From: Oceanihabitans sp. 2_MG-2023
GTDB lineage: Bacteria > Bacteroidota > Bacteroidia > Flavobacteriales > Flavobacteriaceae
DNA: 64,000 bases
Assembly: GCF_030547245.1 (NCBI RefSeq)
Contig: NZ_JAUOQT010000001.1
Span: 248,001 to 312,000 of the forward strand
Direction of reading: 5' to 3'
The notes beneath the pieces are model-generated. The model had not been told where the DNA came from. It saw only the letters and a list, made by a program, of their open reading frames with translations, and did no database searches. Of this stretch, positions 1 to 64,000 are shown in pieces. Position numbers and translations under genes: made by a program. Each line of letters starts with the position of its first letter. The first letter of the stretch is position 1.

Positions 1-1
1 G

Positions 2-784
2 ATAGGTTCTTTTGGGCTTACAGAACCAGATCATGGAAGCAACCCTGGTGGAATGGTTACCAATTTTAAAGATATGGGAGACCATTACCTTTTAAATGGT
101 GCAAAAATGTGGATTTCTAATGCACCTTTTTGCAATATCGCTGTGGTTTGGGCAAAAAATGAAGAAGGAAGAATTCATGGTCTCGTTGTTGAACGTGGCA
201 TGGAAGGATTTACTACTCCAGAAACACACAATAAATGGTCCCTTAGAGCATCTGCTACTGGTGAGCTAATTTTTGATAATGTGAAAGTGCCAAAAGAAAA
301 CTTATTACCAAATAAATCAGGTCTTGGTGCTCCTTTAGGATGTTTAGATTCTGCTCGTTTTGGTATTGCTTGGGGAGCAATTGGAGCTGCAATGGATTGC
401 TACGATACGGCATTATGTTACAGTAAAGAACGTATGCAATTTGGAAAACCTATAGGGCAATTTCAATTACAACAAAAGAAATTAGCTGAGATGATTACAG
501 AAATCACCAAAGCACAATTATTAGCTTGGCGACTTGGTGTGATGCGTGAAAACGGTACAGCTACCTCAGCGCAAATTTCGATGGCAAAAAGAAACAATGT
601 AGAAATGGCAATTAATATTGCTCGTGAAGCTAGGCAAATGCTTGGGGGAATGGGAATTTCTGGAGAATATTCTATAATGAGACATTCTATGAACCTAGAA
701 AGTGTAATTACTTATGAAGGTACTCACGATATTCACTTATTGATTACAGGACTAGACATTACAGGATTAAATGCTTTTAAATAA
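2..784 (+). CDS. Glutaryl-CoA dehydrogenase-like acyl-CoA dehydrogenase (5' end outside window)
   Basis: Flavoenzyme of the acyl-CoA dehydrogenase family; glutaryl-CoA dehydrogenases oxidise and decarboxylate glutaryl-CoA to crotonyl-CoA in lysine and tryptophan breakdown. The frame is open from base 2, so the N-terminal helical domain is missing from the window. Visible parts are the middle-domain motif GSFGLTEPDHGSNPGG (FAD and substrate contact), the ERMQFGKPIGQFQLQQ stretch of the C-terminal helical domain, and NLESVITYEGTHDIH, where the Glu of YEGT is the catalytic base of the glutaryl-CoA branch. The ending ITGLNAFK also matches that branch. Family is certain; exact substrate is inferred. 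A saccharopine dehydrogenase further on (24.1 kb) is compatible with lysine catabolism. Confidence 0.85.
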   Translation: MGSFGLTEPDHGSNPGGMVTNFKDMGDHYLLNGAKMWISNAPFCNIAVVWAKNEEGRIHGLVVERGMEGFTTPETHNKWSLRASATGELIFDNVKVPKENLLPNKSGLGAPLGCLDSARFGIAWGAIGAAMDCYDTALCYSKERMQFGKPIGQFQLQQKKLAEMITEITKAQLLAWRLGVMRENGTATSAQISMAKRNNVEMAINIAREARQMLGGMGISGEYSIMRHSMNLESVITYEGTHDIHLLITGLDITGLNAFK

Positions 785-818
785 GCCACTTAACAATATT
801 TTATAATCTTAAATATTA

Positions 819-877
819 TGTCATTTTGAGCGTAGTTGAAAATCTTCTTCAGATTCTTCATTACACTCAGAATGACA
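819..877. repeat. Dispersed inverted repeat, TGTCATTTTGAG type
   Basis: The ends TGTCATTTTGAG and CTCAGAATGACA are near-perfect inverted copies around an AT-rich centre containing a second small palindrome. A related element lies at 59103-59150. Sequences of this GTCATTYYGAG kind are common intergenic repeats in Bacteroidota genomes (recalled, not searched). It covers the longer possible N-terminus of the next gene, which argues against that start. Confidence 0.6.
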
Positions 878-898
878 TTTTTTAGTTACATTTACTAT

Positions 899-1798
899 AT
901 GTTTTCAGCAAAAAAACGATTAGATAAAGCGTATAATGAAGCAAAAATTTTAGATTTTGATAACGATTCAAAATTTATTCTTTTTAGTGATTGCCATCGT
1001 GGAGATAATAGTTTTGCTGATGATTTTGCAAACAATAGAAATATTTATTTTCACGCATTGAAGCATTATTATGCAGAAGGATATAGCTATGCTGAAATTG
1101 GAGATGGAGATGAACTATGGGAAAACTTATCGTTCACACCAATCTTAGAAGCTCATAAAAATGTATATCTACTCATGAAACTATTTCATGAGCAAAACAG
1201 ATTACATATGATTTGGGGAAATCATGATATGGTGTATCGTGATCCGGAATATGTAAAAAGAAATTTATCGACTTATTTTGACCCTAAAATTGGTGAAGAT
1301 GTAGAGCTTTTTAAAGATATTAAATACTATGAAGGTATTATATTAAAACATACAAAAACGCAACAAGAAGTTTTTTTAACGCATGGACATCAAGCAGATT
1401 GGTGGAATTATACCTTTTGGAAATGGAGTCGTTTTTTAGTTAGAGCACTTTGGAAACCTTTAAATGTCATGGGAATTGCAGACCCTACAAGTCCTGCAAA
1501 AAACTATAAAGAGCTTATTAAAGTAGAACGCAGAACAAAAAAATGGATTACCGATAACAACAACTTAATTACTATAGTTGGACATACACACAGGCCTCGT
1601 TTTCCAGAACCTGGAGATATTGCCTTTTTTAATGATGGAAGCTGTGTACACCCAAGAAGTATTACAGGAATTGAAATTGAAAATGGCGAAATCGCATTAA
1701 TAAAATGGCAAATTGCTACAACAGAAGATGGTACACTAAAAATTGTACGTGTATTATTAGAAGGACCAAAAAAGCTAATAGACTATAAAACGAATTGA
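899..1798 (+). CDS. Metallophosphoesterase (calcineurin-like) family protein
   Basis: Probable cytoplasmic phosphoesterase with a two-metal centre. The five family motifs appear in order (from the chosen Met): SDCHRGD near residue 30, GDGDELWEN near 68, IWGNHD near 105, LTHGHQAD in the middle and VGHTHRP in the C-terminal third. Unusually, the second block reads GDGDELW instead of GDxxD. About 300 residues. An upstream in-frame Met at 836 exists, but that extension is encoded by the inverted repeat at 819-877, so the ATG at 899 is preferred. Substrate unknown; UDP-diacylglucosamine hydrolase-like and serine/threonine phosphatase-like members share this layout. It stands alone between a dehydrogenase gene and a convergent ferredoxin gene. 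Confidence 0.8.
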   Translation: MFSAKKRLDKAYNEAKILDFDNDSKFILFSDCHRGDNSFADDFANNRNIYFHALKHYYAEGYSYAEIGDGDELWENLSFTPILEAHKNVYLLMKLFHEQNRLHMIWGNHDMVYRDPEYVKRNLSTYFDPKIGEDVELFKDIKYYEGIILKHTKTQQEVFLTHGHQADWWNYTFWKWSRFLVRALWKPLNVMGIADPTSPAKNYKELIKVERRTKKWITDNNNLITIVGHTHRPRFPEPGDIAFFNDGSCVHPRSITGIEIENGEIALIKWQIATTEDGTLKIVRVLLEGPKKLIDYKTN

Positions 1799-1803
1799 AT
1801 TAT

Positions 1804-1917
1804 TTGGGCGTTACCTTTAAAAAAAGGTCAGGCTTTTCATTATATCTTTTTTACCTTATACGTTTCACTGCGTGCAACTAGATAAAAAAGGATGCCATTT
1901 CAATCCTTAACGCAACC
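1804..1917 (+). repeat. Dispersed repeat family 1, copy A
   Basis: Starts TTGGGCGTTACC, then AGGTCAGGCTTTTCATTATATC, a variable middle, and ends AAAAAAGGATGCCATTTC followed by AATCCTTAACGCA. The same end blocks recur at 3557-3635 (minus), 25531-25594 and 59187-59250. Copies A and D share the TATATCTTTTTT centre; copies B and C share another. It fills the whole space between two convergent genes. Confidence 0.75.
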
Positions 1918-1918
1918 C

Positions 1919-2251
1919 TTAACTTTCAGGAGCAAGTTCTACTTCAAGACCTTCCATTGCTGGAGTCATTTGAATCTGGCAACCTAATCTAGAGTTCTCT
2001 TTAACATCGAATGCTTCACTTAACATGGCCTCTTCATCATCTTGCATTTCTGGTAATTCCGTATTGCTTAACACATAACATTGACAGGAAGCACACATTG
2101 CCATGCCTCCACATATTCCAATGGTTCCTTCTGGAGCAAGTTCGTAAGAACGAACTACTTCCATTAGATTCATAGCCATATCTGTTGGAGCTACAATAGC
2201 ATGTGTTACACCATCTCTATCTGTTATTTTTATATTTATGTCTTGTTCCAT
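1919..2251 (-). CDS. 2Fe-2S ferredoxin (adrenodoxin type)
   Basis: Small soluble electron carrier of 110 residues. Cluster ligands are visible as Cys47, Cys53 and Cys56 (GICGGMAMCASC) and Cys91 (LGCQIQ), the C-x5-C-x2-C...C pattern of adrenodoxin/Isc-type ferredoxins; Cys58 is an extra cysteine. Acidic overall, as usual. It lies 86 bp downstream of a ferredoxin-reductase-like flavoprotein on the same strand, so the two probably form an electron-transfer pair (inferred). The gap holds a dispersed hairpin repeat. Downstream partner unknown. Confidence 0.9.
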   Translation of the reverse strand: MEQDINIKITDRDGVTHAIVAPTDMAMNLMEVVRSYELAPEGTIGICGGMAMCASCQCYVLSNTELPEMQDDEEAMLSEAFDVKENSRLGCQIQMTPAMEGLEVELAPES

Positions 2252-2258
2252 CTTTAGT

Positions 2259-2278
2259 TTCCGCGGAAGCGGGAATCT
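2259..2278. repeat. Dispersed hairpin repeat family 3, copy 1
   Basis: TTCCGCGGAAGCGGGAATCT forms a short hairpin from its TTCCCGCTTCCGCGGAA core. It recurs with few changes at 59023-59044 and, on the other strand, at 45244-45262. It sits between the ferredoxin reductase and ferredoxin genes. Confidence 0.55.
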
Positions 2279-2337
2279 TTTTAATTTTTAGACGAGACTC
2301 TCTGAGTTTATTAAAACTGCTTAGTGAGACTACATAC

Positions 2338-3399
2338 TTATTCTATTTTTTTTACTACTGCTTTTGGCGCTTCTTTTCTTGTTCCATCAAATCCATTTAC
2401 TCCACTAACGGTTGTGTATTTTAGTACAAATCGTTTACCAGGATTTATAATTTGGTAGGCAGATTGGCACATAAGTGTCGCTTCATGAAATCCGCAAAGA
2501 ATTAATTTTAATTTCCCAGGATAGGTATTTACATCTCCAATAGCATAAATTCCAGGTATATTAGTTTGATAGTCTAATGCGTTATTTACTTTAATGGCAT
2601 TTTTTTCTATTTCTAATCCCCAATTTGCAATTGGTCCTAACTTTGGTGAAAGTCCGAAAAGCGGAATAAAATGATCACATTCTAACTCGAACTCTTTTTC
2701 TATGTGTTCTGCTTGTTTTACAACAATTCCTTTTAATTTTTTATCTCCTAAAATACCAACAACTTCTGCAGGAGTAATTAGGTTTATTTTACCTGCTGTT
2801 TTAAGTTCTTGTACTTTTTCTACAGAATCTAAATGACCTCGAAATTCATTTCTTCTATGTATTAAAGTTACCGAACTTGCAATATCACTTAAAAAGATAC
2901 TCCAATCTAAGGCAGAATCTCCTCCACCCGCAATAACCACTTTTTTATCGCGATAAAATTCTGGTTCTTTTATCATATACTCAACACCTTTATCTTCAAA
3001 GTCTGCGATGTTATGGATTAAAGGTTTTCTAGGCTCAAAACTTCCTAATCCACCAGCAATTGCAACTACTGGGGCTTGGTGTTTTGTACCTTTATTGGTA
3101 GTTACAATAAAGGTGCCATCTTCTTGTTTGTCTATGGTTTCTGCACGTTCGCCTAGTGTAAATCCTGGTTCGAATTGTTTGCATTGCTCCATTAACTTAT
3201 GTGTTAAATCTCCAGCAAGAATTTCTGGATATGCAGGAATATCGTAAATAGGTTTTTTAGGGTATAACTCCGAACACTGTCCACCTTGTTGTGGTAATGC
3301 ATCTATTAAATGGCATTTCAATTTTAATAATCCTGCTTCAAAAACGGCAAACAATCCTGTTGGCCCTGCTCCTATTATTAGTATATCTGTTTTAATCAT
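2338..3399 (-). CDS. Thioredoxin reductase-like ferredoxin--NAD(P)+ reductase
   Basis: FAD- and NAD(P)H-dependent reductase of 353 residues. An N-terminal FAD Rossmann motif GAGPTG is at residues 10-15, followed by QQGGQCSELYPKKPIYDIPA, typical of the TrxR-like ferredoxin reductases (YumC type); a second Rossmann motif VVIAGGGDSALDW starts near 154 and the C-terminal FAD motif is YAIGDVN. No CxxC redox pair of true thioredoxin reductase is present, which favours ferredoxin/flavodoxin as partner. The neighbouring downstream 2Fe-2S ferredoxin gene supports this. Some annotation pipelines call such proteins YpdA-like bacillithiol reductases; the ferredoxin context makes that less likely here. 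Confidence 0.85.
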   Translation of the reverse strand: MIKTDILIIGAGPTGLFAVFEAGLLKLKCHLIDALPQQGGQCSELYPKKPIYDIPAYPEILAGDLTHKLMEQCKQFEPGFTLGERAETIDKQEDGTFIVTTNKGTKHQAPVVAIAGGLGSFEPRKPLIHNIADFEDKGVEYMIKEPEFYRDKKVVIAGGGDSALDWSIFLSDIASSVTLIHRRNEFRGHLDSVEKVQELKTAGKINLITPAEVVGILGDKKLKGIVVKQAEHIEKEFELECDHFIPLFGLSPKLGPIANWGLEIEKNAIKVNNALDYQTNIPGIYAIGDVNTYPGKLKLILCGFHEATLMCQSAYQIINPGKRFVLKYTTVSGVNGFDGTRKEAPKAVVKKIE

Positions 3400-3402
3400 T
3401 TC

Positions 3403-3422
3403 ATTCCTGAGAAGGCTAGAAT
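3403..3422. repeat. Degenerate hairpin repeat, possibly family 3
   Basis: ATTCCTGAGAAGGCTAGAAT is an imperfect inverted repeat resembling the ATTCCTGCGAAGGCAGGAAT kind of element common in this phylum. It sits 3 bp upstream of the ferredoxin reductase start. Weak match. Confidence 0.3.
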
Positions 3423-3455
3423 TTTAAGCAATACTACCTCCATTTTTTAGTATAA

Positions 3456-3486
3456 AACCTACAAGATTAGAAAAACGATGTAGGTT
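3456..3486 (-). terminator. Hairpin, possible terminator of mrp-nfu or leader structure
   Basis: AACCTACA and TGTAGGTT pair around a 15-base loop; on the minus strand the stem is followed by TTTTATAC. It lies between the Nfu gene and the ferredoxin reductase gene, and could terminate the first or lie in the leader of the second. The U-tract is short. Confidence 0.4.
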
Positions 3487-3556
3487 AAGTTTCACTCTAT
3501 TTTATCTGTCAAAATTATGCAATAGGATTACAAAATTTTATGACTTTTATCAGTTT

Positions 3557-3635
3557 GCGTGAAGGATGGAACGGCTTTTTTGAGCTCCTCGCAGAGAGCG
3601 AGTAGTGAAAGCCTGACCCTTGTGGTCACGCCCAA
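3557..3635 (-). repeat. Dispersed repeat family 1, copy B
   Basis: Read on the minus strand it starts TTGGGCGTGACC, continues GGTCAGGCTTTCACTA, a CTCGC...GCGAG hairpin and GAGCTC, and ends CCATCCTTCACGC. It shares the CTCGCTCTCTGCGAGGAGCT centre exactly with copy C at 25531. Its left end abuts the stop codon of the Nfu gene at 3636. Confidence 0.8.
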
Positions 3636-3878
3636 CTAAGCTTCGATATTAATAACCTGCTCTATTTGTGGTGCATACTTTTTTATAGTCATTTCTACAC
3701 CCGACTTAAGTGTCATTTGATTGACACTACAACCTACGCAAGCACCTTGTAATTGTACTTTTACCAGTTTGTCATCTTCGATGGATAGTAATGAAATGTC
3801 GCCGCCATCACTTTGTAAAAACGGACGGATTTCATCTAAGGCTTTCTCTATATTTAATCTTAGTTCTTCTGTAGTCAT
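3636..3878 (-). CDS. NifU C-terminal (Nfu) domain Fe-S carrier protein
   Basis: Short stand-alone Nfu domain of 80 residues that carries and delivers Fe-S clusters. The family motif GACVGCS with Cys47 and Cys50 (CxxC) is intact, as is the DGGDI segment near residues 24-28. It follows the Mrp-type ATPase gene after a 3-bp gap, so both are probably one operon for Fe-S cluster assembly. The full-length NfuA A-type domain is absent, which is usual for this phylum. Confidence 0.92.
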   Translation of the reverse strand: MTTEELRLNIEKALDEIRPFLQSDGGDISLLSIEDDKLVKVQLQGACVGCSVNQMTLKSGVEMTIKKYAPQIEQVINIEA

Positions 3879-3881
3879 TTA

Positions 3882-5018
3882 TTATTTTTTAACTGCTGAA
3901 CAGCCAGCCATTGTTGTTATTTTAACTGCTTCGGTTGGAGGCAAATCGTCATTTCTACGCACTACTTCTTGCACTACATTTTGTGTTATTTTTTCGAATG
4001 CTTGCTCTAAACTAGTTGCAGTTTGTAATGCTGCTGGACGACCAACATCTCCTGCTTCACGAATACTTTGCACTAGAGGTAATTCTCCTAAAAATGGTAC
4101 TTGTAAATCTTCGGCAAGATTTTTTGCTCCTTGTTTACCAAATATATAATATTTATTTTCTGGTAATTCAGCTGGTGTAAAATACGCCATATTTTCTATG
4201 ATTCCTAAAACAGGGACATTAATGCTTTCTTGTTGAAACATTGCCACTCCTTTTTTAGCATCTGCTAAAGCTACATTTTGTGGGGTACTAACTACAACTG
4301 CTCCTGTAATTGGTAGCGACTGCATAATGCTTAAATGTATATCTCCTGTTCCTGGAGGTAAGTCTAAAAGCAGAAAATCTAATTCTCCCCAAGCGGCATC
4401 AAAAATCATTTGATTTAATGCTTTTGCTGCCATTGGCCCACGCCAAACTACAGCTTGGTCTGGTTTGGTAAAAAAGCCAATAGACAAAACTTTTACGCCG
4501 TAATTTTCTACAGGTTTCATCTTAGATTTCCCTTCTACAGTAACTGCTAGAGGTTTTTCGTTTACTACATCAAACATAATTGGAATAGATGGACCGTAGA
4601 TATCTGCATCTAATATTCCTACTTTAAAGCCCATTTTAGCAAGGGTTACTGCTAAATTTGCTGTAACTGTAGATTTACCAACTCCCCCTTTACCAGAAGC
4701 AACTGCAACTATGTTTTGAATGCCAGGAATGGTTTTTCCTTTAATAACATTAGGAGCAGATTTTGTTGGTGCTTCTACTTTTACGTTGACTTTTATTTTT
4801 GCTTTTTCATAAACTAATTTATGAATGGTTTGCAGTATTTCAACTTCTGTCTTCTTTTTTGCTTGTAAGCTTGGGTTTGTTATTGTAATATCTACAACAA
4901 CCTCATCACCAAAAGTAATTACGTTAGTTACTGCACCACTTTCTACCATATTTTGTCCTTCCCCAGGAGCCGAAATGGTTTCTAATGCTTTTAATATGTC
5001 TTGTTTGTTGAGTTTCAT
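3882..5018 (-). CDS. Mrp/NBP35 family P-loop ATPase, Fe-S cluster carrier
   Basis: Cytoplasmic ATPase (378 residues) that binds and transfers Fe-S clusters. Residues 1-80 form an MIP18/DUF59 domain; the deviant Walker A ASGKGGVGKST follows near 107-117, then GILDADIYGPS (switch I/Walker A' Asp), LDLPPGTGD and STPQNVALADA, all hallmarks of Mrp/ApbC proteins. The NMAYF region lacks the CxxC seen in some relatives, and a single Cys lies near the end (GCSAVKK). Operon with the Nfu gene immediately downstream. The gene is preceded by about 230 bp without a recognised gene. Confidence 0.92.
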   Translation of the reverse strand: MKLNKQDILKALETISAPGEGQNMVESGAVTNVITFGDEVVVDITITNPSLQAKKKTEVEILQTIHKLVYEKAKIKVNVKVEAPTKSAPNVIKGKTIPGIQNIVAVASGKGGVGKSTVTANLAVTLAKMGFKVGILDADIYGPSIPIMFDVVNEKPLAVTVEGKSKMKPVENYGVKVLSIGFFTKPDQAVVWRGPMAAKALNQMIFDAAWGELDFLLLDLPPGTGDIHLSIMQSLPITGAVVVSTPQNVALADAKKGVAMFQQESINVPVLGIIENMAYFTPAELPENKYYIFGKQGAKNLAEDLQVPFLGELPLVQSIREAGDVGRPAALQTATSLEQAFEKITQNVVQEVVRRNDDLPPTEAVKITTMAGCSAVKK

Positions 5019-5248
5019 GTTTTATATCTATTGAAAATATAGTCTGAAAACACAGGCTAAACTTTCAAATTCTATTAAGATTAATTCTAAACAGCAAATA
5101 TAATTAATAATGCTGTAAGTGAGAAGATTGAAGCTGTAAGTTTTTTATAGTATTATTGATGAAAATTATAGTTTCCAAGAGGTGATTATTTGTGCGTTTT
5201 GTTGCAATTAGGAAATAACAAGGTGTTTTAGGACTAAAAATTTACAAA

Positions 5249-5578
5249 TCAAAGTTCCTTTACAGGGTCCCAAAAAAGTGTTTCAAAGTTTTGAATTTGG
5301 TTTTCAACAACTACAACACCTTCGTTTTCTAATAACTGCTGCATGAGGTTAGTACCATCAAAGTGCATTTTACCAGTAAGCAATCCTTTTCGATTAACAA
5401 CTCTATGTGCTGGAACGTCTTTACTGGTAGATCCATTCATAGCATAACCAACCATTCTTGCGCTTTTTGCTGCGCCTAAATATTTGGCAATTGCTCCATA
5501 ACTTGTAACACGACCATATGGTATTAAGCGAGCAACTTCATAAACCTTATCGAAAAAATTGAGCGTTTTTTGTTGCAT
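5249..5578 (-). CDS. Alkyltransferase-like protein (MGMT family, catalytic Cys replaced)
   Basis: Small DNA-binding protein of 109 residues, the size of the methylated-DNA--cysteine methyltransferase C-terminal domain. The winged-helix part PYGRVTSYGAIAKYLG and the arginine-finger segment SARMVGYAM (Arg41) are intact, but the active-site motif PCHRV reads PAHRV (residues 56-60), so Ala57 replaces the alkyl-accepting Cys. Proteins of this kind (ATL) bind O6-alkylguanine and hand it to nucleotide excision repair without removing the alkyl group; that role is inferred here. Its start overlaps the stop of the LysE gene (TAATG), suggesting coupled translation. Confidence 0.88.
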   Translation of the reverse strand: MQQKTLNFFDKVYEVARLIPYGRVTSYGAIAKYLGAAKSARMVGYAMNGSTSKDVPAHRVVNRKGLLTGKMHFDGTNLMQQLLENEGVVVVENQIQNFETLFWDPVKEL

Positions 5579-6207
5579 TATATATCTTTAAGAATATGAA
5601 ATAACGTAATAATAGAAATTATTCCTGTTACTGTACCAATAAGATAATTCATACTTTTTTGCGAAGTAAGTGTTTTACTTTTTATTTTATCGAAAAAGAA
5701 AATATAAAAATAGAATGCTACAAAACTTCCAGATGTAGCCCCAGCAACATAAGAAAATATACTGGTTTTCTCAAAATCCATCCACCCAAAAGAAGCTAAA
5801 GTAATACTCATATAGGCATAGTAGGGAATAGGGAATACGTTTAAAGCAGATAGTAGTATTCCTTGAAAAAACCTACTTTTTTTACTTTTCACTTTTAATT
5901 CGGCTTTTGGCTTGGCTTCCTTTTTTGCTACCAATAAAAAATAAATAGTAATCAATACAAACAAAACAAAAGCAACACGTTGTAAAATATCTACAACATC
6001 TTGATGATTGCTTAAATATCTTGCAAAAAGAGTCCCTATATAGGTTTGAAAAACAATAATTACACATGCACCTATAGAAAAAGTAATCCCTCTAGAATAC
6101 CCATCTTTTAGGCTAATTTTAGCAGCTGTCATGTTTAGTAATCCTGGTGGAATTACACCAACCAAAGCCACAAGTAATCCTAAAATAAAGGTAATGGTTA
6201 TATTCAA
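5578..6207 (-). CDS. LysE/RhtB family transporter
   Basis: Integral membrane protein of 209 residues with about six hydrophobic segments. The N-terminus ILGLLVALVGVIPPGLLNMTAAKISLKDG matches the LysE family signature (PPG followed by a conserved polar loop). LysE proteins export basic or small neutral amino acids; the substrate here is unknown. It sits 2 bp after trmB and overlaps the next gene by one base, so trmB, this gene and the alkyltransferase-like gene are probably co-transcribed. Confidence 0.82.
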   Translation of the reverse strand: MNITITFILGLLVALVGVIPPGLLNMTAAKISLKDGYSRGITFSIGACVIIVFQTYIGTLFARYLSNHQDVVDILQRVAFVLFVLITIYFLLVAKKEAKPKAELKVKSKKSRFFQGILLSALNVFPIPYYAYMSITLASFGWMDFEKTSIFSYVAGATSGSFVAFYFYIFFFDKIKSKTLTSQKSMNYLIGTVTGIISIITLFHILKDI

Positions 6208-6209
6208 AA

Positions 6210-6884
6210 CTATTTTATTTTAAAGCGAATATACGTAATTGCTTTGTCTTCTTTAAGATATTGACTTTCATAAAAGGTTTGAATACTAGTTACTTCTTCA
6301 GGACTTCCTTCTTGCTTATAGACATTATGATTTGCATATAACACTTCATGACCTTCACCATGCAATAACCCTAGAGTATACCCGTGCATAAATTCACTAT
6401 CTGTTTTGAGGTTCATGACTCCATCTGCTTTCAAAATGTTTTTATAACGTTTCAAAAATGTAGAATTCGTCATTCGATGCTTGGTACGTTTATATTTTAT
6501 TTGCGGATCGGGAAAAGTAATCCAGATTTCGTCAACTTCATTTTCTGCAAAAACATGTTCTACCAATTCAATTTGTGTACGTATAAAAGCTACGTTTGGT
6601 ATCTTTTCTTCGATTGCAGTTTTTGCTCCTCTCCAAAAACGCGCTCCTTTTATATCAATACCAATAAAATTCTTATTTGGATATTTTTTTGCTAGAGCAA
6701 CACTATACTCACCTTTACCACAACCTAGTTCTAAAACTAGTGGATTGTTATTTTTAAAAAACGAAGAACGCCAATTCCCTTTTAATTCATATTCTGCATC
6801 AACTAACGCTTCTCTAGTTGGTTCGAAAACGTTTTTAAAAGTTTCGTTTTCTTTAAAGCGTTTTAATTTATTTTTACTTCCCAC
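6210..6884 (-). CDS. trmB: tRNA (guanine-N7-)-methyltransferase
   Basis: SAM-dependent enzyme that makes m7G46 in the tRNA variable loop. The 224 residues show the SAM motif LELGCGKGEYS, FIGIDIKGARFWRGAK, and the TrmB signature ITFPDPQIKYKRTKHRMT with LKRYKNIL after it. The start is the GTG at 6884: the N-terminus MGSKNKLKRFKENETF is the usual one of the flavobacterial family and no in-frame ATG lies close. First gene of a three-gene minus-strand operon, with a TAATTTTG promoter element about 19 bases upstream. Confidence 0.93.
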   Translation of the reverse strand: MGSKNKLKRFKENETFKNVFEPTREALVDAEYELKGNWRSSFFKNNNPLVLELGCGKGEYSVALAKKYPNKNFIGIDIKGARFWRGAKTAIEEKIPNVAFIRTQIELVEHVFAENEVDEIWITFPDPQIKYKRTKHRMTNSTFLKRYKNILKADGVMNLKTDSEFMHGYTLGLLHGEGHEVLYANHNVYKQEGSPEEVTSIQTFYESQYLKEDKAITYIRFKIK

Positions 6885-6902
6885 AATTATTTAATGTTTT
6901 GG

Positions 6903-6910
6903 CAAAATTA
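6903..6910 (-). promoter_or_regulatory. trmB: Putative -7 element TAATTTTG of the trmB operon
   Basis: Exact match on the minus strand to the Bacteroidota -7 consensus TAnnTTTG, 18 bases before the GTG start. It is back to back with the plus-strand element at 6939-6946. No clear -33 TTG was seen at the usual spacing. Confidence 0.4.
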
Positions 6911-6938
6911 AGGAAATATAACGAGTCATGATTATGCT

Positions 6939-6946
6939 TATCTTTG
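6939..6946 (+). promoter_or_regulatory. Putative -7 element TATCTTTG, near-leaderless
   Basis: Matches TAnnTTTG and ends six bases before the ATG at 6953, so a transcript starting at the usual distance would have almost no leader. This also argues against the TTG at 6944 as start codon because it lies inside the element. Confidence 0.45.
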
Positions 6947-6952
6947 TTTTTT

Positions 6953-8005
6953 ATGAAAGAAAAAAAACGCATATTAGTTGCACCTTTAAATTGGGGGCTT
7001 GGTCATGCAACGCGCTGCATACCAATTATTCGTGCGCTATTGAAAAATAATTTTGAAGTTATTCTAGCTAGCGATGGTGTCGCTTTGCAGTTACTAAAAA
7101 AAGAATTTCCAAATCTGGAAAGTCTTGAATTACCATCTTACAATATTGAATATGCCAAAAATGCTAAACTATTTAAGTGGAAACTATTAAAAGATTCCCC
7201 AAAAGTTTTAAAAGCTATTAAAGCAGAAAAAAAAGCGATCAAAACAATTATTGATACATATCGTATTAATGGCGTTATTAGTGACAACAGGCTTGGCTTA
7301 CACAATAAAAAAGTGCCTTGTGTTTTTATTAGTCATCAATTACAGGTTTTAAGTGGAAGCACAACGTGGATGAGCACTAAAATGCATCAAAAAATAATGA
7401 AGCAATTTGATATTTGTTGGGTTCCAGATAATTTAGGAGATCCCAACTTAAGTGGCAAACTTAGTCATGTTTATATTCCTGAATTGCCAACAAAGTATAT
7501 AGGTCCTTTAAGTCGATTTCAAAAAAAAGAAATAAAAACTACAATCGATTTATTAGTCTTATTATCTGGTCCAGAACCACAACGAACCTTATTAGAAGAA
7601 AAACTTGTGGAGGAGTTAAATGGGTTTAAAGGAACTATTGTTTTTGTAAAAGGGGTTATTGAAAAAGTACAATCAAAAACACAAAAAAACCATATGACTA
7701 TTTATAATTTTATGACAAGTGATTTGTTAGAACAAACTATAAATGAAAGTGCATTGGTGTTATCGCGTTCGGGGTATACCACAATAATGGATTTAGCAAA
7801 GTTAGAAAAGAAAGCTTTTTTTATACCAACACCAGGACAATTTGAACAAGAATATTTAGCAAAAAGATTAGATGATTTAGGCATTGTACCAAGTTGCAAA
7901 CAAGATAAATTTACATTGAAAAAGTTAGAAAATATAAATACTAGTTCTGGATTAAAGCATTTTGATTATGAAATAAACTACAAACGACTATTCGAACTTT
8001 TCTAG
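6953..8005 (+). CDS. Glycosyltransferase of the MurG/GT28-like (GT-B) type
   Basis: About 350 residues. The N-terminus LVAPLNWGLGHATRCIPII has the Gly-rich GLGHxTR loop of GT-B glycosyltransferases such as MurG and MGDG synthase; the second half has LLSGPEPQR and SRSGYTTIMDLAKLEKKAFFIPTPGQFEQ, the nucleotide-sugar binding region of the GT28 C-terminal domain. Donor and acceptor are unknown. The ATG at 6953 is preferred over an in-frame TTG at 6944. The 3' end runs 18 bp into the convergent histidine kinase gene. Proteins annotated only as glycosyl transferase or glycosyltransferase family 28 in flavobacteria look the same. Confidence 0.75.
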   Translation: MKEKKRILVAPLNWGLGHATRCIPIIRALLKNNFEVILASDGVALQLLKKEFPNLESLELPSYNIEYAKNAKLFKWKLLKDSPKVLKAIKAEKKAIKTIIDTYRINGVISDNRLGLHNKKVPCVFISHQLQVLSGSTTWMSTKMHQKIMKQFDICWVPDNLGDPNLSGKLSHVYIPELPTKYIGPLSRFQKKEIKTTIDLLVLLSGPEPQRTLLEEKLVEELNGFKGTIVFVKGVIEKVQSKTQKNHMTIYNFMTSDLLEQTINESALVLSRSGYTTIMDLAKLEKKAFFIPTPGQFEQEYLAKRLDDLGIVPSCKQDKFTLKKLENINTSSGLKHFDYEINYKRLFELF

Positions 8006-9031
8006 GGTAAAAGAAAACTCGCTACCAACTTCAAATTCACTTTCTATATAAATTTTCTCGTCATGGGCTTCAATAATATGCTTAACAATAGCCAAGCCTA
8101 AACCAGAGCCTCCTTCTTTACGGGAACCACTTTTATCTACTCTATAAAAACGTTCAAATAATCTTGGTATATGCTTTTTTTCAATGCCTTCTCCATTATC
8201 CGTTACTCGAACAATAACTTTATTTTTTATAAGGTTTTCTATACTAACCTCCGTTGTTCCTTGCTGTCTTCCGTATTTAATAGAGTTAACAACAAGATTC
8301 GTTAGTACTTGCTGTATACGTTCCTTATCAGCATTTACCATTATGGGTTCTTTGTAATCGATATCGAAAGTTAGTGTAATATTTTTTTTTGTTGCTTTCA
8401 TTTCAAAGAGTTCAAAAACACTTTGCACGAGTTCAACTATATCAAAAGCCTCTATATTTAAACTTAAATCCCCTATTTCTAATTTGGTAATCATATCTAA
8501 ATCTCTCACAATATAAATTAGTCTTTCTACACCTTTATTTGCATTACTTAAATATTTATCTCGTACATTTTTATCTTTTACAGCGCCGTCTAATAAAGTA
8601 AGAATATAGCCTTGTACTGTAAATAATGGGGTTTTAAGTTCGTGCGACACATTTCCTAGAAATTCTTTTCTGTATTCCTCACGTACTTTAAGCATTTCTA
8701 TTTCTAGCTTACGATCTTTAGCATACTTATCTATTTCCTTAGTAAGTGTTGCCATGTCTGTAGTAATTCTTTCTTTTTTTAAAGTAGAAGATTCTAATAG
8801 TGTAAGCTCGTCGTATACTTTTTTAACACGTTTGTATATAAACTGTTCTACACGATATTGAATAATTATAAAAGAAGAGAGATAACAAGCTAATGCTATA
8901 TATATAATTTGAACCCAATCTAAAGTATAAAATTTATATAAAAAAACACCCATTAAGAGCGTTAAAAAACAAGTGATATACAATGCTGTTTTAAAAGCAA
9001 ACTTGTATGTTTTTTTTAATTTTCTTTGCAT
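7988..9031 (-). CDS. PhoR-like sensor histidine kinase
   Basis: Membrane kinase of 347 residues. Two hydrophobic segments near residues 12-32 and 38-58 with almost no periplasmic loop, a linker coiled region, then the H-box FLGNVSHELKTPL (phospho-accepting His130), N-box NLVVNSIKYG, G1 DNGEGI, F-box FERFYRVD and G2 GSGLGLAIVKHI. No PAS or HAMP domain is evident. The start overlaps the stop of the OmpR-type regulator gene by one base, so the two are a translationally coupled two-component system. The stimulus is unknown; the H-box type is that of PhoR, but phosphate sensing is not shown. Confidence 0.9.
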   Translation of the reverse strand: MQRKLKKTYKFAFKTALYITCFLTLLMGVFLYKFYTLDWVQIIYIALACYLSSFIIIQYRVEQFIYKRVKKVYDELTLLESSTLKKERITTDMATLTKEIDKYAKDRKLEIEMLKVREEYRKEFLGNVSHELKTPLFTVQGYILTLLDGAVKDKNVRDKYLSNANKGVERLIYIVRDLDMITKLEIGDLSLNIEAFDIVELVQSVFELFEMKATKKNITLTFDIDYKEPIMVNADKERIQQVLTNLVVNSIKYGRQQGTTEVSIENLIKNKVIVRVTDNGEGIEKKHIPRLFERFYRVDKSGSRKEGGSGLGLAIVKHIIEAHDEKIYIESEFEVGSEFSFTLEKFE

Positions 9032-9714
9032 TATTCTACAAACTTATATCCTACCCCTTTAACGGTTTTAAAATAATCATCGCCAATTTTCTCTCTAAGC
9101 TTTCTAATGTGCACATCTATGGTTCTTCCTCCAACAACAACTTCGTTTCCCCAAACTTTATCTAGAATATCTTCGCGTTTAAAAACTTTGCCAGGCTTAG
9201 ATGCTAGTAAAGATAATAATTCAAATTCTTTTCTTGGCAAAATGATTTCCTTTCCTTTAAGCTCAATTTTATATTCGTCTCTATTAATAACAAGATTTCC
9301 AATTTTAACAATGTTTTCACTAGCATCTTCATCTTTAAAACGTCTTAATAATGCTTTAACTTTGCTAACCAGAACTTTTGGCTTTATTGGTTTTGTTATA
9401 TAATCATCGGCTCCAGCATCAAACCCTGCAACTTGTGAATAATCTTCTCCTCTTGCAGTTAAAAAAGTTATAATGGTATTATTTAAACTTTCTATTTTTC
9501 TAATTTGTTCACATGCTTCAATACCATCCATTTCTGGCATCATTACATCTAAAATAATTAGTTGTGGTTTTTCTTTCTTAGCCTTTTTAACTGCTTGTAA
9601 ACCGTTCTCTGCTGTTATAACTTGATACCCTTCAGAGGTTAAGTTATAGCGTACTATTTCTAGTATGTCTGGTTCATCATCAACCAATAATATTTTAATG
9701 TCTTTCTTCTTCAT
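9031..9714 (-). CDS. OmpR/PhoB-family response regulator
   Basis: Transcription factor of 227 residues. Receiver domain with acidic pocket VDDEPD (Asp12, Asp13), phospho-acceptor Asp56 in IILDVMMPEMDG, Thr in TFLTARG and Lys in DDYITKPIKPK; winged-helix output domain from about residue 130, ending RTIDVHIRKLREKIGDDYFKTVKGVGYKF. Cognate partner of the kinase encoded directly downstream. Upstream lies a pair of GTAAAG direct repeats 11 bp apart (9724-9740), a geometry used by PhoB-type regulators, so autoregulation is possible (inferred). Confidence 0.93.
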   Translation of the reverse strand: MKKKDIKILLVDDEPDILEIVRYNLTSEGYQVITAENGLQAVKKAKKEKPQLIILDVMMPEMDGIEACEQIRKIESLNNTIITFLTARGEDYSQVAGFDAGADDYITKPIKPKVLVSKVKALLRRFKDEDASENIVKIGNLVINRDEYKIELKGKEIILPRKEFELLSLLASKPGKVFKREDILDKVWGNEVVVGGRTIDVHIRKLREKIGDDYFKTVKGVGYKFVE

Positions 9715-9723
9715 TTATTTAAA

Positions 9724-9740
9724 GTAAAGTTAATGTAAAG
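9724..9740 (-). promoter_or_regulatory. Direct repeat CTTTAC-N5-CTTTAC upstream of the OmpR-type regulator
   Basis: On the minus strand CTTTAC occurs twice with an 11-bp repeat distance (9740-9735 and 9729-9724), ten bases before the regulator start. Eleven-bp spaced direct repeats are the binding geometry of many OmpR/PhoB proteins. The region is AT-rich, so chance is possible. A 7-bp-arm hairpin AAAGATGCACATCTTT is further upstream at 9755-9770. Confidence 0.3.
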
Positions 9741-9931
9741 ATAAAATTAATCATAAAGATGCACATCTTTTTATAGACAAATAACAATATAGTAACATAA
9801 GGCATTACTTAACTTGTTTAAATTCTTTAAAATAGATATCTTATATTATAAATCTAGTACCTAAGCACATAGCTAATGTTATATTAGTGTGAATAATTGA
9901 TTTTTCATATAGTTAAAGTCATTTTTCTAAT

Positions 9932-9939
9932 TATATTTG
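9932..9939 (+). promoter_or_regulatory. Putative -7 element TATATTTG of a T9SS cargo gene
   Basis: Matches TAnnTTTG, 29 bases before the ATG at 9969. The four bases after it are followed by CTA, as in the promoters at 29655 and 29764. No convincing -33 box was identified. Confidence 0.45.
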
Positions 9940-9968
9940 TAGTCTACAATTTATAAAAAAACACAATT

Positions 9969-11753
9969 ATGAAAAAAATTTACTTTTTATTATTAACAGT
10001 ATTAATGACCTCTGCCTCTTTTGCACAGGTAATTATTACAGAAATTGCTGATCCTGATAACAATTCAGATGCACGTTATATTGAATTACATAACTTAGGT
10101 GCTTCGACTGTAGACTTTACAGAAGGTAACGGGTGGCAAATTGACAAATATACAAATGCAAGTGGTGCTGTTTCGGTTTCTTTAGACTTAACAGGATCAA
10201 TTCCTGCTGGCGGATTCTATATTATAGCATATGATAATGCAGCTGGAACTTTTGCCACTGTTTATGGAATGACTGCTCACCAACTAGATAGTGTAAATAA
10301 TGGTGTTGCTGGAAGTAATGGTGATGACGATTTAGTTTTAATTGATGGAACAGATACTATTGTTGATTTCTGGGGAGTTTATGATACAATGACAGCTACA
10401 AACACAGACAACTCTGGTACTTGTTCAGAGTATGAAGACGGTAGAGCAGAAAGACTTACTACAGTAACAATGGGATCAACAACTTTTAATGAAGCAGAAT
10501 GGAATGTTTGGGCTGACTCTGATGTAACAGGTTGTACATCGCATGTAAATGCGCCAAGAACAGCTCCTGGTGATTTTGATCCAGGCGCATGGGGTACACC
10601 TACATGTGGTTTTAGTTTCACCAACTCTTCTGCAATTTGTGATGCTATTACTAATGGTGCTGACACATATACTGCTACTATTGATTTTTCTGGTGGTGGA
10701 AATTCTTCATTTACAGTAGTTGCTGATGCTGGTTCTATTGATTTAAGCGCAGGAGATCCTGCAATAGACGAAACTGGAACAATTACTATTACAGGACTTA
10801 CTGAAGGGGTTGACGTTACAATTACTGCTAACGACACAAGCCTTTGTAATGTAATGAGCACAATTACTGCTGCAACATGTGTACCTTCTAATGTATTACC
10901 TATTTCTGATGACTTCACTTATGCTGATGGTAGTCTTGTTCCAAACGGATTTTGGTTAAATAATGGAGGTACTGCAGGGGATTTCTTAGTATCTTCTGGA
11001 CAAGCTGTAGTAGAACACGGAGCACCTAGCGAAGATGTAATTATACCTTTTACACCAGTTTCTGGAAAAATCTATTATGGTTTAGATTTTACTGTTGAGG
11101 ATCCTGGCGCACCAATTACTGGTTCTGATTTTGAATACTTTGCTCATTTTAAAGACTCTGGATTTGGTTTTAAAGCTCGTCTTGATATCGTTGAAGCTAC
11201 TTCTGGTGGTGATTTCACTGTTGGTATTTCTACAGGAACAAGTACAGCGGAAGCTACTTGGGCTGCAGATCTTTCTTTTGGAACTACTTATCGTGCAATA
11301 GTAATGTATGATCAGGATGCTAATATAGCGCAATTATGGATAGATGCTACAGCTATGGGAGACACTTCTATAGTAGGTGGAGATGATGCTGACCCAGGAA
11401 GCGTAATGGAAGCTTTTCAACTTAGACAATCGGATTCATCAACAAATGAAACTGTTCTTGTTGATAATTTAGTGATTTCTCAAAACTTTGCAGATACTAC
11501 TTTATCTACAAAAGATTATAACAACAATACTTTTGCTGTATACCCTAACCCTGTTACTAATGGGTTCGTAAATATTTCTAGCACATCTAACGAAGTGATT
11601 TCTGTTTCAGTTTTTGATATTCTTGGAAAACAAGTAATCAACCAAACAGTAAACAACAACGTTTTAAACGTTGCTACTTTAACAAGTGGTATTTACATTT
11701 TAAAATTATCTCAAAACGGAAATGTGACTACAAAAAAATTAGTTATAAAATAA
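9969..11753 (+). CDS. Secreted lamin-tail-domain protein with T9SS type A sorting domain
   Basis: 594 residues. Signal peptide MKKIYFLLLTVLMTSASFAQ (residues 1-20), then a lamin tail domain from about 21 to 140 (VIITEIADPDNNSDARYIELHN ... GGFYIIAYDN), a Ser/Thr/Asp-rich middle with a possible Ig-like region, and a concanavalin/laminin-G-like section around 320-500. The C-terminal ~75 residues are a Por secretion domain (FAVYPNPVTNG ... GIYILKLSQNGNVTTKKLVIK), so the protein should be exported by the type IX system and released or anchored on the cell surface. Function unknown; lamin tail domains in bacteria occur in adhesins and nucleases, but no catalytic domain is seen. A paralogous C-terminus is encoded next door. 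Confidence 0.88.
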   Translation: MKKIYFLLLTVLMTSASFAQVIITEIADPDNNSDARYIELHNLGASTVDFTEGNGWQIDKYTNASGAVSVSLDLTGSIPAGGFYIIAYDNAAGTFATVYGMTAHQLDSVNNGVAGSNGDDDLVLIDGTDTIVDFWGVYDTMTATNTDNSGTCSEYEDGRAERLTTVTMGSTTFNEAEWNVWADSDVTGCTSHVNAPRTAPGDFDPGAWGTPTCGFSFTNSSAICDAITNGADTYTATIDFSGGGNSSFTVVADAGSIDLSAGDPAIDETGTITITGLTEGVDVTITANDTSLCNVMSTITAATCVPSNVLPISDDFTYADGSLVPNGFWLNNGGTAGDFLVSSGQAVVEHGAPSEDVIIPFTPVSGKIYYGLDFTVEDPGAPITGSDFEYFAHFKDSGFGFKARLDIVEATSGGDFTVGISTGTSTAEATWAADLSFGTTYRAIVMYDQDANIAQLWIDATAMGDTSIVGGDDADPGSVMEAFQLRQSDSSTNETVLVDNLVISQNFADTTLSTKDYNNNTFAVYPNPVTNGFVNISSTSNEVISVSVFDILGKQVINQTVNNNVLNVATLTSGIYILKLSQNGNVTTKKLVIK

Positions 11754-11777
11754 CTCCAATATTAAGTTATTGTTAAA

Positions 11778-11809
11778 AAGGCTGGTGATTTTTTACCAGT
11801 CTTTTTTTT
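11778..11809 (+). terminator. Rho-independent terminator
   Basis: Stem GGCTGGT/ACCAGTC (one G-U pair) with loop GATTTTTT, followed by eight or more T. It ends the transcript of the lamin-tail protein gene, separating it from the next T9SS cargo gene. Confidence 0.8.
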
Positions 11810-11861
11810 GTAATATATTTATCGGAATAAAAAAAAACAGTATTTCCAATAAACTAATTGG

Positions 11862-11872
11862 TATAATATTTG
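11862..11872 (+). promoter_or_regulatory. Possible -7 element TATAATATTTG
   Basis: Similar to TAnnTTTG with altered spacing, 31 bases before the ATG at 11904. Because a strong terminator lies upstream, this gene needs its own promoter; this is the best candidate. Confidence 0.3.
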
Positions 11873-11903
11873 CATTAAATAAACCCTAAAAAAAAATTAA
11901 ATT

Positions 11904-12755
11904 ATGAAAAAAATCTACTTATTATTTTTATTTACAATTATTAGCACAGTATCTTTTGCACAAATTCTTTCTGAAACTTTTGATACTTATACGGATGGAA
12001 CAGGTATACAAGGAATTGATGCTTCTGGAACAATTATGAATGTTGGGGACTATCCTGCAGGTGTTAGCAACTGGACTATTGATGGTTCTCAAGGTGCATT
12101 TACAGCAGCTACAGATTGGGCAAAAGTAAGTAATGGCCAATTTGAATTTAGAGATGTAGATGGGGAAGTTGCTTTAAATTTCACTACTATTGATATTACA
12201 AACTTAGCTAATGTATACTTCACTATTGATGTTTTAGGACAAGGTAACTTTGAAACCGCAGATTATGTGGATGTTTATTATGCTATTGATGGTGGTGCCT
12301 TTACACGAATCCCAAACTGGAATAACTTAGGAGATCCTATACACACAATCATAGGAGAAATAAGTCCTGGAGTAGAATTTACTTCAACAACTATTAACCA
12401 AAATATTGGAACGGGTAGCTCTTTAACAATTAAAGTAACCGCAATGAATAATGCTGGTACAGAATATTTAAGATTAGATAATGTTAATATTTATGGAGAA
12501 ACTCTTTCTGTAGACCAAAATGAAGTTGCAGCGTTTTCTATTTATCCAAATCCTGTAGCAAATGGAATTGTAACCATTAAAACAAGTAACAACGAAGCCG
12601 TACAAGTTTCTGTTTTTGATGTTTTAGGAAAACAAGTATTATCTCAAAATGTTACTAACCAGACTTTAGACGTTTCTAATTTAAACGCTGGAATGTACAT
12701 TTTAAAATTAGTTCAAAACGGAAATAGTACTACTAAAAAATTAGTAATTAACTAA
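11904..12755 (+). CDS. Secreted protein with T9SS type A sorting domain
   Basis: 283 residues. Signal peptide MKKIYLLFLFTIISTVSFAQ, a beta-rich domain of about 180 residues (ILSETFDTYTDGTGIQGID ... YLRLDNVNIYG) that resembles jelly-roll/carbohydrate-binding or choice-of-anchor modules, and a Por sorting domain from about residue 205 (FSIYPNPVANGIVTIKTSN ... MYILKLVQNGNSTTKKLVIN). Its signal peptide and C-terminal 75 residues are close copies of those of the preceding gene while the middles differ. No catalytic residues recognised. Own promoter and terminator, so transcribed separately. Confidence 0.85.
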   Translation: MKKIYLLFLFTIISTVSFAQILSETFDTYTDGTGIQGIDASGTIMNVGDYPAGVSNWTIDGSQGAFTAATDWAKVSNGQFEFRDVDGEVALNFTTIDITNLANVYFTIDVLGQGNFETADYVDVYYAIDGGAFTRIPNWNNLGDPIHTIIGEISPGVEFTSTTINQNIGTGSSLTIKVTAMNNAGTEYLRLDNVNIYGETLSVDQNEVAAFSIYPNPVANGIVTIKTSNNEAVQVSVFDVLGKQVLSQNVTNQTLDVSNLNAGMYILKLVQNGNSTTKKLVIN

Positions 12756-12773
12756 TTCCCTTTTATAACATAT

Positions 12774-12806
12774 AAAAAGCGTTACTCTATAGAGTAACGC
12801 TTTTTT
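12774..12806 (+). terminator. Rho-independent terminator
   Basis: Perfect palindrome GCGTTACTCTATAGAGTAACGC flanked by AAAAA and TTTTTT, just after the T9SS cargo gene. The A and T tracts make it able to work in both directions, though only plus-strand genes flank it. Confidence 0.88.
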
Positions 12807-12814
12807 ATTTTACC

Positions 12815-12822
12815 TACTTTTG
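12815..12822 (+). promoter_or_regulatory. Putative -7 element TACTTTTG
   Basis: Matches TAnnTTTG, 12 bases before the ATG at 12835 and directly after the terminator, giving a leader of only about six bases. Confidence 0.45.
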
Positions 12823-12834
12823 TCATCATAAGCT

Positions 12835-13815
12835 ATGATACACACTAAAGACATATTTAGTATTAAAAACCAAACAGAATTTGACACTGTAGCATTACAG
12901 GTTTTTAAATTTCAGTTTGAAAATAATGCGGTATATCGTTCTTTTTGTGATTTATTATACATCCACCCAAGTGACATAAAACGTATAGAAGATATTCCGT
13001 TTTTGCCAATTTCGTTTTTTAAAAGTCATGAAATTTTAAGTGCTTCGGAAGAAATTGAACAAACATTTTCCAGTAGTGGCACCACCGGAAGCATTACCAG
13101 TAAACATCAAGTAACTAATGTTTCTGTTTACGAAGAAAGCTTCAGAAGCGGTTTTAAACACTTTTATGGCAATATAGAAGACTATACCATTTTAGCTTTA
13201 TTACCTAATTATTTAGAACGTGAAGGGTCTTCATTAGTATATATGTTTAATGATTTGATTAAAAAATCTAAGAAACCACAAAGCGGGTTTTATTTAGATA
13301 ATCTTTCCGAATTAAAAAGCAAATTACAAACCTTAGATGTACAAGGTGAAAAAGTATTACTTATTGGAGTTTCTTTTGCTTTATTAGATTTGATAGAAAA
13401 CCACTCTTTTCAATTACAAAACACCATTATCATGGAAACTGGTGGTATGAAAGGAAGGCGAAAAGAACTAATTCGAGAAGAATTACACGACATTTTAAAA
13501 CAAGGGTTTGGCGTACAAAACATACATAGCGAGTATGGTATGACCGAATTATTAAGCCAAGCCTATTCTACAGGAAATGGTGTTTTTAATTGCCCAAACT
13601 GGATGCAAGTCTTAACTCGTGACACAGAAGATGCTTTAACCATACAAAATCCTGGAAAAACTGGAGGGTTAAACATAATAGATTTGGCAAATGTAAATTC
13701 CTGCGCTTTTATTGCAACGCAAGATTTAGGAAAAGTTAATAAGGATGGCTCTTTTGAAATTATAGGAAGATTCGATAATAGCGATATACGTGGTTGTAAC
13801 CTCATGGTCTTATAA
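12835..13815 (+). CDS. LuxE-like acyl-protein synthetase / acyl transferase
   Basis: 326 residues of the ANL adenylating superfamily, LuxE branch. The P-loop-like motif SSSGTTGS is at residues 79-86 and the second signature METGGMKGRRKE ... HSEYGMTELLSQAY follows near 200-245. LuxE activates fatty acids as acyl-AMP and holds them as a thioester for transfer; in Bacteroidota the usual substrate is unknown because no lux genes are present. The C-terminal subdomain of larger ANL enzymes is lacking, as in LuxE. It is followed 50 bp later by a YHS-domain gene. Family call is good; role is open. Confidence 0.75.
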   Translation: MIHTKDIFSIKNQTEFDTVALQVFKFQFENNAVYRSFCDLLYIHPSDIKRIEDIPFLPISFFKSHEILSASEEIEQTFSSSGTTGSITSKHQVTNVSVYEESFRSGFKHFYGNIEDYTILALLPNYLEREGSSLVYMFNDLIKKSKKPQSGFYLDNLSELKSKLQTLDVQGEKVLLIGVSFALLDLIENHSFQLQNTIIMETGGMKGRRKELIREELHDILKQGFGVQNIHSEYGMTELLSQAYSTGNGVFNCPNWMQVLTRDTEDALTIQNPGKTGGLNIIDLANVNSCAFIATQDLGKVNKDGSFEIIGRFDNSDIRGCNLMVL

Positions 13816-13865
13816 CTATTACTGTAATTATAGATTGTTTTTACCGACTTATATAAAAACAATTT

Positions 13866-14303
13866 ATGAAAGCACTACCCTTTTTATTGTTTCTAGTACT
13901 AGGAACTATTCAAGCACAAAAAATAGATTATAATACGAAAAACGGAACTGCTGTAAAAGGTTATGATGTCGTTGCATATTTTAATAATACCGCTATAGAA
14001 GGAAACAAAAAATACGTTACACAATATGATGGTGTTACTTATTTATTCGCTTCTAGCTTACATTTGAAAATGTTTATTGATAATCCAGAAAAATACATTC
14101 CACAATATGGAGGTTATTGCGCTTATGCAATTGGTGCGAAATCTAAAAAAGTGTCTATAGATCCTGAAACGTATGAAATACGCGATGGTAAGCTATATCT
14201 TTTTTATAATTCATGGGGAACAAATACTCTAGACCTTTGGTTAGCAGAAGAACCAACTAAGCTCCAACAGAAAGCAGATAAGAATTGGGAGAAAATAAAA
14301 TAG
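13866..14303 (+). CDS. Secreted YHS-domain protein
   Basis: 145 residues with signal peptide MKALPFLLFLVLGTIQAQ. The YHS domain spans about residues 30-80: VKGYDVVAYF, VTYLFASSLHLKMFIDNPEKYIPQYGGYCAYAIG. The conserved GYCAYA and the F...P...Y pattern match the family often named YHS domain (seleno)protein; here the position is Cys, not selenocysteine. YHS domains are thought to bind metals; the function of these periplasmic versions is not known. A bidirectional terminator separates it from tyrS. Confidence 0.85.
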   Translation: MKALPFLLFLVLGTIQAQKIDYNTKNGTAVKGYDVVAYFNNTAIEGNKKYVTQYDGVTYLFASSLHLKMFIDNPEKYIPQYGGYCAYAIGAKSKKVSIDPETYEIRDGKLYLFYNSWGTNTLDLWLAEEPTKLQQKADKNWEKIK

Positions 14304-14390
14304 TATAGCTGTAAGTATTTAAAAAAAATTCCGACTAAAAAAGTGCTAGAAAAAGAAAAATTAATTTTTTAGTTAATTGGTTAGTTTTAA

Positions 14391-14422
14391 AGCCTGATTA
14401 TTTTCATAATCAGGCTTTTTTT
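14391..14422. terminator. Bidirectional terminator between YHS gene and tyrS
   Basis: Stem AGCCTGATTA / TAATCAGGCT with a short TTTTCA loop, followed by TTTTTT on the plus strand. It lies 3 bp from the tyrS stop codon and serves two convergent genes. Confidence 0.82.
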
Positions 14423-14425
14423 ATT

Positions 14426-15733
14426 TTAAACCGCTTTAATAATATACGTATTACGTTTTCCCTTGTTAATAACTACGTAAGTATCGTTTATTAAATCTAG
14501 ACTTGTTATTTTATAATCTTCTTTTACTTTTTCTTTATTTACAGAAACGGAGTTTTCTTTTAAAGCTCTTCTAGCTTCACCATTAGATGCTAAAAAATTA
14601 GTTTGTGCAGCAAGTGCTGCAATCATGTCTAATCCTGATTCAATCTCTTGCTTTGAAACCTCAGCTTGTGGCACTCCTTCAAAAACATCTAAAAACGTAC
14701 TTTCGTTCAATGTATTTATATCTTCTTTAAAAGATTTACTAAATAAAATATTAGAAGCTTTTTCAGCATTTTCAAAATCAGATTTAGAATGTACTAAAGT
14801 GGTCACCTCTTCAGCTAAACGCTTTTGTAATAAACGAAGATGAGGCATTTCTTTGTGTTCAACAATTAAAGCATCCATAGTAGTTTTATCTAAAAAAGTA
14901 AATATTTTAATATACTTTTCGGCATCTTCATCACTTGTATTTAGCCAAAATTGGTAAAATTTGTATACCGAAGTTTTATCTGCATCTAACCAAATATTTC
15001 CACCTTCGCTTTTTCCAAATTTAGAACCATCTGCTTTGGTTATTAAAGGACAAGTCATGGCGTAAGCTTTCGCTTCTTCACCAACATGCATACGTCTTAC
15101 TAATTCTGTACCAGTAGTAATGTTTCCCCATTGATCACTTCCTCCCATTTGCAGCACGCAATTATATTGCTTGTATAAATGGTAAAAATCATACCCTTGA
15201 ATTAATTGGTAAGTAAACTCTGTAAAAGACATACCAACGTTTCCTTCGTCACCAGACAAACGTTTTTTTACCGAATCTTTTGCCATCATGTAGTTTACTG
15301 TAATTCGTTTACCAACATCACGAGCAAAATCTATAAAACTAAAGGTTTTCATCCAATCGTAGTTATTTACTAAAATTGGAGCATTTTTTTCTTCTGAAGA
15401 AAAATTAAGAAAACGAGATAAAACACGCTTAATTCCCGCAACATTATGGTTTAAAGTAGCTTCATCTAGCAAATTACGTTCGTCACTTTTACCAGAAGGA
15501 TCCCCAATCATTCCTGTTGCTCCACCTACCAAAGCAATTGGTTTGTGTCCAGCTTTCTCTAAATGCATTAATAAAATAATAGGAACCAAACTACCAATAT
15601 GAAGAGAATCGGATGTTGGATCAAAACCAACATAAGCCGTTGTCATCTCTTTATTTAATTGCTCTTCTGTTCCAGGCATGATATCATGTACCATTCCTCT
15701 CCACGTTAATTCTTCTACTAAATTATAGTTCAT
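14426..15733 (-). CDS. tyrS: Tyrosyl-tRNA synthetase
   Basis: Class I aminoacyl-tRNA synthetase of 435 residues charging tRNA-Tyr. HIGH motif appears as SLHIGSLVP in [12 protein letters not shown] near residue 40, the tyrosine-binding region YQLIQGYDF and GGSDQWGNI are present, KMSKS appears as KFGKS near 230, and an S4 RNA-binding domain ([18 protein letters not shown]) closes the protein. Length and motif set are those of the common bacterial TyrS. Single-gene unit with a promoter element 27 bp upstream. Confidence 0.97.
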
Positions 15734-15759
15734 TTCTTGTTTATTATTCTAAAGTCCAG

Positions 15760-15767
15760 CAAAGATA
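15760..15767 (-). promoter_or_regulatory. tyrS: Putative -7 element TATCTTTG of tyrS
   Basis: Minus-strand match to TAnnTTTG, 26 bases before the tyrS ATG. No T-box or other leader structure fits in so short a leader. Confidence 0.45.
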
Positions 15768-15819
15768 TGTTTATCCGTTAAAAGAGAAAAGCTAATTACA
15801 AAATTACTATTTTAGCTTT

Positions 15820-16827
15820 ATGATTTTAGTTACAGGAGGAACAGGCTTAGTTGGCTCGCATTTACTATATGAATTGGTTAAAAATAACCAAAATGTTCGT
15901 GCTATTTATAGAAATGAAGAGAAGTTAGAAAGTGTAAAAAAAGTATTTTCTTATTTTACCGAAGATTCTACCTCTGCTTTTAATAAAATTGACTGGATAG
16001 AGGCAGATATTTTAAATATTCCTGCTTTAACGGAAGCTTTTAAAGGCATAACTCATGTATATCATTGTGCTGCACTTATTTCTTTTGATCTCAAGGATTA
16101 TTACGATTTACGAAAAACAAACATAGAAGGCACAGCTAACATTGTTAATTTATCTATAGCAAATACCATTAAAAAGTTATGTTATATAAGTTCTATTGCT
16201 ACTTTAGGAAACAAGGAAGATAATAGTTTAATTGATGAAGATACTTTTTGGAACCCAGAAACAGACAATAGTGTTTACGGTATAACAAAATATGGTGCAG
16301 AAATGGAAGTTTGGCGTGGTACGCAAGAAGGTTTAGATGCTGTAATTGTAAATCCAGGAATTATTTTAGGTGCTGGTTTCTGGAACTCTGGTAGTGGTTT
16401 ATTATTTAAAAAAGTGCAAAACACAATACCATATTCTGCTACTGGAACTTCTGGATATGTAGACGTTAAAGATGTTGTACAATGTATGTTACAACTAATG
16501 AAAAGTGATATACGCAACCAACGTTTTATAGTAGTTTCTGAAAATTTAAGCTTCAAAGATTTCATTGAAATTGCTGCAAAATATTTACAGGTAAAAGCAC
16601 CTAAAAAACAAGTAACTCCATTTCTACTTCAAATTGGTTGGCGAGCAGATTGGTTAAAAAGTTTTTTAACTGGAAAGCCAAGAAGTTTAACAAAACAGAC
16701 TGCTGCAACTGCCTTAACACTTGCAAACTATAATAACCAGAAAATTATTGAAGCATTAGATTATGCGTTTATACCAATAGAAAAAAGTATAAAAAAGGTT
16801 TCCGAACAGTTTTTAAAAGAACAATAA
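15820..16827 (+). CDS. NAD-dependent epimerase/dehydratase family protein (extended SDR)
   Basis: 335 residues. N-terminal Rossmann motif VTGGTGLVGSHL, the acidic/basic segment EADIL, HCAALISF and SSIATLG, and the catalytic YGITK (Tyr and Lys of YxxxK) near residue 150-155. This branch resembles dihydroflavonol-4-reductase-like and 3-beta-HSD-like reductases rather than sugar epimerases. Substrate unknown. Divergent from tyrS; its stop codon is one base from the stop of the convergent DUF4296 gene. Confidence 0.85.
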   Translation: MILVTGGTGLVGSHLLYELVKNNQNVRAIYRNEEKLESVKKVFSYFTEDSTSAFNKIDWIEADILNIPALTEAFKGITHVYHCAALISFDLKDYYDLRKTNIEGTANIVNLSIANTIKKLCYISSIATLGNKEDNSLIDEDTFWNPETDNSVYGITKYGAEMEVWRGTQEGLDAVIVNPGIILGAGFWNSGSGLLFKKVQNTIPYSATGTSGYVDVKDVVQCMLQLMKSDIRNQRFIVVSENLSFKDFIEIAAKYLQVKAPKKQVTPFLLQIGWRADWLKSFLTGKPRSLTKQTAATALTLANYNNQKIIEALDYAFIPIEKSIKKVSEQFLKEQ

Positions 16828-16828
16828 T

Positions 16829-17302
16829 TTAATTCGACTTTACAGGAGTAAATCTGTTTTTCTTATTTAATGCAGTTTCTAAAGGTGCCTCCATTAAATT
16901 ATTATTTTTTAATTTAGATTGTTTTATAGAATCGTTTATTTTCTTTTGTTCGCTTTCTATTTTATCTAGAGCAGTGTACTCGGCTTTTAACTTCGTTAAA
17001 CTATCTCTAACTTGCTTGTATATAACCTCGTAATCTTCTGTATGATAGGTGTAATAATAATTACTATTAGCAAACTGAGCACTATCTATATTATGTTTTT
17101 TAAAAATAAGCTCTTGTAATTTAACACCATTATTTTCAAGTATTTTTTTATTAACTCCTTTAGCAGAGCTATACATAGACATGTCTATAATAACAGAAAC
17201 CATTTTATCTTTAGAAATAAGATTATCTGGTTTATTCGGTTTGTTTTGGTTGTAACATGAAACCAATAATAACACAAGACATGTAAATAAAATATTTTTC
17301 AT
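16829..17302 (-). CDS. DUF4296 lipoprotein
   Basis: 157 residues with a lipoprotein signal peptide; the lipobox LLLVSC puts the lipidated Cys at about residue 16. The body is a helical DUF4296 domain (MVSVIIDMSMYSSAKGVNKK ... YYYTYHTEDYEVIYKQVRDSL), followed by a charged coiled-coil-like tail. Function unknown. Third gene of an operon with the mannosyltransferase-like gene and dihydroorotase; its ATG overlaps the pyrC stop (TAATG). This linkage to pyrC is, from memory, common in flavobacteria. Confidence 0.8.
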   Translation of the reverse strand: MKNILFTCLVLLLVSCYNQNKPNKPDNLISKDKMVSVIIDMSMYSSAKGVNKKILENNGVKLQELIFKKHNIDSAQFANSNYYYTYHTEDYEVIYKQVRDSLTKLKAEYTALDKIESEQKKINDSIKQSKLKNNNLMEAPLETALNKKNRFTPVKSN

Positions 17303-18648
17303 TATCTATTAAATGTTAGTTGTTTAGCTGCTTTAACATCATAAAACTTAAAGTTCTTATATGCCAAAATACCATTAACAAATGTATGAGTAATTCTAGA
17401 TTTAAAAGTTGTACCTTCAAAAGGAGACCAACCACATTTGTATAAAATATTATCTTTTTTAACTGTCCAAGGACTACTTAAATCTACCATTACTAAATCT
17501 GCAAAATAACCTTCTTTTATATAGCCTCTTTTCTCTACTTGAAATAATATAGCAGGATTATGGCACATTTTTTCCACAAGTTTCTCTAAGGTAATTTTAC
17601 CTTTATGATGCATTTCTAGCATTGCAGGAAGGGCATGCTGTACCAAAGGTCCTCCAGAAGGTGCTTTGGTATATACATTATTTTTTTCTTCTAACGTATG
17701 TGGTGCATGATCTGTAGCTATAACGTCTATTCTATCGTCTAACAAAGCTTTCCATAAGCCATCTTTATCTTTTTGTGTTTTCACTGCAGGATTCCACTTT
17801 ATAAAAGTTCCTTTTGTGTCATAATCTTGGTTAGTAAACCATAAATGATGCACACAAACCTCTGCAGTAATTTTCTTGTCTTTTAAAGGTAATTTATTGG
17901 TAAACAAATTTGTTTCTTTTGCAGTAGAAAGATGAAAAACATGCAGTCTAGCACCTGTTTTTTTTGCGAGCTCTATGGCTTTAGATGAAGAAATATAACA
18001 TGCATCTTCGCTTCTAATATCTGGATGATGCTTTAATGGTATATCTTCACCAAACTGTTCTTTATATGCTGCAAGATTACTTTTTATAGTTCCTTCGTCT
18101 TCACAATGCACAGCGATAAGCAGTTTTGTACTAGAAAATATTTTTTCTAAAACTTCTGGGTTATCTACCAGCATATTTCCTGTAGAAGAACCTAAAAAGA
18201 GTTTTAAAGCCGCCACTTCTTTTGGGTCTACTTTTAAAATTTCATCTAGATTATCATTTGTACCACCAAACATAAAAGAATAATTAGCAGACGAAGTTTT
18301 TGATGCTATTTCAAATTTTTCATTAAGCTTTTCTATGGTTGTAGTTTGCGGATTGGTATTTGGCATTTCAATAAAAGAAGTTATACCACCTGCTATCGCT
18401 GCTCTAGATTCTGTTTCAATATTTGCTTTATGTGTTAGACCAGGTTCTCTAAAATGTACTTGATCATCTATAACCCCTGGAAGTAAGTAATTCCCTTCTG
18501 CATCAAAAATATGGATATCGGCAGATTTGGCACTTATAGATTCACTAATTTCCTTAATATACTCCCCTTCAATAAGAATATCTCCATGAAATATACTTCC
18601 TTCATTTACAATTTTTGCGTTCTTAATAAGTGTTTGTTTGTGTTGCAT
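17302..18648 (-). CDS. pyrC: Dihydroorotase (class I)
   Basis: Zinc amidohydrolase that closes N-carbamoyl-aspartate to dihydroorotate in pyrimidine synthesis. 448 residues; metal-binding DDQVHFREPG near residue 60 (HxR), the IEMPNTNP substrate loop, metal-bridging Lys in VAALKLFLGSS, His ligands in AVHCEDE and RLHVFHLST, and the catalytic Asp in IATDHAPHT. This is the longer class I form. Second gene of a three-gene operon, 10 bp after the mannosyltransferase-like gene and coupled by TAATG to the DUF4296 gene. Confidence 0.93.
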   Translation of the reverse strand: MQHKQTLIKNAKIVNEGSIFHGDILIEGEYIKEISESISAKSADIHIFDAEGNYLLPGVIDDQVHFREPGLTHKANIETESRAAIAGGITSFIEMPNTNPQTTTIEKLNEKFEIASKTSSANYSFMFGGTNDNLDEILKVDPKEVAALKLFLGSSTGNMLVDNPEVLEKIFSSTKLLIAVHCEDEGTIKSNLAAYKEQFGEDIPLKHHPDIRSEDACYISSSKAIELAKKTGARLHVFHLSTAKETNLFTNKLPLKDKKITAEVCVHHLWFTNQDYDTKGTFIKWNPAVKTQKDKDGLWKALLDDRIDVIATDHAPHTLEEKNNVYTKAPSGGPLVQHALPAMLEMHHKGKITLEKLVEKMCHNPAILFQVEKRGYIKEGYFADLVMVDLSSPWTVKKDNILYKCGWSPFEGTTFKSRITHTFVNGILAYKNFKFYDVKAAKQLTFNR

Positions 18649-18658
18649 GTGCTTTATT

Positions 18659-19381
18659 TTATTTTACAAAAAGACTTTTAAATTTCATAGAGATTACACC
18701 AAAAATAGCTTCAGAAATTATACCTGAACTTAATTTAGATTCCCCTTTTGTTCTATCTGTAAAAATAACTGGAATTTCTATTATATTAAATTTTCTACAA
18801 TATGCTTTAAATTTCATTTCTATTTGAAAGGCATATCCTGTAAATTTTATTTTATTTAAATCTAAGCTTTCTAATACTTCTCTTTTATAACAAATAAATC
18901 CAGCTGTTGTATCATGAATTTTCATTCTTGTAATAAAACGCACATATTTTGAAGCTAAGTAAGATAATAAAACTCTACTCATTGGCCAATTTACAACATT
19001 TACACCTTTTACATAACGAGAACCGATGGCTACATCTGCTCCATCCACATGACAGGTATTATACAAACGAATTAAATCTTTTGGGTTATGCGAAAAATCT
19101 GCATCCATTTCAAAAATGTAACGATACTCCCTTGCTAAGCTCCATTTAAAACCATGTATGTAGGCGGTACCTAATCCCGATTTTTCTTTGCGCACTTCAA
19201 GAAATAATCGCTCTTTAAATTGCTCTTGTAATTCTTTAACCTTAAGTGCAGTTAAGTCTGGAGAACTATCATCTACTACCAAAACATCAAAGTTTTTTTC
19301 CAAAGAAAATACAGCCTTAATAATAGCCTCAATATTTTCTATTTCATTATATGTTGGTATTATGATAATCGTATCTTGCAT
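18659..19381 (-). CDS. Polyprenol phosphate mannosyltransferase-like GT2 protein
   Basis: GT2 glycosyltransferase of about 240 residues without a C-terminal membrane domain. Motifs: IIIPTYNEIENIEAII, VDDSSPDLTA, the DxD-type MDADFSHNP, GSRYVKG and GFICYKREVLE, all as in dolichol/polyprenol monophosphomannose synthases. It likely moves a sugar from a nucleotide donor to a polyprenyl phosphate for later use on the outer face. Start at 19381 is chosen because the family usually begins just before IIIPTYN; an ATG three codons earlier (19390) is also possible. Heads the pyrC operon. Confidence 0.85.
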   Translation of the reverse strand: MQDTIIIIPTYNEIENIEAIIKAVFSLEKNFDVLVVDDSSPDLTALKVKELQEQFKERLFLEVRKEKSGLGTAYIHGFKWSLAREYRYIFEMDADFSHNPKDLIRLYNTCHVDGADVAIGSRYVKGVNVVNWPMSRVLLSYLASKYVRFITRMKIHDTTAGFICYKREVLESLDLNKIKFTGYAFQIEMKFKAYCRKFNIIEIPVIFTDRTKGESKLSSGIISEAIFGVISMKFKSLFVK

Positions 19382-19400
19382 AAAAAGCATTAAATTTTAG

Positions 19401-19408
19401 CAAATGTA
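19401..19408 (-). promoter_or_regulatory. Putative -7 element TACATTTG of the pyrC operon
   Basis: Minus-strand match to TAnnTTTG, 19 bases before the ATG at 19381. With the usual spacing to the transcription start the leader would be about 13 bases. Confidence 0.45.
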
Positions 19409-19488
19409 AGCTATTTAAAAGTTATTTATTTTTAAATTTTCCTTAAAAAATGGAAGGCAAATAAAATTATTTATAATAATTTTACCAG

Positions 19489-20139
19489 ATGCTTCGTGAA
19501 ATAATATCTAATGAAATTTTTACAGTATTACTAGTTATTTGTCTGGTTTTAGTTGCCACGGTAAAAGTACTATTTACAAAACGCTTTAACGATTTTATTT
19601 ATGTATTAGGTAATTTTAGATATTTAAAAATATATTCTAGAGATTCTAAAATCATAGATAGCTTTAATGTATTACTGTTTATAAACTTATTACTTTCAAC
19701 TTCTATTTTTAGTGTTTTTTTGTATGAAAATTTTGTAGCAGAGATACATGATATTTACTCTTTTTTAATTAAAGTTTTTATTGTCATTGCAATAATTATA
19801 CTAGCAAAAACATCTCTAGAGCGATTATTAGGTAGCTTATTTGACATAAGTAATACTTTAGATTTTTATGTGTTTCAAAAAACGAGCTATAAAATTTTTT
19901 TTGGTCTAGTACTAATACCTGTTAATTTTATTCTGTTGTTTAGCACTTCTCCTTCTCCAATTATACTTCAAATTCTCGTAATTGTTTTTGTTTTAATTAA
20001 TTGCATAAGCATCGTTGCCACCTATAAGACCTATCAAAATTTAATAAAATCCAATTTGTTTTATTTTATTTTGTATCTTTGCGCACTTGAAATTTCGCCT
20101 TATCTAGTATTATTTAAGTTATTTAAAGATTACAGTTAA
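19489..20139 (+). CDS. DUF4271 membrane protein
   Basis: 216 residues, strongly hydrophobic with about six predicted membrane helices (near residues 8-26, 58-80, 90-110, 135-153, 158-178 and 186-205). No catalytic motif seen. The lengths, the N-terminal SNEIFTVLL and FTKRFNDFI segments and the position before a uroporphyrinogen-III synthase gene fit DUF4271, a family of unknown function of Bacteroidota. Probably co-transcribed with hemD, 21 bp downstream. Confidence 0.72.
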   Translation: MLREIISNEIFTVLLVICLVLVATVKVLFTKRFNDFIYVLGNFRYLKIYSRDSKIIDSFNVLLFINLLLSTSIFSVFLYENFVAEIHDIYSFLIKVFIVIAIIILAKTSLERLLGSLFDISNTLDFYVFQKTSYKIFFGLVLIPVNFILLFSTSPSPIILQILVIVFVLINCISIVATYKTYQNLIKSNLFYFILYLCALEISPYLVLFKLFKDYS

Positions 20140-20160
20140 GGCATTAAAGTTAGCTATTAT

Positions 20161-20910
20161 ATGAAAGTCAAAACCATTTTAGTATCTCAACCAGAACCTA
20201 AAATAGAAAATTCGCCTTATTTTGATTTGCAAGAAAAGCAAAAAGTGAAGATAGACTTTAGACCTTTTATTCACGTTGAAGGGGTTCCTGCAAAAGAAAT
20301 AAGACTACAAAAAATAGATTTAAGTCATTATACTGCTATTATTTTAACGAGTAGAAACGCAGTAGATCACTTTTTTAGAGTTGCAGAAGAAATGCGCTTT
20401 AAAGTGCCTGATAGCATGAAATATTTTTGCCAGTCTGAAGCTGTAGCTTACTACTTACAAAAATATGTTGTTTATAGAAAACGTAAAATTTATGTTGGTA
20501 AGAGAACTTTTTCTGAGTTATCTCCTACCATAAAAAAATATAAAGACGAAACGTTCTTATTACCAACTACAGACAAACTAAAACCGGAAGTACCAACCAT
20601 ATTAAATAATTTAGCTGTAAACTGGAAACAGGCTGTTTTTTACAAAACAGTAATTAGTGATTTATCAGACTTAGAAGATGTGTTTTATGACATCTTAGTG
20701 TTTTTTAGCCCTTCTGGAATAGATTCTTTATTTAAAAATTTCCCAGACTTTAAACAAAACGACACTAGAATAGCCGTTTTTGGGAACACTACCATCAAAG
20801 CTGTAGAAGCACATGGACTTCGTGTAGATATTGCTGCACCAACGCCAGAAACACCTTCTATGACAATGGCTTTAGAAAAGTACATTAAGAAAACAAACAA
20901 AGGAAAGTAG
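20161..20910 (+). CDS. hemD: Uroporphyrinogen-III synthase
   Basis: 249 residues with the two-lobed HemD layout: N-terminal ILVSQPEP, SHYTAIILTSRNAVDHFF in the first lobe, and ILVFFSPSGIDSLFKNFP, RIAVFGNTTIKAVEAHGLRVDIAAPTPETPSM in the second. HemD turns hydroxymethylbilane into uroporphyrinogen III in haem synthesis. Sequence conservation in this family is low, but the FFSPSGIDS and FGNTTxxAVE motifs are diagnostic. Follows the DUF4271 gene and ends at a large palindromic terminator. Confidence 0.88.
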   Translation: MKVKTILVSQPEPKIENSPYFDLQEKQKVKIDFRPFIHVEGVPAKEIRLQKIDLSHYTAIILTSRNAVDHFFRVAEEMRFKVPDSMKYFCQSEAVAYYLQKYVVYRKRKIYVGKRTFSELSPTIKKYKDETFLLPTTDKLKPEVPTILNNLAVNWKQAVFYKTVISDLSDLEDVFYDILVFFSPSGIDSLFKNFPDFKQNDTRIAVFGNTTIKAVEAHGLRVDIAAPTPETPSMTMALEKYIKKTNKGK

Positions 20911-20920
20911 TTTATTCAAA

Positions 20921-20968
20921 AACTAACCAAAAAAGGCGCAACATATGTTGCGCCTTTTTTGGTTAGTT
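20921..20968. terminator. 48-bp perfect palindrome, bidirectional terminator
   Basis: AACTAACC, six A, GGCGCAACAT and then the exact reverse complement: 24 bp mirrored without a mismatch. The core GGCGCAACATATGTTGCGCC with flanking A and T tracts is a strong bidirectional terminator between convergent hemD and a T9SS cargo gene. The outer AACTAACC/GGTTAGTT arms are more than a terminator needs. Confidence 0.9.
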
Positions 20969-20980
20969 AATTGTATTCTT

Positions 20981-21883
20981 TTATTGAATTATTAATTTTT
21001 TAGTTACCGATTTCCCTTCCGCTAATATTCTTGTTAAATACACACCAGGAACCATTGCACTAATATTTAATGTGTTTTCTCCAAACTGCATTTGTTTATT
21101 TAACACTAACTTTCCTGTTATATCGTAAACTTGAATATAAGATTCTTGCACATTAGATGCAACAAACAATGTGTTTTTAGCTGGATTAGGATAGATATCA
21201 AAAGTTAAATCCTTTGCAGTATCCACAGAAAGAGTAGGGCAACCAGAGGCATCATTTACAAATGTACTGGCCCCATCTTTTTGCCAAGGCAATGTTGTTA
21301 AATAACTAGCAGTACAATCGTCTACAAAAATATTGACAAGACTTGTATTAAAACGCGAATCAAAAGCTGTAACGCTAGCATTATTTCCGTTACGCATATC
21401 TAAGGAAGTTAAACTAGTTTGTCTTGCATCTAATACTGTTAACCCTGTATTACCAGACAAATCTAAAGTTCCAACAGGTGATCCAGGAATAAGCAATTCG
21501 CTTAAACTTACATTTGCACCAGTAACTAAAGTCCCTAAAGCAGTACAAGCTTCTGTATTTAATGAAACTAAACTTGAATTAGCAGATACATCTAAACTAG
21601 TTACTGCTGCATTATATGTAATAACCAAACCCGAAATACTTGTTAATGCTTCAATACCAGTAAAATCGTCAATAGCATTATAAGGGGCACTATTTCCTAA
21701 ATTTAATACTCCTGTAACCGCAGCTGCTTCACTATCTAAAATAAAACCATCTAATGGCCCATTAATAGAAGTAAATGTGATTAAAAATTGTTCAAAATCT
21801 GCATTAGGAACAGCTGTCGATTGTGCTAGAATTTTAATTTGCATGGCTATAGCAAGAGCCATAAAAAGTAATGTTTTTTTCAT
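20981..21883 (-). CDS. Secreted leucine-rich-repeat-like protein with T9SS type A sorting domain
   Basis: 300 residues. Signal peptide MKKTLLFMALAIAMQIKILAQ. The middle (about 60-200) has irregular repeats such as LTSLDVSANSSLVSLNTEAC, GTLDLSGNTGLTVLDARQ and LTSLDMRNGNNASVTAFD, a pattern of short LRR-like coils seen in bacterial internalin-like proteins. Residues 225-300 are a Por sorting domain (FDIYPNPAKNTLFVASN ... SVTKKLIIQ). A GC-containing NDASGCPTLS linker precedes it. Probably a surface or extracellular binding protein; ligand unknown. Its leader TATAAAGCTATTAATTATG resembles that of the 949-residue T9SS protein. Confidence 0.83.
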   Translation of the reverse strand: MKKTLLFMALAIAMQIKILAQSTAVPNADFEQFLITFTSINGPLDGFILDSEAAAVTGVLNLGNSAPYNAIDDFTGIEALTSISGLVITYNAAVTSLDVSANSSLVSLNTEACTALGTLVTGANVSLSELLIPGSPVGTLDLSGNTGLTVLDARQTSLTSLDMRNGNNASVTAFDSRFNTSLVNIFVDDCTASYLTTLPWQKDGASTFVNDASGCPTLSVDTAKDLTFDIYPNPAKNTLFVASNVQESYIQVYDITGKLVLNKQMQFGENTLNISAMVPGVYLTRILAEGKSVTKKLIIQ

Positions 21884-21977
21884 AATTAATAGCTTTATAA
21901 TTTATAGTCATAAAGTTAAGTTATAAATAAATACCTACAAGACTTTTTAACAAATAAAAATGTAGTTCATCAAAAAT

Positions 21978-23588
21978 TTACTTCATGTTTGGTGCACCAT
22001 CTAATATTTCTTGATTTGCATATGCTTCAAACTGTTTAAAATTAGCTCTAAAAGACGCGGAAAGTTTATAAGCAGTTTCATAGTAACCTTCGTCATTATT
22101 CCATGTTTTTCTTGGGTTTAAGACTTCTGTTGGCACTCCTGGAACAACTCTTGGTTGCGCCAAACCAAATACAGAATGTGTATGGAAATTTTCATGATTT
22201 TCTGCACCTAAATCATTATTAATAGCTGCACTTATCATTGCTCTAGTATATTTTAACTTCATTCTAGAACCAACTCCATAAGGACCGCCTGTCCATCCTG
22301 TATTTATCAACCAAACATTAACTCCTGTTTCTTTCATTTTCGCACTCAACATCTCAGCATATTTTGTTGGATGTAATGGCATAAAAGGTGCTCCAAAACA
22401 AGCTGAAAAACTAGGTACTGGCTCTGTAATTCCTGCTTCTGTACCTGCCACCTTAGCTGTATATCCTGAAATAAAATGATATGCTGCTTGACCTGGTGTT
22501 AATTTAGATATTGGAGGTAAAACGCCAAATGCATCTGCTGTTAAAAAGAATATATTTTTTGGATTTTTTCCTATGGAAGGCCTTTGTATGTTTTCTATAT
22601 GATAAATTGGATAGCTAACTCGGGTATTTTGAGTAATAGAAGTATCTTTAAAATCAACTTCCCCTTGCGCATCCATTTTTACATTTTCTAAAATGGCTCC
22701 TTTTTTAATTGCTGCGTAAATTTCTGGTTCTTGTTCTTGAGATAAGTTGATTACTTTTGCATAACATCCTCCTTCAAAATTAAAAACCGTGTTTTCTGCA
22801 GTCCAACCATGTTCGTCATCCCCAATTAAACTTCTATCTGGATCTGTAGACAAAGTCGTTTTTCCGGTTCCAGAAAGTCCAAAGAAAATCGCAGTATCTC
22901 CTTTCTTACCTACATTTGCACTACAATGCATTGGTAAAGTGTTTTTAAACACAGGAAGTATAAAGTTTAATGCAGAAAAAATCCCTTTTTTTATCTCTCC
23001 TGTATAACCAGTTCCTCCAATTAATGCAATTTTTCTAGTAAAATCTAGTATTGCAAAATTATGTTGGCGCGTGCCATCAACTTCTGGATCTGCCATAAAA
23101 CCTGGAGCATTTACAATAGTCCATTCTGGAGAGAAGTCTTTTAATTCTTCTTCAGTAGGACGTAAAAACATGTTATAAGCAAACATATTACTCCAAGGGC
23201 ATTCATTAATTACTCTAATATTTAATTTATAATCCGTATCAGCACAGGCATAACTATCTCTTACAAAAACTTCTTTTTCAGATAAATAATTTACAACCTT
23301 ATTGTATAGTTTCTCAAACTTATCCCCATCAAAAGGGATATTAATATTTCCCCACCAAACTCTATCTTTAGTTATATCATCTTTAACAATAAACCTGTCC
23401 TTTGGCGACCTACCTGTAAACTCTCCAGTATTAACTGCTAATGCACCAGACGATGCAGTAACACCTTGTTTTTTATCTACAGTAACTGCATGAAGTTCTT
23501 CTGGTGAAAGTTGATAATTAATTTTTGCATTTTTGATTCCATATTGTTCTAACGAAATCGTTTTCGTTAATTGAGTATGATTAACCAT
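21978..23588 (-). CDS. pckA: Phosphoenolpyruvate carboxykinase (ATP)
   Basis: 536 residues. Converts oxaloacetate and ATP to phosphoenolpyruvate in gluconeogenesis. Visible motifs: TGRSPKDRFIV (substrate loop), FGLSGTGKTTLSTDP (P-loop, about residues 245-258), IGDDEHGW (metal-binding Asp), RVSYPIYHIENIQ and INTGWTGGPYG. This is the ATP-dependent form, not the GTP form. Single-gene unit on the minus strand with a promoter element 25 bp upstream. Confidence 0.97.
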   Translation of the reverse strand: MVNHTQLTKTISLEQYGIKNAKINYQLSPEELHAVTVDKKQGVTASSGALAVNTGEFTGRSPKDRFIVKDDITKDRVWWGNINIPFDGDKFEKLYNKVVNYLSEKEVFVRDSYACADTDYKLNIRVINECPWSNMFAYNMFLRPTEEELKDFSPEWTIVNAPGFMADPEVDGTRQHNFAILDFTRKIALIGGTGYTGEIKKGIFSALNFILPVFKNTLPMHCSANVGKKGDTAIFFGLSGTGKTTLSTDPDRSLIGDDEHGWTAENTVFNFEGGCYAKVINLSQEQEPEIYAAIKKGAILENVKMDAQGEVDFKDTSITQNTRVSYPIYHIENIQRPSIGKNPKNIFFLTADAFGVLPPISKLTPGQAAYHFISGYTAKVAGTEAGITEPVPSFSACFGAPFMPLHPTKYAEMLSAKMKETGVNVWLINTGWTGGPYGVGSRMKLKYTRAMISAAINNDLGAENHENFHTHSVFGLAQPRVVPGVPTEVLNPRKTWNNDEGYYETAYKLSASFRANFKQFEAYANQEILDGAPNMK

Positions 23589-23612
23589 ATTTTAATTGTG
23601 TTGTTTAAGCTG

Positions 23613-23620
23613 CAAAATTA
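23613..23620 (-). promoter_or_regulatory. pckA: Putative -7 element TAATTTTG of pckA
   Basis: Minus-strand match to TAnnTTTG, 24 bases before the pckA ATG. Confidence 0.4.
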
Positions 23621-23660
23621 AAACTTTATTTTAAAGTAGCCATCTAAAACCTTAAATATC

Positions 23661-24044
23661 CTATTTTAATTTTAAAAAGTTTATCAACATGATTATCCAA
23701 GCGGTAATTAATAAAACACCTCCTAAAGGAGTAAACATAGCTATCTTGTTAAAATTTATACTAGTTAATGCATTTGTTGATAAACCATAAATAGAGCCAG
23801 AAAATAACAAAACACCGACTACTATAAAAGCATAAATTGTTTTTTTAGATTTCTCAGAAATTACAGATTGACTTCCCAAAATTAAAAGCAAAAATGCATG
23901 ATACATTTGGTATCGCACACCAGTTTCAAAAGATTGTAAAGCGCTTTCAGAAATAATTGTTTTTAATCCATGAGCAGCAAAAGCACCAAGCACTATTGCT
24001 ATTACACCAAAAATTGCTCCGGTTATTAATAATTTTTTATCCAT
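23661..24044 (-). CDS. DUF423 membrane protein
   Basis: 127 residues from the ATG at 24044 with about four membrane helices. The N-terminus GAIFGVIAIVLGAFAAHGLK followed by FETGVRYQMYHAFLLL is the signature of DUF423 (YwdK/YgdD) proteins, inner-membrane proteins of unknown function. The frame is open to an ATG at 24113, but that adds 23 non-family residues, so the later start is chosen. Divergent from the saccharopine dehydrogenase gene. Confidence 0.87.
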   Translation of the reverse strand: MDKKLLITGAIFGVIAIVLGAFAAHGLKTIISESALQSFETGVRYQMYHAFLLLILGSQSVISEKSKKTIYAFIVVGVLLFSGSIYGLSTNALTSINFNKIAMFTPLGGVLLITAWIIMLINFLKLK

Positions 24045-24121
24045 ATATTTAAGCTTTTCATATATTTTACCCTTACTATTTATTACATTCGTAATTACAA
24101 AATTACTCAACAATTCTCATT

Positions 24122-25486
24122 ATGCGAAAGATTTTAGTCATAGGTTCTGGAAAATCCTCATCATACCTTATTAAATACTTATTAGACAAATCGAAAACAG
24201 AAGATTTACTAATTATAGTCGGCGACATCAGTTTTACTCATGCTAAAAAACTAATTGGAAATCATGAAAATGCACAAGCAATTCTATTAGACGTTTTTGA
24301 TAAACATTCCCGTCAAGAAGCAATACAAAATGCAGATATTGTGGTGTCTATGCTTCCTGCTAGATATCATATAGAAGTAGCAAAAGACTGTATTACTTTT
24401 AATAAAAATATGGTAACCGCATCCTATATCAGTCCAGAAATGCAAATGCTAGATAAGGCAGCAAAAGACAAAGGACTCGTTTTTATGAATGAAATTGGTG
24501 TAGACCCTGGAATAGACCATATGAGTGCAATGCAAGTTATCGATAAGATTAGAGAAAAAGGTGGAGAAATCATCTTATTCGAATCTTTTACAGGAGGACT
24601 TGTTGCTCCAGAAAGTGACAACAACTTATGGAACTATAAATTTACTTGGAACCCAAGAAATGTAGTTTTAGCAGGGCAAGGAGGCGCTGGAAAATTTTTA
24701 CAAGAAGACACCTACAAATACATCCCCTACAATCGACTTTTTAGACGTACCGAATTTTTAGAAGTAGATGGCTATGGGAGATTTGAAGGTTATGCAAATA
24801 GAGACTCCCTAAAATACCAAAGTGTTTATGGTCTAGATACCATTAAAACACTATACAGAGGTACCATTAGACGCGTAGGTTTTTCTAGAGCTTGGAATGT
24901 TTTTGTGCAACTCGGTATGACAGACGATAGCTACAGCATAGACGATAGCGAAAACATGAGTTATCGTGATTTTGTAAACGCATTTTTACCATATAGCCCA
25001 ACAGATTCTGTAGAACTTAAGTTTAGACATGCTCTTAAAATAGACCAAGACGATATCGTTTGGGATAAATTTTTAGAACTAGACATTTTTAGTAAAACAA
25101 AAATGGTAGAATTAAAAAATGCAACTCCAGCACAAATTTTACAAAAGATTTTAATGGACAGTTGGACATTAGATCCAGAAGATAAAGACATGATTGTTAT
25201 GTACCATAAATTTGGCTACGAATTAGATGGAAAAAAACATCAAATTGATGCAACCATGGTAACCATTGGCGAAGACCAAACCTATACTGCAATGGCAAAA
25301 ACAGTAGGTTTACCGGTTGCAATAGCAACACTAGCCATTTTAAACGAAAAAATAACAACCCCTGGTGTACAAATGCCAATAAACAAAGAAGTGTACACGC
25401 CAATTTTAAAAGAGTTAGAAGACTACGGAATTAACTTTAACGAAAAAGAAGTGCCATATCTTGGCTACAACCCGTTACACGTTTAA
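24122..25486 (+). CDS. Saccharopine dehydrogenase family protein
   Basis: 454 residues: NAD(P)-binding N-terminal domain (ILVIGSGKSSSYLIKYLL, DIVVSMLPARYH) and the saccharopine dehydrogenase C-terminal domain (NEIGVDPGIDHMSAM ... ESFTGGLVAPESDNNLWNYKFTWNPRNVVLAGQGG). The latter block is typical of yeast Lys9-like saccharopine reductases, which act between glutamate/aminoadipate semialdehyde and saccharopine. Animal and bacterial relatives serve lysine breakdown. An Lrp-type regulator follows 170 bp later and a glutaryl-CoA dehydrogenase-like gene lies at the window start, which suggests catabolism (inferred). Carboxynorspermidine synthase is a related alternative but has different C-terminal motifs. 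Confidence 0.83.
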   Translation: MRKILVIGSGKSSSYLIKYLLDKSKTEDLLIIVGDISFTHAKKLIGNHENAQAILLDVFDKHSRQEAIQNADIVVSMLPARYHIEVAKDCITFNKNMVTASYISPEMQMLDKAAKDKGLVFMNEIGVDPGIDHMSAMQVIDKIREKGGEIILFESFTGGLVAPESDNNLWNYKFTWNPRNVVLAGQGGAGKFLQEDTYKYIPYNRLFRRTEFLEVDGYGRFEGYANRDSLKYQSVYGLDTIKTLYRGTIRRVGFSRAWNVFVQLGMTDDSYSIDDSENMSYRDFVNAFLPYSPTDSVELKFRHALKIDQDDIVWDKFLELDIFSKTKMVELKNATPAQILQKILMDSWTLDPEDKDMIVMYHKFGYELDGKKHQIDATMVTIGEDQTYTAMAKTVGLPVAIATLAILNEKITTPGVQMPINKEVYTPILKELEDYGINFNEKEVPYLGYNPLHV

Positions 25487-25530
25487 AAGTATTATAGCGT
25501 TTCCTAACTTCTCCTTTTAAGGCCAAGTTA

Positions 25531-25594
25531 GGTCAGGCTTTCACTACTCGCTCTCTGCGAGGAGCTCAAACAAACCGTTCAATCCTTAACGCAG
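25531..25594 (+). repeat. Dispersed repeat family 1, copy C
   Basis: GGTCAGGCTTTCACTA, CTCGCTCTCTGCGAGGAGCT and CAATCCTTAACGCA; the left part before GGTCAGGC (GGCCAAGTTA) differs from TTGGGCGT in A and B. Lies between the saccharopine dehydrogenase and Lrp genes, where it could form a strong hairpin in a read-through transcript. Confidence 0.78.
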
Positions 25595-25655
25595 TATATA
25601 GTTTCAATTTAAAATCAATTTACTATTTTTAGGTTTTAAATAGAAACCTTTATAC

Positions 25656-26126
25656 ATGAAAACCATAAACAATAACATATTAATAGATGGTATAGATAAA
25701 AAAATACTACGCGCTTTAATGGAGGACGCAAGAACACCCATTCTTGAAATTGCTAGAGGTGTTGGTATTTCTGGAGCAGCAATACACCAAAGACTACGAA
25801 AACTGGAAAAATCTGGATTAATTGCAGGTTCTAAATTTGTTGTAAACCCTAAAGTATTAGGCTATACAACGATGGCTTATATTGGTATTTATCTAGATAA
25901 AGCCATGAGTAATCCAGAAGCTGTAAAACAATTAAAACGTATTCCCGAAGTTTTAGAATGCCATTACACTACAGGTAATTGGAGTATCTTTATTAAAATA
26001 CTTTGTAAAGACAATGAACATCTTATGCAGGTTTTAAATAAAGACATTCAATCTATTTCTGGAGTTTCTAGAACAGAAACTTTTATTTCATTAGACCAGC
26101 AAATAGAACGACAAATTAAAATATAA
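25656..26126 (+). CDS. Lrp/AsnC family transcriptional regulator
   Basis: 156 residues. N-terminal winged helix-turn-helix (IDKKILRALMEDARTPILEIARGVGISGAAIHQRLRKLEKSGLI) and C-terminal RAM effector domain (GYTTMAYIGIYLDKA ... ECHYTTGNWSIFIKILCKD). Members bind amino acids and regulate amino-acid metabolism. Placement directly after the saccharopine dehydrogenase gene suggests lysine-related control, but this is not shown. It ends at a bidirectional terminator. Confidence 0.93.
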   Translation: MKTINNNILIDGIDKKILRALMEDARTPILEIARGVGISGAAIHQRLRKLEKSGLIAGSKFVVNPKVLGYTTMAYIGIYLDKAMSNPEAVKQLKRIPEVLECHYTTGNWSIFIKILCKDNEHLMQVLNKDIQSISGVSRTETFISLDQQIERQIKI

Positions 26127-26129
26127 AAA

Positions 26130-26159
26130 AAGCTCCTAAATTACTTTAGGAGCTTTTTA
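26130..26159. terminator. Bidirectional terminator
   Basis: Stem AGCTCCTAAA / TTTAGGAGCT with loop TTAC, A-tract before and TTTTT after, between the convergent Lrp gene and the large T9SS gene. Confidence 0.85.
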
Positions 26160-26176
26160 GTGATATTATTAATTAA

Positions 26177-29026
26177 CTATTCCTTAATAATACGTATTGT
26201 TTTGGTTACATTATCTACAGTTACTTTTACAAAATAAGCACCAGATTGTAAACTAGACATGTCTAATACACTGTTCATTGTATTTGGTTTTTCAAGTATT
26301 ACTTCTTGACCTAACATGTTATAAACAGACAACCCGTTAATGCTATTTTGCGCTTTAATAGTTAAACTACTAGTTACTGGATTAGGATAATACGTAAACA
26401 AATTTTTAGTGTCCACATCTGAAATGGATAGAGTTCCATTTACAGAGATTTCAAATTCACCTTCAACTCTTCTAGATGTTCCAGATGCTACTCCATCACT
26501 CCACACTCTAACATAATAAGTTCCTGCGGCTAGGGTACCTAATGCTAAAGATTCTCCCGATGCATTACCTGAAGAACAAGCAATACTGTTTACATCTAAG
26601 AAGTCGCAAATTGGTGCAGGATAAACCGCTACACTAGCTTCAGTAGAATTACCTAAAACGGATGTTAAAACGGTTAAACCATTATATGTACCATCTAAAG
26701 TAAAAGCATACCAAACATCTGCATGAAATTCATAACTGTTACAAACGGTGTCGTCATCCTCTCCTGTAGTTTGGTCTGATGCACCTGCAGTTGTACCTGT
26801 TATTGCAGCCGCATTAATAACTAAAGTTTCTGGATTAGAGCAGTCATCGTTAGCAGGTATAGAAATAGTGTTGTCGATACAAGTTATCGTCATCGTAAAG
26901 TCTCCATTTTCGGTATAAGTCCCATCACTTGTTGCATATCCTTCCACTAAAATATAATATGTTGTATTAGCTGTTGCTGTAAAAACTCCTTCAGATTGTA
27001 CACCACAAAAATCGTCTACAAACATTACTTGTGTTGACGCTGAGCAGTCTGAATACACTCTTAAAGCGGTATCATATAACGACCCACAAAGACTAACGGT
27101 TACATCTTGATCTACTATACCAGCTGTAAAAGCATACCACACATCTGTACTTGCATTTCCTGCAGTATCTGTTGCATTACTTGTAGAACCTGTTACCGTT
27201 TCTCCACATGTTACATCTATAGCTCCCGTACATTCATCATTACTAGGCAATAAAGGACAAGTATCCGATATTGTTCCCAAATCTACATCGCAGGCAGCAT
27301 CACTACCATGCTGTAGCGTAAAACTTACTGGTATTCCTGTAGGGTAAGGCCCGAAACTCATTGCGCCAGTTGCTGTAATTGCTGTACTAGTCGTTCCGTC
27401 AAATACTGCTGTACTTCCATTACCTAAAGCGGTAACATTCACTTCAACAAAAAACTCATTTGTAACACAATCTTCACTTAAAAAAACAGCCGTTGCTTCT
27501 CCAGCTGCACAAGTATCTATAATATCTACTTTAATATTATGAAACCCAAAGTCATGTAAATCATCCGAATCCGTAGGTAGAATATTAAAACTTGAAATAT
27601 CTGTTGCATTTACCGTATTGGTAATAACGATAGCTCCAGTTCCTAACGCATAAGATGTTGGACTAGAAATCTCCGCATCATCTTGATTTGTAATCGCTAT
27701 TGTACCTGCCTCAAAGGTATCATAATCCATTCCTTTAAATGTAAAATTGGTATCAAAACCATTTCTAGTGATAGATAAAATATAAGGATCTAAAGGGTTT
27801 GTCGCACTATGATAAAACACTAAATCTCCACCTCCTAAATCATCCAATTCTTCATTTCCAGAATGTGCAACGGTTAACACATAAGTGTCTCCATCTTTTA
27901 CTATTGTTTCTGTAATACTCGTTCCATTATCTACTGCGTCATCTATGGTAAAAATAATTTCATCACAGGTATCTACTATTTCTCCTAAATCTAAATCACA
28001 ACTACTATCAGAACCATGTTGTAAGGTAAAAGCAACTGGTGTTCCTGCAGGATAGGGTCCATAACTAGATGCTCCAGTTTCAGTAATAGGATAGGTGGTT
28101 GTTCCATCGAAAAGCATTGGGGTTCCACTTCCTAAATCTGTTACAACTAAACTTACCGTAAAATCTTCTAAAGTACAATCCTGACTTAATAAACTAATTT
28201 CTGCAGCAGGCCCCATACAAGGTGGCGGACAGGTATCGGAAATAGATCCTAAATCTACATCACATCCTGTATCACTACCATGTTGTAAGGTGAAGTTAAT
28301 TGGTGTTCCCGCTGGGTAAGGCCCAAAACTCATTACTCCTGTTGCTGTAACAGCCGTTGTTGTTGTACCATCAAAAATGGATGGGGTCCCTCCTCCTAAA
28401 TCTGTCACATTTACTTCCGCCATAAATGTTCCTGCGCCACAATCTTGACTCACAAAAGATGCTGTACCTGCTGGTGCTACACAAGGGGTGGTCATAGTAA
28501 CATCAATATTATGAAACCCAATATCATTTAAATCATCGATATCTGTAGGAATTATATTAAAACTAGAGATATTTACAGCATTGGAAGCGTTTGTAATAGT
28601 TATGGCTCCTCCTCCAAATGGATAATTTGTAGGACTAGATATTTCTGCATTATCTTGATTGGTTACCGATATGGTTCCTGCTTCTAATGTGTCATAGTCT
28701 AATCCATTTAACGTGAAATTTGTTGGAATACCATTTCTGGTTATAGATAACACATGTGGCGTAAGCGGATCTATTGCACTGAGATAAAAGATAAGATCTC
28801 CTCCTCCTAAATCATCGAGTTCCTCATTTCCGGAATGCGCAATAGTTAACACATACGTATCCCCTCCGTTTACAATAGTTTCTGTAATAGTTACTTCATT
28901 ATCTGTTGCAGTATCAATAGTAAAGTTTAAGTTTTGAGCGATACTGGTATAACTCATTAGGATTGCTAGACATACAAACAGCATGTTTAACAACCTTCTT
29001 TTTTTTAAAATGTAATTTTTTGTCAT
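26177..29026 (-). CDS. Large modular secreted protein with T9SS type A sorting domain
   Basis: 949 residues. Signal peptide to about residue 31 (ends SYTSIAQ). Two ~150-residue A modules (about 32-182 and 356-505) share SGNEELDDLGGGDLIFY, FTLNGLDYDTLEAGTI and DIGFHNIDV. Three ~87-residue B modules (about 183-270, 271-355, 506-592) share SFGPYPAGTPxxFTLQHGSD and paired Cys. Then two PPC-like/pre-peptidase beta domains (about 597-725 and 730-865; DVWYAFTAG, ADVWYAFTLDG, TYYILVEGY, TYYVRVWSDG) and a Por sorting domain (TYYPNPVTSSLTIKAQN ... VDNVTKTIRIIKE). No catalytic domain seen; probably an adhesin or surface-layer protein. The ATG at 29026 is kept because its leader matches another T9SS gene; an in-frame ATG at 28984 is possible. 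Confidence 0.83.
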   Translation of the reverse strand: MTKNYILKKRRLLNMLFVCLAILMSYTSIAQNLNFTIDTATDNEVTITETIVNGGDTYVLTIAHSGNEELDDLGGGDLIFYLSAIDPLTPHVLSITRNGIPTNFTLNGLDYDTLEAGTISVTNQDNAEISSPTNYPFGGGAITITNASNAVNISSFNIIPTDIDDLNDIGFHNIDVTMTTPCVAPAGTASFVSQDCGAGTFMAEVNVTDLGGGTPSIFDGTTTTAVTATGVMSFGPYPAGTPINFTLQHGSDTGCDVDLGSISDTCPPPCMGPAAEISLLSQDCTLEDFTVSLVVTDLGSGTPMLFDGTTTYPITETGASSYGPYPAGTPVAFTLQHGSDSSCDLDLGEIVDTCDEIIFTIDDAVDNGTSITETIVKDGDTYVLTVAHSGNEELDDLGGGDLVFYHSATNPLDPYILSITRNGFDTNFTFKGMDYDTFEAGTIAITNQDDAEISSPTSYALGTGAIVITNTVNATDISSFNILPTDSDDLHDFGFHNIKVDIIDTCAAGEATAVFLSEDCVTNEFFVEVNVTALGNGSTAVFDGTTSTAITATGAMSFGPYPTGIPVSFTLQHGSDAACDVDLGTISDTCPLLPSNDECTGAIDVTCGETVTGSTSNATDTAGNASTDVWYAFTAGIVDQDVTVSLCGSLYDTALRVYSDCSASTQVMFVDDFCGVQSEGVFTATANTTYYILVEGYATSDGTYTENGDFTMTITCIDNTISIPANDDCSNPETLVINAAAITGTTAGASDQTTGEDDDTVCNSYEFHADVWYAFTLDGTYNGLTVLTSVLGNSTEASVAVYPAPICDFLDVNSIACSSGNASGESLALGTLAAGTYYVRVWSDGVASGTSRRVEGEFEISVNGTLSISDVDTKNLFTYYPNPVTSSLTIKAQNSINGLSVYNMLGQEVILEKPNTMNSVLDMSSLQSGAYFVKVTVDNVTKTIRIIKE

Positions 29027-29052
29027 GACTAATAGCTTTATAGTTAAGATAA

Positions 29053-29082
29053 CAAGGTACTATTAAAAATAATAGCACCTTG
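29053..29082. terminator. Hairpin terminator-like structure
   Basis: CAAGGTACTATTA / TAATAGCACCTTG forms a 13-bp stem with one A-C mismatch and a short AAAA loop, between the tail-collar gene and the large T9SS gene on the minus strand. U-tract is weak (TTATCTT). Confidence 0.5.
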
Positions 29083-29098
29083 ATTTTGTATTGAAAGT

Positions 29099-29623
29099 TT
29101 AACTTCTAGAAGGAAAAGTACCAACTAAAGCAATAATATAATTAACACTTTGAAAAGGCTGCATATTACTAACATCTTGGCCACCTCCTGTAGCCCCAAC
29201 AGCTACAGAATCTGATGCCATTGCTACATTTTTTCCTGTAGAGTATACACCACCTTCTGCAGGATACGCACCATCAGGACTAGCAGTTCCTTCACCACGC
29301 GTAATAGGATTAGCAGCCTGTATGTGTGCAGCATGAGTATGTGAAGGCAATTGGTTTGCATTTAACTTATAAGAAGCTAAACCTCCTTTTTGCCCTAAAC
29401 TTACTGATGGTAAGCCAGGTCCATTACCAGCGTGAACTGGCACTCTACCTCTTAGGTCTGGCAATCCAAAAGTCGTTCTACCATCACCGCCATAAGTTGT
29501 TCCTAATAAAGAAAACAAAGCTGTGTTTTGAGAAATATCTAATAGTTGGCCGTTACATAACGCCCATCCTCTTGGTGCAAAATTTCCACCAAACATAATA
29601 ATTTGTGCAATAAATGGATCCAT
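29099..29623 (-). CDS. Tail-collar domain (microcystin-dependent protein-like) protein
   Basis: 174 residues, no signal peptide. The N-terminus DPFIAQIIMFGGNFAPRGWALCNGQLL, then FSLLGTTYGGDGRTTFGLPDLRGRVPVH and LPSHTHAA, is the phage tail-collar fold used in phage short-tail fibres and in the cellular MdpB/MrpB-like family. In Bacteroidota such genes usually stand outside prophages; here no other phage gene is near. Function unknown. It is divergent from an unknown small protein of a two-component cassette and shares with it a 16-bp leader sequence, so the two may be co-regulated. Confidence 0.85.
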   Translation of the reverse strand: MDPFIAQIIMFGGNFAPRGWALCNGQLLDISQNTALFSLLGTTYGGDGRTTFGLPDLRGRVPVHAGNGPGLPSVSLGQKGGLASYKLNANQLPSHTHAAHIQAANPITRGEGTASPDGAYPAEGGVYSTGKNVAMASDSVAVGATGGGQDVSNMQPFQSVNYIIALVGTFPSRS

Positions 29624-29634
29624 AATTTTAAAAA

Positions 29635-29650
29635 TTTAATTGATTAATAG
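29635..29650 (-). promoter_or_regulatory. Shared leader element CTATTAATCAATTAAA (tail-collar gene)
   Basis: Minus-strand CTATTAATCAATTAAA followed by a short A/T stretch ending AAATTATG. The identical 16-mer precedes the divergent gene at 29776-29791, ending CCTTAAATTATG. Confidence 0.6.
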
Positions 29651-29654
29651 ATAC

Positions 29655-29662
29655 CAAATATA
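29655..29662 (-). promoter_or_regulatory. Putative promoter: TTG-N22-TATATTTG
   Basis: Minus-strand TATATTTG with a TTG 22 bases upstream, within the spacing known for Bacteroidota promoters. The shared leader element begins four bases after it, so that element is probably the 5' end of the mRNA. Confidence 0.5.
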
Positions 29663-29775
29663 CTGACTACCAATCGGTTACAGCCAAGAAGATATACTCG
29701 ATATGAAAACCGAGTAAAAACACCTGTTTTTTTATTTTTATATGTTATAATAAAAATAACTCGTAGATTTAAAGT

Positions 29776-29791
29776 CTATTAATCAATTAAA
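29776..29791 (+). promoter_or_regulatory. Shared leader element CTATTAATCAATTAAA (unknown small-protein gene)
   Basis: Exact inverted copy of 29635-29650. Upstream, TAGATTTA (29764-29771) is a one-mismatch -7 element at the same four-base distance as in the divergent promoter. Confidence 0.6.
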
Positions 29792-29800
29792 CCTTAAATT

Positions 29801-30250
29801 ATGAGTACAAATTCAATACCAGTTCAAACAGCTATTGATAGGGTAGCTAAATGGCAATCAGAAAATAGTGATAAAAATGTAAATGGTGATTTAATTCACG
29901 CAAAAGCATTTTTAATATCTGCAGAGGATCTTATATCCTGTTTAATAGAAATGAATGTATTAGTAGACACATCTTGTATTAACACTAATCTTGTAGGTGC
30001 TGCTAGTGTAAGAGCTTATATGGCTATTGACAGACCTGATGGCACTATAGCAAGTGCAGATACAGAAAGATTAGTATTAGTATCTACAGTAAAAGAAGTA
30101 GAAAATAATAAAATAATTCATAGAGATATTATAGAAGGATACACCCTTAAAAACCCACCTCCTTATAAATTAGTTGGCACTGGAACTTTTGATTTCACAA
30201 AACCTTGTCCAAATAATTGTGATACAGAAAGCCCTTTATATAATCCGTAA
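29801..30250 (+). CDS. Unknown small protein with C-terminal CPNNC motif
   Basis: 149 residues, no signal peptide or membrane segment. Visible: VRAYMAIDRPDG (about 70-81), LVLVSTVKE, and the end FDFTKPCPNNCDTESPLY with Cys136 and Cys140; other cysteines at 47 and 59. I recall small Bacteroidota proteins with the same VRAYxAID and DFTxPCPxxCD ends, annotated only as hypothetical, but cannot name a family. First gene of a four-gene plus-strand cluster with a 7-TM protein, a histidine kinase and a LuxR-type regulator. It could be a redox- or metal-linked partner or an output of that system; this is inference. Confidence 0.7.
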   Translation: MSTNSIPVQTAIDRVAKWQSENSDKNVNGDLIHAKAFLISAEDLISCLIEMNVLVDTSCINTNLVGAASVRAYMAIDRPDGTIASADTERLVLVSTVKEVENNKIIHRDIIEGYTLKNPPPYKLVGTGTFDFTKPCPNNCDTESPLYNP

Positions 30251-30259
30251 AAAAGATGA

Positions 30260-30919
30260 ATGAAGTTAATAGATAGTGTTTTTCAAAACCTTAGTACATT
30301 ATTACTTTTTATTAACGCAATACTATACACGTATAGTGCAATAAAAGATAAAAAAAATAAAGCGCTTAAATATTTTGCTATTTATTTATCACTTACATTT
30401 ATTGTATTAACTTTAAGTATAATTATAGTTGAATTTTATAGAGAGCTAAATATTAAACAAGACAATCTTTTTTTGTCTCATTTTTATTTTATTTTTCAGT
30501 TTGTTTTTTTGTCTCTTTTTTATAAAATAAATTTTACAAGAAAACAGAAAATATGGGTGAATCTAATTTTCGTAATAGTTGCTTTAGTTTTAGGTATTCA
30601 ATATTCTAATAACCTATCATTATTTAATCAATTCAACTTGTTAGAAATTCTTATAACCTCATTTCCTTTGGTAGTATATTCTATTATTCACCTATATAAT
30701 TCCTTAGGAAAAAAAGGGAAATACATGTATATAAATGCTGCTGTATTGATTTATTTATCGGTAAGTACGCTCATTTTTATTTTAGGAAACCTAATAATTT
30801 CTGCAGTTGCTAAATCGGTATCTACTGATGTATGGTTGCTAAACAAAGTGTTTTATGGAGGTTATTTGGCTCTAATATTAATTGAATGGAGAAAGAGTTT
30901 ATGGAGAACGAAAAATTAA
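30260..30919 (+). CDS. Unknown seven-helix membrane protein
   Basis: 219 residues with about seven hydrophobic segments (near 9-28, 38-60, 72-90, 98-117, 127-147, 156-178 and 188-208), short loops and a basic end (EWRKSLWRTKN). No family recognised. It starts 9 bp after the small-protein gene and overlaps the histidine kinase gene, whose product lacks a sensor domain; so this protein may be its membrane sensor, analogous to 7TM sensor modules fused to kinases elsewhere (inferred). Confidence 0.72.
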   Translation: MKLIDSVFQNLSTLLLFINAILYTYSAIKDKKNKALKYFAIYLSLTFIVLTLSIIIVEFYRELNIKQDNLFLSHFYFIFQFVFLSLFYKINFTRKQKIWVNLIFVIVALVLGIQYSNNLSLFNQFNLLEILITSFPLVVYSIIHLYNSLGKKGKYMYINAAVLIYLSVSTLIFILGNLIISAVAKSVSTDVWLLNKVFYGGYLALILIEWRKSLWRTKN

Positions 30920-31689
30920 TAATACAAGCCTTAGTGTATGGAATTATATTCTTGGTTTTAATAACCACAGGATTAATCTTGTTTTTTCATTACTCGAGAC
31001 AAAAAATAGTACAAAAAGAGCTTGAAAAAGCGGCTTTAAAACTAGAGAATCAACAAAAAATATTACAAACATCTATAGCTATTCAAGAAACCGAACGTAA
31101 ACGTATAGCGCAAGATTTACATGATGCTATTAGCTCGAAGCTTAATATTGTTAGTTTATCTACCAATGTACTTTTAACCGACAAATCTATTAATGAAAAA
31201 CAAAGAGCTTCGTTAAATCAAATACTTGAAATTACTTCAACAACACTAGAAAGTTCTAGGAAAATTGCGCATGACTTAATGCCTCCAATTTTAGATGAAT
31301 TTGGACTTAAAGTTGCTTTAGAAGAATTATTTGATGACTTTTCAGCAAATACTAGCTTAGAAATAGAGCATAATATTGAAAATTTAAGTAAATTATCAAG
31401 AACCAATCAATTACACGTATTTAGAATTATTCAAGAATTAATGAATAATTCTATAAGGCATGGAAAAGCTAATGAATTAGCTATATATATGGAGGAAAAT
31501 CTAACAGGTTTTAAATTAAGATACCAAGACAATGGTACTGGTTTTAATGTTAAAGAAGTTTCTAAAAAAAACGGAATCGGTTTACAAAATATAAATAGTC
31601 GTGTTAAAATTTTAAATGGAACTCTAAAAATGGAAAGCACAAAAAATAATGGAAGCCTTTTTATTATAAAATGCAAATATCATGAGTAA
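30901..31689 (+). CDS. NarL-type sensor histidine kinase (HisKA_3) without sensor domain
   Basis: About 262 residues. One membrane helix (about residues 8-28, YGIIFLVLITTGLILFF), a short coiled coil, then the HisKA_3 H-box QETERKRIAQDLHDAISSKL with the phospho-accepting His in DLHD, X-region HDLMPPILDEFGL, N-box ELMNNSIRHG, and G-boxes DNGTGF and NGIGLQNINSRV. No periplasmic or PAS domain, so input must come from a partner. An ATG five codons earlier (30886) is possible. Overlaps the upstream membrane-protein gene and the downstream regulator gene. Confidence 0.88.
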   Translation: MENEKLIIQALVYGIIFLVLITTGLILFFHYSRQKIVQKELEKAALKLENQQKILQTSIAIQETERKRIAQDLHDAISSKLNIVSLSTNVLLTDKSINEKQRASLNQILEITSTTLESSRKIAHDLMPPILDEFGLKVALEELFDDFSANTSLEIEHNIENLSKLSRTNQLHVFRIIQELMNNSIRHGKANELAIYMEENLTGFKLRYQDNGTGFNVKEVSKKNGIGLQNINSRVKILNGTLKMESTKNNGSLFIIKCKYHE

Positions 31690-32359
31690 AATAAAGATCG
31701 CATTAGCTGATGATGAACTTTTATTCCTACAAGGGTTAAAAGCTATTTTAGGTAACGAAGAAAATATTAATATTCTTTTTGATGCAGAAGATGGTGAAGA
31801 TCTAGTACAGCAATTACGTGAAACAAAAAACCTACCAGACATTGTTATAACCGATCTTAAAATGCCTAATTTAAATGGTGTTGAAGTCACCAAAATTATT
31901 CATAAAGAATTTCCAAACATAAAAGTAATTGCACTTACTAGTTACTTTAGTAAACCTTTTATTTTAAACATGATTTCTATAGGAGCTGTAGCTTATTTAG
32001 CAAAAAACAGCACTCCTGCTTTAATGATAAAAACCATTCAAGAAGTCTACGAAAAAGGCTTTTACTATGATGAGCAAGTAATGAAATTTGTTCATCATAG
32101 TATTACTAACCCGAAGGATAAAAACACAAAATCCACATTTGATAGTAGTTATTTCACCAAACGTGAAATTGAAGTTTTAGATCTAATCTGTAAACAATTT
32201 ACAACAAATGATATTGGAGAAAAACTTTTTATCAGTCCAAGAACAGTAGAAGGGCACCGTAATAATTTACTACTAAAAACCGAATCTAAAAATGTAGCAG
32301 GATTGGTTATTTATGCATTAAAAAACAAACTAGTATCTTTAGACAACAACAGTTTTTAA
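31682..32359 (+). CDS. NarL/FixJ-family response regulator
   Basis: 225 residues. Receiver domain with IALADDELL (acidic pocket), phospho-acceptor Asp in IVITDLKMPNLNG, Thr/Ser in ALTSYF and Lys in AYLAKNS; LuxR-type helix-turn-helix at about 158-215 (FTKREIEVLDLICKQFTTNDIGEKLFISPRTVEGHRNNLL). Partner of the kinase just upstream (8-bp overlap). Likely targets include its own cluster and the divergent tail-collar gene, judged only from the shared leader element. Confidence 0.92.
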   Translation: MSKIKIALADDELLFLQGLKAILGNEENINILFDAEDGEDLVQQLRETKNLPDIVITDLKMPNLNGVEVTKIIHKEFPNIKVIALTSYFSKPFILNMISIGAVAYLAKNSTPALMIKTIQEVYEKGFYYDEQVMKFVHHSITNPKDKNTKSTFDSSYFTKREIEVLDLICKQFTTNDIGEKLFISPRTVEGHRNNLLLKTESKNVAGLVIYALKNKLVSLDNNSF

Positions 32360-32362
32360 ATA

Positions 32363-32390
32363 AAAAAAGCTCCTACAGAAGGAGCTTTTA
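32363..32390. terminator. Bidirectional terminator
   Basis: Stem AGCTCCT / AGGAGCT with loop ACAGA, A-tract before and TTTT after, between the response regulator and the convergent zinc peptidase gene. Its stem resembles that of the terminator at 26130. Confidence 0.8.
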
Positions 32391-32407
32391 ATTTATGTTT
32401 ACTGTTA

Positions 32408-33103
32408 TTAGTCTCGACCACCAAAAACTTGAAGTGCCCAATACAACAAAGATGCTAATGCACCAATAGCTGCGACTAAATAGGTTCTAGCAGCCCATTT
32501 TAAAGCATCCTCAGAACCAGCATACTCTTCTTGCGTAACCATATTTTTATTCTTTAGCCAAGCTAATGCTCTATTACTCGCATCATACTCTACAGGTAAA
32601 GTAATAAAGCTAAACAATGTAGCAAAACCCATAAATACTAAACCAGCAATAGCAACCCAATACCCCATTCCTACACCTGCTGCTGCACCAAGTACTAAAC
32701 CTCCTATAACTAGCCATTGCGACATACCAGAGGTTACACTAACTATTGGTACCAAAGCAGAACGCATGCCTAAAGCACTATACGCTTGTGCATGTTGTAC
32801 AGCATGACCTACCTCATGAGCAGAGACAGCAGCAGCAGCAGCATTTGCGTGATTATAAACTACTTCACTTAGATTTACTGTTTTATTTTTTGGATTATAG
32901 TGATCTGTTAATTGTCCTGCGGTTGAAATAACCTCAACATCTGTAATACCATGATCTGCAAGCATTTTCTCGGCAATTTCTTTACCTGTCATTCCATTTC
33001 GTAAATGAACTTGCGAGTATTTCTTAAACTTTTTCTTTAATTGATTACTTACTAACCAACTTACTAGCGATATTGCTCCTATTAATATATAATATCCAAT
33101 CAT
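32408..33103 (-). CDS. Membrane zinc metallopeptidase (YugP-like)
   Basis: 231 residues from the ATG at 33103. N-terminal membrane helix, soluble part with VEVISTAGQLTDHYNPKNKTVNLS, then the zinc motif SAHEVGHAVQH (HExxH with second His), and three further membrane helices; PVEYDASNRAL downstream probably supplies the third ligand. This is the Zn_peptidase_2 family; function largely unknown. An upstream in-frame start (33154) would add 17 residues not seen in the family. Confidence 0.9.
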   Translation of the reverse strand: MIGYYILIGAISLVSWLVSNQLKKKFKKYSQVHLRNGMTGKEIAEKMLADHGITDVEVISTAGQLTDHYNPKNKTVNLSEVVYNHANAAAAAVSAHEVGHAVQHAQAYSALGMRSALVPIVSVTSGMSQWLVIGGLVLGAAAGVGMGYWVAIAGLVFMGFATLFSFITLPVEYDASNRALAWLKNKNMVTQEEYAGSEDALKWAARTYLVAAIGALASLLYWALQVFGGRD

Positions 33104-33179
33104 TCTTTTTGTTTTTATTTTTTTTAAATATACTATAAGTATAGCAAAAAGCAAGCCAATTTATTTGTGAGAAAATTTG

Positions 33180-33710
33180 TCAGTATACCTGTTTTATTAA
33201 GTGGGCTTTTTGAATACCACCAATAGGATATGAAATCACAGGTATAGCATCTTTGCCTTCGGTACCTGAGCTTGTTTTTTGTTTGGTATTGCTAAATGTA
33301 ATTTCAAAATCCATACTATCTTTATAAAAACGCTCTGTAGTTGTTATAATGTTATTTTGTACTTCAAACATAAAATACAAGGTGTTATCTAACAGCTTTG
33401 CATCTAATAGAATGCCATTATTTTCATCTACAATATACTCGCCTTTAGCAGAATTTTTTTCTATCAAATTATATTTGCGTTCCTGACGTTTTCCATCAAA
33501 AACATAGACTAACATATATTCATACTTACCAATAGAATCGGTTTTATTTAAATGAAACTCCATACCAATAATCTGTTTTCCATTCGCATTATTTATCTGT
33601 AAGTCGCCTTTATAAATGCCGTAAAAATCTTGCGGAAATTGTAAGGAGTCGTTTTGCGCTTTCACGGAAAAGTTAAGTACTGCGATAAGGATACAGAAAA
33701 AATATTTCAT
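33180..33710 (-). CDS. Unknown secreted protein
   Basis: 176 residues from the ATG at 33710; signal peptide MKYFFCILIAVLNFSVKAQ. Beta-rich body (DFYGIYKGDLQINNANGKQIIGMEFHL ... YEYMLVYVFDGKRQERKYNLIE) with no family I recognise; the GIYKGDL start and alternating strands suggest a small lipocalin-like or beta-barrel fold. The frame continues to an ATG at 33773, but that adds residues before the signal peptide. It ends 77 bp upstream of the zinc peptidase gene start; no shared function can be claimed. Confidence 0.7.
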   Translation of the reverse strand: MKYFFCILIAVLNFSVKAQNDSLQFPQDFYGIYKGDLQINNANGKQIIGMEFHLNKTDSIGKYEYMLVYVFDGKRQERKYNLIEKNSAKGEYIVDENNGILLDAKLLDNTLYFMFEVQNNIITTTERFYKDSMDFEITFSNTKQKTSSGTEGKDAIPVISYPIGGIQKAHLIKQVY

Positions 33711-33813
33711 GTTTAATTTTTTATTAAAAATAAGAAATATAATCTTCTTCTTTTTGATTCCCCACCTAAACAAAGTCTATTTTACTTTTAAAGAACAATA
33801 AAAAGACACCAAT

Positions 33814-34164
33814 TTACTCTTCCAAATGTAGCACTTGGATCACGTAATCATGCTCAAAAATAACAACTAAAGTTTCTTTCTTTGTCTCAAAAAAACTTGG
33901 TGGTTTACCTAACGAATACACCAAGTGATCTCTTCCGGTTAGTGTTGAAGGCTCTCCCTTTCCTAATAGTTCTACAACCGCATCTTTTGATTTTCCAATT
34001 AATACATTGCTTTCTTTAATATCCTTAGACATTTTATATCGTGAAAGCGGATTTGTATGCCATGAAACAGCATCAAATTGTTTCTCATTTAGTTGAATTA
34101 CAAAATAGCTAATAACAGTTGCCAAAACAAAAACACCAACTATTATTTTGATTTTTTTTATCAT
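33814..34164 (-). CDS. Unknown membrane-anchored protein, possibly SmpA/BamE-like fold
   Basis: 116 residues with one N-terminal membrane helix (about 5-23) and a soluble domain containing SNVLIGKSKDAVVELLGKGEPSTLTGRDHLVYSLG. The GxSKxxVxxLLGxP...YxLG pattern is like that of SmpA/OmlA (BamE-type) domains and beta-lactamase-inhibitor-like folds, but no lipobox is present. Function unknown. Lies just downstream of leuS on the same strand. Confidence 0.65.
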   Translation of the reverse strand: MIKKIKIIVGVFVLATVISYFVIQLNEKQFDAVSWHTNPLSRYKMSKDIKESNVLIGKSKDAVVELLGKGEPSTLTGRDHLVYSLGKPPSFFETKKETLVVIFEHDYVIQVLHLEE

Positions 34165-34188
34165 CTTAAGACTCCCCTTTCTTGGGAA

Positions 34189-37017
34189 TTAGCCAACTAT
34201 GTTGACTATTTTACCTGGAACTACAATTACTTTTTTAGGAGTTCGGCCATCTAATTGTGCCATCGTTTTTTCATGAGACATAACTGCTTTTTCAATTTCA
34301 TCTTTACTCAAATCCATTGGCAACTCTAATGTAAAACGCATTTTACCATTAAATGAAATAGGGTAATTTTTAGAGCTTTCCACCAAATGACTTGCTTCAA
34401 ACTTAGGAAAATCTGCTGTAGATATAGATCCTACATTTCCTAATTGGCTATATAATTCTTCTGCAATATGTGGTGCATAAGGAGAAATTAAAACCAATAA
34501 AGGTTCTAGCACTTCTTTACTTGTACATTTTTGAGCAGTAAACTCATTAACTGCAATCATAAAGGTAGAAACCGAAGTATTAAAAGAAAAATTCTCGATA
34601 TCCTCTTCTACTTTCTTTATGGTTTTATGTAATGTTTTAAGGTTGTCTTTTGTTGGTGCAACATTAGTAACGTTTAAACCATTTTCACCAATATACAATT
34701 TCCATAGTTTTTTAAGAAAACCATGCACTCCTGTAATACCAGAAGTATTCCAAGGTTTTGCTTGCTCTAAAGGGCCAAGAAACATTTCGTATAAACGAAG
34801 ACTATCGGCTCCATATTGCTCGCAAATTGCGTCAGGGTTTACCACATTATATTTGGATTTAGACATTTTTTCGACTTCGCGTCCTACTTTATACACGCCA
34901 TCTTCTAAAAGGAATTCTGCATCTTTAAAATCTTCTCCAAATTCACCATCCTTTTTTAACCCTACAATATCTAACTCATCGGAAGCATTCACGTATTGTA
35001 CCTTTACATGAATAGGAAACACCTTTTTATCTTCAATTAAACCTTGAGAAAAATATGTATTTGTTCCGTCTTCACGATATACAAATGCACTAGTCCCCAA
35101 AATCATCCCTTGGTTAATTAGCTTTTTAAACGGTTCTTCTACACCTACAAACCCTCTATCTTTTAAAAACTTCACCCAAAATCTAGAGTATAATAAATGC
35201 CCTGTTGCATGCTCGCTTCCTCCAATATACAAGTCTACATTTTCCCAGTAGTTAAGTGCATCTTTGCTTGCAAAGTCTTCACCTCTTTTGGCTTTTTCTT
35301 CCATGTAACTAAAAAAGTACCATGAGCTCCCTGCCCAACCTGGCATGGTATTTAGTTCTAAAGGATGTATCGTTATGTTGTCAATCTTATCGTTATTAAC
35401 AACTGTGTTTGTATTGGTATCCCAAGCCCAAACATTTGCACGACCTAAAGGTGGCTCTCCTGTTTCGGTTGGTAAATATTTTTCAACATCTGGTAATGTA
35501 ATTGGTAAATGTTCTTTGCCAATCATTTGTGGCATTCCATTAACATAATACACAGGAAACGGTTCTCCCCAATATCGTTGTCTGCTAAAAACCGCATCGC
35601 GAAGCCTGTAGTTTGTTTTCCCTTTACCTTGACCTAATTTCTCTAATTCGTAAATTGCTAATTTGGTAGCTTTCTTATAGTTTAAACCATTAAGAAAATT
35701 GGAGTTCGCAATTTTCACATTATCTTTAGATGCATATGCTTCTTCAGAAATATCAACACCTTCAAAAATATTTGGAATGCTAATATTAAAATGTTTTGCA
35801 AAATCGTAATCCCTTTGATCTCCACATGGTACAGACATAACTGCTCCTGTTCCGTAACCTGCCAACACGTAATCTCCAATCCAGATAGGAATTGGTTCTT
35901 TACTAAAAGGGTGTTCAGCATAAGCCCCTGTAAATGCACCAGAAATGGTTTTTACATCTGCCATACGATCGCGTTCACTACGTTTTGCTGTTGCTAGAAT
36001 ATAAGCGTCAACTTCGGCTTTTTGTTCTGGAGTTGTAATTTTTTGTACTAAATCGTGTTCTGGTGCAAGAGTCATAAAACTAACACCAAAAATAGTATCT
36101 GGTCTTGTTGTAAAAACATCAATAACTTGTTCTAGATCTTTTACATTAAAAGTAACAGATGCACCTACCGATTTTCCAATCCAGTTACGTTGACTTTCTT
36201 TAAGAGAGTCTGTCCAATCTATAGTATTTAAACCTTGTAACAAACGCTCTGCATAGGCAGAAATTCGCATGGACCATTGTGTCATTTTTTTACGCACAAC
36301 AGGGTGGCCACCACGTTCGGAAACGCCATTTACAATTTCATCATTTGCTAAAACTGTTCCTAAAGCGGGACACCAGTTTACTTCTGTTTCGGCTAAATAG
36401 GTTAGTCTGTATTTTAGTAAAATTTCTTCTTTTTCTTTTTCTGAAAAAAGATTCCATTCTGCGGCAGTAAATTCTTCTACACTATCATCGCAAACGGCAT
36501 CTACAGCAGCATTTCCTTCGGCTTGAAAAACTTTTACTAATTCGGTTATAGGGAAAGCTTTATCTCCATGTCTACAGTACCAAGATTCAAAAAGCTGAAT
36601 AAATATCCATTGTGTCCATTTGTAATATTCAGGACTAGAAGTACGTACTTCACGAGACCAATCGAATGAAAAACCAATTTGATCTAATTGTCTTCTATAG
36701 GTTTTTATATTGGTTTCTGTAGTAACTGCAGGATGCTGACCAGTTTGAATAGCATACTGTTCTGCAGGTAAACCAAAACTATCATAACCTTGTGGATGCA
36801 AGACATTAAAGCCTTTATGACGTTTATAACGTGCATATATATCACTTGCTATATAACCTAATGGATGACCAACATGTAATCCCGCTCCAGATGGATAAGG
36901 AAACATATCCAAAACATAATATTTTGGTTTATCACTAGTATTTGAGGCTTTAAACGTTTGGTTTTCTGCCCAATATTTTTGCCATTTGGCTTCAATCGTG
37001 TTGAAATGGTATTGCAT
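34189..37017 (-). CDS. leuS: Leucyl-tRNA synthetase
   Basis: 942 residues from the ATG at 37017. HIGH motif in YPSGAGLHVGHPLGY near residue 40-54, zinc-free CP1 editing domain with TTRPDTIFG and GTGAVMSVPCGDQRD(Y)D, PGWAGSSWYF(F), a leucine-specific insertion (about VKVQYVNASDELDIVGLKKDGEFG), KMSKSKYNVVNPD near 730, and an anticodon-binding C-terminal domain. Charges tRNA-Leu. The longer frame (to 37068) adds 17 residues that are not family-like. A TAAATTTG element lies about 77 bp upstream. Confidence 0.97.
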   Translation of the reverse strand: MQYHFNTIEAKWQKYWAENQTFKASNTSDKPKYYVLDMFPYPSGAGLHVGHPLGYIASDIYARYKRHKGFNVLHPQGYDSFGLPAEQYAIQTGQHPAVTTETNIKTYRRQLDQIGFSFDWSREVRTSSPEYYKWTQWIFIQLFESWYCRHGDKAFPITELVKVFQAEGNAAVDAVCDDSVEEFTAAEWNLFSEKEKEEILLKYRLTYLAETEVNWCPALGTVLANDEIVNGVSERGGHPVVRKKMTQWSMRISAYAERLLQGLNTIDWTDSLKESQRNWIGKSVGASVTFNVKDLEQVIDVFTTRPDTIFGVSFMTLAPEHDLVQKITTPEQKAEVDAYILATAKRSERDRMADVKTISGAFTGAYAEHPFSKEPIPIWIGDYVLAGYGTGAVMSVPCGDQRDYDFAKHFNISIPNIFEGVDISEEAYASKDNVKIANSNFLNGLNYKKATKLAIYELEKLGQGKGKTNYRLRDAVFSRQRYWGEPFPVYYVNGMPQMIGKEHLPITLPDVEKYLPTETGEPPLGRANVWAWDTNTNTVVNNDKIDNITIHPLELNTMPGWAGSSWYFFSYMEEKAKRGEDFASKDALNYWENVDLYIGGSEHATGHLLYSRFWVKFLKDRGFVGVEEPFKKLINQGMILGTSAFVYREDGTNTYFSQGLIEDKKVFPIHVKVQYVNASDELDIVGLKKDGEFGEDFKDAEFLLEDGVYKVGREVEKMSKSKYNVVNPDAICEQYGADSLRLYEMFLGPLEQAKPWNTSGITGVHGFLKKLWKLYIGENGLNVTNVAPTKDNLKTLHKTIKKVEEDIENFSFNTSVSTFMIAVNEFTAQKCTSKEVLEPLLVLISPYAPHIAEELYSQLGNVGSISTADFPKFEASHLVESSKNYPISFNGKMRFTLELPMDLSKDEIEKAVMSHEKTMAQLDGRTPKKVIVVPGKIVNIVG

Positions 37018-37093
37018 TTTATATTTCTTTATTAACCTATTTAAGTACCAATTACTGCGACCGAACACAGTATATTATATACTTAATAAGGCG

Positions 37094-37101
37094 CAAATTT
37101 A
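37094..37101 (-). promoter_or_regulatory. leuS: Putative -7 element TAAATTTG of leuS
   Basis: Minus-strand match to TAnnTTTG; leader of about 70 bases to the chosen ATG at 37017. A promoter here is downstream of 37135, so it is independent of the UbiA gene. Confidence 0.4.
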
Positions 37102-37134
37102 CGGTTTATTATAAGATTGTAAAAGGAAGAACTA

Positions 37135-37995
37135 TCAAAATACTGGTTGCATGATTTTTCCAGAGTATAATACCCAAATCATAGATAAAATTGCGAATAC
37201 ATTCATAGCTAATCCGAATAATTTCATCTGTGAGAGGGAATATGGTTTTTCTTTAAAAAAAAGAAACGTATCTAAAATTAGCCATAAGGAAAAAACCGCT
37301 AAAAAGCCAGCGAGTACATAATCTTGAAACCAATACGAAAGAATAAAAGTTTCTAAAAATAACAGAAACAGCATGATTAGTTTTGTGCTTTTACGACCAA
37401 TAACTGTGGCCGTAGTTTTTTTACCAGCTTTCAAATCTGGCTCAATATCCATGATTTCTCCTGCAATATGTGCTTGAAAGGCAAATAAGGTTAAATATAG
37501 AACAGTTTGCCAAGGCAAATCTTGTAAGTCATTAAGTTGTACACTAAAAAAAGCCGTAAAAACATAACCCATTTGTATACAAATTTCAAAAGGAGGACGT
37601 TCTTTAATTCGGAAAGGCTTAAAATTATAAACGATGTTTATTACTATCATAAACAGTAATAATAGTAACATTTTAAATCCGGAAACTAATGTGAAATAAA
37701 TAATAAAAGGAGTAACAATCAACACTACCTTTTTAACTATTGTAGATAGCTGCTTTTTTGTGGATCGTGCTCCAAAAAGAAAGTTTCCTTTTCTTTCATT
37801 TATTTCATCTGAAAGATAATCGTTATAATCATTCAACCCATAAACTAAATAATTTAAAGGAAAAGTAACAAATAGTAAACCAATCCAGAAATTAGTATCG
37901 TACAAAAAACCCGATTCCAAACTAAAAGGAACTAAATAAATCCAGATTGTTGGAAACCATAAACCTGGACGAGAAATTTTTAAATCGTGAATCAA
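37135..37995 (-). CDS. UbiA-family prenyltransferase
   Basis: 286 residues, about eight membrane helices. The first Asp-rich motif reads YGLNDYNDYLSDEIN (NDxxDxxxD) and the second is GEIMDIEPDLKAGKKTTATVIGR (DxxxD), both binding Mg-prenyl diphosphate. UbiA enzymes prenylate quinone, haem, chlorophyll or glycerol-phosphate acceptors; the acceptor is unknown. A GGGP synthase gene at 56.2 kb would supply an archaeal-type acceptor, but the two are far apart. Start is a TTG at 37995: no in-frame ATG lies between it and the upstream stop codon. Confidence 0.85.
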   Translation of the reverse strand: MIHDLKISRPGLWFPTIWIYLVPFSLESGFLYDTNFWIGLLFVTFPLNYLVYGLNDYNDYLSDEINERKGNFLFGARSTKKQLSTIVKKVVLIVTPFIIYFTLVSGFKMLLLLLFMIVINIVYNFKPFRIKERPPFEICIQMGYVFTAFFSVQLNDLQDLPWQTVLYLTLFAFQAHIAGEIMDIEPDLKAGKKTTATVIGRKSTKLIMLFLLFLETFILSYWFQDYVLAGFLAVFSLWLILDTFLFFKEKPYSLSQMKLFGLAMNVFAILSMIWVLYSGKIMQPVF

Positions 37996-38026
37996 ATACG
38001 TGTAAATTATTAAATTACTAGTACCT

Positions 38027-38034
38027 CAAAGTTA
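38027..38034 (-). promoter_or_regulatory. Putative -7 element TAACTTTG
   Basis: Minus-strand match to TAnnTTTG, 31 bases before the TTG start of the UbiA-family gene. Confidence 0.4.
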
Positions 38035-38125
38035 AAGGTATTGCAACACTATTAAAAGTTTAAACGTTATAAACACTAAGTAAACATTTTCTTTATTATT
38101 TTTACAACATTAACAAACCCTTTTT

Positions 38126-39001
38126 ATGAGCGCATCTTTTGAAAAATACCAGAAACGTAAATTAATATCCTCTTACTTTTCGGTAGTATTAAGTATTGCT
38201 TTAGTCTTGTTTCTATTAGGCTTATTAGGTATGCTGATACTTAATGCAAAAAAAGTTTCCGATCACTTTAAAGAGCAAGTAGTGGTAACTATCTATTTAA
38301 AAGATAATGCAAAAGACGTTGAAACAAAACAATTAGAAAAGAGTTTAGCTTTGGCAGATTACGTAAAATCTACCAATTATGTTACCAAAGAACAAGCTGC
38401 AGCAGCTATGAAAGCCGAAAACGGAGAAGATTTTATGGAGTTTTTAGGATACAATCCGCTACAAAATTCTATTGATGTGCACTTAAAAGCAGATTATGTC
38501 ACCTCTGAACATTTAGAAGAAATAGCAAAAGAAGCATTAAATAAAAATTTTGTAGACGAAGTTCGTTATGATAATGACTTAGTAACATTAATGAATAACA
38601 ACGTAAAAAAAATTAGCTTTTGGGTTTTAATTCTTAGTGGAATTTTCACTCTAATTGCGGTATTACTTATTAATAGCTCCATACGTTTGGCTGTTTATGC
38701 CAAACGATTCACTATTAAAACCATGCAAATGGTTGGTGCGACAAAACGATTTATCCGTAAACCTTTTGTATTTAAAAGTGTACAATTAGGAATTATTGGA
38801 GCCATTATAGCCATGTTAGGAATGGCAGTTGTATTGTATTATTTAAACCTTACTTTTCCAGAACTGGACTTATTGAGAAACCCAGTTTTAGTAGCTGTTT
38901 TATTTATTGGTATTTTCCTTTTAGGAATTATAATTACTTGGATTTCAACATTTTTTGCAACGCAACGTTTCTTAAACTTAAAAACAGACCAGCTATATTA
39001 A
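38126..39001 (+). CDS. ftsX: Cell division protein FtsX
   Basis: 291 residues. Membrane helix at about 22-43, an extracytoplasmic domain (about 44-165; VVTIYLKDNAKDVETKQLEKSL, GYNPLQNSIDVHLKADYV), then three helices in the FtsX permease domain (INSSIRLAVYAKRFTIKTMQMVGATKRFIRKPFVFKS). FtsX with FtsE links ATP hydrolysis to activation of cell-wall hydrolases at the septum. ftsE is not adjacent. It heads a plus-strand group with a small lipoprotein, DUF3098, uppP and truB. Confidence 0.92.
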   Translation: MSASFEKYQKRKLISSYFSVVLSIALVLFLLGLLGMLILNAKKVSDHFKEQVVVTIYLKDNAKDVETKQLEKSLALADYVKSTNYVTKEQAAAAMKAENGEDFMEFLGYNPLQNSIDVHLKADYVTSEHLEEIAKEALNKNFVDEVRYDNDLVTLMNNNVKKISFWVLILSGIFTLIAVLLINSSIRLAVYAKRFTIKTMQMVGATKRFIRKPFVFKSVQLGIIGAIIAMLGMAVVLYYLNLTFPELDLLRNPVLVAVLFIGIFLLGIIITWISTFFATQRFLNLKTDQLY

Positions 39002-39057
39002 TTAGCAATAAACGGGGTTTTTTTTCGTTGGTTTTAAACAACCAACACCTAAAAACC

Positions 39058-39390
39058 ATGAGAAAATTAATTCCTTTTATACTTTTCATTTTTCTATGTA
39101 CTTCTTGTGTCGTTCAAAATACAACACCAGAAAACACTGTGAAACTTAATATTACTGTTACCAAAATTACAGAAGGAGGCGTTAAAGATATTGTCTTTCA
39201 CGATAGTGGTTCGGATTACTACTATATAAATCGTGGTTTAGAAAACGGATTAAATTTAGATTCTCTTAACGCTAAAGTTTTAAATAAAACCGTTACTTTG
39301 CATCTAGCAAAATTAATTGGAGGAGTTACTTCAGAGCATATATCGCAATTGGCACTAGGTGACGAAATTATTTATACAGAATTCAAATAA
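39058..39390 (+). CDS. Unknown small lipoprotein
   Basis: 110 residues from the ATG at 39058. Lipoprotein signal MRKLIPFILFIFLCTSC with lipidated Cys at about residue 17, then a short beta-rich domain (VKLNITVTKITEGGVKDIVFHDSG ... YYINRGLENGLNLDSLNAKVLNKTVTLHLAKLIGG). No family recognised. It interrupts the usual ftsX-DUF3098-uppP-truB order. The frame reads open back to 38938, but that part overlaps ftsX and lacks a signal peptide. Confidence 0.7.
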   Translation: MRKLIPFILFIFLCTSCVVQNTTPENTVKLNITVTKITEGGVKDIVFHDSGSDYYYINRGLENGLNLDSLNAKVLNKTVTLHLAKLIGGVTSEHISQLALGDEIIYTEFK

Positions 39391-39391
39391 A

Positions 39392-39646
39392 ATGGGAGAA
39401 CAAAAACGAAAAGAACAAACACAAAGCGAATTTATTTTTGGAAAGAAAAACTATAAATTCATGTTTATTGGTTTAGCTTGTATCGCTTTAGGTTTTATAC
39501 TAATGTCTGGAGGAGGAAGCGATGATCCTGCTGTTTTTAATCCTGAAATATTTAGCTGGAGAAGAATTAGATTAGCACCAACTTTAGTGCTTATTGGTTT
39601 TGGAATTCAGATTTACGCGATTCTTTTAAATCCGAATAAAAAATAA
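39392..39646 (+). CDS. DUF3098 membrane protein
   Basis: 84 residues with two membrane helices. The core FIFGKKNYKFMFIGLACIALGFILMSGGGSDDP ... RIRLAPTLVLIGFGIQIYAI is the DUF3098 pattern, a small Bacteroidota membrane protein of unknown function regularly found between ftsX and uppP. Starts one base after the preceding stop codon. Confidence 0.87.
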   Translation: MGEQKRKEQTQSEFIFGKKNYKFMFIGLACIALGFILMSGGGSDDPAVFNPEIFSWRRIRLAPTLVLIGFGIQIYAILLNPNKK

Positions 39647-39707
39647 AATTTCCTCTAAAACGCATTAAATTACAAGCATAAAATAACATTTGGTAATAGT
39701 ATTTTAA

Positions 39708-39715
39708 TACTTTTG
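39708..39715 (+). promoter_or_regulatory. uppP: Putative -7 element TACTTTTG, leaderless uppP transcript
   Basis: Match to TAnnTTTG that ends five bases before the uppP ATG at 39721; the transcription start would fall on or next to the start codon. A TTG lies 15 bases upstream, shorter than the usual spacing. Confidence 0.45.
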
Positions 39716-39720
39716 CCAAC

Positions 39721-40515
39721 ATGAATGTTATAGACTCCATCATTTTAGGAATAATACAAGGATTAACAGAATTTCTCCCTGTATCTTCAAGTGGCCATTT
39801 AGAGCTTGGTAAAGCTATTCTAGGCGACAACTCTGTTCCAGAAGAAAGCTTACTTTTTACTGTTGTTTTACACTTTGCAACCGCTTTAAGCACCATTGTT
39901 GTTTTTAGAAAAGACATCCTTAGCTTACTTAAAGGAGTCTTTAAATTTCAGTGGAACGAAGATTTACAGTTTGTATCTAAAATTGCGCTTTCCATGGTTC
40001 CTGCTGTTATTGTTGGTTTGTTTTTTGAAGAACAGTTAGAAGCCTTATTTGGAGGCAACATACTATTAGTTGGTTGCATGTTACTAGTTACAGCTATTCT
40101 ATTATTTTTAGCAGATAAAGCCAAAGACACAGACAAAAAAGTATCTTTTAAAAACGCATTTATTATTGGTGTTTCGCAAGCCATTGCAATGCTTCCTGGA
40201 ATTTCGCGTTCGGGAGCTACTATTTCTACTTCGGTTTTATTAGGAAACGATAAAACGAAGGCTGCACGTTTTTCGTTTTTAATGGTGATTCCTTTAATCT
40301 TCGGAAAGATTGCAAAAGATATTTTAAGTGGCGATTTAACTTACGACGCTCAAAACTTCACTTCCCTTTCTATAGGATTTGTTGCTGCTTTTGTAGCTGG
40401 ACTTTTTGCTTGTACCTGGATGATTTCATTGGTAAAGAAAAGCAAACTTTCTTATTTTGCTTACTATTGTGCTATTGTTGGTTTAATAGCTATAATTTAT
40501 TCCGCTTTAAGCTAA
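39721..40515 (+). CDS. uppP: Undecaprenyl-diphosphate phosphatase
   Basis: 264 residues, about eight membrane helices. Diagnostic motifs GIIQGLTEFLPVSSSGHL (residues 9-26) and AMLPGISRSGATIS with the catalytic Glu/Ser/Arg residues. UppP (BacA) recycles undecaprenyl diphosphate to the monophosphate carrier for peptidoglycan and polysaccharide synthesis. truB follows after one base, so both are co-transcribed. Confidence 0.96.
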   Translation: MNVIDSIILGIIQGLTEFLPVSSSGHLELGKAILGDNSVPEESLLFTVVLHFATALSTIVVFRKDILSLLKGVFKFQWNEDLQFVSKIALSMVPAVIVGLFFEEQLEALFGGNILLVGCMLLVTAILLFLADKAKDTDKKVSFKNAFIIGVSQAIAMLPGISRSGATISTSVLLGNDKTKAARFSFLMVIPLIFGKIAKDILSGDLTYDAQNFTSLSIGFVAAFVAGLFACTWMISLVKKSKLSYFAYYCAIVGLIAIIYSALS

Positions 40516-40516
40516 A

Positions 40517-41209
40517 ATGTTAACCGAAGAAGACTACAAAACAGGACAGGTTTTATTAATAGACAAACCATTAAACTGGACCTCTTTTCAGGTGGTAAAT
40601 AAGCTACGTTGGGAAATTCGACAAAAGTTTAATATAAAAAAAATAAAGGTTGGCCATGCTGGAACTTTAGACCCTTTAGCTACAGGCTTATTAATTATTT
40701 GTACTGGTAAAATGACCAAGCAAATAAACACCTTTCAAGGGCAAATTAAAGAATATACTGGAACTATTGTATTAGGTAGCACAACACCTTCGTACGATTT
40801 AGAGTCGGAAATAAACAAAACTTTTTCTACAGACCATATTACAAATGAATTGGTAGAAGAAACGACCAAACAATTTATTGGTGAGATAGATCAATTTCCC
40901 CCTATTTTTTCTGCTTTAAAAAAAGATGGAAAACGTTTATATGAATATGCAAGAGCAGGTGAAGAAGTAGAAATAAAATCTAGAAGAATTACTATTGAAG
41001 CTTTTGAAATTACACGTTTTGAAAATAACGAGGTCGATTTTAGAGTAGTTTGTAGTAAAGGTACTTATATTCGTTCTTTAGCGCATGACTTTGGAAAAGC
41101 ATTACAATCTGGAGGGCACCTTTCGGTTTTAAGACGCACAAAAATTGGCGATTATCATATAAATAACGCGACTAGCATTGAAGCTTTTATAGAAGCATTA
41201 GATACTTAA
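40517..41209 (+). CDS. truB: tRNA pseudouridine(55) synthase
   Basis: 230 residues. Catalytic motif VGHAGTLDPLATGLL with the nucleophilic Asp, DKPLNWTSFQVVNKLR at the start, PPIFSALKKDGKRLYEYARAG and SKGTYIRSLAHDFG later. Makes pseudouridine 55 in the T loop. The C-terminal PUA domain of longer TruB proteins is essentially absent, which is usual for this phylum. Downstream of uppP in the same unit. Confidence 0.95.
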   Translation: MLTEEDYKTGQVLLIDKPLNWTSFQVVNKLRWEIRQKFNIKKIKVGHAGTLDPLATGLLIICTGKMTKQINTFQGQIKEYTGTIVLGSTTPSYDLESEINKTFSTDHITNELVEETTKQFIGEIDQFPPIFSALKKDGKRLYEYARAGEEVEIKSRRITIEAFEITRFENNEVDFRVVCSKGTYIRSLAHDFGKALQSGGHLSVLRRTKIGDYHINNATSIEAFIEALDT

Positions 41210-41277
41210 AAATCTTTTTTGGCTTTTTTAACGTATCTTTAAGTGTTGCTCACAATCTTAATACGTTATTAACTTAC

Positions 41278-41973
41278 ATGCTATTTAACAATAAACATAA
41301 AGCTATGTGCATTACGTTTCTAATTACAGGAACGATAGTTTTGAGCATGTTTAACTTTCATATTTTAAAAGATCAAGAAGAAATTATCGAAACTTTCTAC
41401 GAAATTGAACCTGCAAATGAAATCATAAAAGAACAACGAACTGCACAAGAAAAAGTTACCAAAGCCGAAACAAATAAAGCATATAATCAAAATCAAGAAA
41501 GTAAACATTTTGCTTATGCGCAAAAAAGAATTGCTCCACCTAAAGATTATGTAAGACCAGAATTAAGTAATTCGGATTATGGTTTTTCTAATAAAAATAA
41601 GCATTTAAAAAAAGAATCAAGAATTGAAAAAGAAGAATTTAATTCCTTTAGCAAAGCAAACGATGTTTTAAAAAAACAACGAAAAGAAAGTAATAATGCG
41701 AAAAGCTCGGTTGGTTATTCTTTAGTAAACAGAAAACATAAATATTTACCAACACCAATATATTTGTGTGAAGCAAGTGGAAAAATAGTAGTAAATATTA
41801 CCGTTAATACTTCTGGAAAAGTTACTGAAGCATCTTATAATAACGCTTCTAATTCTTCAAATAATTGTTTAATAGAACACGCTATTGAATATGCTAAAAA
41901 AGCAAAATTTAATAGTAATACAACCCAAGAATCCCAAATAGGTACTATTACTTTTTATTTTGAAGGGAAATAA
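41278..41973 (+). CDS. TonB C-terminal-like domain protein
   Basis: 231 residues. One N-terminal membrane helix (about 10-28), a long charged Glu/Lys-rich linker (about 35-150), and a C-terminal domain SGKIVVNITVNTSGKVTEASYNNASNSSNNCLIEHAIEYAKKAKF that matches the TonB/energy-transducer fold (G.V.v...vd..GkV......s...l...a....k..f). Probably an accessory TonB-like protein of the inner membrane reaching across the periplasm; no ExbB/ExbD genes are adjacent. Function inferred from architecture only. Confidence 0.72.
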   Translation: MLFNNKHKAMCITFLITGTIVLSMFNFHILKDQEEIIETFYEIEPANEIIKEQRTAQEKVTKAETNKAYNQNQESKHFAYAQKRIAPPKDYVRPELSNSDYGFSNKNKHLKKESRIEKEEFNSFSKANDVLKKQRKESNNAKSSVGYSLVNRKHKYLPTPIYLCEASGKIVVNITVNTSGKVTEASYNNASNSSNNCLIEHAIEYAKKAKFNSNTTQESQIGTITFYFEGK

Positions 41974-41999
41974 GAAAGACAAATTACTCCCTTAAACAC

Positions 42000-42023
42000 A
42001 GCTTCCTTTATTTAAAGAAAGCT
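42000..42023. terminator. Hairpin between convergent genes
   Basis: AGCTT-CTTTA / TAAAG-AAGCT arms with one mismatch, between the TonB-like gene and the convergent thioredoxin-family gene. No proper U-tract, so termination is uncertain. Confidence 0.35.
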
Positions 42024-42027
42024 ATTA

Positions 42028-42624
42028 TTAGTTTTGTAACAGTTTTAACAAATCATCTACAGCATTTTGACCTTTATCTTTATTGTACCAACGTTGTAAA
42101 TCTTCTTTAAACTCTGGAGTTAACTTACCATGTTCTTCTTTATAATCATTTACAAGTTGTGTTGCAGCGCTAGGTCTTGGCCCAAATGTATTAACTACTT
42201 CTCCAGAAACGTCATCTACCATAATTAGTTTAGGTATAGATTTTCCTCCATTGGTTAAAAAATTATTCATTAGCGCTTCGTTTTCATCACGTAATACAAC
42301 TTGAAGCTTAATATTATCATTAAGCTCTGCAACCTTTTGCATTGCTGGCATTACATGTGCAGCATCACCACACCAACTTTCGGTAAGCACTAACCAAGTC
42401 ACTTTTTTATCTAATTTTTCTATTTGTTCTTTAACAACTTCGTTAACTTTTAAGGTTTTATCCCAACGTTTCATACGTCTTGCATTAAGCATTGTGTATT
42501 CTACAAGGTTTTCAGATTTATCTGTTCCAGTAGTATCTTTATTTTCGGCTAATTCTTTTACTAAAGTTACATATTCTGGATATGTAATACTTTTATCTAA
42601 ACTCTCTTTAATTATATTTTGCAT
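42028..42624 (-). CDS. Thioredoxin-fold protein with single-Cys WCGDA motif
   Basis: 198 residues from the ATG at 42624. Thioredoxin-like core near residues 75-150: VTWLVLTESWCGDAAHVMPAMQKVA and GGKSIPKLIMVDDVSGEV (cis-Pro). The CxxC site is WCGDA, with Ala at the second Cys, so it is not a classical dithiol oxidoreductase. Such cytoplasmic proteins are widespread in the phylum; function unknown. The frame stays open upstream to 42750 across the divergent promoter region, but the added residues overlap the tag gene and are not family-like. Confidence 0.8.
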   Translation of the reverse strand: MQNIIKESLDKSITYPEYVTLVKELAENKDTTGTDKSENLVEYTMLNARRMKRWDKTLKVNEVVKEQIEKLDKKVTWLVLTESWCGDAAHVMPAMQKVAELNDNIKLQVVLRDENEALMNNFLTNGGKSIPKLIMVDDVSGEVVNTFGPRPSAATQLVNDYKEEHGKLTPEFKEDLQRWYNKDKGQNAVDDLLKLLQN

Positions 42625-42738
42625 ATACTTTATTTCTAACAGTAAAAATAATTTTATATCTATTTTTAATTTATGACTTTTATCATATCTATGTCTATCT
42701 TTATAACAAAAACTTACAGGTACTAATAAATTGAAATT

Positions 42739-43302
42739 ATGAAAAAGCATAAATGTGGATGGTGTGTTGGAGATGAATTATATGAAGCATATCATGACCA
42801 AGAATGGGGAGTTCCTGTTTTTGATGATGAAACTCTTTTTGAATTCTTAGTTTTAGAAACCTTTCAAGCTGGTTTAAGTTGGATTACAATTTTAAGAAAA
42901 CGCAATAACTTTTTTGATGCTTTTGATCAATTTGATTATAAAAAAATAGCAAAATACAAACAAGACAAAATAGATTCCCTATTAGAAAACGCAGGAATTA
43001 TTAGAAATAGATTGAAGATAAAAGCGACAATTACCAATGCGCAAGCATTTATGGAAATTCAAGAAGAGTTTGAGAGTTTCTCCAAATACATATGGGCTTT
43101 TGTAGATGAAAAACCATTAAAAAATAAAGTCGAAAATTATAAAGATGCTCCTGCAAATACAGCAATTAGCGATGCTTTGAGTAAAGATTTAAAAAAACGA
43201 GGTTTTAAATTTGTTGGTTCCACCGTTATGTACGCCTTTATGCAAGCAACAGGAATGGTAAATGATCATGAAGTTGGTTGTTTTAGATATGAAGAAGTAT
43301 AA
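42739..43302 (+). CDS. tag: DNA-3-methyladenine glycosylase I
   Basis: 187 residues. Removes 3-methyladenine from alkylated DNA. N-terminal KCGWCVGDELYEAYHDQEWGVP carries the zinc-snap Cys and His, LFEFLVLETFQAGLSWITILRKR contains the base-pocket Glu/Trp, and VNDHEVGCF supplies the remaining zinc ligands. Full length. It is divergent from the thioredoxin-like gene. Together with the alkyltransferase-like gene at 5.2 kb it covers alkylation damage. Confidence 0.95.
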   Translation: MKKHKCGWCVGDELYEAYHDQEWGVPVFDDETLFEFLVLETFQAGLSWITILRKRNNFFDAFDQFDYKKIAKYKQDKIDSLLENAGIIRNRLKIKATITNAQAFMEIQEEFESFSKYIWAFVDEKPLKNKVENYKDAPANTAISDALSKDLKKRGFKFVGSTVMYAFMQATGMVNDHEVGCFRYEEV

Positions 43303-43317
43303 TTAAATGCACGACAC

Positions 43318-43908
43318 TTGACAAAAATTAACATTACATACACACTTATACTAGCAATATTGTTTCACTGTAGTTTATTTTCACAAGCTAAAAATGAAGT
43401 AGAAATACGTGTTACTGCAGCCCAATTTCCGGATATTGCATTAACCTATTTAAAAGGCCTTCCTGAAAACACAAAACCAATAAAACTATTTAAAGAAACA
43501 AATAATGAAAAAAGTAGTTTTGAAGCTAAATTTAAGCTTCGCAAAAAGCACTATAGTATTGAATTTAATAAAGAAGGTATACTAGAAGACATTGAGATTT
43601 ATATTAAAAAGCGCCATATTAATAAACAAACATTTCATAAAATCGATTCGTATTTAACTAAAAACTACAGTAAATATCGTTTTATTAAAATTCAGAAACA
43701 ATACAGAAACACCACTAATACAAATACATTTTCGGTTTTAAACGAGGCTATCAAGAATACAGATGTGTCTAATATTTTTTATGAAACAATTACAGAAATC
43801 ACAATTGAAGGAAAAAGAGAAATCCTAGAAATCACTTTTACTAAAGATGGTGTATTTTCAACTTCACAACCTGTAAATTTAGAATCTTACGAACATGTAT
43901 TATATTAA
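43318..43908 (+). CDS. Unknown secreted protein (PepSY-like features)
   Basis: 196 residues starting at TTG 43318. The N-terminus MTKINITYTLILAILFHCSLFSQ is a good signal peptide, which supports the TTG start; the nearby ATG at 43307 is out of frame and stops at once. The body has two similar halves with alternating strands and basic helices (HYSIEFNKEGILEDIEIYIKKRHINKQTFHKIDSYL), reminiscent of PepSY-like domains, but I cannot assign a family. It overlaps the DUF2490 gene by 14 bp, so the two are an operon at the cell envelope. Confidence 0.68.
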   Translation: MTKINITYTLILAILFHCSLFSQAKNEVEIRVTAAQFPDIALTYLKGLPENTKPIKLFKETNNEKSSFEAKFKLRKKHYSIEFNKEGILEDIEIYIKKRHINKQTFHKIDSYLTKNYSKYRFIKIQKQYRNTTNTNTFSVLNEAIKNTDVSNIFYETITEITIEGKREILEITFTKDGVFSTSQPVNLESYEHVLY

Positions 43909-44575
43909 AAAACTAATATATATAGGTTTGTTTTTTTGTGCTTCAAAAAGTATTGCACAAGAATCTTTTGAGTCTTTAAGTGAATCTGCATTTTCTGTAA
44001 ATCATAAATTTTCATCTGTTTACAAAGCAAATTTTGCAATAAAATCTAGGGCATATATTTATCAAAATGATAACTTAAGATATAAACAAAGACAAGTAGA
44101 TATCGTTCACTTCTCTACATATTCTTTAAACCACAATAATAGTTTGAGTTTAGGTATTCAATATAGAAATAGAGATCTATTTGAAGACAAAAGCAATGAA
44201 CTAAGACTTACACAACAATACAATTTCACTAAAAAAAGATTAAGCAAGCGTTTTGGACATCGATTTAGAGTAGAACAACGGTTTTTAGAAGCTGTTACTG
44301 TACATCGAATACGTTATCGTTTTGCATTAGACTTTCCGTTAAAAGGAGACCAACTAGATATTAATGAAGCATATTTTATATCTTCTATGGAATTATTAAA
44401 TAGCATGAATGCATTATCTGCACCCGAAATAGACCATAGAACAACAGTACAAATAGGCTGGTTACTTAGTGAAAAAATAAACTTACAAGCAGGATTAGAA
44501 TATAGATTTGAAGCCTTTAATATAATTACAGAACAAAAGCTTTTTATATTAACATCTGCTATTTTAAAAATTTAA
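43895..44575 (+). CDS. DUF2490 outer-membrane-type protein
   Basis: 226 residues. Signal peptide to about residue 21 (LFFCASKSIAQ), then alternating amphipathic strands consistent with a small outer-membrane beta barrel (ILHFSTYSLNHNNSLSLGIQYRNR-like pairs, RFRVEQRFLEAVTVHRIRYRFALDFPL). This matches DUF2490, unknown function. 14-bp overlap with the preceding secreted protein gene; the 3' end runs 17 bp into the convergent aat gene. Confidence 0.75.
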   Translation: MYYIKKLIYIGLFFCASKSIAQESFESLSESAFSVNHKFSSVYKANFAIKSRAYIYQNDNLRYKQRQVDIVHFSTYSLNHNNSLSLGIQYRNRDLFEDKSNELRLTQQYNFTKKRLSKRFGHRFRVEQRFLEAVTVHRIRYRFALDFPLKGDQLDINEAYFISSMELLNSMNALSAPEIDHRTTVQIGWLLSEKINLQAGLEYRFEAFNIITEQKLFILTSAILKI

Positions 44576-45185
44576 GAAAAGCATCTCTAGTTATCTCTTC
44601 TGCACCAAGGCTTTCTAGGTGTTTGGTGTATACTTGGCAATCTATAAGTTTGTAATTGGTATTTTGTATAAAGCTTATAAAAGCAACTTTACTCGCATTA
44701 CTTACTTTAGTAAACATACTTTCTCCACAAAAAACACCATTATTTAAGTCTAAACCATATAATCCAGCAACAAGTATATCCTTTTGCCAAACCTCAACAG
44801 ATTTTGCATAACCTAATTGATGTAATTTCAAGTATGCTTGCACCATAGTATCAGTAATCCATGTACCAGATTGTCCTTCTCGCTTTGCTATTGCACATGC
44901 CTTAATAACCCCTAAAAAATCTTCATTTATAGTAACCGTAAAATCTGCTTTTCTAAGTACTTGTTTCATACTTTTTGAAACCTTCAATTTTCCTGGAAAC
45001 AATACAAATCTAGGATCAGGAGACCACCATAAAATTGGATCATTTTCATTAAACCAAGGAAAAACCCCCTTTTTATAAGCAAGTAAGAGCCTTTCAGGAC
45101 TTAAATCGCCACCAATAGCAAGCAAACCATCTTTATCTGCATCTTCTACATTTGGAAATATTATATTTTGATCTAATAGATACAT
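44559..45185 (-). CDS. aat: Leucyl/phenylalanyl-tRNA--protein transferase
   Basis: 208 residues from the ATG at 45185. Adds Leu or Phe to proteins with N-terminal Arg or Lys, marking them for ClpAP/ClpS degradation. Motifs: FPNVEDADKDGLLAIGGDLSPERLLLAY, GVFPWFNENDPILWWSPDPRFVL, GVFCGESMFTKVSNASKVAF. Length typical of the single-domain family. The frame reads ten codons further upstream (45215), but that part lies in the terminator hairpin of the DUF3127 gene. Confidence 0.94.
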   Translation of the reverse strand: MYLLDQNIIFPNVEDADKDGLLAIGGDLSPERLLLAYKKGVFPWFNENDPILWWSPDPRFVLFPGKLKVSKSMKQVLRKADFTVTINEDFLGVIKACAIAKREGQSGTWITDTMVQAYLKLHQLGYAKSVEVWQKDILVAGLYGLDLNNGVFCGESMFTKVSNASKVAFISFIQNTNYKLIDCQVYTKHLESLGAEEITRDAFLKFLK

Positions 45186-45203
45186 CTGGTAAAAATAAAA
45201 AAA

Positions 45204-45239
45204 CCTCGATACCAATATGGTAATCGAGGTTTTTTTTAT
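45204..45239. terminator. Terminator between DUF3127 gene and aat
   Basis: CCTCGAT-ACCA / TGGT-ATCGAGG stem with loop ATA and one bulged A. On the minus strand it is followed by TTTTTTTATTTTT, ending the DUF3127 transcript; the plus side also carries TTTTTTTT. Confidence 0.8.
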
Positions 45240-45243
45240 AAAA

Positions 45244-45262
45244 TTTTCGCTTTTGCGGAAAT
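45244..45262 (-). repeat. Dispersed hairpin repeat family 3, copy 2
   Basis: On the minus strand AATTTCCGCAAAAGCGAAAA, a variant of TTCCGCGAAAGCGGGAA. It lies between the terminator and the stop codon of the DUF3127 gene. Confidence 0.45.
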
Positions 45263-45274
45263 TAAAAAAGATAT

Positions 45275-45652
45275 TTAGAACGGTAAATCGTCATGATCTT
45301 CTTCTTTTACATCTGTTGCTGGCTCAAAAGCTTCTGCTGGTGGTACTGGTGGCATATCTCCAGATGCACTTCCTGCTTGTAAAGCTTCAATTCTCCATCC
45401 TTGTACCGAATTAAAATATTTAGTTTCTCCTTGTGGATTAACCCATTCTCTTCCTCTTAAATTGATATTTACTTTTACAGCTTGTCCTTCTTTATAGTTA
45501 TTTAAAAGGTCTGTTTTATCTTGCACAAACTCTACTAGTATATGTTGCGGATATTGCTCTTCTGTTGTAACTACTAATTCTCTTTTTCTAAACCCATTAC
45601 TTCCAAAAGTTTGAGTTTCTCCAATCATTTTTACTTTTCCTTGTACTTCCAT
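45275..45652 (-). CDS. DUF3127 protein with SSB-like acidic tail
   Basis: 125 residues. The OB-fold-like body MEVQGKVKMIGETQTFGSNGFRKRELVV ... GREWVNPQGETKYFNSVQGWRIE is DUF3127, a Bacteroidota family of unknown function. After a Pro/Ala-rich linker the protein ends KEEDHDDLPF, close to the DDDIPF tip by which bacterial SSB recruits repair and replication proteins. A single-strand-binding role is therefore plausible but unproven. Promoter element TAAATTTG lies about 40 bp upstream. Confidence 0.85.
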   Translation of the reverse strand: MEVQGKVKMIGETQTFGSNGFRKRELVVTTEEQYPQHILVEFVQDKTDLLNNYKEGQAVKVNINLRGREWVNPQGETKYFNSVQGWRIEALQAGSASGDMPPVPPAEAFEPATDVKEEDHDDLPF

Positions 45653-45692
45653 TTTCTATATAATTATTAAATATTCGTCTGATTTGATATCG

Positions 45693-45700
45693 CAAATTTA
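45693..45700 (-). promoter_or_regulatory. Putative -7 element TAAATTTG of the DUF3127 gene
   Basis: Minus-strand match to TAnnTTTG with a TTG 16 bases upstream; it overlaps the stop codon of the flavin reductase gene. Confidence 0.42.
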
Positions 45701-46552
45701 CGATAATAACATTTTCCAAGCACTTTCTAAATCATTAAAACTTAAAAAATCTTTTGCTTTTTTGTGTTTTATTTCGGTGGATAAAGAACTTAAATTATGT
45801 TCGTTTTTAAAAGCCTTAATGCTTTTTTCTTCTGGCAAGTTTTCAACATTAGCCAACATACCTAAATCGTTTCCTGTTAAGATAGCACTATTTTTTATTT
45901 CTTCGGGCAAACTATCTACACCGATTCCTAATGTAGAAAGCGGCTTTGGTATTTCGAAAAAACCTTCTTTTGCACGACTATAATAACTTCCTCCTGCCCT
46001 AGCTACTAGATCTAGTAACTCTTGATTAATAGATTGGTCTTGGTTTAATACGCCTTCTTCAATATGTAGTTTTACAACTTCGCAAACCACTAAATTTCCC
46101 GCTCCTCCTTCTGTACCTAGTTTTACTACTTGATTCACCTTGCATTCTAATTGAATAGGTGATTCTGCTACTCGAAAAGGTTTTACAATATCGGATGATA
46201 ACATCGTTAAACCAGCTTTTTCAAACTCGTTTACACCTTCGGGATATTCTGTACTACTTAAAGACATTTGGTGCACTAAATCATAATTTACCACATTAAT
46301 TACTACCTCTTTTACAGCTTCCACATTTTCAAGCGTATGCTTTATAGTGTTATCTCGTACACGACGAGCTGGAGAAAATATTAAAATTGGCGGATTGGCA
46401 CTAAATACATTAAAAAAACTAAATGGCGACAAATTAGGATTCCCATTTGCATCTATAGTACTAGCAAAAGCAATAGGTCTTGGTGCGACTGCGCTTAATA
46501 AATACCCATGTAATTTTGGTGTTGTAAGCTCTTGTGGTGTAAATGATAGCAT
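45698..46552 (-). CDS. Flavin reductase family protein
   Basis: 284 residues. FMN-binding split-barrel of the flavin reductase family: GYLLSAVAPRPIAFASTIDANGNPNLSPFSFFNVFSANPPIL is the diagnostic N-terminal block, followed by ESPIQLECKVNQVVKLG. Substrate unknown; many members are hypothetical FMN-binding oxidoreductases. Start at 46552 chosen over an ATG two codons earlier (46558). A promoter with TTG-N17-TATTTTTG lies just upstream. Confidence 0.85.
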   Translation of the reverse strand: MLSFTPQELTTPKLHGYLLSAVAPRPIAFASTIDANGNPNLSPFSFFNVFSANPPILIFSPARRVRDNTIKHTLENVEAVKEVVINVVNYDLVHQMSLSSTEYPEGVNEFEKAGLTMLSSDIVKPFRVAESPIQLECKVNQVVKLGTEGGAGNLVVCEVVKLHIEEGVLNQDQSINQELLDLVARAGGSYYSRAKEGFFEIPKPLSTLGIGVDSLPEEIKNSAILTGNDLGMLANVENLPEEKSIKAFKNEHNLSSLSTEIKHKKAKDFLSFNDLESAWKMLLS

Positions 46553-46569
46553 GTACAAAATAATTTATT

Positions 46570-46577
46570 CAAAAATA
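46570..46577 (-). promoter_or_regulatory. Putative promoter TTG-N17-TATTTTTG of the flavin reductase gene
   Basis: Minus-strand -7 match with a -33 TTG at 17 bases, leaving a leader of about ten bases. The remaining 46578-46830 region is AT-rich and shows no gene or repeat. Confidence 0.5.
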
Positions 46578-46830
46578 AGCCTTTTAACGCGCAACAAAAA
46601 ACGATTTCCAAAAAGCTAGCACAATATTATTAACAGATTTGCATTGTATACTTAAAACAAATATTTTATTGATTTTTATACTTGCTCTTTTTTACTTTCT
46701 GTTCGTAAAAAATTTTAACTATAGTTACTACTATTCTAAAAATGGTTGCCTGCATAAAATAAAAAATATCTAATCCTAAATTACCAAAAACTACTAGCTT
46801 TAAGTATATTACAAGCTCTAAATATAATGT

Positions 46831-48006
46831 ATGGTTTTTTCAAAAAACAGAAATCTTATTCGATGGATTATAGTAATAGCCTCTTTTGCTATTATTTCGT
46901 TAATTTTATGGAATACCTATGTTTTCTTTCAAAAGTTTAAAGCAGAAGAACGCATTAAAATGGAAAACTGGTCTTTTGCGCAAAATGAGTTCTTAAAGGT
47001 AGTAAGCGAACTCTCTACAGACGAAAATGCTTCTTCAAATTTAGATTTAACTTTAAAAATACTTAGTAGTAATAATACAACACCAATGCTTGTTGTAGAT
47101 AAAGATTCTTCGCTGGTTACTTTTAATAATATTGGTGAAGGAACAAAAAAGGATTCTCTTTTTGCAGTTAAAAATACAAAGATATTAATTAAACAATTTA
47201 GTAGTGAAAACGTACCTGTAAGCGTAAACTACGACGGTCAAGTTCTTTATTATGGTAATTCGCCGCTATTAAACAAACTAAAATATTATCCGCTAGCACT
47301 ATTGTTAATCATTATTTTATTTGCTGCTGTAGTTTACTTTTTCTACAGAAGTAATAAAACTGCTATAGAAAACAAATTATGGTCTGGTATGGCAAAAGAA
47401 ACTGCGCATCAAATTGGCACACCTTTGTCTTCTTTAATTGGCTGGGCAGAGATATTAAAAACAGAAAATGTAAACCCAGATTATATTAAAGAAATTGAAA
47501 AAGATATTAGTAGATTACAAACCATTACAGAACGTTTTAGTAAGATAGGCTCTTTACCAAAATTAGAAAAAACAGATATCGTCGAAGAAACCTTAGCTAC
47601 TTATGATTATCTTAAAACCAGACTCTCTAAACTAATTGATTTTGAGATCATTGTGCCAGAAAACAAAATTTTTGTAAATTTAAACAAACAGTTATATAGT
47701 TGGACTATCGAGAACCTTGTAAAAAATGGTATTGATGCTATGAAAGGAAAAGGGACTCTTAAAATTGAAATCAAACAATTAGAAAACAATATAAGTATTA
47801 ACATTTCAGATTCTGGAAAAGGTTTATCAAAAAAACAATTTAAAGCTATTTTCGAACCTGGTTTTACTACAAAAAAGAGAGGTTGGGGTTTAGGGCTATC
47901 GCTTGCAAAACGTATTATTGAAGAATTTCATGATGGAAAAATTAAAGTATTACATTCTGAAATTAATAAAGGCACTACCATGCAGATTGCATTAAAAAGC
48001 ATTTAA
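46831..48006 (+). CDS. Sensor histidine kinase with AHQIGTPLS H-box
   Basis: 391 residues. Two membrane helices (about 11-32 and 150-172) enclose a periplasmic domain of about 115 residues (NWSFAQNEFLKVVSEL ... VNYDGQVLYYGNSPLLNKL). The cytoplasmic part has the H-box GMAKETAHQIGTPLSSLIGWAE (phospho-accepting His of AHQ), then NLVKNGIDAM, DSGKGL and GWGLGLSLAKRI. No response regulator is adjacent, so it is an orphan kinase. A short zinc-ribbon membrane protein gene follows after two bases. Stimulus unknown. Confidence 0.88.
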   Translation: MVFSKNRNLIRWIIVIASFAIISLILWNTYVFFQKFKAEERIKMENWSFAQNEFLKVVSELSTDENASSNLDLTLKILSSNNTTPMLVVDKDSSLVTFNNIGEGTKKDSLFAVKNTKILIKQFSSENVPVSVNYDGQVLYYGNSPLLNKLKYYPLALLLIIILFAAVVYFFYRSNKTAIENKLWSGMAKETAHQIGTPLSSLIGWAEILKTENVNPDYIKEIEKDISRLQTITERFSKIGSLPKLEKTDIVEETLATYDYLKTRLSKLIDFEIIVPENKIFVNLNKQLYSWTIENLVKNGIDAMKGKGTLKIEIKQLENNISINISDSGKGLSKKQFKAIFEPGFTTKKRGWGLGLSLAKRIIEEFHDGKIKVLHSEINKGTTMQIALKSI

Positions 48007-48008
48007 TT

Positions 48009-48356
48009 ATGGACAAAAAATGGATTACAATAAAAGAAGTGACCTTAAATAATAATTGTCCAGAATGCTATAACACAAATGGATTACAATTAACGTTTAA
48101 ACAAAAATTTATAGAAAACTCTCTTTACAGATCGATAACCAACGAAACTACGCAAGCAATATATTGTAAAACTTGTAATACTGCTATTTTTCCTGTAATG
48201 TGGACCGAAGACATAGAGCGTGTATTTGCCTATCAACAAAAAGCATTTACACCTAAAAAAGCTTCCATAAAACTAAAAAAGAAAGCTTGGCTATTTATTA
48301 CGCTATTTAGCGTTTTAATTCTTTGTGGAATTTTACTTGCAATTCTTTATAAATAA
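48009..48356 (+). CDS. Unknown zinc-ribbon membrane protein
   Basis: 115 residues. Four cysteines in two pairs, NCPECYN (about 17-20) and YCKTCN (about 53-56), form a likely zinc ribbon; one C-terminal membrane helix (about 92-112, AWLFITLFSVLILCGILLAIL). No family recognised. It follows the orphan kinase gene after two bases and overlaps the convergent HIT gene by 10 bp, so it may be a partner of the kinase (inferred). Confidence 0.75.
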   Translation: MDKKWITIKEVTLNNNCPECYNTNGLQLTFKQKFIENSLYRSITNETTQAIYCKTCNTAIFPVMWTEDIERVFAYQQKAFTPKKASIKLKKKAWLFITLFSVLILCGILLAILYK

Positions 48357-48736
48357 GACTGAATAGCTTTTGCTATTTCTTGAAACTCTTGAGTATTTAA
48401 TTTTGTTTTCTGCATAAAACTTGCATCTTTCATTGTATTTAACGGAATTAAATGTACATGTACATGCGGCACCTCTAATCCTATAACAGAAACACCAACA
48501 CGATTACAAACAATTGCTTTTTCTATAGCAATAGCTACTTTTCGTGAAAACTGCATCAAACCAATATAGGTTTCTTCGTCTAGATCAAAGATTTTATCTA
48601 CTTCCTTTTTAGGTATACAAAGCGTGTGTCCTTTAGCATTTGGATTTACATCTAAAAATGCTAAAAACGCATCGGTTTCTGCAACTTTATAACAAGGTAT
48701 TTCGCCTTTAACAATTTTCGTGAATATAGAAGCCAT
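48347..48736 (-). CDS. HIT family protein
   Basis: 129 residues. Histidine triad HVHVHLIP near residue 93-100, with the N-terminal SIFTKIVKGEIPCYKV and AFLDVNPNAKGHTLCIPKK blocks of the Hint/PKCI branch. These are nucleotide-binding hydrolases of adenosine phosphoramidates. Downstream of greA on the same strand but separated by a probable terminator. Confidence 0.93.
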   Translation of the reverse strand: MASIFTKIVKGEIPCYKVAETDAFLAFLDVNPNAKGHTLCIPKKEVDKIFDLDEETYIGLMQFSRKVAIAIEKAIVCNRVGVSVIGLEVPHVHVHLIPLNTMKDASFMQKTKLNTQEFQEIAKAIQSYL

Positions 48737-48768
48737 AAGATAAAAAGGTTTATTTGTAAATATAAAAA

Positions 48769-48810
48769 TTCCTATTTATAACCGAATCGTTTTACGTTAA
48801 AAATAGGAAT
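48769..48810 (-). terminator. Probable greA terminator
   Basis: On the minus strand ATTCCTATTT and AAATAGGAAT pair around about 22 bases that can pair further (TAAC/GTTA), followed by TTTTTATATTT. Confidence 0.55.
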
Positions 48811-48856
48811 GAAAATTATTGTACCTTAATAAGGTTGCTGTAATGGCAAGAATAAA

Positions 48857-49330
48857 TTATCTAGAAATCTCTACAATATCAAACTTAATAATACCACTTG
48901 GCACTTGTATTTCGGCAACATCACCAACACTTTTACCTAATAAACCTTTACCTATTGGTGAATTAACAGATATTTTACCTGTAGCCAAATCTGCTTCACC
49001 ATCCGCCACCAAAGTATATAACATTTCCATGCCGTTGGTTTGGTTTTTTATTTTCACTTTAGAAAGTACTAAAATTTTAGAGTTATCCATTTGACTTTCG
49101 TCGATAACGCGAGCACCTGCTAGTTGATCTTCTAATTTAGAAATACGCATTTCAAGCATTCCTTGTGCTTCTTTAGCAGCATCGTATTCGGCGTTCTCAC
49201 TTAAATCTCCTTTATCTCTTGCTTCTGCAATTGCCTTAGAGGCTTTTACGCGTTCTATGTCTTTAAGCTGTTTAAGCTCTTCTCTTAATTTTTTTAAGCC
49301 TTCTGCTGTATAATAAGATACTTTACTCAT
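48857..49330 (-). CDS. greA: Transcription elongation factor GreA
   Basis: 157 residues. N-terminal coiled coil (EGLKKLREELKQLKDIERVKASKAIAEARDKGDLSENAEY, with the catalytic acidic tip DKGDLSENAEYDAAKE) and C-terminal FKBP-like domain (GLLGKSVGDVAEIQVPSGIIKFDIVEI). It restarts backtracked RNA polymerase by stimulating transcript cleavage. The upstream region holds two potential hairpins (49353-49423). Confidence 0.96.
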   Translation of the reverse strand: MSKVSYYTAEGLKKLREELKQLKDIERVKASKAIAEARDKGDLSENAEYDAAKEAQGMLEMRISKLEDQLAGARVIDESQMDNSKILVLSKVKIKNQTNGMEMLYTLVADGEADLATGKISVNSPIGKGLLGKSVGDVAEIQVPSGIIKFDIVEISR

Positions 49331-49397
49331 AACTTTATCGTTTATATAAAAGATGCTGAAACCTCCTTAGACAAATGCTCTGAGTAAGAGTTCAGCA

Positions 49398-49423
49398 TAA
49401 AAAAATCTCGCATACACGAGATT
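49398..49423 (-). terminator. Hairpin plus U-tract upstream of greA
   Basis: AATCTCG / CGAGATT with a six-base loop, followed on the minus strand by TTTTTTT. It precedes greA rather than follows a gene, so it may end a short leader or small RNA. A second inverted repeat ATGCTGAA/TTCAGCAT (49353-49360 and 49391-49398) lies between it and greA. Confidence 0.5.
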
Positions 49424-49580
49424 GTATAACAAAAATACAAAATTTTTATATACTTAGTAAAAAATCTAAACAAAAGTACTTTATCTCAAGGTTTTATTTA
49501 TGAACAAATGTTCCTTTAGTAAAAGTATTAAACACAGCATTGAAAGTACATTTTTTGTACATTGCCAAACAAAAAAAAGA

Positions 49581-50018
49581 ATGAAAAAGTTATTTCTAAT
49601 AACTATAAGTAGCTTTATAATGCTAGCTTGTAGTAAAAATGATAATAGTAACGACAACGAATTTCTAACCGATATAAATTTTGACACAGGAACGACTATA
49701 AACACAAGTTTTCCGCAGTACAATGATTTACTATTTCCTGGAAACCATGTGGTTTTATATACCTATGGTTTAAGTGGTATTGTAGTGTATTACTCAGGAA
49801 GCTCCTATATCGCTTTTGAGTTAAGTGATCCTAATCACTATTATCAAAACTGCTCTGCTTTAACTGTAGATGGTGTTATAGCAACCTGTAGTTGTGATGA
49901 TGACAATTCTTATGATATATTAACAGGGCAACCTAATGGAACTACCACAGGACCCTATGGGTTAAAACCTTATTTTGTGGAAGTAAGCGGAAGTATCATC
50001 AGAGTATACAACAACTAA
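49581..50018 (+). CDS. Unknown lipoprotein, degenerate Rieske-like
   Basis: 145 residues from the ATG at 49581. Lipoprotein signal KKLFLITISSFIMLACSKND (Cys near residue 16). The rest (YIAFELSDPNHYYQNCSALTVDG, CSCDDDNSYDILTGQPNGTTTGPYGLKPYFVEVSGSIIRVYN) has the strand order and the PYGLKPYxVExSGxxIRV end seen in Rieske-type domains, but the CxH...CxxH cluster ligands are missing. Probably not an iron-sulfur protein; function unknown. The frame is open to 49500, but without a signal peptide. Confidence 0.68.
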   Translation: MKKLFLITISSFIMLACSKNDNSNDNEFLTDINFDTGTTINTSFPQYNDLLFPGNHVVLYTYGLSGIVVYYSGSSYIAFELSDPNHYYQNCSALTVDGVIATCSCDDDNSYDILTGQPNGTTTGPYGLKPYFVEVSGSIIRVYNN

Positions 50019-50132
50019 AGCGCAGAAATTCAACACTATAGAATTAAAATAATTTCGTTTTATAGAAAATATTCTATATGTTTTTCATATCTTAGTAGTG
50101 GGAATAAATTTTTAATGTATTAATTGATTAAA

Positions 50133-50168
50133 AAAAAAGCCATTCTATTTTTTAGAATGGCTTTTACT
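50133..50168. terminator. Bidirectional terminator
   Basis: AAGCCATTCTA / TAGAATGGCTT stem with a T-rich loop, long A-tract before and TTTT after, between the lipoprotein gene and the convergent TonB-dependent receptor gene. Confidence 0.87.
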
Positions 50169-50217
50169 TTAAGGTATAAACTATGTGAATCTCTACTTTA
50201 AAATAACACGAGTTAAA

Positions 50218-52401
50218 TTAAAATTTTAATGTAGCTCCTACTAAGAAATTTCTAGTTGCTTGGGGAAAATACCCAGCGCCTTCAATAGTTGTAGTTTCAT
50301 CAGGTACAGACCATGTATCATCATAGGTATAATAATAACCGTTTGAAATATACTCTTCATTAAAAATGTTATTCACTAATGCAGTAAATGTAATAGACTT
50401 TACAAATGCATTGGTTTCTAATTGATAAGAAACATTAAAATCATTTACAAAATAACTATCTAATTTAGATGCTTCACTATCTGTGTTTCCCATATATTGC
50501 TCTCCTACATGTTTAGTTAGCAGTGCTAAATCTAGGCCTTTAACTGGATTAAAAACTAAGGCATTAGACAACACAAACTCTGGTGAAAAAGAAATATTTG
50601 TTTTACCTAAATCTGTTAAAGCGCCATCTCTATTTACAACAGTACTTTTATTTTTGTTAGAACTAACAGTTATAGCAGGTTGTATGGTTAACCATTTTAA
50701 AGGTTTTACTGCTGCTTCTACTTCTAAACCTAATCGATAACTTTCACCACTATTAGTTCGTACTGGATTACCTACATTGTCTCTTTCTCCGGTAAGCACT
50801 AATTGTTCATTATACAACATGAAGTACAAATTGGTATTAATACTAAATATTTCTGATTGATGTCTGTAACCTAATTCAAAATCATTTAATTGTTCTGGGT
50901 TAACAGTTTCATTGTTTTCAAAATCATCTCTATTTGGTTCTCTATTCGCTCTTGCATAAGAGAAGTATACGTTATCGTTAGTATTTAATGCATAGGTAAT
51001 TCCTACTTTAGGATTGAAAAAACTATAATTTTCATCAATTAATAATGGAACTCTATCGGAGGTTAAACCTGTTGTTTTATAATCTACAAATCGCAATTGC
51101 AAATCTCCAAAAAGGGAAATTTTTTCATTTAATTTAACGGTTGCTTTAGTAAAAAAACTGGCATCTTTTTTCTTTCCATTTCCGTCGTAATAGGTATCGT
51201 TTATTTCACTAGAGCTTGCATTTCTTGCCCAAATAATTTCGCCAAAATGATCTCCATCATAAGCACTATAACTTCCGCCAAAAAGCATATCTAACTTATT
51301 TTTCTTAAAATTTGCATTGGCATTTACTACATAAAAATCGTTATCTAACCAACGTCTTCGTATTAAATCTGTCGTATTAATGGTTTCGCCTCCTAGAGTT
51401 ACTTCATCTAAATCATAATCGGCAAAATCTTCATCTTCTTTATACTGCTCAAAGTATCCTTTACCATGCGTATAATTTAAACTTAAATTTGTTGACCAAT
51501 AATTATTTATACGTTCTGTGTAATGTAACTGATAATGGTCTTGCTTGTAGTTATCTTCTTCATTTTCGTGAAAACGTGTATTGCCATTTTCATCGGTGTA
51601 CATTCCTGCAACATTGAATGTTCTGTCGTCTTTTAAAACATCTAAATCTTCCAAACCATACCAAGATTGATACGTTACTTCGTGACCACTAAATGTAATT
51701 GCTTTAATTAAGCGATTATCGTCAACATAAGCACCTTGTAAGAAATAAGATTTAAGATCTGAAGTAGCTCTATCTATATAACCATCTGATTTTATTTGCG
51801 ATAAGCGACCTGCAATTTCAAAATGATTATTTAATTTCCCTGTACTAAACTTCACGTTGTGTTTCCTGGTATTGTAACTACCAAAAGAATTAGAAATTTC
51901 ACCATTAGCAACTTCGGAAACAGCATCTGTTAACACATTAATACTTGCTCCAAAAGCACCAGAGCCATTGGTAGATGTACCAACACCACGTTGTAGCTGC
52001 AAACTTTCTACCGAGGAAGCAAAATCTCCTAGATTTACCCAAAAAGTCCCTAACGATTCTGCATCGTTATAAGGTATACCATTAAGTGTAATATTAGTAG
52101 ATTGTGCATTAATACCACGAACACGAATATACGTGTAACCAACTCCTGCTCCAGCATCTGTTGTGGTAACTACAGATGGTAAAAAATTAAGTAACACAGG
52201 AATATCTTGCCCTAAATTTCGCTTAGCAAGGTCTTCTTTACTAACATTTGTATGTGTAATTGGAGAAGTAGCATTTACACGAACGGCTTTTACTAGAACT
52301 TCATCTAGCTGCTCTGTTTTAGTAGAGTCTTGTTTTTTTTCTTGTGCATTAGCACGGACTGTTAACACTAAAAGTGTTAAAAAAAGAAATAGGTTTTTCA
52401 T
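50218..52401 (-). CDS. TonB-dependent receptor under TPP riboswitch control (putative thiamine transporter)
   Basis: 727 residues. Signal peptide ending RANAQ (about residue 20), a short TonB-box region (EQLDEVLVKAVRV), plug domain about 45-155 (VLLNFLPSVVTTTDAGAGVGYTYIRVRGINAQSTNITLNGIPYND), and a 22-strand type barrel to the final aromatic residue (FLVGATLKF). No N-terminal carboxypeptidase-like domain. Moves scarce ligands across the outer membrane. The leader contains a TPP riboswitch (52607-52757), so the ligand is very likely thiamine or a derivative; this matches the OMR1-type receptors described for Bacteroidota THI elements. Ends at a strong terminator. Confidence 0.9.
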   Translation of the reverse strand: MKNLFLFLTLLVLTVRANAQEKKQDSTKTEQLDEVLVKAVRVNATSPITHTNVSKEDLAKRNLGQDIPVLLNFLPSVVTTTDAGAGVGYTYIRVRGINAQSTNITLNGIPYNDAESLGTFWVNLGDFASSVESLQLQRGVGTSTNGSGAFGASINVLTDAVSEVANGEISNSFGSYNTRKHNVKFSTGKLNNHFEIAGRLSQIKSDGYIDRATSDLKSYFLQGAYVDDNRLIKAITFSGHEVTYQSWYGLEDLDVLKDDRTFNVAGMYTDENGNTRFHENEEDNYKQDHYQLHYTERINNYWSTNLSLNYTHGKGYFEQYKEDEDFADYDLDEVTLGGETINTTDLIRRRWLDNDFYVVNANANFKKNKLDMLFGGSYSAYDGDHFGEIIWARNASSSEINDTYYDGNGKKKDASFFTKATVKLNEKISLFGDLQLRFVDYKTTGLTSDRVPLLIDENYSFFNPKVGITYALNTNDNVYFSYARANREPNRDDFENNETVNPEQLNDFELGYRHQSEIFSINTNLYFMLYNEQLVLTGERDNVGNPVRTNSGESYRLGLEVEAAVKPLKWLTIQPAITVSSNKNKSTVVNRDGALTDLGKTNISFSPEFVLSNALVFNPVKGLDLALLTKHVGEQYMGNTDSEASKLDSYFVNDFNVSYQLETNAFVKSITFTALVNNIFNEEYISNGYYYTYDDTWSVPDETTTIEGAGYFPQATRNFLVGATLKF

Positions 52402-52606
52402 TACGATTATGTTTTATAATCGAATAAAAAGAGGTAATTATTCTTTTGTTATTAATTGATTTTGTTTGAGCGTATAAACGAATACGATATTAAAATGTTT
52501 CTTTTATTTTAAATCATTACATGCATAATTGTATACATAGTCAAATTTAGAATTAAAATTAACATGGTTAACTTTATCATACTCGCTAAAAATATCTTTA
52601 AGACAT

Positions 52607-52757
52607 TTTCTTAACGCTCGCATTCCTAAACAGCATTACCTGTTCTAGGTTCAATGGGTATGATCTCAGCCAAAAAGATTTTTGAATTTTGAATTTTTGA
52701 TTTATGATTTTTTGAATTTATGAATTCAACAATCTCCAATCCTTTAAGCACCCCTTT
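52607..52757 (-). promoter_or_regulatory. TPP (thiamine pyrophosphate) riboswitch
   Basis: On the minus strand: AAAAAAGGGGTGC (P2 5' side), an AT-rich extended P3 arm (AGATTGTTGAATT paired with AATTCAAAAATCT, one mismatch), GGCTGAGATCATACCC (the CUGAGA core and P2 3' side), then GAACCTAGAACAGGTAATGC and AGGAATGCG (P4/P5 and the conserved 3' end). All sequence-conserved parts of the THI element are present. TPP binding should reduce expression of the TonB-dependent receptor downstream. The 205 bp between it and the ATG hold the expression platform; I see no clear U-run terminator there, which suggests control of translation. Confidence 0.93.
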
Positions 52758-52770
52758 TTTGAGAACGATG

Positions 52771-52778
52771 CAAATGTA
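52771..52778 (-). promoter_or_regulatory. Putative -7 element TACATTTG of the riboswitch transcript
   Basis: Minus-strand match to TAnnTTTG, 16 bases before the GGGGTGC of the riboswitch, so the mRNA would begin just upstream of the aptamer. Confidence 0.5.
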
Positions 52779-52838
52779 ATGACGAATTATGAATTAATAA
52801 AGACTTCTTGTTACAATTTTATAAAAAAAAGAAAGTAT

Positions 52839-53246
52839 TTAATCTAGGTTTGGTTTTTTTCTGTTTGCTTTCTTTTCAGAATTTACGCGTTTAGATTTTA
52901 AGCGTTTTATTTTTACTGCTTTAGGGATCTTAGTTGGTTTTCTTCTTTTAGGAACCACTAATCCTTCTTTAATTATTTGAAGGAATCTTTTTATGGCTAT
53001 TTGTTTGTTTTTATGCTGACTTCTACTTTCTCCACATTGAAAAAGAAGTACATTTTCTTTTGTAAGTCTAGCATGTAGTTTTATTTTTAAACGTTGCTTT
53101 TGGTCTTCATTTAATACCTGAGAATCCTCTAAATTAAATGTAAGTTCTATTTTTGAAGAGACTTTATTTACATGTTGTCCTCCAGCACCAGAACTCCGTA
53201 TTGCTTTAAACCTTAATTCGTGTATTAACTGTTGTTCATGAAACAT
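52839..53246 (-). CDS. arfB: Peptidyl-tRNA hydrolase ArfB (ribosome rescue)
   Basis: 135 residues. Contains the release-factor GGQ loop SSGAGGQHVNKVSSKIEL and the basic C-terminal tail (RRKPTKIPKAVKIKRLKSKRVNSEKKANRKK) that enters the mRNA channel of stalled ribosomes. It frees nascent chains on non-stop complexes. Last gene of a seven-gene operon; its ATG overlaps the stop of the DUF4301 gene by one base. Confidence 0.93.
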   Translation of the reverse strand: MFHEQQLIHELRFKAIRSSGAGGQHVNKVSSKIELTFNLEDSQVLNEDQKQRLKIKLHARLTKENVLLFQCGESRSQHKNKQIAIKRFLQIIKEGLVVPKRRKPTKIPKAVKIKRLKSKRVNSEKKANRKKPNLD

Positions 53247-54802
53247 TAGTCGTTTATTTGATGTGCCGCTTTTAACAAGTCTGTTACAGTTTTTACTGGA
53301 TTAAAAGTAATTAGTGGTACTTCTACAAAAATGGTATTCCAATATGCCATAGCGCCATTCCAAAGTCCAGGAAGCTCTAAAGCTTTTAAGTCTTTTCCTG
53401 TTTTGGTTTTCATAGTAATAAACCCTGTTTTGGGGTCTACAAATTTATTCAAATCAAATTTTTCGCCTTTATAGTTTTTAATACCACAAACAAGGTCTAC
53501 AGGATTAAAATGGGTTGCATTTTTTAATATTCTTTTTTGTGTTTTATTCTTTTTATCAATTTGTGCAGACTCTACAATTTGAAGGGAGATATTGCCACTT
53601 TCATCTTTGATCCAAAATGGTCCTCCTCCTGGTTCTCCTTCATTTTTCACCATACCACAAATTCGAATTGGACGATTTAATTTTTCCTTTAGATATTCAA
53701 TTTGATAGGTTTCAGAATATTTTTCAAACTCTATATTAATTACAACATGTAGTTTATTCTTTAAAAATTCTGCTATACTAATTAGCTCTTTTTCCGAAAG
53801 GGTATTGCATTCTAATTTTTCTAAATAAGCAAATGCTTGTTCTTGTAATTCTATTAATAAACCACCAAGCATTTTCTTATATTCTGCGACTTCATTTTCA
53901 TATTTAGAAACTACTATATTATCTATATTTTTAATAAAAATAACATCGGCATCTAGTTTATTTAAGTTATTTAAAAGTGCGCCATGACCAGAAGGTCTAA
54001 ACAGCAAATCGCCATTATCTTCTCTAAAAGCATCATTTTTTGGTGTTACAGCAACGGTGTCTGTAGATTGGCATTGGTATGAAAATGATATATTAAATTT
54101 AGTCTTCGTTTTTGCTTTTACAATTTCTTCTACTCGTTTAAACTCAGCATCAAAAATATTTTTATGTTTTTCCGAAATGGTAAAATGTAAGTCTGCTTCA
54201 TTATTTGAAGAAGCATAAAGTGCGGATTCAAATAAATGTTCTTCAAAAGCTGTAGATACATGATCTTTATATTGATGAAAAGGTAGTAATCCTTTAGGAT
54301 AAAAACCATAATTAAGCTTTTCTGGTTCTAACATGGTTTTAATAAATTCTAACTTTTTTTCATCTTGCGTAAGGGAGTTAAAATTTGAGATAAGCGATTT
54401 AACTTTGTCAAGAACTTGTCCGTAAAAAGGAAACTTTTCTACACCTACCAAAAACAAAGATAACTCTGTAGCTTTATTTCTATTAATGTATGAATTAACA
54501 CTTTCTTTATTTACATCATATTCTTTTATAAATTGAAACAAGAATTTAAACATTCTTGTTGCAGCTCCAGAAGCAGGAACAAATTTAAGAATAGATTTCT
54601 GGTTTCTTTTATCTTCGAAAAATTGAATTGCTTTCTTTTTTTCTGTTTCCGATAACTTTAAAATACCATTACCAATATTTGCAGCATCTTTTAAATTTAC
54701 AAATGGAATTCCATTTTTAAAAAGTTGTATTTGAGCATTAACTTTTTCTAAAGTAAGGTTTTTAGATGCTATTTGTAGTTTATCTTTTTCTGTAAATTTC
54801 AC
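53246..54802 (-). CDS. DUF4301 family protein
   Basis: 518 residues. FVPASGAATRMFKFLF near residue 75, FTISEKHKNIF, VTPKNDAFREDNGDLLFRPSGHGALL near 250-270 and a second half with GGGPFWIKDESG. The pattern (GxxTRM..., RPGGHGAL-like) recalls nucleotidyltransferase-type sugar-nucleotide pyrophosphorylases, and DUF4301 is described only as unknown; enzymatic role not established. Overlaps the NadR-like kinase gene by 4 bp and arfB by 1 bp. Confidence 0.82.
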   Translation of the reverse strand: MKFTEKDKLQIASKNLTLEKVNAQIQLFKNGIPFVNLKDAANIGNGILKLSETEKKKAIQFFEDKRNQKSILKFVPASGAATRMFKFLFQFIKEYDVNKESVNSYINRNKATELSLFLVGVEKFPFYGQVLDKVKSLISNFNSLTQDEKKLEFIKTMLEPEKLNYGFYPKGLLPFHQYKDHVSTAFEEHLFESALYASSNNEADLHFTISEKHKNIFDAEFKRVEEIVKAKTKTKFNISFSYQCQSTDTVAVTPKNDAFREDNGDLLFRPSGHGALLNNLNKLDADVIFIKNIDNIVVSKYENEVAEYKKMLGGLLIELQEQAFAYLEKLECNTLSEKELISIAEFLKNKLHVVINIEFEKYSETYQIEYLKEKLNRPIRICGMVKNEGEPGGGPFWIKDESGNISLQIVESAQIDKKNKTQKRILKNATHFNPVDLVCGIKNYKGEKFDLNKFVDPKTGFITMKTKTGKDLKALELPGLWNGAMAYWNTIFVEVPLITFNPVKTVTDLLKAAHQIND

Positions 54803-55368
54803 TTCTTTCTATTTAATAATTCATCAATATGTTTTACTGCCATATCTAAACGAGTTTTCTTATCTCCTTTTAGCAAAACATAGGGTCTATTATATTTTAT
54901 TAATGTTTCTTGAAATGCATTGAACATACTTAAACGTTCTTCTGGTTTATCTCTTAAATCATCTGCTTCCCAAGGAGTGTCAATATACGTTAAAAAGTAT
55001 AAATCATATTTATTTTCTAGTGCATATTTTTCAAGAATAGGATCACAAATCCCTGAATAATAAGTTTCTGAATACACTTTAGTTTCCAGTAAATCGGTAT
55101 CGCAAATTAATACAGAATCTGTTTTTTTAGCTAAAGCATTTTCTAATTTAATTTGCCCAATAGCAATTGGCAGCAAATCTTTAGGCTCGCAAGTTTTACG
55201 TTCATTATTCCATTTATCTTGCAGGTATTCTCTAGCATATTCGGGTGTCCAGACCGAATTGTAATATCTTGCTAATTGTCTTGAAAGTGTTGTTTTTCCA
55301 GTCGATTCCGGTCCAAACAAAACTACTTTTATACAGTTACTTGCTTCTTGTTTAAGCTTTTCTTCCAT
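54799..55368 (-). CDS. NadR-like nucleoside kinase (AAA/P-loop)
   Basis: 189 residues. Walker A GPESTGKTT near 18-26, then LARYYNSVWTPEYAREYL, CDTDLLETKVYSETY and LRDKPEERLSMF, all as in the ribosylnicotinamide kinase domain of NadR. The NadR nucleotidyltransferase half is missing. The gene overlaps the PnuC-family transporter gene by 40 bp, fitting trapping of an imported substrate by phosphorylation. In NAD salvage the substrate is nicotinamide riboside; here the thiamine context makes thiamine or hydroxyethylthiazole a rival substrate (inferred). Confidence 0.85.
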   Translation of the reverse strand: MEEKLKQEASNCIKVVLFGPESTGKTTLSRQLARYYNSVWTPEYAREYLQDKWNNERKTCEPKDLLPIAIGQIKLENALAKKTDSVLICDTDLLETKVYSETYYSGICDPILEKYALENKYDLYFLTYIDTPWEADDLRDKPEERLSMFNAFQETLIKYNRPYVLLKGDKKTRLDMAVKHIDELLNRKK

Positions 55369-55967
55369 GCTAAATATCCTAAAATTGCTATAATTGTAAA
55401 TCCAAAATACTGAAAACTGGTAAAGGTAAATCCTTTATAAAAATACAAAGGAATAGAAATAATATCACCAATAATCCAGTAGATCCAGTTTTCTATTTTA
55501 CGTTTTGCCATAAGCCACATTCCTACAAAAAACACAGCTGTTGTAACGGTATCTATGTATGCTACCCAACCATTCCATTTATCAAACGTTTTATAAATAA
55601 TAAATACAAAAACTAATGTTGCGAAAAAGATAGCTACACTTATTTTTTTTTCTTTATTGGTCGTTCTAGAAATTGGAGTAACATGACTAGCATCTACTTT
55701 TCGTGTCCAAATATACCAACCATATACACTCATAATAAAGTAATATGCATTAATCATCATGTCGCCTAAAAGTTGCCATTTTAATAATAAATACACGAAT
55801 ATACAGGTGCTTACCATTCCTGTTGGAAATACTAAAATATTGTTTTTTCTAGAAAACCAAACCGATAGAAATCCAAAAACAACTGCAACAATTTCTAATA
55901 CAATATCTAGTGTTTGGTAATCGGCATACTGCCCAAAAAGGAAATCAAAAATGTGGTTCATAATCAC
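55329..55967 (-). CDS. PnuC-family vitamin transporter (possible PnuT)
   Basis: 212 residues, about seven membrane helices. Family motifs: VFGFLSVWFSRKNNILVFPTGMVSTCIFVYLL, YGWYIWTRK, and WGxxDxxxT-like WNGWVAYIDTVTTAVFF followed by KRKIENWIYWIIGDIISIPLYFYKG. PnuC moves nicotinamide riboside, PnuT thiamine, PnuX riboflavin by facilitated diffusion. The upstream gene (YkoF-like thiamine-binding protein, 23-bp overlap) and the nearby TPP riboswitch favour the thiamine type; residues that decide specificity cannot be judged by eye. Confidence 0.88.
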   Translation of the reverse strand: MIMNHIFDFLFGQYADYQTLDIVLEIVAVVFGFLSVWFSRKNNILVFPTGMVSTCIFVYLLLKWQLLGDMMINAYYFIMSVYGWYIWTRKVDASHVTPISRTTNKEKKISVAIFFATLVFVFIIYKTFDKWNGWVAYIDTVTTAVFFVGMWLMAKRKIENWIYWIIGDIISIPLYFYKGFTFTSFQYFGFTIIAILGYLAWKKSLNKKQVTV

Positions 55968-56205
55968 TTCTATTGGTTTTAACTACCTTCATGGTTAGTA
56001 CCGAAATATCTACTTCTTGAAAAGAACGTTTTATCTCTTGTGTTAAGAAAGGCATCAAGGTATCGTAATCTCCAAAAATTTGTGTGCTTAACGGATTTTC
56101 TAAAACCTTAAATTCAGAATCTCGTAAAGCTTTAATAAATTGAATTACATGTTTTTCATAATCATCCTGTAAAGGAGAAAGAGTAAGATCTACAGATATT
56201 TCCAT
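55945..56205 (-). CDS. YkoF/MTH1187-family thiamine-binding protein
   Basis: 86 residues. MEISVDLTLSPLQDDYEKHVIQFIKALR ... ENPLSTQIFGDYDTLMPFLTQEIKRSF is the small ferredoxin-like fold of the MTH1187/YkoF family; YkoF binds thiamine. Single domain, cytoplasmic. It overlaps the PnuC-family gene by 23 bp, so both are translated together; this is one of the reasons to link that transporter to thiamine. Confidence 0.8.
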   Translation of the reverse strand: MEISVDLTLSPLQDDYEKHVIQFIKALRDSEFKVLENPLSTQIFGDYDTLMPFLTQEIKRSFQEVDISVLTMKVVKTNRSDYEPHF

Positions 56206-56212
56206 ATGTTTT

Positions 56213-56935
56213 TTATTTTTTTAATTGATTAAAGAAGGATTCATCTTCTTCAAAAGCTGTACCAATAACTACCAAATCGGCTCCTGCTTGGTATGCTGCA
56301 TCTAATTGTTCTTTACTACGTATTCCTCCTCCAACAATTATTGGAATTCCCAATTCTTCTTTTACTGCGCTAATAATAGAAGAAGGAATCGCTTTTTTAG
56401 CGCCACTTCCTGCTTCCAAATAAATAAGTCGCATACCAAGTAACTCGCCTGCTTTTGCTGTATCTACAATAGCTTGTTCATTATTAATTGGCATTGGTGC
56501 TGTTTGCGTAACTCGCTGTACAGCTGTTTCTTTTCCGTTTTCTATTAGCAAATAACCTGTTGGTATTACTTCTAAATTGGTATTTCTTAATTTAGAAACT
56601 GAGGCTATATGTTTTCCTATTAAATATTCCGGATTTCTTCCAGACAACAAAGACAAGTACAATATAGAATTAGCTTCATTGGTAATTTGCGATATATCTC
56701 CAGGGAATAAAACGATTGGTAAATTGCTATGCTTTTTTAATGCTATAACAAGGTTTTCGGTTGCAAATTCTTCCACAGTACTACCTCCAACAAAAATATG
56801 TGTCGCAATCGAATTGTTTAATTTTTGCATAAAACCATCTAAGCTTTCTGGTTTTGCTTTATCTGGATCCATTAAAACAGCTAGCAGTTTTTCACGCTTC
56901 TCAACAGCAGATAATATGTTTGGGTATAACTTCAT
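56213..56935 (-). CDS. Geranylgeranylglyceryl/heptaprenylglyceryl phosphate synthase
   Basis: 240 residues, TIM-barrel. LLAVLMDPDKAKPE (Mg-binding Asp), IFVGGSTVEE, ILYLSLLSGRNPEYLIGKH, IPTGYLLIENG, YLEAGSGA and IIVGGGIRSKEQLDAAYQAGADLVVIGTAFEE, the phosphate-binding end. Transfers a prenyl group to sn-glycerol-1-phosphate, the first step of archaeal-type ether lipids; bacterial members of the Bacteroidota branch exist, but their product's use is unclear. Abuts the Sfp-type gene with no gap. A UbiA-family gene at 37.1 kb might act next (inferred). Confidence 0.9.
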   Translation of the reverse strand: MKLYPNILSAVEKREKLLAVLMDPDKAKPESLDGFMQKLNNSIATHIFVGGSTVEEFATENLVIALKKHSNLPIVLFPGDISQITNEANSILYLSLLSGRNPEYLIGKHIASVSKLRNTNLEVIPTGYLLIENGKETAVQRVTQTAPMPINNEQAIVDTAKAGELLGMRLIYLEAGSGAKKAIPSSIISAVKEELGIPIIVGGGIRSKEQLDAAYQAGADLVVIGTAFEEDESFFNQLKK

Positions 56936-57565
56936 TTAGGCAGGCAATACATAAGCACAAGTAAAACCTTCAAACTCAAAAAAAGTAGTTTGGTATCTGT
57001 GTTTTGTTTCTTCATAATCAATCCAAGCAATTGTGGCAGCTTCTTCTACAGTAAATGGAATTACTAGAGTATGCTTCAAAAAACTTAAACCTGGAGTAGC
57101 AAACAATTTATATAAAGATTCTTTTATACACCAAATAACAGTTAGTTTATTAATGTAATTATCTGCCTTCTTATCTAAATAAATGTTTTCATAATCTAAA
57201 AACTTATGCGCGATAACTCCAATTTTCTCGCGTTGTTTTTCAATATCAATACCAACAACAGCATCACTTACTACAACTGCCGAAAACGTAAAAGAATGCG
57301 TTATAGAAATATGCTTACCATCTTTTAAATGCGGCTTACCATTTTCGTCATACATTAAATCTTGATCGGTATAACCAAAAGCTGCAAGTAAATGGCGAAC
57401 ACTTAGAAAACCGCGTCTATGCAGTTCACTTTTCATACTCAAAACGCGTTTCATATTCTCTGGTTTTAAAGTAATAGGATCCAGCAAATCTGTATAAGAT
57501 TCTGTAATCTTCCAGATTTTAACAGTAGTTTGTGAGTTTGGTGTAAGAGTTTTATAAATAGGCAT
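56936..57565 (-). CDS. 4'-phosphopantetheinyl transferase superfamily protein
   Basis: 209 residues, two-domain Sfp type. ISITHSFTFSAVVVSDAVVGIDIEKQREK has the Mg-binding VGIDIE, and WCIKESLYKLFATPGLSF the WxxKEAxxK motif. It activates acyl or peptidyl carrier proteins by attaching phosphopantetheine. Whether it serves the fatty-acid ACP or a specialised carrier is unknown; no such carrier is in the window. First gene of the seven-gene operon. Confidence 0.9.
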   Translation of the reverse strand: MPIYKTLTPNSQTTVKIWKITESYTDLLDPITLKPENMKRVLSMKSELHRRGFLSVRHLLAAFGYTDQDLMYDENGKPHLKDGKHISITHSFTFSAVVVSDAVVGIDIEKQREKIGVIAHKFLDYENIYLDKKADNYINKLTVIWCIKESLYKLFATPGLSFLKHTLVIPFTVEEAATIAWIDYEETKHRYQTTFFEFEGFTCAYVLPA

Positions 57566-57588
57566 TTAATATTCTAAAAGTTATTAGT

Positions 57589-57596
57589 TATCTTTG
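57589..57596 (+). promoter_or_regulatory. ahcY: Putative -7 element TATCTTTG of ahcY
   Basis: Match to TAnnTTTG, about 100 bases before the ahcY ATG. A short hairpin TCGCC-TTA-GGCGA (57599-57611) and a repeated GCGAATTT (57608, 57634) follow directly. Confidence 0.42.
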
Positions 57597-57698
57597 CATC
57601 GCCTTAGGCGAATTTGGCATTTAATGATATAGCGAATTTAGTTATTTAAGCCATAAACCCAAAGGCAAGTACAATTTTAAAACAAGATAAAAAATAAT

Positions 57699-59015
57699 AT
57701 GAGTACAAAAACTGTTGCTTACGTACCTAATAAGGTAAAAGATATGTCGCTTGCGGCTTGGGGAAGAAAAGAAATTAATTTAGCCGAAGCAGAGATGCCA
57801 GGCTTAATGAGTTTACGTGAAGAATATAAAAACGAGCAACCTTTAAAAGGTGCACGTATTGCAGGATGTTTACACATGACGATTCAAACTGCTGTTTTAA
57901 TTGAAACTTTACAAGCTTTAGGAGCAGAAGTTACTTGGAGTTCTTGTAACATTTTCTCTACACAAGATCAAGCTGCTGCTGCTATTGCAGATGCAGGAAC
58001 TGCTGTATATGCATGGAAAGACATGACCGAAGAAGAGTTTGATTGGTGTATCGAACAAACCCTTTTCTTTGGGGAAGACAGAAAACCATTAAACATGATT
58101 TTAGATGATGGTGGTGATTTAACCAATATGGTTTTAGATAAATACCCAGAATTAGCTGCTGGAATTAACGGTTTATCGGAAGAAACAACAACAGGAGTTC
58201 ACAGACTTTACGAAAGAGTAAAGAACGGAACATTACCTATGCCAGCAATTAATGTTAACGATTCGGTTACAAAATCGAAGTTCGATAACAAATATGGTTG
58301 TAAAGAATCTGCAGTAGACGCTATTCGTCGTGCAACAGATATTATGTTAGCTGGAAAACGTGTAACCGTTTGTGGTTATGGTGATGTTGGTAAAGGTACA
58401 GCTGCTTCATTTAAAGGTGCCGGGTCTATTGTTACCGTAACAGAAATCGATCCTATTTGCGCATTACAAGCTGCAATGGATGGTTTTGAAGTAAAAAAAC
58501 TAGAAACAGTTGTTGGAAATAGCGACATCGTGATTACAACAACTGGAAATAAAGATATTGTACGTTCAGAGCACTTTGAAGCTATGAAAGACAAAACAAT
58601 TGTTTGTAACATTGGGCATTTTGATAACGAAATCCAAATGGGTTGGTTAAACGAAACACATGGAGCAACAAAAGACACGATCAAGCCTCAAGTAGATAAA
58701 TATACAGTAAACGGAAAAGAAATTATTATTCTTGCCGAAGGTCGTTTAGTAAACTTAGGTTGTGCAACAGGACATCCAAGTTTTGTAATGTCTAACTCGT
58801 TTACAAACCAAACGTTAGCACAAATTGAACTTTGGAATAACAAAGAAGCTTACGGAAACGATGTATATATGCTACCAAAAGCTTTAGATGAAAAAGTAGC
58901 AAAATTACACCTAGCAAAAATTGGTGTAGAGCTTACAGAACTTAAACCTTACCAAGCAGAATATATTGGTGTAACGGTTGAAGGCCCATACAAACCAGAA
59001 CATTACAGATATTAA
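57699..59015 (+). CDS. ahcY: Adenosylhomocysteinase
   Basis: 438 residues. Hydrolyses S-adenosylhomocysteine to adenosine and homocysteine. Substrate-domain motifs [39 protein letters not shown] and [10 protein letters not shown]-binding loop [28 protein letters not shown]; the C-terminal [24 protein letters not shown] and end YKPEHYRY with the NAD-contacting Lys/Tyr. Full length. Preceded by its own promoter and followed by a terminator. Confidence 0.97.
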
Positions 59016-59022
59016 TCTGTTA

Positions 59023-59044
59023 TTTCCGCGAAAGTGGGAATCTC
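59023..59044. repeat. Dispersed hairpin repeat family 3, copy 3
   Basis: TTTCCGCGAAAGTGGGAATC, nearly the same as 2259-2278. First of three different dispersed repeats in the 335-bp gap after ahcY. Confidence 0.55.
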
Positions 59045-59069
59045 ATTAATTGAAACTAAATTATATTTA

Positions 59070-59100
59070 AATCCCAAGCATTCATGTTTGGGATTTTTTT
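59070..59100 (+). terminator. ahcY: ahcY terminator
   Basis: AAATCCCAA / TTTGGGATTT stem with a nine-base loop, followed by TTTTTTT. Confidence 0.85.
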
Positions 59101-59102
59101 AT

Positions 59103-59150
59103 TGTCACTTCGAGTGCCCTGATTTTTATTGGGATGTATCGAGAAGTTGG
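59103..59150. repeat. Dispersed inverted repeat, TGTCACTTCGAG type
   Basis: TGTCACTTCGAG ... TATCGAGAAGT, related to 819-877 and to the GTCATTTCGAG elements common in Bacteroidota. Follows the ahcY terminator directly. Confidence 0.5.
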
Positions 59151-59186
59151 GCAATCTGTTTTTGGTAGAAAAAACCAAAAACAACC

Positions 59187-59250
59187 AGGCTTTACACTAT
59201 ATCTTTTTTTCGTACCTCAAAAAAGGATGCCGTTGCAATCCTTATTGCGG
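59187..59250 (+). repeat. Dispersed repeat family 1, copy D
   Basis: AGGCTTTACACTATATC, TTTTTTTCGTACC, AAAAAAGGATGCCGTTGC, AATCCTTATTGC: same ends and centre as copy A (1804-1917), left end shortened. The rest of 59251-59350 shows nothing I can name. Confidence 0.65.
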
Positions 59251-59350
59251 ACTACCCTTATACAGCCATTGCTAGAAGTAACAAAGTACAATCTGTTGGT
59301 TTTATTTTTCGTTTTTAAATAAGTACCTTCACACTTTAAATATAAAAAAC

Positions 59351-59815
59351 ATGAGTTTAAAAAAGGCAACACTAGTACTTAACACCTTAGAATCGCATAT
59401 AGAAAACCATAATATTTCTAATACTAAAGTATCTAAAAGCGATATTGCCTGGCATATAGACCACAGCCTTAAAGTAATTAATAGCGTTGTTATTTCACTA
59501 CAAAAATCAGATCCAGATACCTTTAAAAACAATTTTAGCTTTTTAGGGAAAATATTTTTTACACTTGGTTTTTTTCCTAGAGGAAAAGCAAAAGCGCCAA
59601 AATATGTAAAACCACCAGAAGTCATCTTAAAAGAAGATCTTTTAACTCAAGTACAACAAGCCAAAACGAATATAGAAACAATAGCTAATTTAAACGAGAA
59701 TGCTTATTTCAAGCATCCACTATTTGGACATATTAATAAAAAAAGAGTTACTAAGTTTTTAGTGCTACATACCACACATCATTTAAAAATTATAGAGGAT
59801 ATATTGACAAAATAG
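59351..59815 (+). CDS. DUF1569 (DinB-like) protein
   Basis: 154 residues, helical. SDIAWHIDHSLKVINSVVISL, GFFPRGKAKAPKYVKPPE and the C-terminal HPLFGHINKKRVTKFLVLHTTHHLKIIEDI match DUF1569, a four-helix DinB-like family. The three His (IDHS, HTTHH) sit where DinB proteins bind a metal. Function unknown. A terminator follows. Confidence 0.8.
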   Translation: MSLKKATLVLNTLESHIENHNISNTKVSKSDIAWHIDHSLKVINSVVISLQKSDPDTFKNNFSFLGKIFFTLGFFPRGKAKAPKYVKPPEVILKEDLLTQVQQAKTNIETIANLNENAYFKHPLFGHINKKRVTKFLVLHTTHHLKIIEDILTK

Positions 59816-59910
59816 TAATATTACAAAATACACTTTGCTTATTTTAATACTATAATAAAACTCGTCTTCCTTTTACGATATAAAAGGAAAAGGAACGATT
59901 ATAAACAAAA

Positions 59911-59943
59911 AAATGCCTTTCTGTTTCCAGAAAAGCATTTTTA
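59911..59943. terminator. Bidirectional terminator
   Basis: AAATGC-TTTCTG / CAGAAA-GCATTT stem with mismatched C/A and loop TTTC, A-tract before and TTTTT after, between DUF1569 and the convergent dehydrogenase gene. A second hairpin TTCCTTTTA/TAAAAGGAA lies at 59867-59889. Confidence 0.8.
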
Positions 59944-59959
59944 AAAACTAAAACAAAAA

Positions 59960-60730
59960 TTACTGTGCACTCCAACCTCCATCTAATACAAAGGAAGAAC
60001 CAGTCATGGTTGTAGCGCTGTCTTTTGCTAGAAGTATTGCCATATCTGCAATAGCTTCTAGAGGAACAAATTGTTTTACCGCTTGTTTTTTAAGCATTAC
60101 TTTTTCTACAACCTCATCTTCGGTCATGTTATGCGCTTTCGCTTGATCTTTTATTTGCCCTACCACTAATGGTGTTTTTACATAACCAGGACAAATAGCG
60201 TTACAGGTTATATTAAATGGAGCACCTTCTAAGGCCAATACTTTGGTCATACCAATAACACCATGTTTTGCGGTTACGTAAGCCGATTTAAATTCGGAGG
60301 CACGAATACCGTGCACAGAAGACACATTAATAATTCTTCCAAAATTTTGTTTTTTCATCTGTTTCCAAACCGCTTTAGAAGCATAAAAAACAGCATTCAT
60401 ATTAATCGCTATAATATTTTCATATTTGTTATTTGGAAAATCTTCAATGGGAGACACATATTGAATTCCTGCATTATTGACCAGCACATGTAATTCTCCA
60501 AATGTTTTTATGGTTTCTGCTATTAAATCTTCAATAGCTTCCGATTGCAATAAATTAGCGTTAGAAAAGGCTACTTTCACTTTATACTTATCGCCTACTT
60601 CATTAGCAATTTCAGCTCCATTAGGCTCTAACCCATGAAACATAATATGGTAACCTTCTTTAGCAAATTGTTTCGCAATTCCTAAACCAATTCCGCTAGT
60701 ACTTCCAGTAATGAGAACGGTTTTATTCAT
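59960..60730 (-). CDS. 3-hydroxybutyrate dehydrogenase
   Basis: 256 residues, classical SDR. NAD motif TGSTSGIGLGIA (residues 7-18), NNAG, catalytic Ser in INVSSVHG, YVTAKHG (Tyr/Lys) and NAICPGYVKTPLVVGQIKDQAKAHNMTEDEVVEKVML, the segment typical of bacterial D-3-hydroxybutyrate dehydrogenases. Interconverts 3-hydroxybutyrate and acetoacetate. Overlaps the alpha/beta hydrolase gene by 8 bp, in an operon with a TonB-dependent receptor. Confidence 0.9.
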   Translation of the reverse strand: MNKTVLITGSTSGIGLGIAKQFAKEGYHIMFHGLEPNGAEIANEVGDKYKVKVAFSNANLLQSEAIEDLIAETIKTFGELHVLVNNAGIQYVSPIEDFPNNKYENIIAINMNAVFYASKAVWKQMKKQNFGRIINVSSVHGIRASEFKSAYVTAKHGVIGMTKVLALEGAPFNITCNAICPGYVKTPLVVGQIKDQAKAHNMTEDEVVEKVMLKKQAVKQFVPLEAIADMAILLAKDSATTMTGSSFVLDGGWSAQ

Positions 60731-61505
60731 TTTTTAAAAATTTTTGAAGTGTTGTGTTAAAAATATCAGGCTGATCTATAACAACGCCATGTCTAGAATT
60801 ATTAATTACAACTAAAGAAGCATTTTGTAATTTATTTACATACTTTTCTTTAAAAGAAACTGGCGTATAATCCATGTCAGAAGCAACGACTAACGTTCTA
60901 ATCGTAATATTTTTTATTCTATCACCTAACCCCCAATCCATTAAGGTTACAAAAGTTTTATAGTACGCATTGTAATCATTTTTTTTGCATCGTTCTTCAA
61001 ACTTGTTTCGCATATCTATTTGATGTGCTTCTGGAAACATATTAAACGAGATTTCTTTGGCTAATAGCGCTATTCCTTTTGTCTCCAGAAATGCTGTTCT
61101 ATTTTTTAAAAGATCTTCTCCTATTTTACCCATGTCATTAAAATCTGGACCACTATTTACGATTACTAGATTTTCTATGTACTCTGGAAGTTTGGAAGCC
61201 ATTTCAAAAGCCACAGCTCCACCCATAGAAAAACCAACAACAGTTGCTTTTTTTATATGTAACCGATCTAAAAACTGCTTTACATCTTCTGTCATTAAAG
61301 CTACACTATAAGCGTCTAATGGTTTTGTAGAATCACCATGACCTCTTAAGTCTACAGTAATAACACGATGTGTTTTAGAAAAGAAAGGGACTTGGGCGTC
61401 CCAATCTTTTTTTGTGGATCCTAAACCATGAAGAAATAGAATAACGTTTCCTTTTCCAGTATCTTCATAGTCAAGTTCTATATCATTAACTTGTATTTTT
61501 GACAT
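60723..61505 (-). CDS. Alpha/beta hydrolase
   Basis: 260 residues. Oxyanion loop FLHGLGSTKKDW, VDLRGHGDSTKP, nucleophile elbow VVGFSMGGAVA (Ser), acid in ASDMDYTP and catalytic His in NSRHGVVIDQP. No signal peptide, so cytoplasmic. Closest by eye to 3-oxoadipate enol-lactonase-like and ester hydrolases. With the downstream 3-hydroxybutyrate dehydrogenase it could cleave a hydroxybutyrate ester or oligomer (inferred). Confidence 0.87.
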   Translation of the reverse strand: MSKIQVNDIELDYEDTGKGNVILFLHGLGSTKKDWDAQVPFFSKTHRVITVDLRGHGDSTKPLDAYSVALMTEDVKQFLDRLHIKKATVVGFSMGGAVAFEMASKLPEYIENLVIVNSGPDFNDMGKIGEDLLKNRTAFLETKGIALLAKEISFNMFPEAHQIDMRNKFEERCKKNDYNAYYKTFVTLMDWGLGDRIKNITIRTLVVASDMDYTPVSFKEKYVNKLQNASLVVINNSRHGVVIDQPDIFNTTLQKFLKNE

Positions 61506-61516
61506 GGTTTGGAAGC

Positions 61517-64000
61517 TTAATTAATAGTTTCAGGTTTCTTTTTAAAGAAGTTTATTTTGTATTTTAATTCGAAAGAAACAAGTGTTTCAATGACAGGAGA
61601 AGCTACAAACTCTCTATTTTTAGCGTTAAATAAGTTTGTTATACTTAAACCTAAAGATAGATTATCATTAAAGTTATAACCTGCATTTGCATCTACAGAG
61701 AAACCACCTAATTGTCCATAGTTCCAGGTTCTTCCTACTTGTGCATTCTCAACTATTTCATTAACACCATCTCCATCTTGATCTTGTGTTTCTGCAGCTA
61801 CGTTTATACCAGAGAAGAAATCGTATTTTTCAACAAATCTTCCAAAAAGGGCTCCATAAAATTTACCTTTGCCATAATGAAGACCGACACTAAATTTATG
61901 ATTAGGAGTATTGATTGGTAATTCACTTTCTAATACTTGACCATCTAAATTTCCATCATTATCTAAATCATCTTTATCTAGGCTTCTATCAAAATAAGAA
62001 TAGTTTAAAGAAGTTCTAAAGTTATCATTAAAGTAATAGTTTAATCCTATATCTAATCCATAGGTATCTACATGACCAAAGTTTAAATAGGTTAAAATGA
62101 ACGAACCATCTGAACCTTCAACAACATCTCCAATTGGTTGGTCTCCAATATGTGTTACGTTATTTCCATTTGCTGCATCTGCAATATTACGCAATGGACT
62201 AATAAAGTTATCGGATTGGTTATAATAAGCGTTAGTATCTATAAATAATTTATCTGATAATTTTCCTTTATACCCTATTTCGTAAGAATTAATTGTTTCT
62301 ACTTCTAGCCTTCCTATTTTAGTACCATCTGTAAGTGTAAATCCTTCTCCATTTCCTAACACTAAACCTCCAAATAAGTTTCCTTTAAGATTTAAAATAG
62401 ATGGAACAGCGATTCCTTTTCCGTAGGTAATTCTAAAAGTTCCGCTTTTTACTTTTTTAGTAATTGCAGCTTTAGGTATAAAATTAGAACCATATAATTC
62501 ATGATTATCTATTCTTCCTCCCAACAAAAAGCCCCATCCAGAATCTGGTAATTTATACTCTAATTGTGTATAAATACCTGTTTGATCTAAATTTATTCCG
62601 TCTTCATCTAAAAGATATGTACCATCAGAATCTGCCATATCTAATTGGTATTGCGCTCCTAATGTTAGATAAAATTTGTTCCAATTATTATTGTATTGCG
62701 CTTCTGCATTAAAACGTCTAGACGCATCTTTAAAAAGGGCACCACGCTGTAATGCTAAACCATCTCCTTGATTAGGCCCCGTTTGAAACCATTGTTCTGT
62801 AAGCGAACGATCTAGAGCCTCAGCTTCTGTAAAACCATTTTCAATAAAAGAAACATAATTTTGTGTACGTTGGTTTATTGCATAAGTATCGTCTGTTTTA
62901 CTCCACGTATAGTAGGTATTAGCAAAAAAGTTTTTGGACACGAATTTTAACTGCGCAACATCTATACTCCAATCTTTAATTTGATTACGTCCTGCATTTG
63001 TGATACCTAAATTATTACTATTACTATGCCCATAATATCCTGAAAGTTCCGAGCTTTTAGTTGGTTTATAAAATAATGAAGCTCCATATTTTTGACTATC
63101 AAAATCACGATCTAGATTCAACTCTTTATACGCAGTTGTTCCTACATATACGCTATCGGAATAGTTAAACTCTTTTCCTTGAGATCTTTCAAAGTGGAAT
63201 TTATAAGCAAATTTATCATTAAGTACCTGTGCATGTCTTAATCGCATAGTAACTACATTTTGATTCCCAGCACCTACTGCAAAAGTAGTACCTTCTGAAC
63301 CTCTTGGGTTTTTAGTAATCGTACTTACTAATCCGTTATGCGCATTTGGCCCATATAATGTTCCGTTAGGTCCTAATAATATTTCAACACGTGATATATC
63401 GTCTTTGGTTACCGTAGAAAAAGATCCCATTGGCAATCCTGTTGCTATTAATGTAGATAATCTATCGTCTGTTACTTGTAAATTTTTAGAGTTAAACGCA
63501 GAGTTAAAACCTCTAATATTAATTCCTGTTCCTAAAACACCACTTCTTACAAAATCTACCCCTTTTTGCCTTGCTGCCAATTCACCAATATTAAAACTAG
63601 GAAATTCTTCAATATCTTTTGCAGTAATAACATTTACTGTAGCTGGTACATCTGTAATTTTTTGTGGTTTTTTACCTGCAGTTATAATAACTTCATCTAA
63701 AACGCTATTAGATTCGTTTAATGTCGCATTTAATTTTGTTGTGCTATTAGCCGTAACTGAAACACTTTGCGTTGCCGTTTGAAAACCAATATAAGAGATA
63801 GACACATCATGAGTACCTTCGGTTACATTTTCAATGGTAAAATTTCCATCAAAATCTGTTACACCACCCTTGTCTATACTTTGAATGTACACAGCCGCTC
63901 CTGCTAAAGGCATACCACTAGCATCTGTAATTGTTCCTGCTACGCTTCCAGTATCTTGCGCATTAATAACCAAAGAACTAATTATGGTTAGTAAGAAAAG
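61517..64000 (-). CDS. TonB-dependent receptor with carboxypeptidase-like domain (5' end outside window)
   Basis: At least 827 residues; the frame stays open to the window edge and shows the end of a signal peptide (LFLLTIISSLVINAQ), so only a few N-terminal residues are missing. Domains: CarboxypepD_reg-like about 10-95 (GSVAGTITDASGMPLAGAAVYI ... GFQTATQSV), plug about 110-225 (DVPATVNVITAKDIEEFPSFNIGELAARQKGVDFVRSGVLGTGINIRGF), then the barrel. A C-terminal tail KKKPETIN follows the last strand. Ligand unknown. The hydrolase gene starts 11 bp after it, so receptor, hydrolase and 3-hydroxybutyrate dehydrogenase form one unit. Confidence 0.9.
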   Translation of the reverse strand, partial: LFLLTIISSLVINAQDTGSVAGTITDASGMPLAGAAVYIQSIDKGGVTDFDGNFTIENVTEGTHDVSISYIGFQTATQSVSVTANSTTKLNATLNESNSVLDEVIITAGKKPQKITDVPATVNVITAKDIEEFPSFNIGELAARQKGVDFVRSGVLGTGINIRGFNSAFNSKNLQVTDDRLSTLIATGLPMGSFSTVTKDDISRVEILLGPNGTLYGPNAHNGLVSTITKNPRGSEGTTFAVGAGNQNVVTMRLRHAQVLNDKFAYKFHFERSQGKEFNYSDSVYVGTTAYKELNLDRDFDSQKYGASLFYKPTKSSELSGYYGHSNSNNLGITNAGRNQIKDWSIDVAQLKFVSKNFFANTYYTWSKTDDTYAINQRTQNYVSFIENGFTEAEALDRSLTEQWFQTGPNQGDGLALQRGALFKDASRRFNAEAQYNNNWNKFYLTLGAQYQLDMADSDGTYLLDEDGINLDQTGIYTQLEYKLPDSGWGFLLGGRIDNHELYGSNFIPKAAITKKVKSGTFRITYGKGIAVPSILNLKGNLFGGLVLGNGEGFTLTDGTKIGRLEVETINSYEIGYKGKLSDKLFIDTNAYYNQSDNFISPLRNIADAANGNNVTHIGDQPIGDVVEGSDGSFILTYLNFGHVDTYGLDIGLNYYFNDNFRTSLNYSYFDRSLDKDDLDNDGNLDGQVLESELPINTPNHKFSVGLHYGKGKFYGALFGRFVEKYDFFSGINVAAETQDQDGDGVNEIVENAQVGRTWNYGQLGGFSVDANAGYNFNDNLSLGLSITNLFNAKNREFVASPVIETLVSFELKYKINFFKKKPETIN

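Follow-up and report, generated by a model that had tools for sequence, protein, structure and literature searches.

In Oceanihabitans sp. 2_MG-2023, genes for a PnuC-family transporter and a NadR-type P-loop kinase (KIN) lie beside a TPP riboswitch and a TonB-dependent receptor gene, which raises the question of which vitamin the locus handles. Such a gene set is usually read as vitamin B3 import, but most likely it serves the import and phosphorylation of vitamin B1 instead. The locus lies in a stretch of 64,000 nucleotides, which is called the window here. Its order is YkoF-like protein, PnuC, KIN, DUF4301 protein and ArfB, then the riboswitch and the receptor, all on the minus strand. Neighbouring genes from the YkoF-like one to ArfB overlap by 1 to 40 bases. 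The gene positions and the overlapping operon described in the first-pass annotation were thus borne out by profile searches and checked coordinates.

The receptor (50218-52401, minus strand; Pfam TonB_dep_Rec and Plug matches) stands directly behind the TPP element in the window and in relatives, and it shares 41% identity with its counterpart in a receptor-PnuC-TPK row in another genome (L157; TPK, thiamine pyrophosphokinase). It is predicted to be an outer-membrane thiamine receptor of the OMthi/Omr1 type, the substrate being inferred. At the other end of the locus, the small YkoF/Thiamine_BP-like protein (55945-56205, minus strand) matches PF01910 over positions 1-74 of 92 with 24.1 bits, against a Pfam Thiamine_BP cut-off of 24.9, and seven of ten scanned relatives score above that cut-off. 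It probably binds thiamine, although there are no binding data. The ArfB ribosome rescue hydrolase (52839-53246, minus strand; NCBIfam NF006718, 130.4 bits against a cut-off of 100) is present in 55 of the 80 named loci and is probably a co-transcribed passenger.

The riboswitch aptamer (52606-52765, minus strand) scores only 23.2 bits (E 0.35) with RF00059, whose gathering cut-off is 54.3, so that Rfam at gathering makes no TPP riboswitch call in the window. The score falls short because P3 carries a long insert. A covariance model (R1) was therefore built which rests on relatives' elements and leaves out that of the window; 80 elements with a short P3 gave 70 distinct ones, of which 55 were aligned. 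Searched against the genome of the strain, R1 matches the window element with 66.2 bits (E 2.3e-18), and among the matches listed this is the sole one at E <= 0.001. Changes on both sides were observed in five of the 15 base pairs of the relatives' model. By this score and this covariation, the element has the aptamer core and the helices that define a TPP riboswitch. A TAnnTTTG promoter box lies just 5' of the aptamer and is present in 114 of 118 elements, and the riboswitch appears to have its own promoter and to serve the receptor gene only. The first-pass annotation had seen a clear TPP riboswitch leading the receptor; the element is real and does precede the receptor, but the YkoF-PnuC-KIN operon is not behind it. 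Riboswitch control of KIN itself was considered and rejected, because the promoter box adjoins the aptamer and the switch is downstream of KIN. Such a switch was nevertheless found within 10 kb downstream of KIN on the same strand in at least 101 of 115 KIN genomes, among the matches listed.

KIN (54799-55368, minus strand; 189 aa; PF13521 (AAA_28), 142.7 bits) aligns to the kinase half of NadR only, at positions 164-320 of the 325 of TIGR01526 and with 108.8 bits against a cut-off of 341. The C-terminal ribosylnicotinamide kinase domain of NadR is present (PF13521, Foldseek), and Pfam and NCBIfam profiles detected no N-terminal NMN adenylyltransferase domain in the protein, just as had been proposed from the first reading of the sequence. 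The structure model (pLDDT 93.9) has NadR as its top Foldseek matches (8x7f, TM 0.84), and its fold is that of NadR and thymidylate kinase. By both sequence and fold, the closest solved relatives are nicotinamide riboside (NR) kinases. In a tree of 69 chosen kinases, five standalone kinases from more distant groups fall with NadR. A residue signature separating NR from thiamine kinases was sought; Q72 of KIN is His in six of eight NadR, a difference that could not be interpreted without a structure showing NR bound at the kinase site. A Foldseek comparison of the KIN model with viral models returned NadR-like and thymidylate kinase names, which have no bearing on the substrate. In one genome (G191) KIN is fused to an aldose epimerase.

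The transporter (55329-55967, minus strand; PF04973, 184 bits) belongs to the PnuC fold family. Its phylogeny was read from trees of chosen rows, 65 and then 36, without experimentally proven PnuT sequences; the long-branch L254 was left out of the second and the strain's own second PnuC is missing from the first. The window PnuC groups with KIN-linked PnuCs and two TPK-linked ones (L157 and L268) with support 100/94, apart from NadR-linked PnuC and from the solved NR transporter. The phylogenetic check suggested at the outset thus places it with the channels of thiamine operons, with one exception, a TPK-linked PnuC (L206) that groups with a NadR-linked one. Six KIN-linked PnuCs from other families fall outside the main group. 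TIGR01528 labels the window channel as an NR transporter, but the same name falls on a TPK-linked PnuC and therefore carries little weight. Behind typA the genome has a second PnuC, with no kinase seen in 3.5 kb. From its sequence relationships the window PnuC is predicted to be PnuT, a thiamine channel, transport being inferred.

The distribution of the kinase across genomes bears on its substrate. The strain's own genome has KIN and ThiL, and a profile search found neither TPK (PF04263) nor ThiC in it, which answers part of the genome check for thiamine genes that the first-pass annotation had called for. In the main sample of 120 Flavobacteriaceae genomes, one per genus, KIN is present in 115, ThiL over cut-off in 118, TPK in 8, ThiC in 25 and ThiE/TenI over cut-off in 38. 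Each of the 95 ThiC-less genomes carries KIN or TPK, and the two genomes without both are ThiC-positive. KIN occurs in 77/77 genomes that lack ThiC, ThiE and TPK but have ThiL, and ThiL is retained in 80 of the 82 ThiE-less genomes. KIN and TPK occur together in five genomes and anti-correlate (Fisher p 0.0019, genomes uncorrected for kinship). One genome without KIN (G016, 91% complete) has riboswitch, receptor, PnuC and TPK in a row; ThiL is kept beside TPK in it, and ThiE and ThiC were not found. Genome G001 has a window-type locus plus a separate operon of receptor, PnuC and full-length NadR.

A sample of 247 genomes from the phylum shows standalone KIN together with TPK in a single genus (12 genomes) and nowhere else; the remaining genera include 45 genomes with KIN and 107 with TPK, and none with both. 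Neither kinase was found in 17 of the 160 ThiC-less genomes of this sample. The 57 standalone KIN were left after removal of eight of 65 profile matches, G153 and G306 by an adenylyltransferase motif, G132 and G249 by frame length only and G215, G252, G299 and G347 without examination; 36 kinase regions were read and the rest judged by frame length. Since two ThiC-positive genera supply 53 of the 64 ThiC-bearing genomes with neither kinase, a Fisher value on this sample overstates independence. In profile building, tblastn pieces that covered less than 80% or contained stops were excluded, and at most 100 pieces entered a profile.

The DUF4301 gene (53246-54802, minus strand; PF14134, 736 bits) had been guessed to belong to the same pathway, and this guess is weak. 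It forms a single ORF with KIN in a large genus, for which a role as a thiamine enzyme was considered. That role was dropped because KIN is fused to the epimerase in G191 as well, and because DUF4301 is missing beside KIN in 15 of 80 named loci (one, L085, at a contig end; it is present in the other 65) and in several streamlined genomes and sits away from KIN elsewhere in the phylum. Genomes of similar size to the streamlined ones (G035, G046, G064 and G112) retain it. Its structure model, matched to UAP1 by Foldseek (E 3e-9), looks like the fold of UDP-sugar pyrophosphorylases. DUF4301 is dispensable and not a core part of the locus.

Our data indicate, with a probability of roughly 0.83, that the locus is devoted to thiamine salvage, a prediction from sequence comparison in which receptor and PnuT would import thiamine, KIN would make thiamine monophosphate (TMP) and ThiL would make TPP. 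When TPP is scarce, the riboswitch would permit synthesis of the receptor, the direction of the switch being inferred. The receptor would carry thiamine across the outer membrane and PnuT through the inner membrane, and KIN would phosphorylate it to TMP and so trap it, each substrate again being inferred. ThiL, encoded elsewhere in the genome, could then phosphorylate TMP to TPP; the product of KIN is taken to be TMP and not TPP because ThiL is retained. The central proposal of the first-pass annotation, a thiamine role for PnuC and the NadR-type kinase, is in this way strongly supported by comparative genomics, chiefly because TPK is missing from genomes that retain ThiL, and it remains an inference. 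A ThiK-type or other thiamine kinase in these genomes is not excluded, nor is TMP or TPP as the imported form. Also to be weighed against thiamine salvage are the genomes with both KIN and TPK (five of the 120, and 12 of one genus in the larger sample), ThiL beside TPK in G016, the 17 ThiC-less genomes with neither kinase, the exceptions in the PnuC tree (L206 and the six KIN-linked PnuCs of other families) and the five standalone kinases that fall with NadR. Further points against it are that the YkoF-PnuC-KIN operon is not behind the riboswitch and that the nearest solved relatives are NR kinases.

The latter fact, an NR transporter as the nearest solved relative of PnuC and the TIGR01528 name would fit NR salvage, where PnuC imports NR, KIN makes NMN and the thiamine receptor is an accidental neighbour. 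This is improbable: the riboswitch linkage holds in at least 101/115 KIN genomes among the matches listed, KIN lacks the NMN adenylyltransferase half, and KIN and TPK exclude each other outside one genus of the 247-genome sample. The position of PnuC in the tree, the NR-transporter name on a TPK-linked PnuC and the window-type locus that G001 keeps beside its operon with full-length NadR also speak against it. The riboswitch neighbourhood would fit equally well if KIN phosphorylated a thiamine precursor, hydroxymethylpyrimidine or thiazole alcohol, and many auxotrophs salvage such precursors (PMC6593275, as far as the accessible part of that paper goes). However, ThiE/TenI over cut-off is missing in 82 of 120 genomes, so no known route joins phosphorylated precursors there, and KIN is present in all 77 genomes that have ThiL without ThiC, ThiE and TPK; a precursor kinase is very doubtful. 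Hardly more can be said for KIN as a pyrophosphokinase taking thiamine to TPP in one step. TPK does occupy its place in relatives, but ThiL, kept in 80/82 ThiE-less genomes, would be without substrate, an argument that is weakened by G016, where ThiL is kept beside TPK. NadR and thymidylate kinases, moreover, transfer a single phosphate.

Returning to thiamine salvage, it is likely, if a shade less so than the reading of the locus itself, that the standalone NadR-type kinase represents a hitherto unassigned class of thiamine kinase. It would be non-homologous to ThiK and TPK and would account for the step from thiamine to TMP in almost all Flavobacteriaceae and in related families of the class, which mostly have no ThiC; the PnuC and 'NadR-like ATPase' pairs there would mean B1, not B3, salvage. 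Most of these genera (95/120 without ThiC) seem to rely on external vitamin B1 or a precursor. A recent ocean study reported ThiL and a receptor in bins of Flavobacteriales and Cytophagales that lack key biosynthesis genes, and the part of it available to us names no enzyme for converting imported thiamine to TMP in those bins (PMC12236431). KIN may be the vitamin B1 kinase so far missing in a large bacterial family. Assigning this step to a gene named for NAD would correct annotation in many genomes, offer a genetic marker of B1 salvage and reveal a kinase family that switches vitamins along with its partner channel.

The locus can be compared with several known systems. The small protein resembles YkoF and Thiamine_BP in its profile match, itself just short of the cut-off, and in relatives over the cut-off. 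YkoF is coupled to an ECF-type transporter, whereas the window protein consists of one short domain and is linked with a PnuC-kinase pair. With PnuC-NadR NR salvage the locus shares a channel, a kinase fold and the order channel-kinase; it differs in lacking the NMN adenylyltransferase half, in the linked TPP riboswitch and in that G001 has a separate full-length NadR operon beside its window-type locus. In E. coli, ThiK and ThiL take thiamine to TMP and then to TPP, and the reaction predicted here is the same. ThiK has an aminoglycoside-phosphotransferase-like fold, unlike the NadR/thymidylate kinase fold of the window kinase, and KIN would therefore catalyse the same step without being homologous to ThiK. 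Both ThiK and ThiL are named in the accessible part of PMC12236431. In Bacteroides, OMthi-pnuT-tnr3 is a thiamine uptake operon, according to the portion of PMC5613172 that was available. To that extent, the two loci are alike in uniting a TPP riboswitch, a TonB-dependent receptor, a PnuC-family channel and a kinase. They differ in that the window kinase is a NadR-type P-loop kinase and not a thiamine pyrophosphokinase, that a YkoF-like gene is added, and that the switch precedes the receptor gene alone, downstream of the kinase operon. As far as that source allows the comparison, the window locus is a variation on the OMthi-pnuT-tnr3 theme with an unassigned kinase class.

The analysis favours the reading of the locus as a thiamine rather than a nicotinamide riboside salvage system. 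On the minus strand lie a YkoF-like gene (55945-56205), pnuC (55329-55967), the gene for a 189-aa NadR-type kinase without the NMN adenylyltransferase half (54799-55368), a DUF4301 gene (53246-54802), arfB (52839-53246), a TPP riboswitch (52606-52765) and a TonB-dependent receptor gene (50218-52401). Neighbours overlap pairwise all along from the YkoF-like gene to arfB. Two ORFs upstream (56213-56935 and 56936-57565), presumably a PcrB-type synthase and a phosphopantetheinyl transferase, nearly abut the operon, and thus the transcription unit may be longer than the YkoF-arfB stretch. The window also holds two Flavo-1 small RNAs above the Rfam cut-off (1822-1916 and 59179-59257, minus strand).

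The first-pass annotation had placed a TPP riboswitch ahead of the receptor gene, and this was borne out. An Rfam scan at cut-off did not call the window element; at a loose setting the alignment covered the full model with 23.2 bits and a 69-base stretch in P3. Relatives carry the same core at the equivalent place, with P3 either short or long. A covariance model was built from 55 short-P3 elements of relatives, excluding the window element, and it showed compensatory changes in P3 and P5 (5 of 15 pairs). With this model the window element was the sole match at E <= 0.001 in its own genome (66.2 bits, E 2.3e-18). The sequence TAnnTTTG, known as the -7 box of promoters in Bacteroidetes, precedes the GGGGUG core by at most 36 bases in 114 of 118 elements, compared with 56 of 2360 random windows; in 110 of these elements the distance is 12 to 16 bases. 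As the box stands just upstream of the core, the receptor transcript seems to begin at the aptamer; judged from these motifs, the riboswitch seems to control the receptor and not the kinase operon. In Seonamhaeicola algicola the TPP core motif occurs once more, behind the receptor (L050:15277).

It was found that the locus is widely conserved. Among 80 named loci (the best 80 of 194 retrieved via the kinase, all with flavobacterial titles), pnuC is present in 79, the exception (L019) being at a contig end, the riboswitch core motif in 70 (four of the ten loci without it are cut by a contig end), the receptor in 69, the YkoF-like gene in 66, DUF4301 in 65 and arfB in 55. Gene order is mostly kept in 70 additional regions, most of them picked because their kinases are divergent (as low as 44% identity). 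We also searched 120 genomes of the family, one per genus and including the source genome. Among the matches listed, the riboswitch lies on the same strand within 10 kb downstream of the kinase in 101 of the 115 kinase-bearing genomes, where a rough estimate of chance gives roughly 0.2% per genome; in the other 14 it was listed only on another contig (11), far off (2; 46 kb and 235 kb) or not at all (1). In seven small genomes (1.3 to 1.9 Mb; L101, L102, L136, L141, L148, L149 and L150) DUF4301 and arfB are missing at the locus and the kinase is followed by the riboswitch and receptor, with no more than about 370 bases to the start of the core motif. Single stop codons occur within the listed kinase frame or match in G103, G086, G027, G022, G052 and G067; decay, sequence error and a match overrunning the gene end were not distinguished.

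The 120 genomes were searched for five functions, namely thiamine pyrophosphokinase (TPK, PF04263; 8 genomes), the kinase (115), ThiL (118 over cut-off), ThiC (25) and ThiE/TenI (38 over cut-off). The kinase is present in 110 of the 112 genomes without TPK, and every one of the 95 genomes that lack ThiC carries the kinase or TPK; only G020 and G079, both ThiC-positive, lack the two. ThiC, ThiE and TPK are absent, with ThiL present, in 77 genomes. All 77 have the kinase, which there would be the only source of TMP for ThiL among the genes searched, ThiK-type kinases not being among these. The source genome, which the first-pass annotation had proposed to check for such genes, has the kinase and ThiL and neither ThiC nor TPK. 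It has a lone ThiE/TenI-family gene (L276:8991-9635), no other thiamine gene being recognised among its neighbours, which scores 122 bits, over the Pfam cut-off, and 117.5 bits with NCBIfam ThiE, under the cut-off of 145.1; it is possibly decaying or TenI-like.

We propose that thiamine would pass the receptor and a PnuT-type channel, the kinase would make TMP and ThiL would convert this to TPP. PnuT reportedly works by facilitated diffusion (the title of a 2018 paper by Jaehme and co-workers says so), and the kinase probably traps the thiamine that enters in this way. ThiL is retained in 80 of the 82 ThiE-less genomes, which on gene content alone points to the monophosphate as the kinase product. 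G016, which holds ThiL alongside TPK, is an exception to this argument.

The family names would suggest nicotinamide riboside, and in structure comparison the kinase model (pLDDT 93.9) matched NadR best, then thymidylate kinases. In the kinase tree, a moderately supported split (82/86) sets the kinases of the locus and standalone kinases of related families of the class apart from NadR kinase domains, among them the solved ones; five standalone kinases from more distant groups cluster with NadR. The suggestion that the channel acts on thiamine agrees with the PnuC tree. The window PnuC falls in a group of 21 kinase-linked and 2 TPK-linked PnuCs (support 100/94), apart from the five NadR-linked PnuCs, the solved nicotinamide riboside transporter, which forms a long branch, and six kinase-linked PnuCs from other families; the exception is the TPK-linked PnuC L206, which pairs with one NadR-linked PnuC. 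That PnuC specificity can be predicted from the riboswitch class is also stated in a published study (PMC7749635). One genome, G001, has a window-type locus and a separate receptor-PnuC-full-length NadR operon (L165:8512-12126). The latter looks like a TonB-dependent system for nicotinamide riboside uptake beside the thiamine one, and the two loci are a built-in contrast of a B1 and a B3 system. Another, distant PnuC gene of the source genome follows immediately on typA (L002, C2:11892-12419), with no kinase within the 3.5 kb read.

DUF4301 had been suggested as a member of the pathway, but we do not count it as one. The model (pLDDT 92.2) matches UDP-N-acetylglucosamine and UDP-glucose pyrophosphorylases (best E 3e-9, TM about 0.5), and the UDP-sugar pyrophosphorylase fold thus predicted would give this unnamed family a testable function. 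A single ORF of about 710 codons encodes both kinase and DUF4301 in L263 (8473-10686), L264 and L265 of the large genus g121, which also has TPK; frame lengths suggest the same in all 12 kinase-bearing sampled members. However, G191 has the kinase joined to an aldose 1-epimerase domain (L258:7566-9059), so fusion with the following gene may simply reflect a lost stop. DUF4301 occurs in 43 of 247 genomes sampled from the phylum, and in the eight of these that belong to the class but not to the order, its contig differs from that of the match to the kinase (or NadR) or to TPK. Small genomes other than the seven that lack it at the locus retain it (G035, G046, G064 and G112).

A literature search, with most subscription journals outside its scope and papers seen only in part, gave no paper assigning a NadR-type kinase to thiamine; this does not rule out an earlier prediction, be it in a 2002 comparative study of thiamine genes or in regulon databases. 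In Baltic Bacteroidetes, omr1 and pnuC were the dominant B1 transcripts, and thiazole and B1 synthesis genes were expressed too (PMC12442306). The former is in line with the thiamine reading, limited by the latter.

In some genomes TPK stands in place of the kinase. TPK is present in three of the five kinase-less genomes of the 120 (Fisher p 0.0019, kinship uncorrected); kinase and TPK occur together in five of the 120, which counts against strict exclusion. In the 247 phylum genomes the kinase profile matches 65 and TPK 121, and removal of eight full-length or unexamined matches leaves 57 standalone kinases. Twelve genomes, which all belong to a single genus, have such a kinase together with TPK; outside this genus the kinase is present in 45 genomes and TPK in 107, with no genome holding both. 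Among the 160 ThiC-less genomes, 143 have the kinase or TPK and 17 neither. ThiC is found in 64 of the 81 genomes with neither; as two genera supply 53 of those 64, the genomes sampled are far from independent of one another. A receptor-PnuC-TPK row occurs in another family (G346, L268), where no riboswitch motif was seen. In the kinase-less G016 the riboswitch, receptor (41% identical to that of the window), PnuC and TPK stand in a row, the same arrangement as OMthi-pnuT-tnr3 in Bacteroides (PMC5613172).
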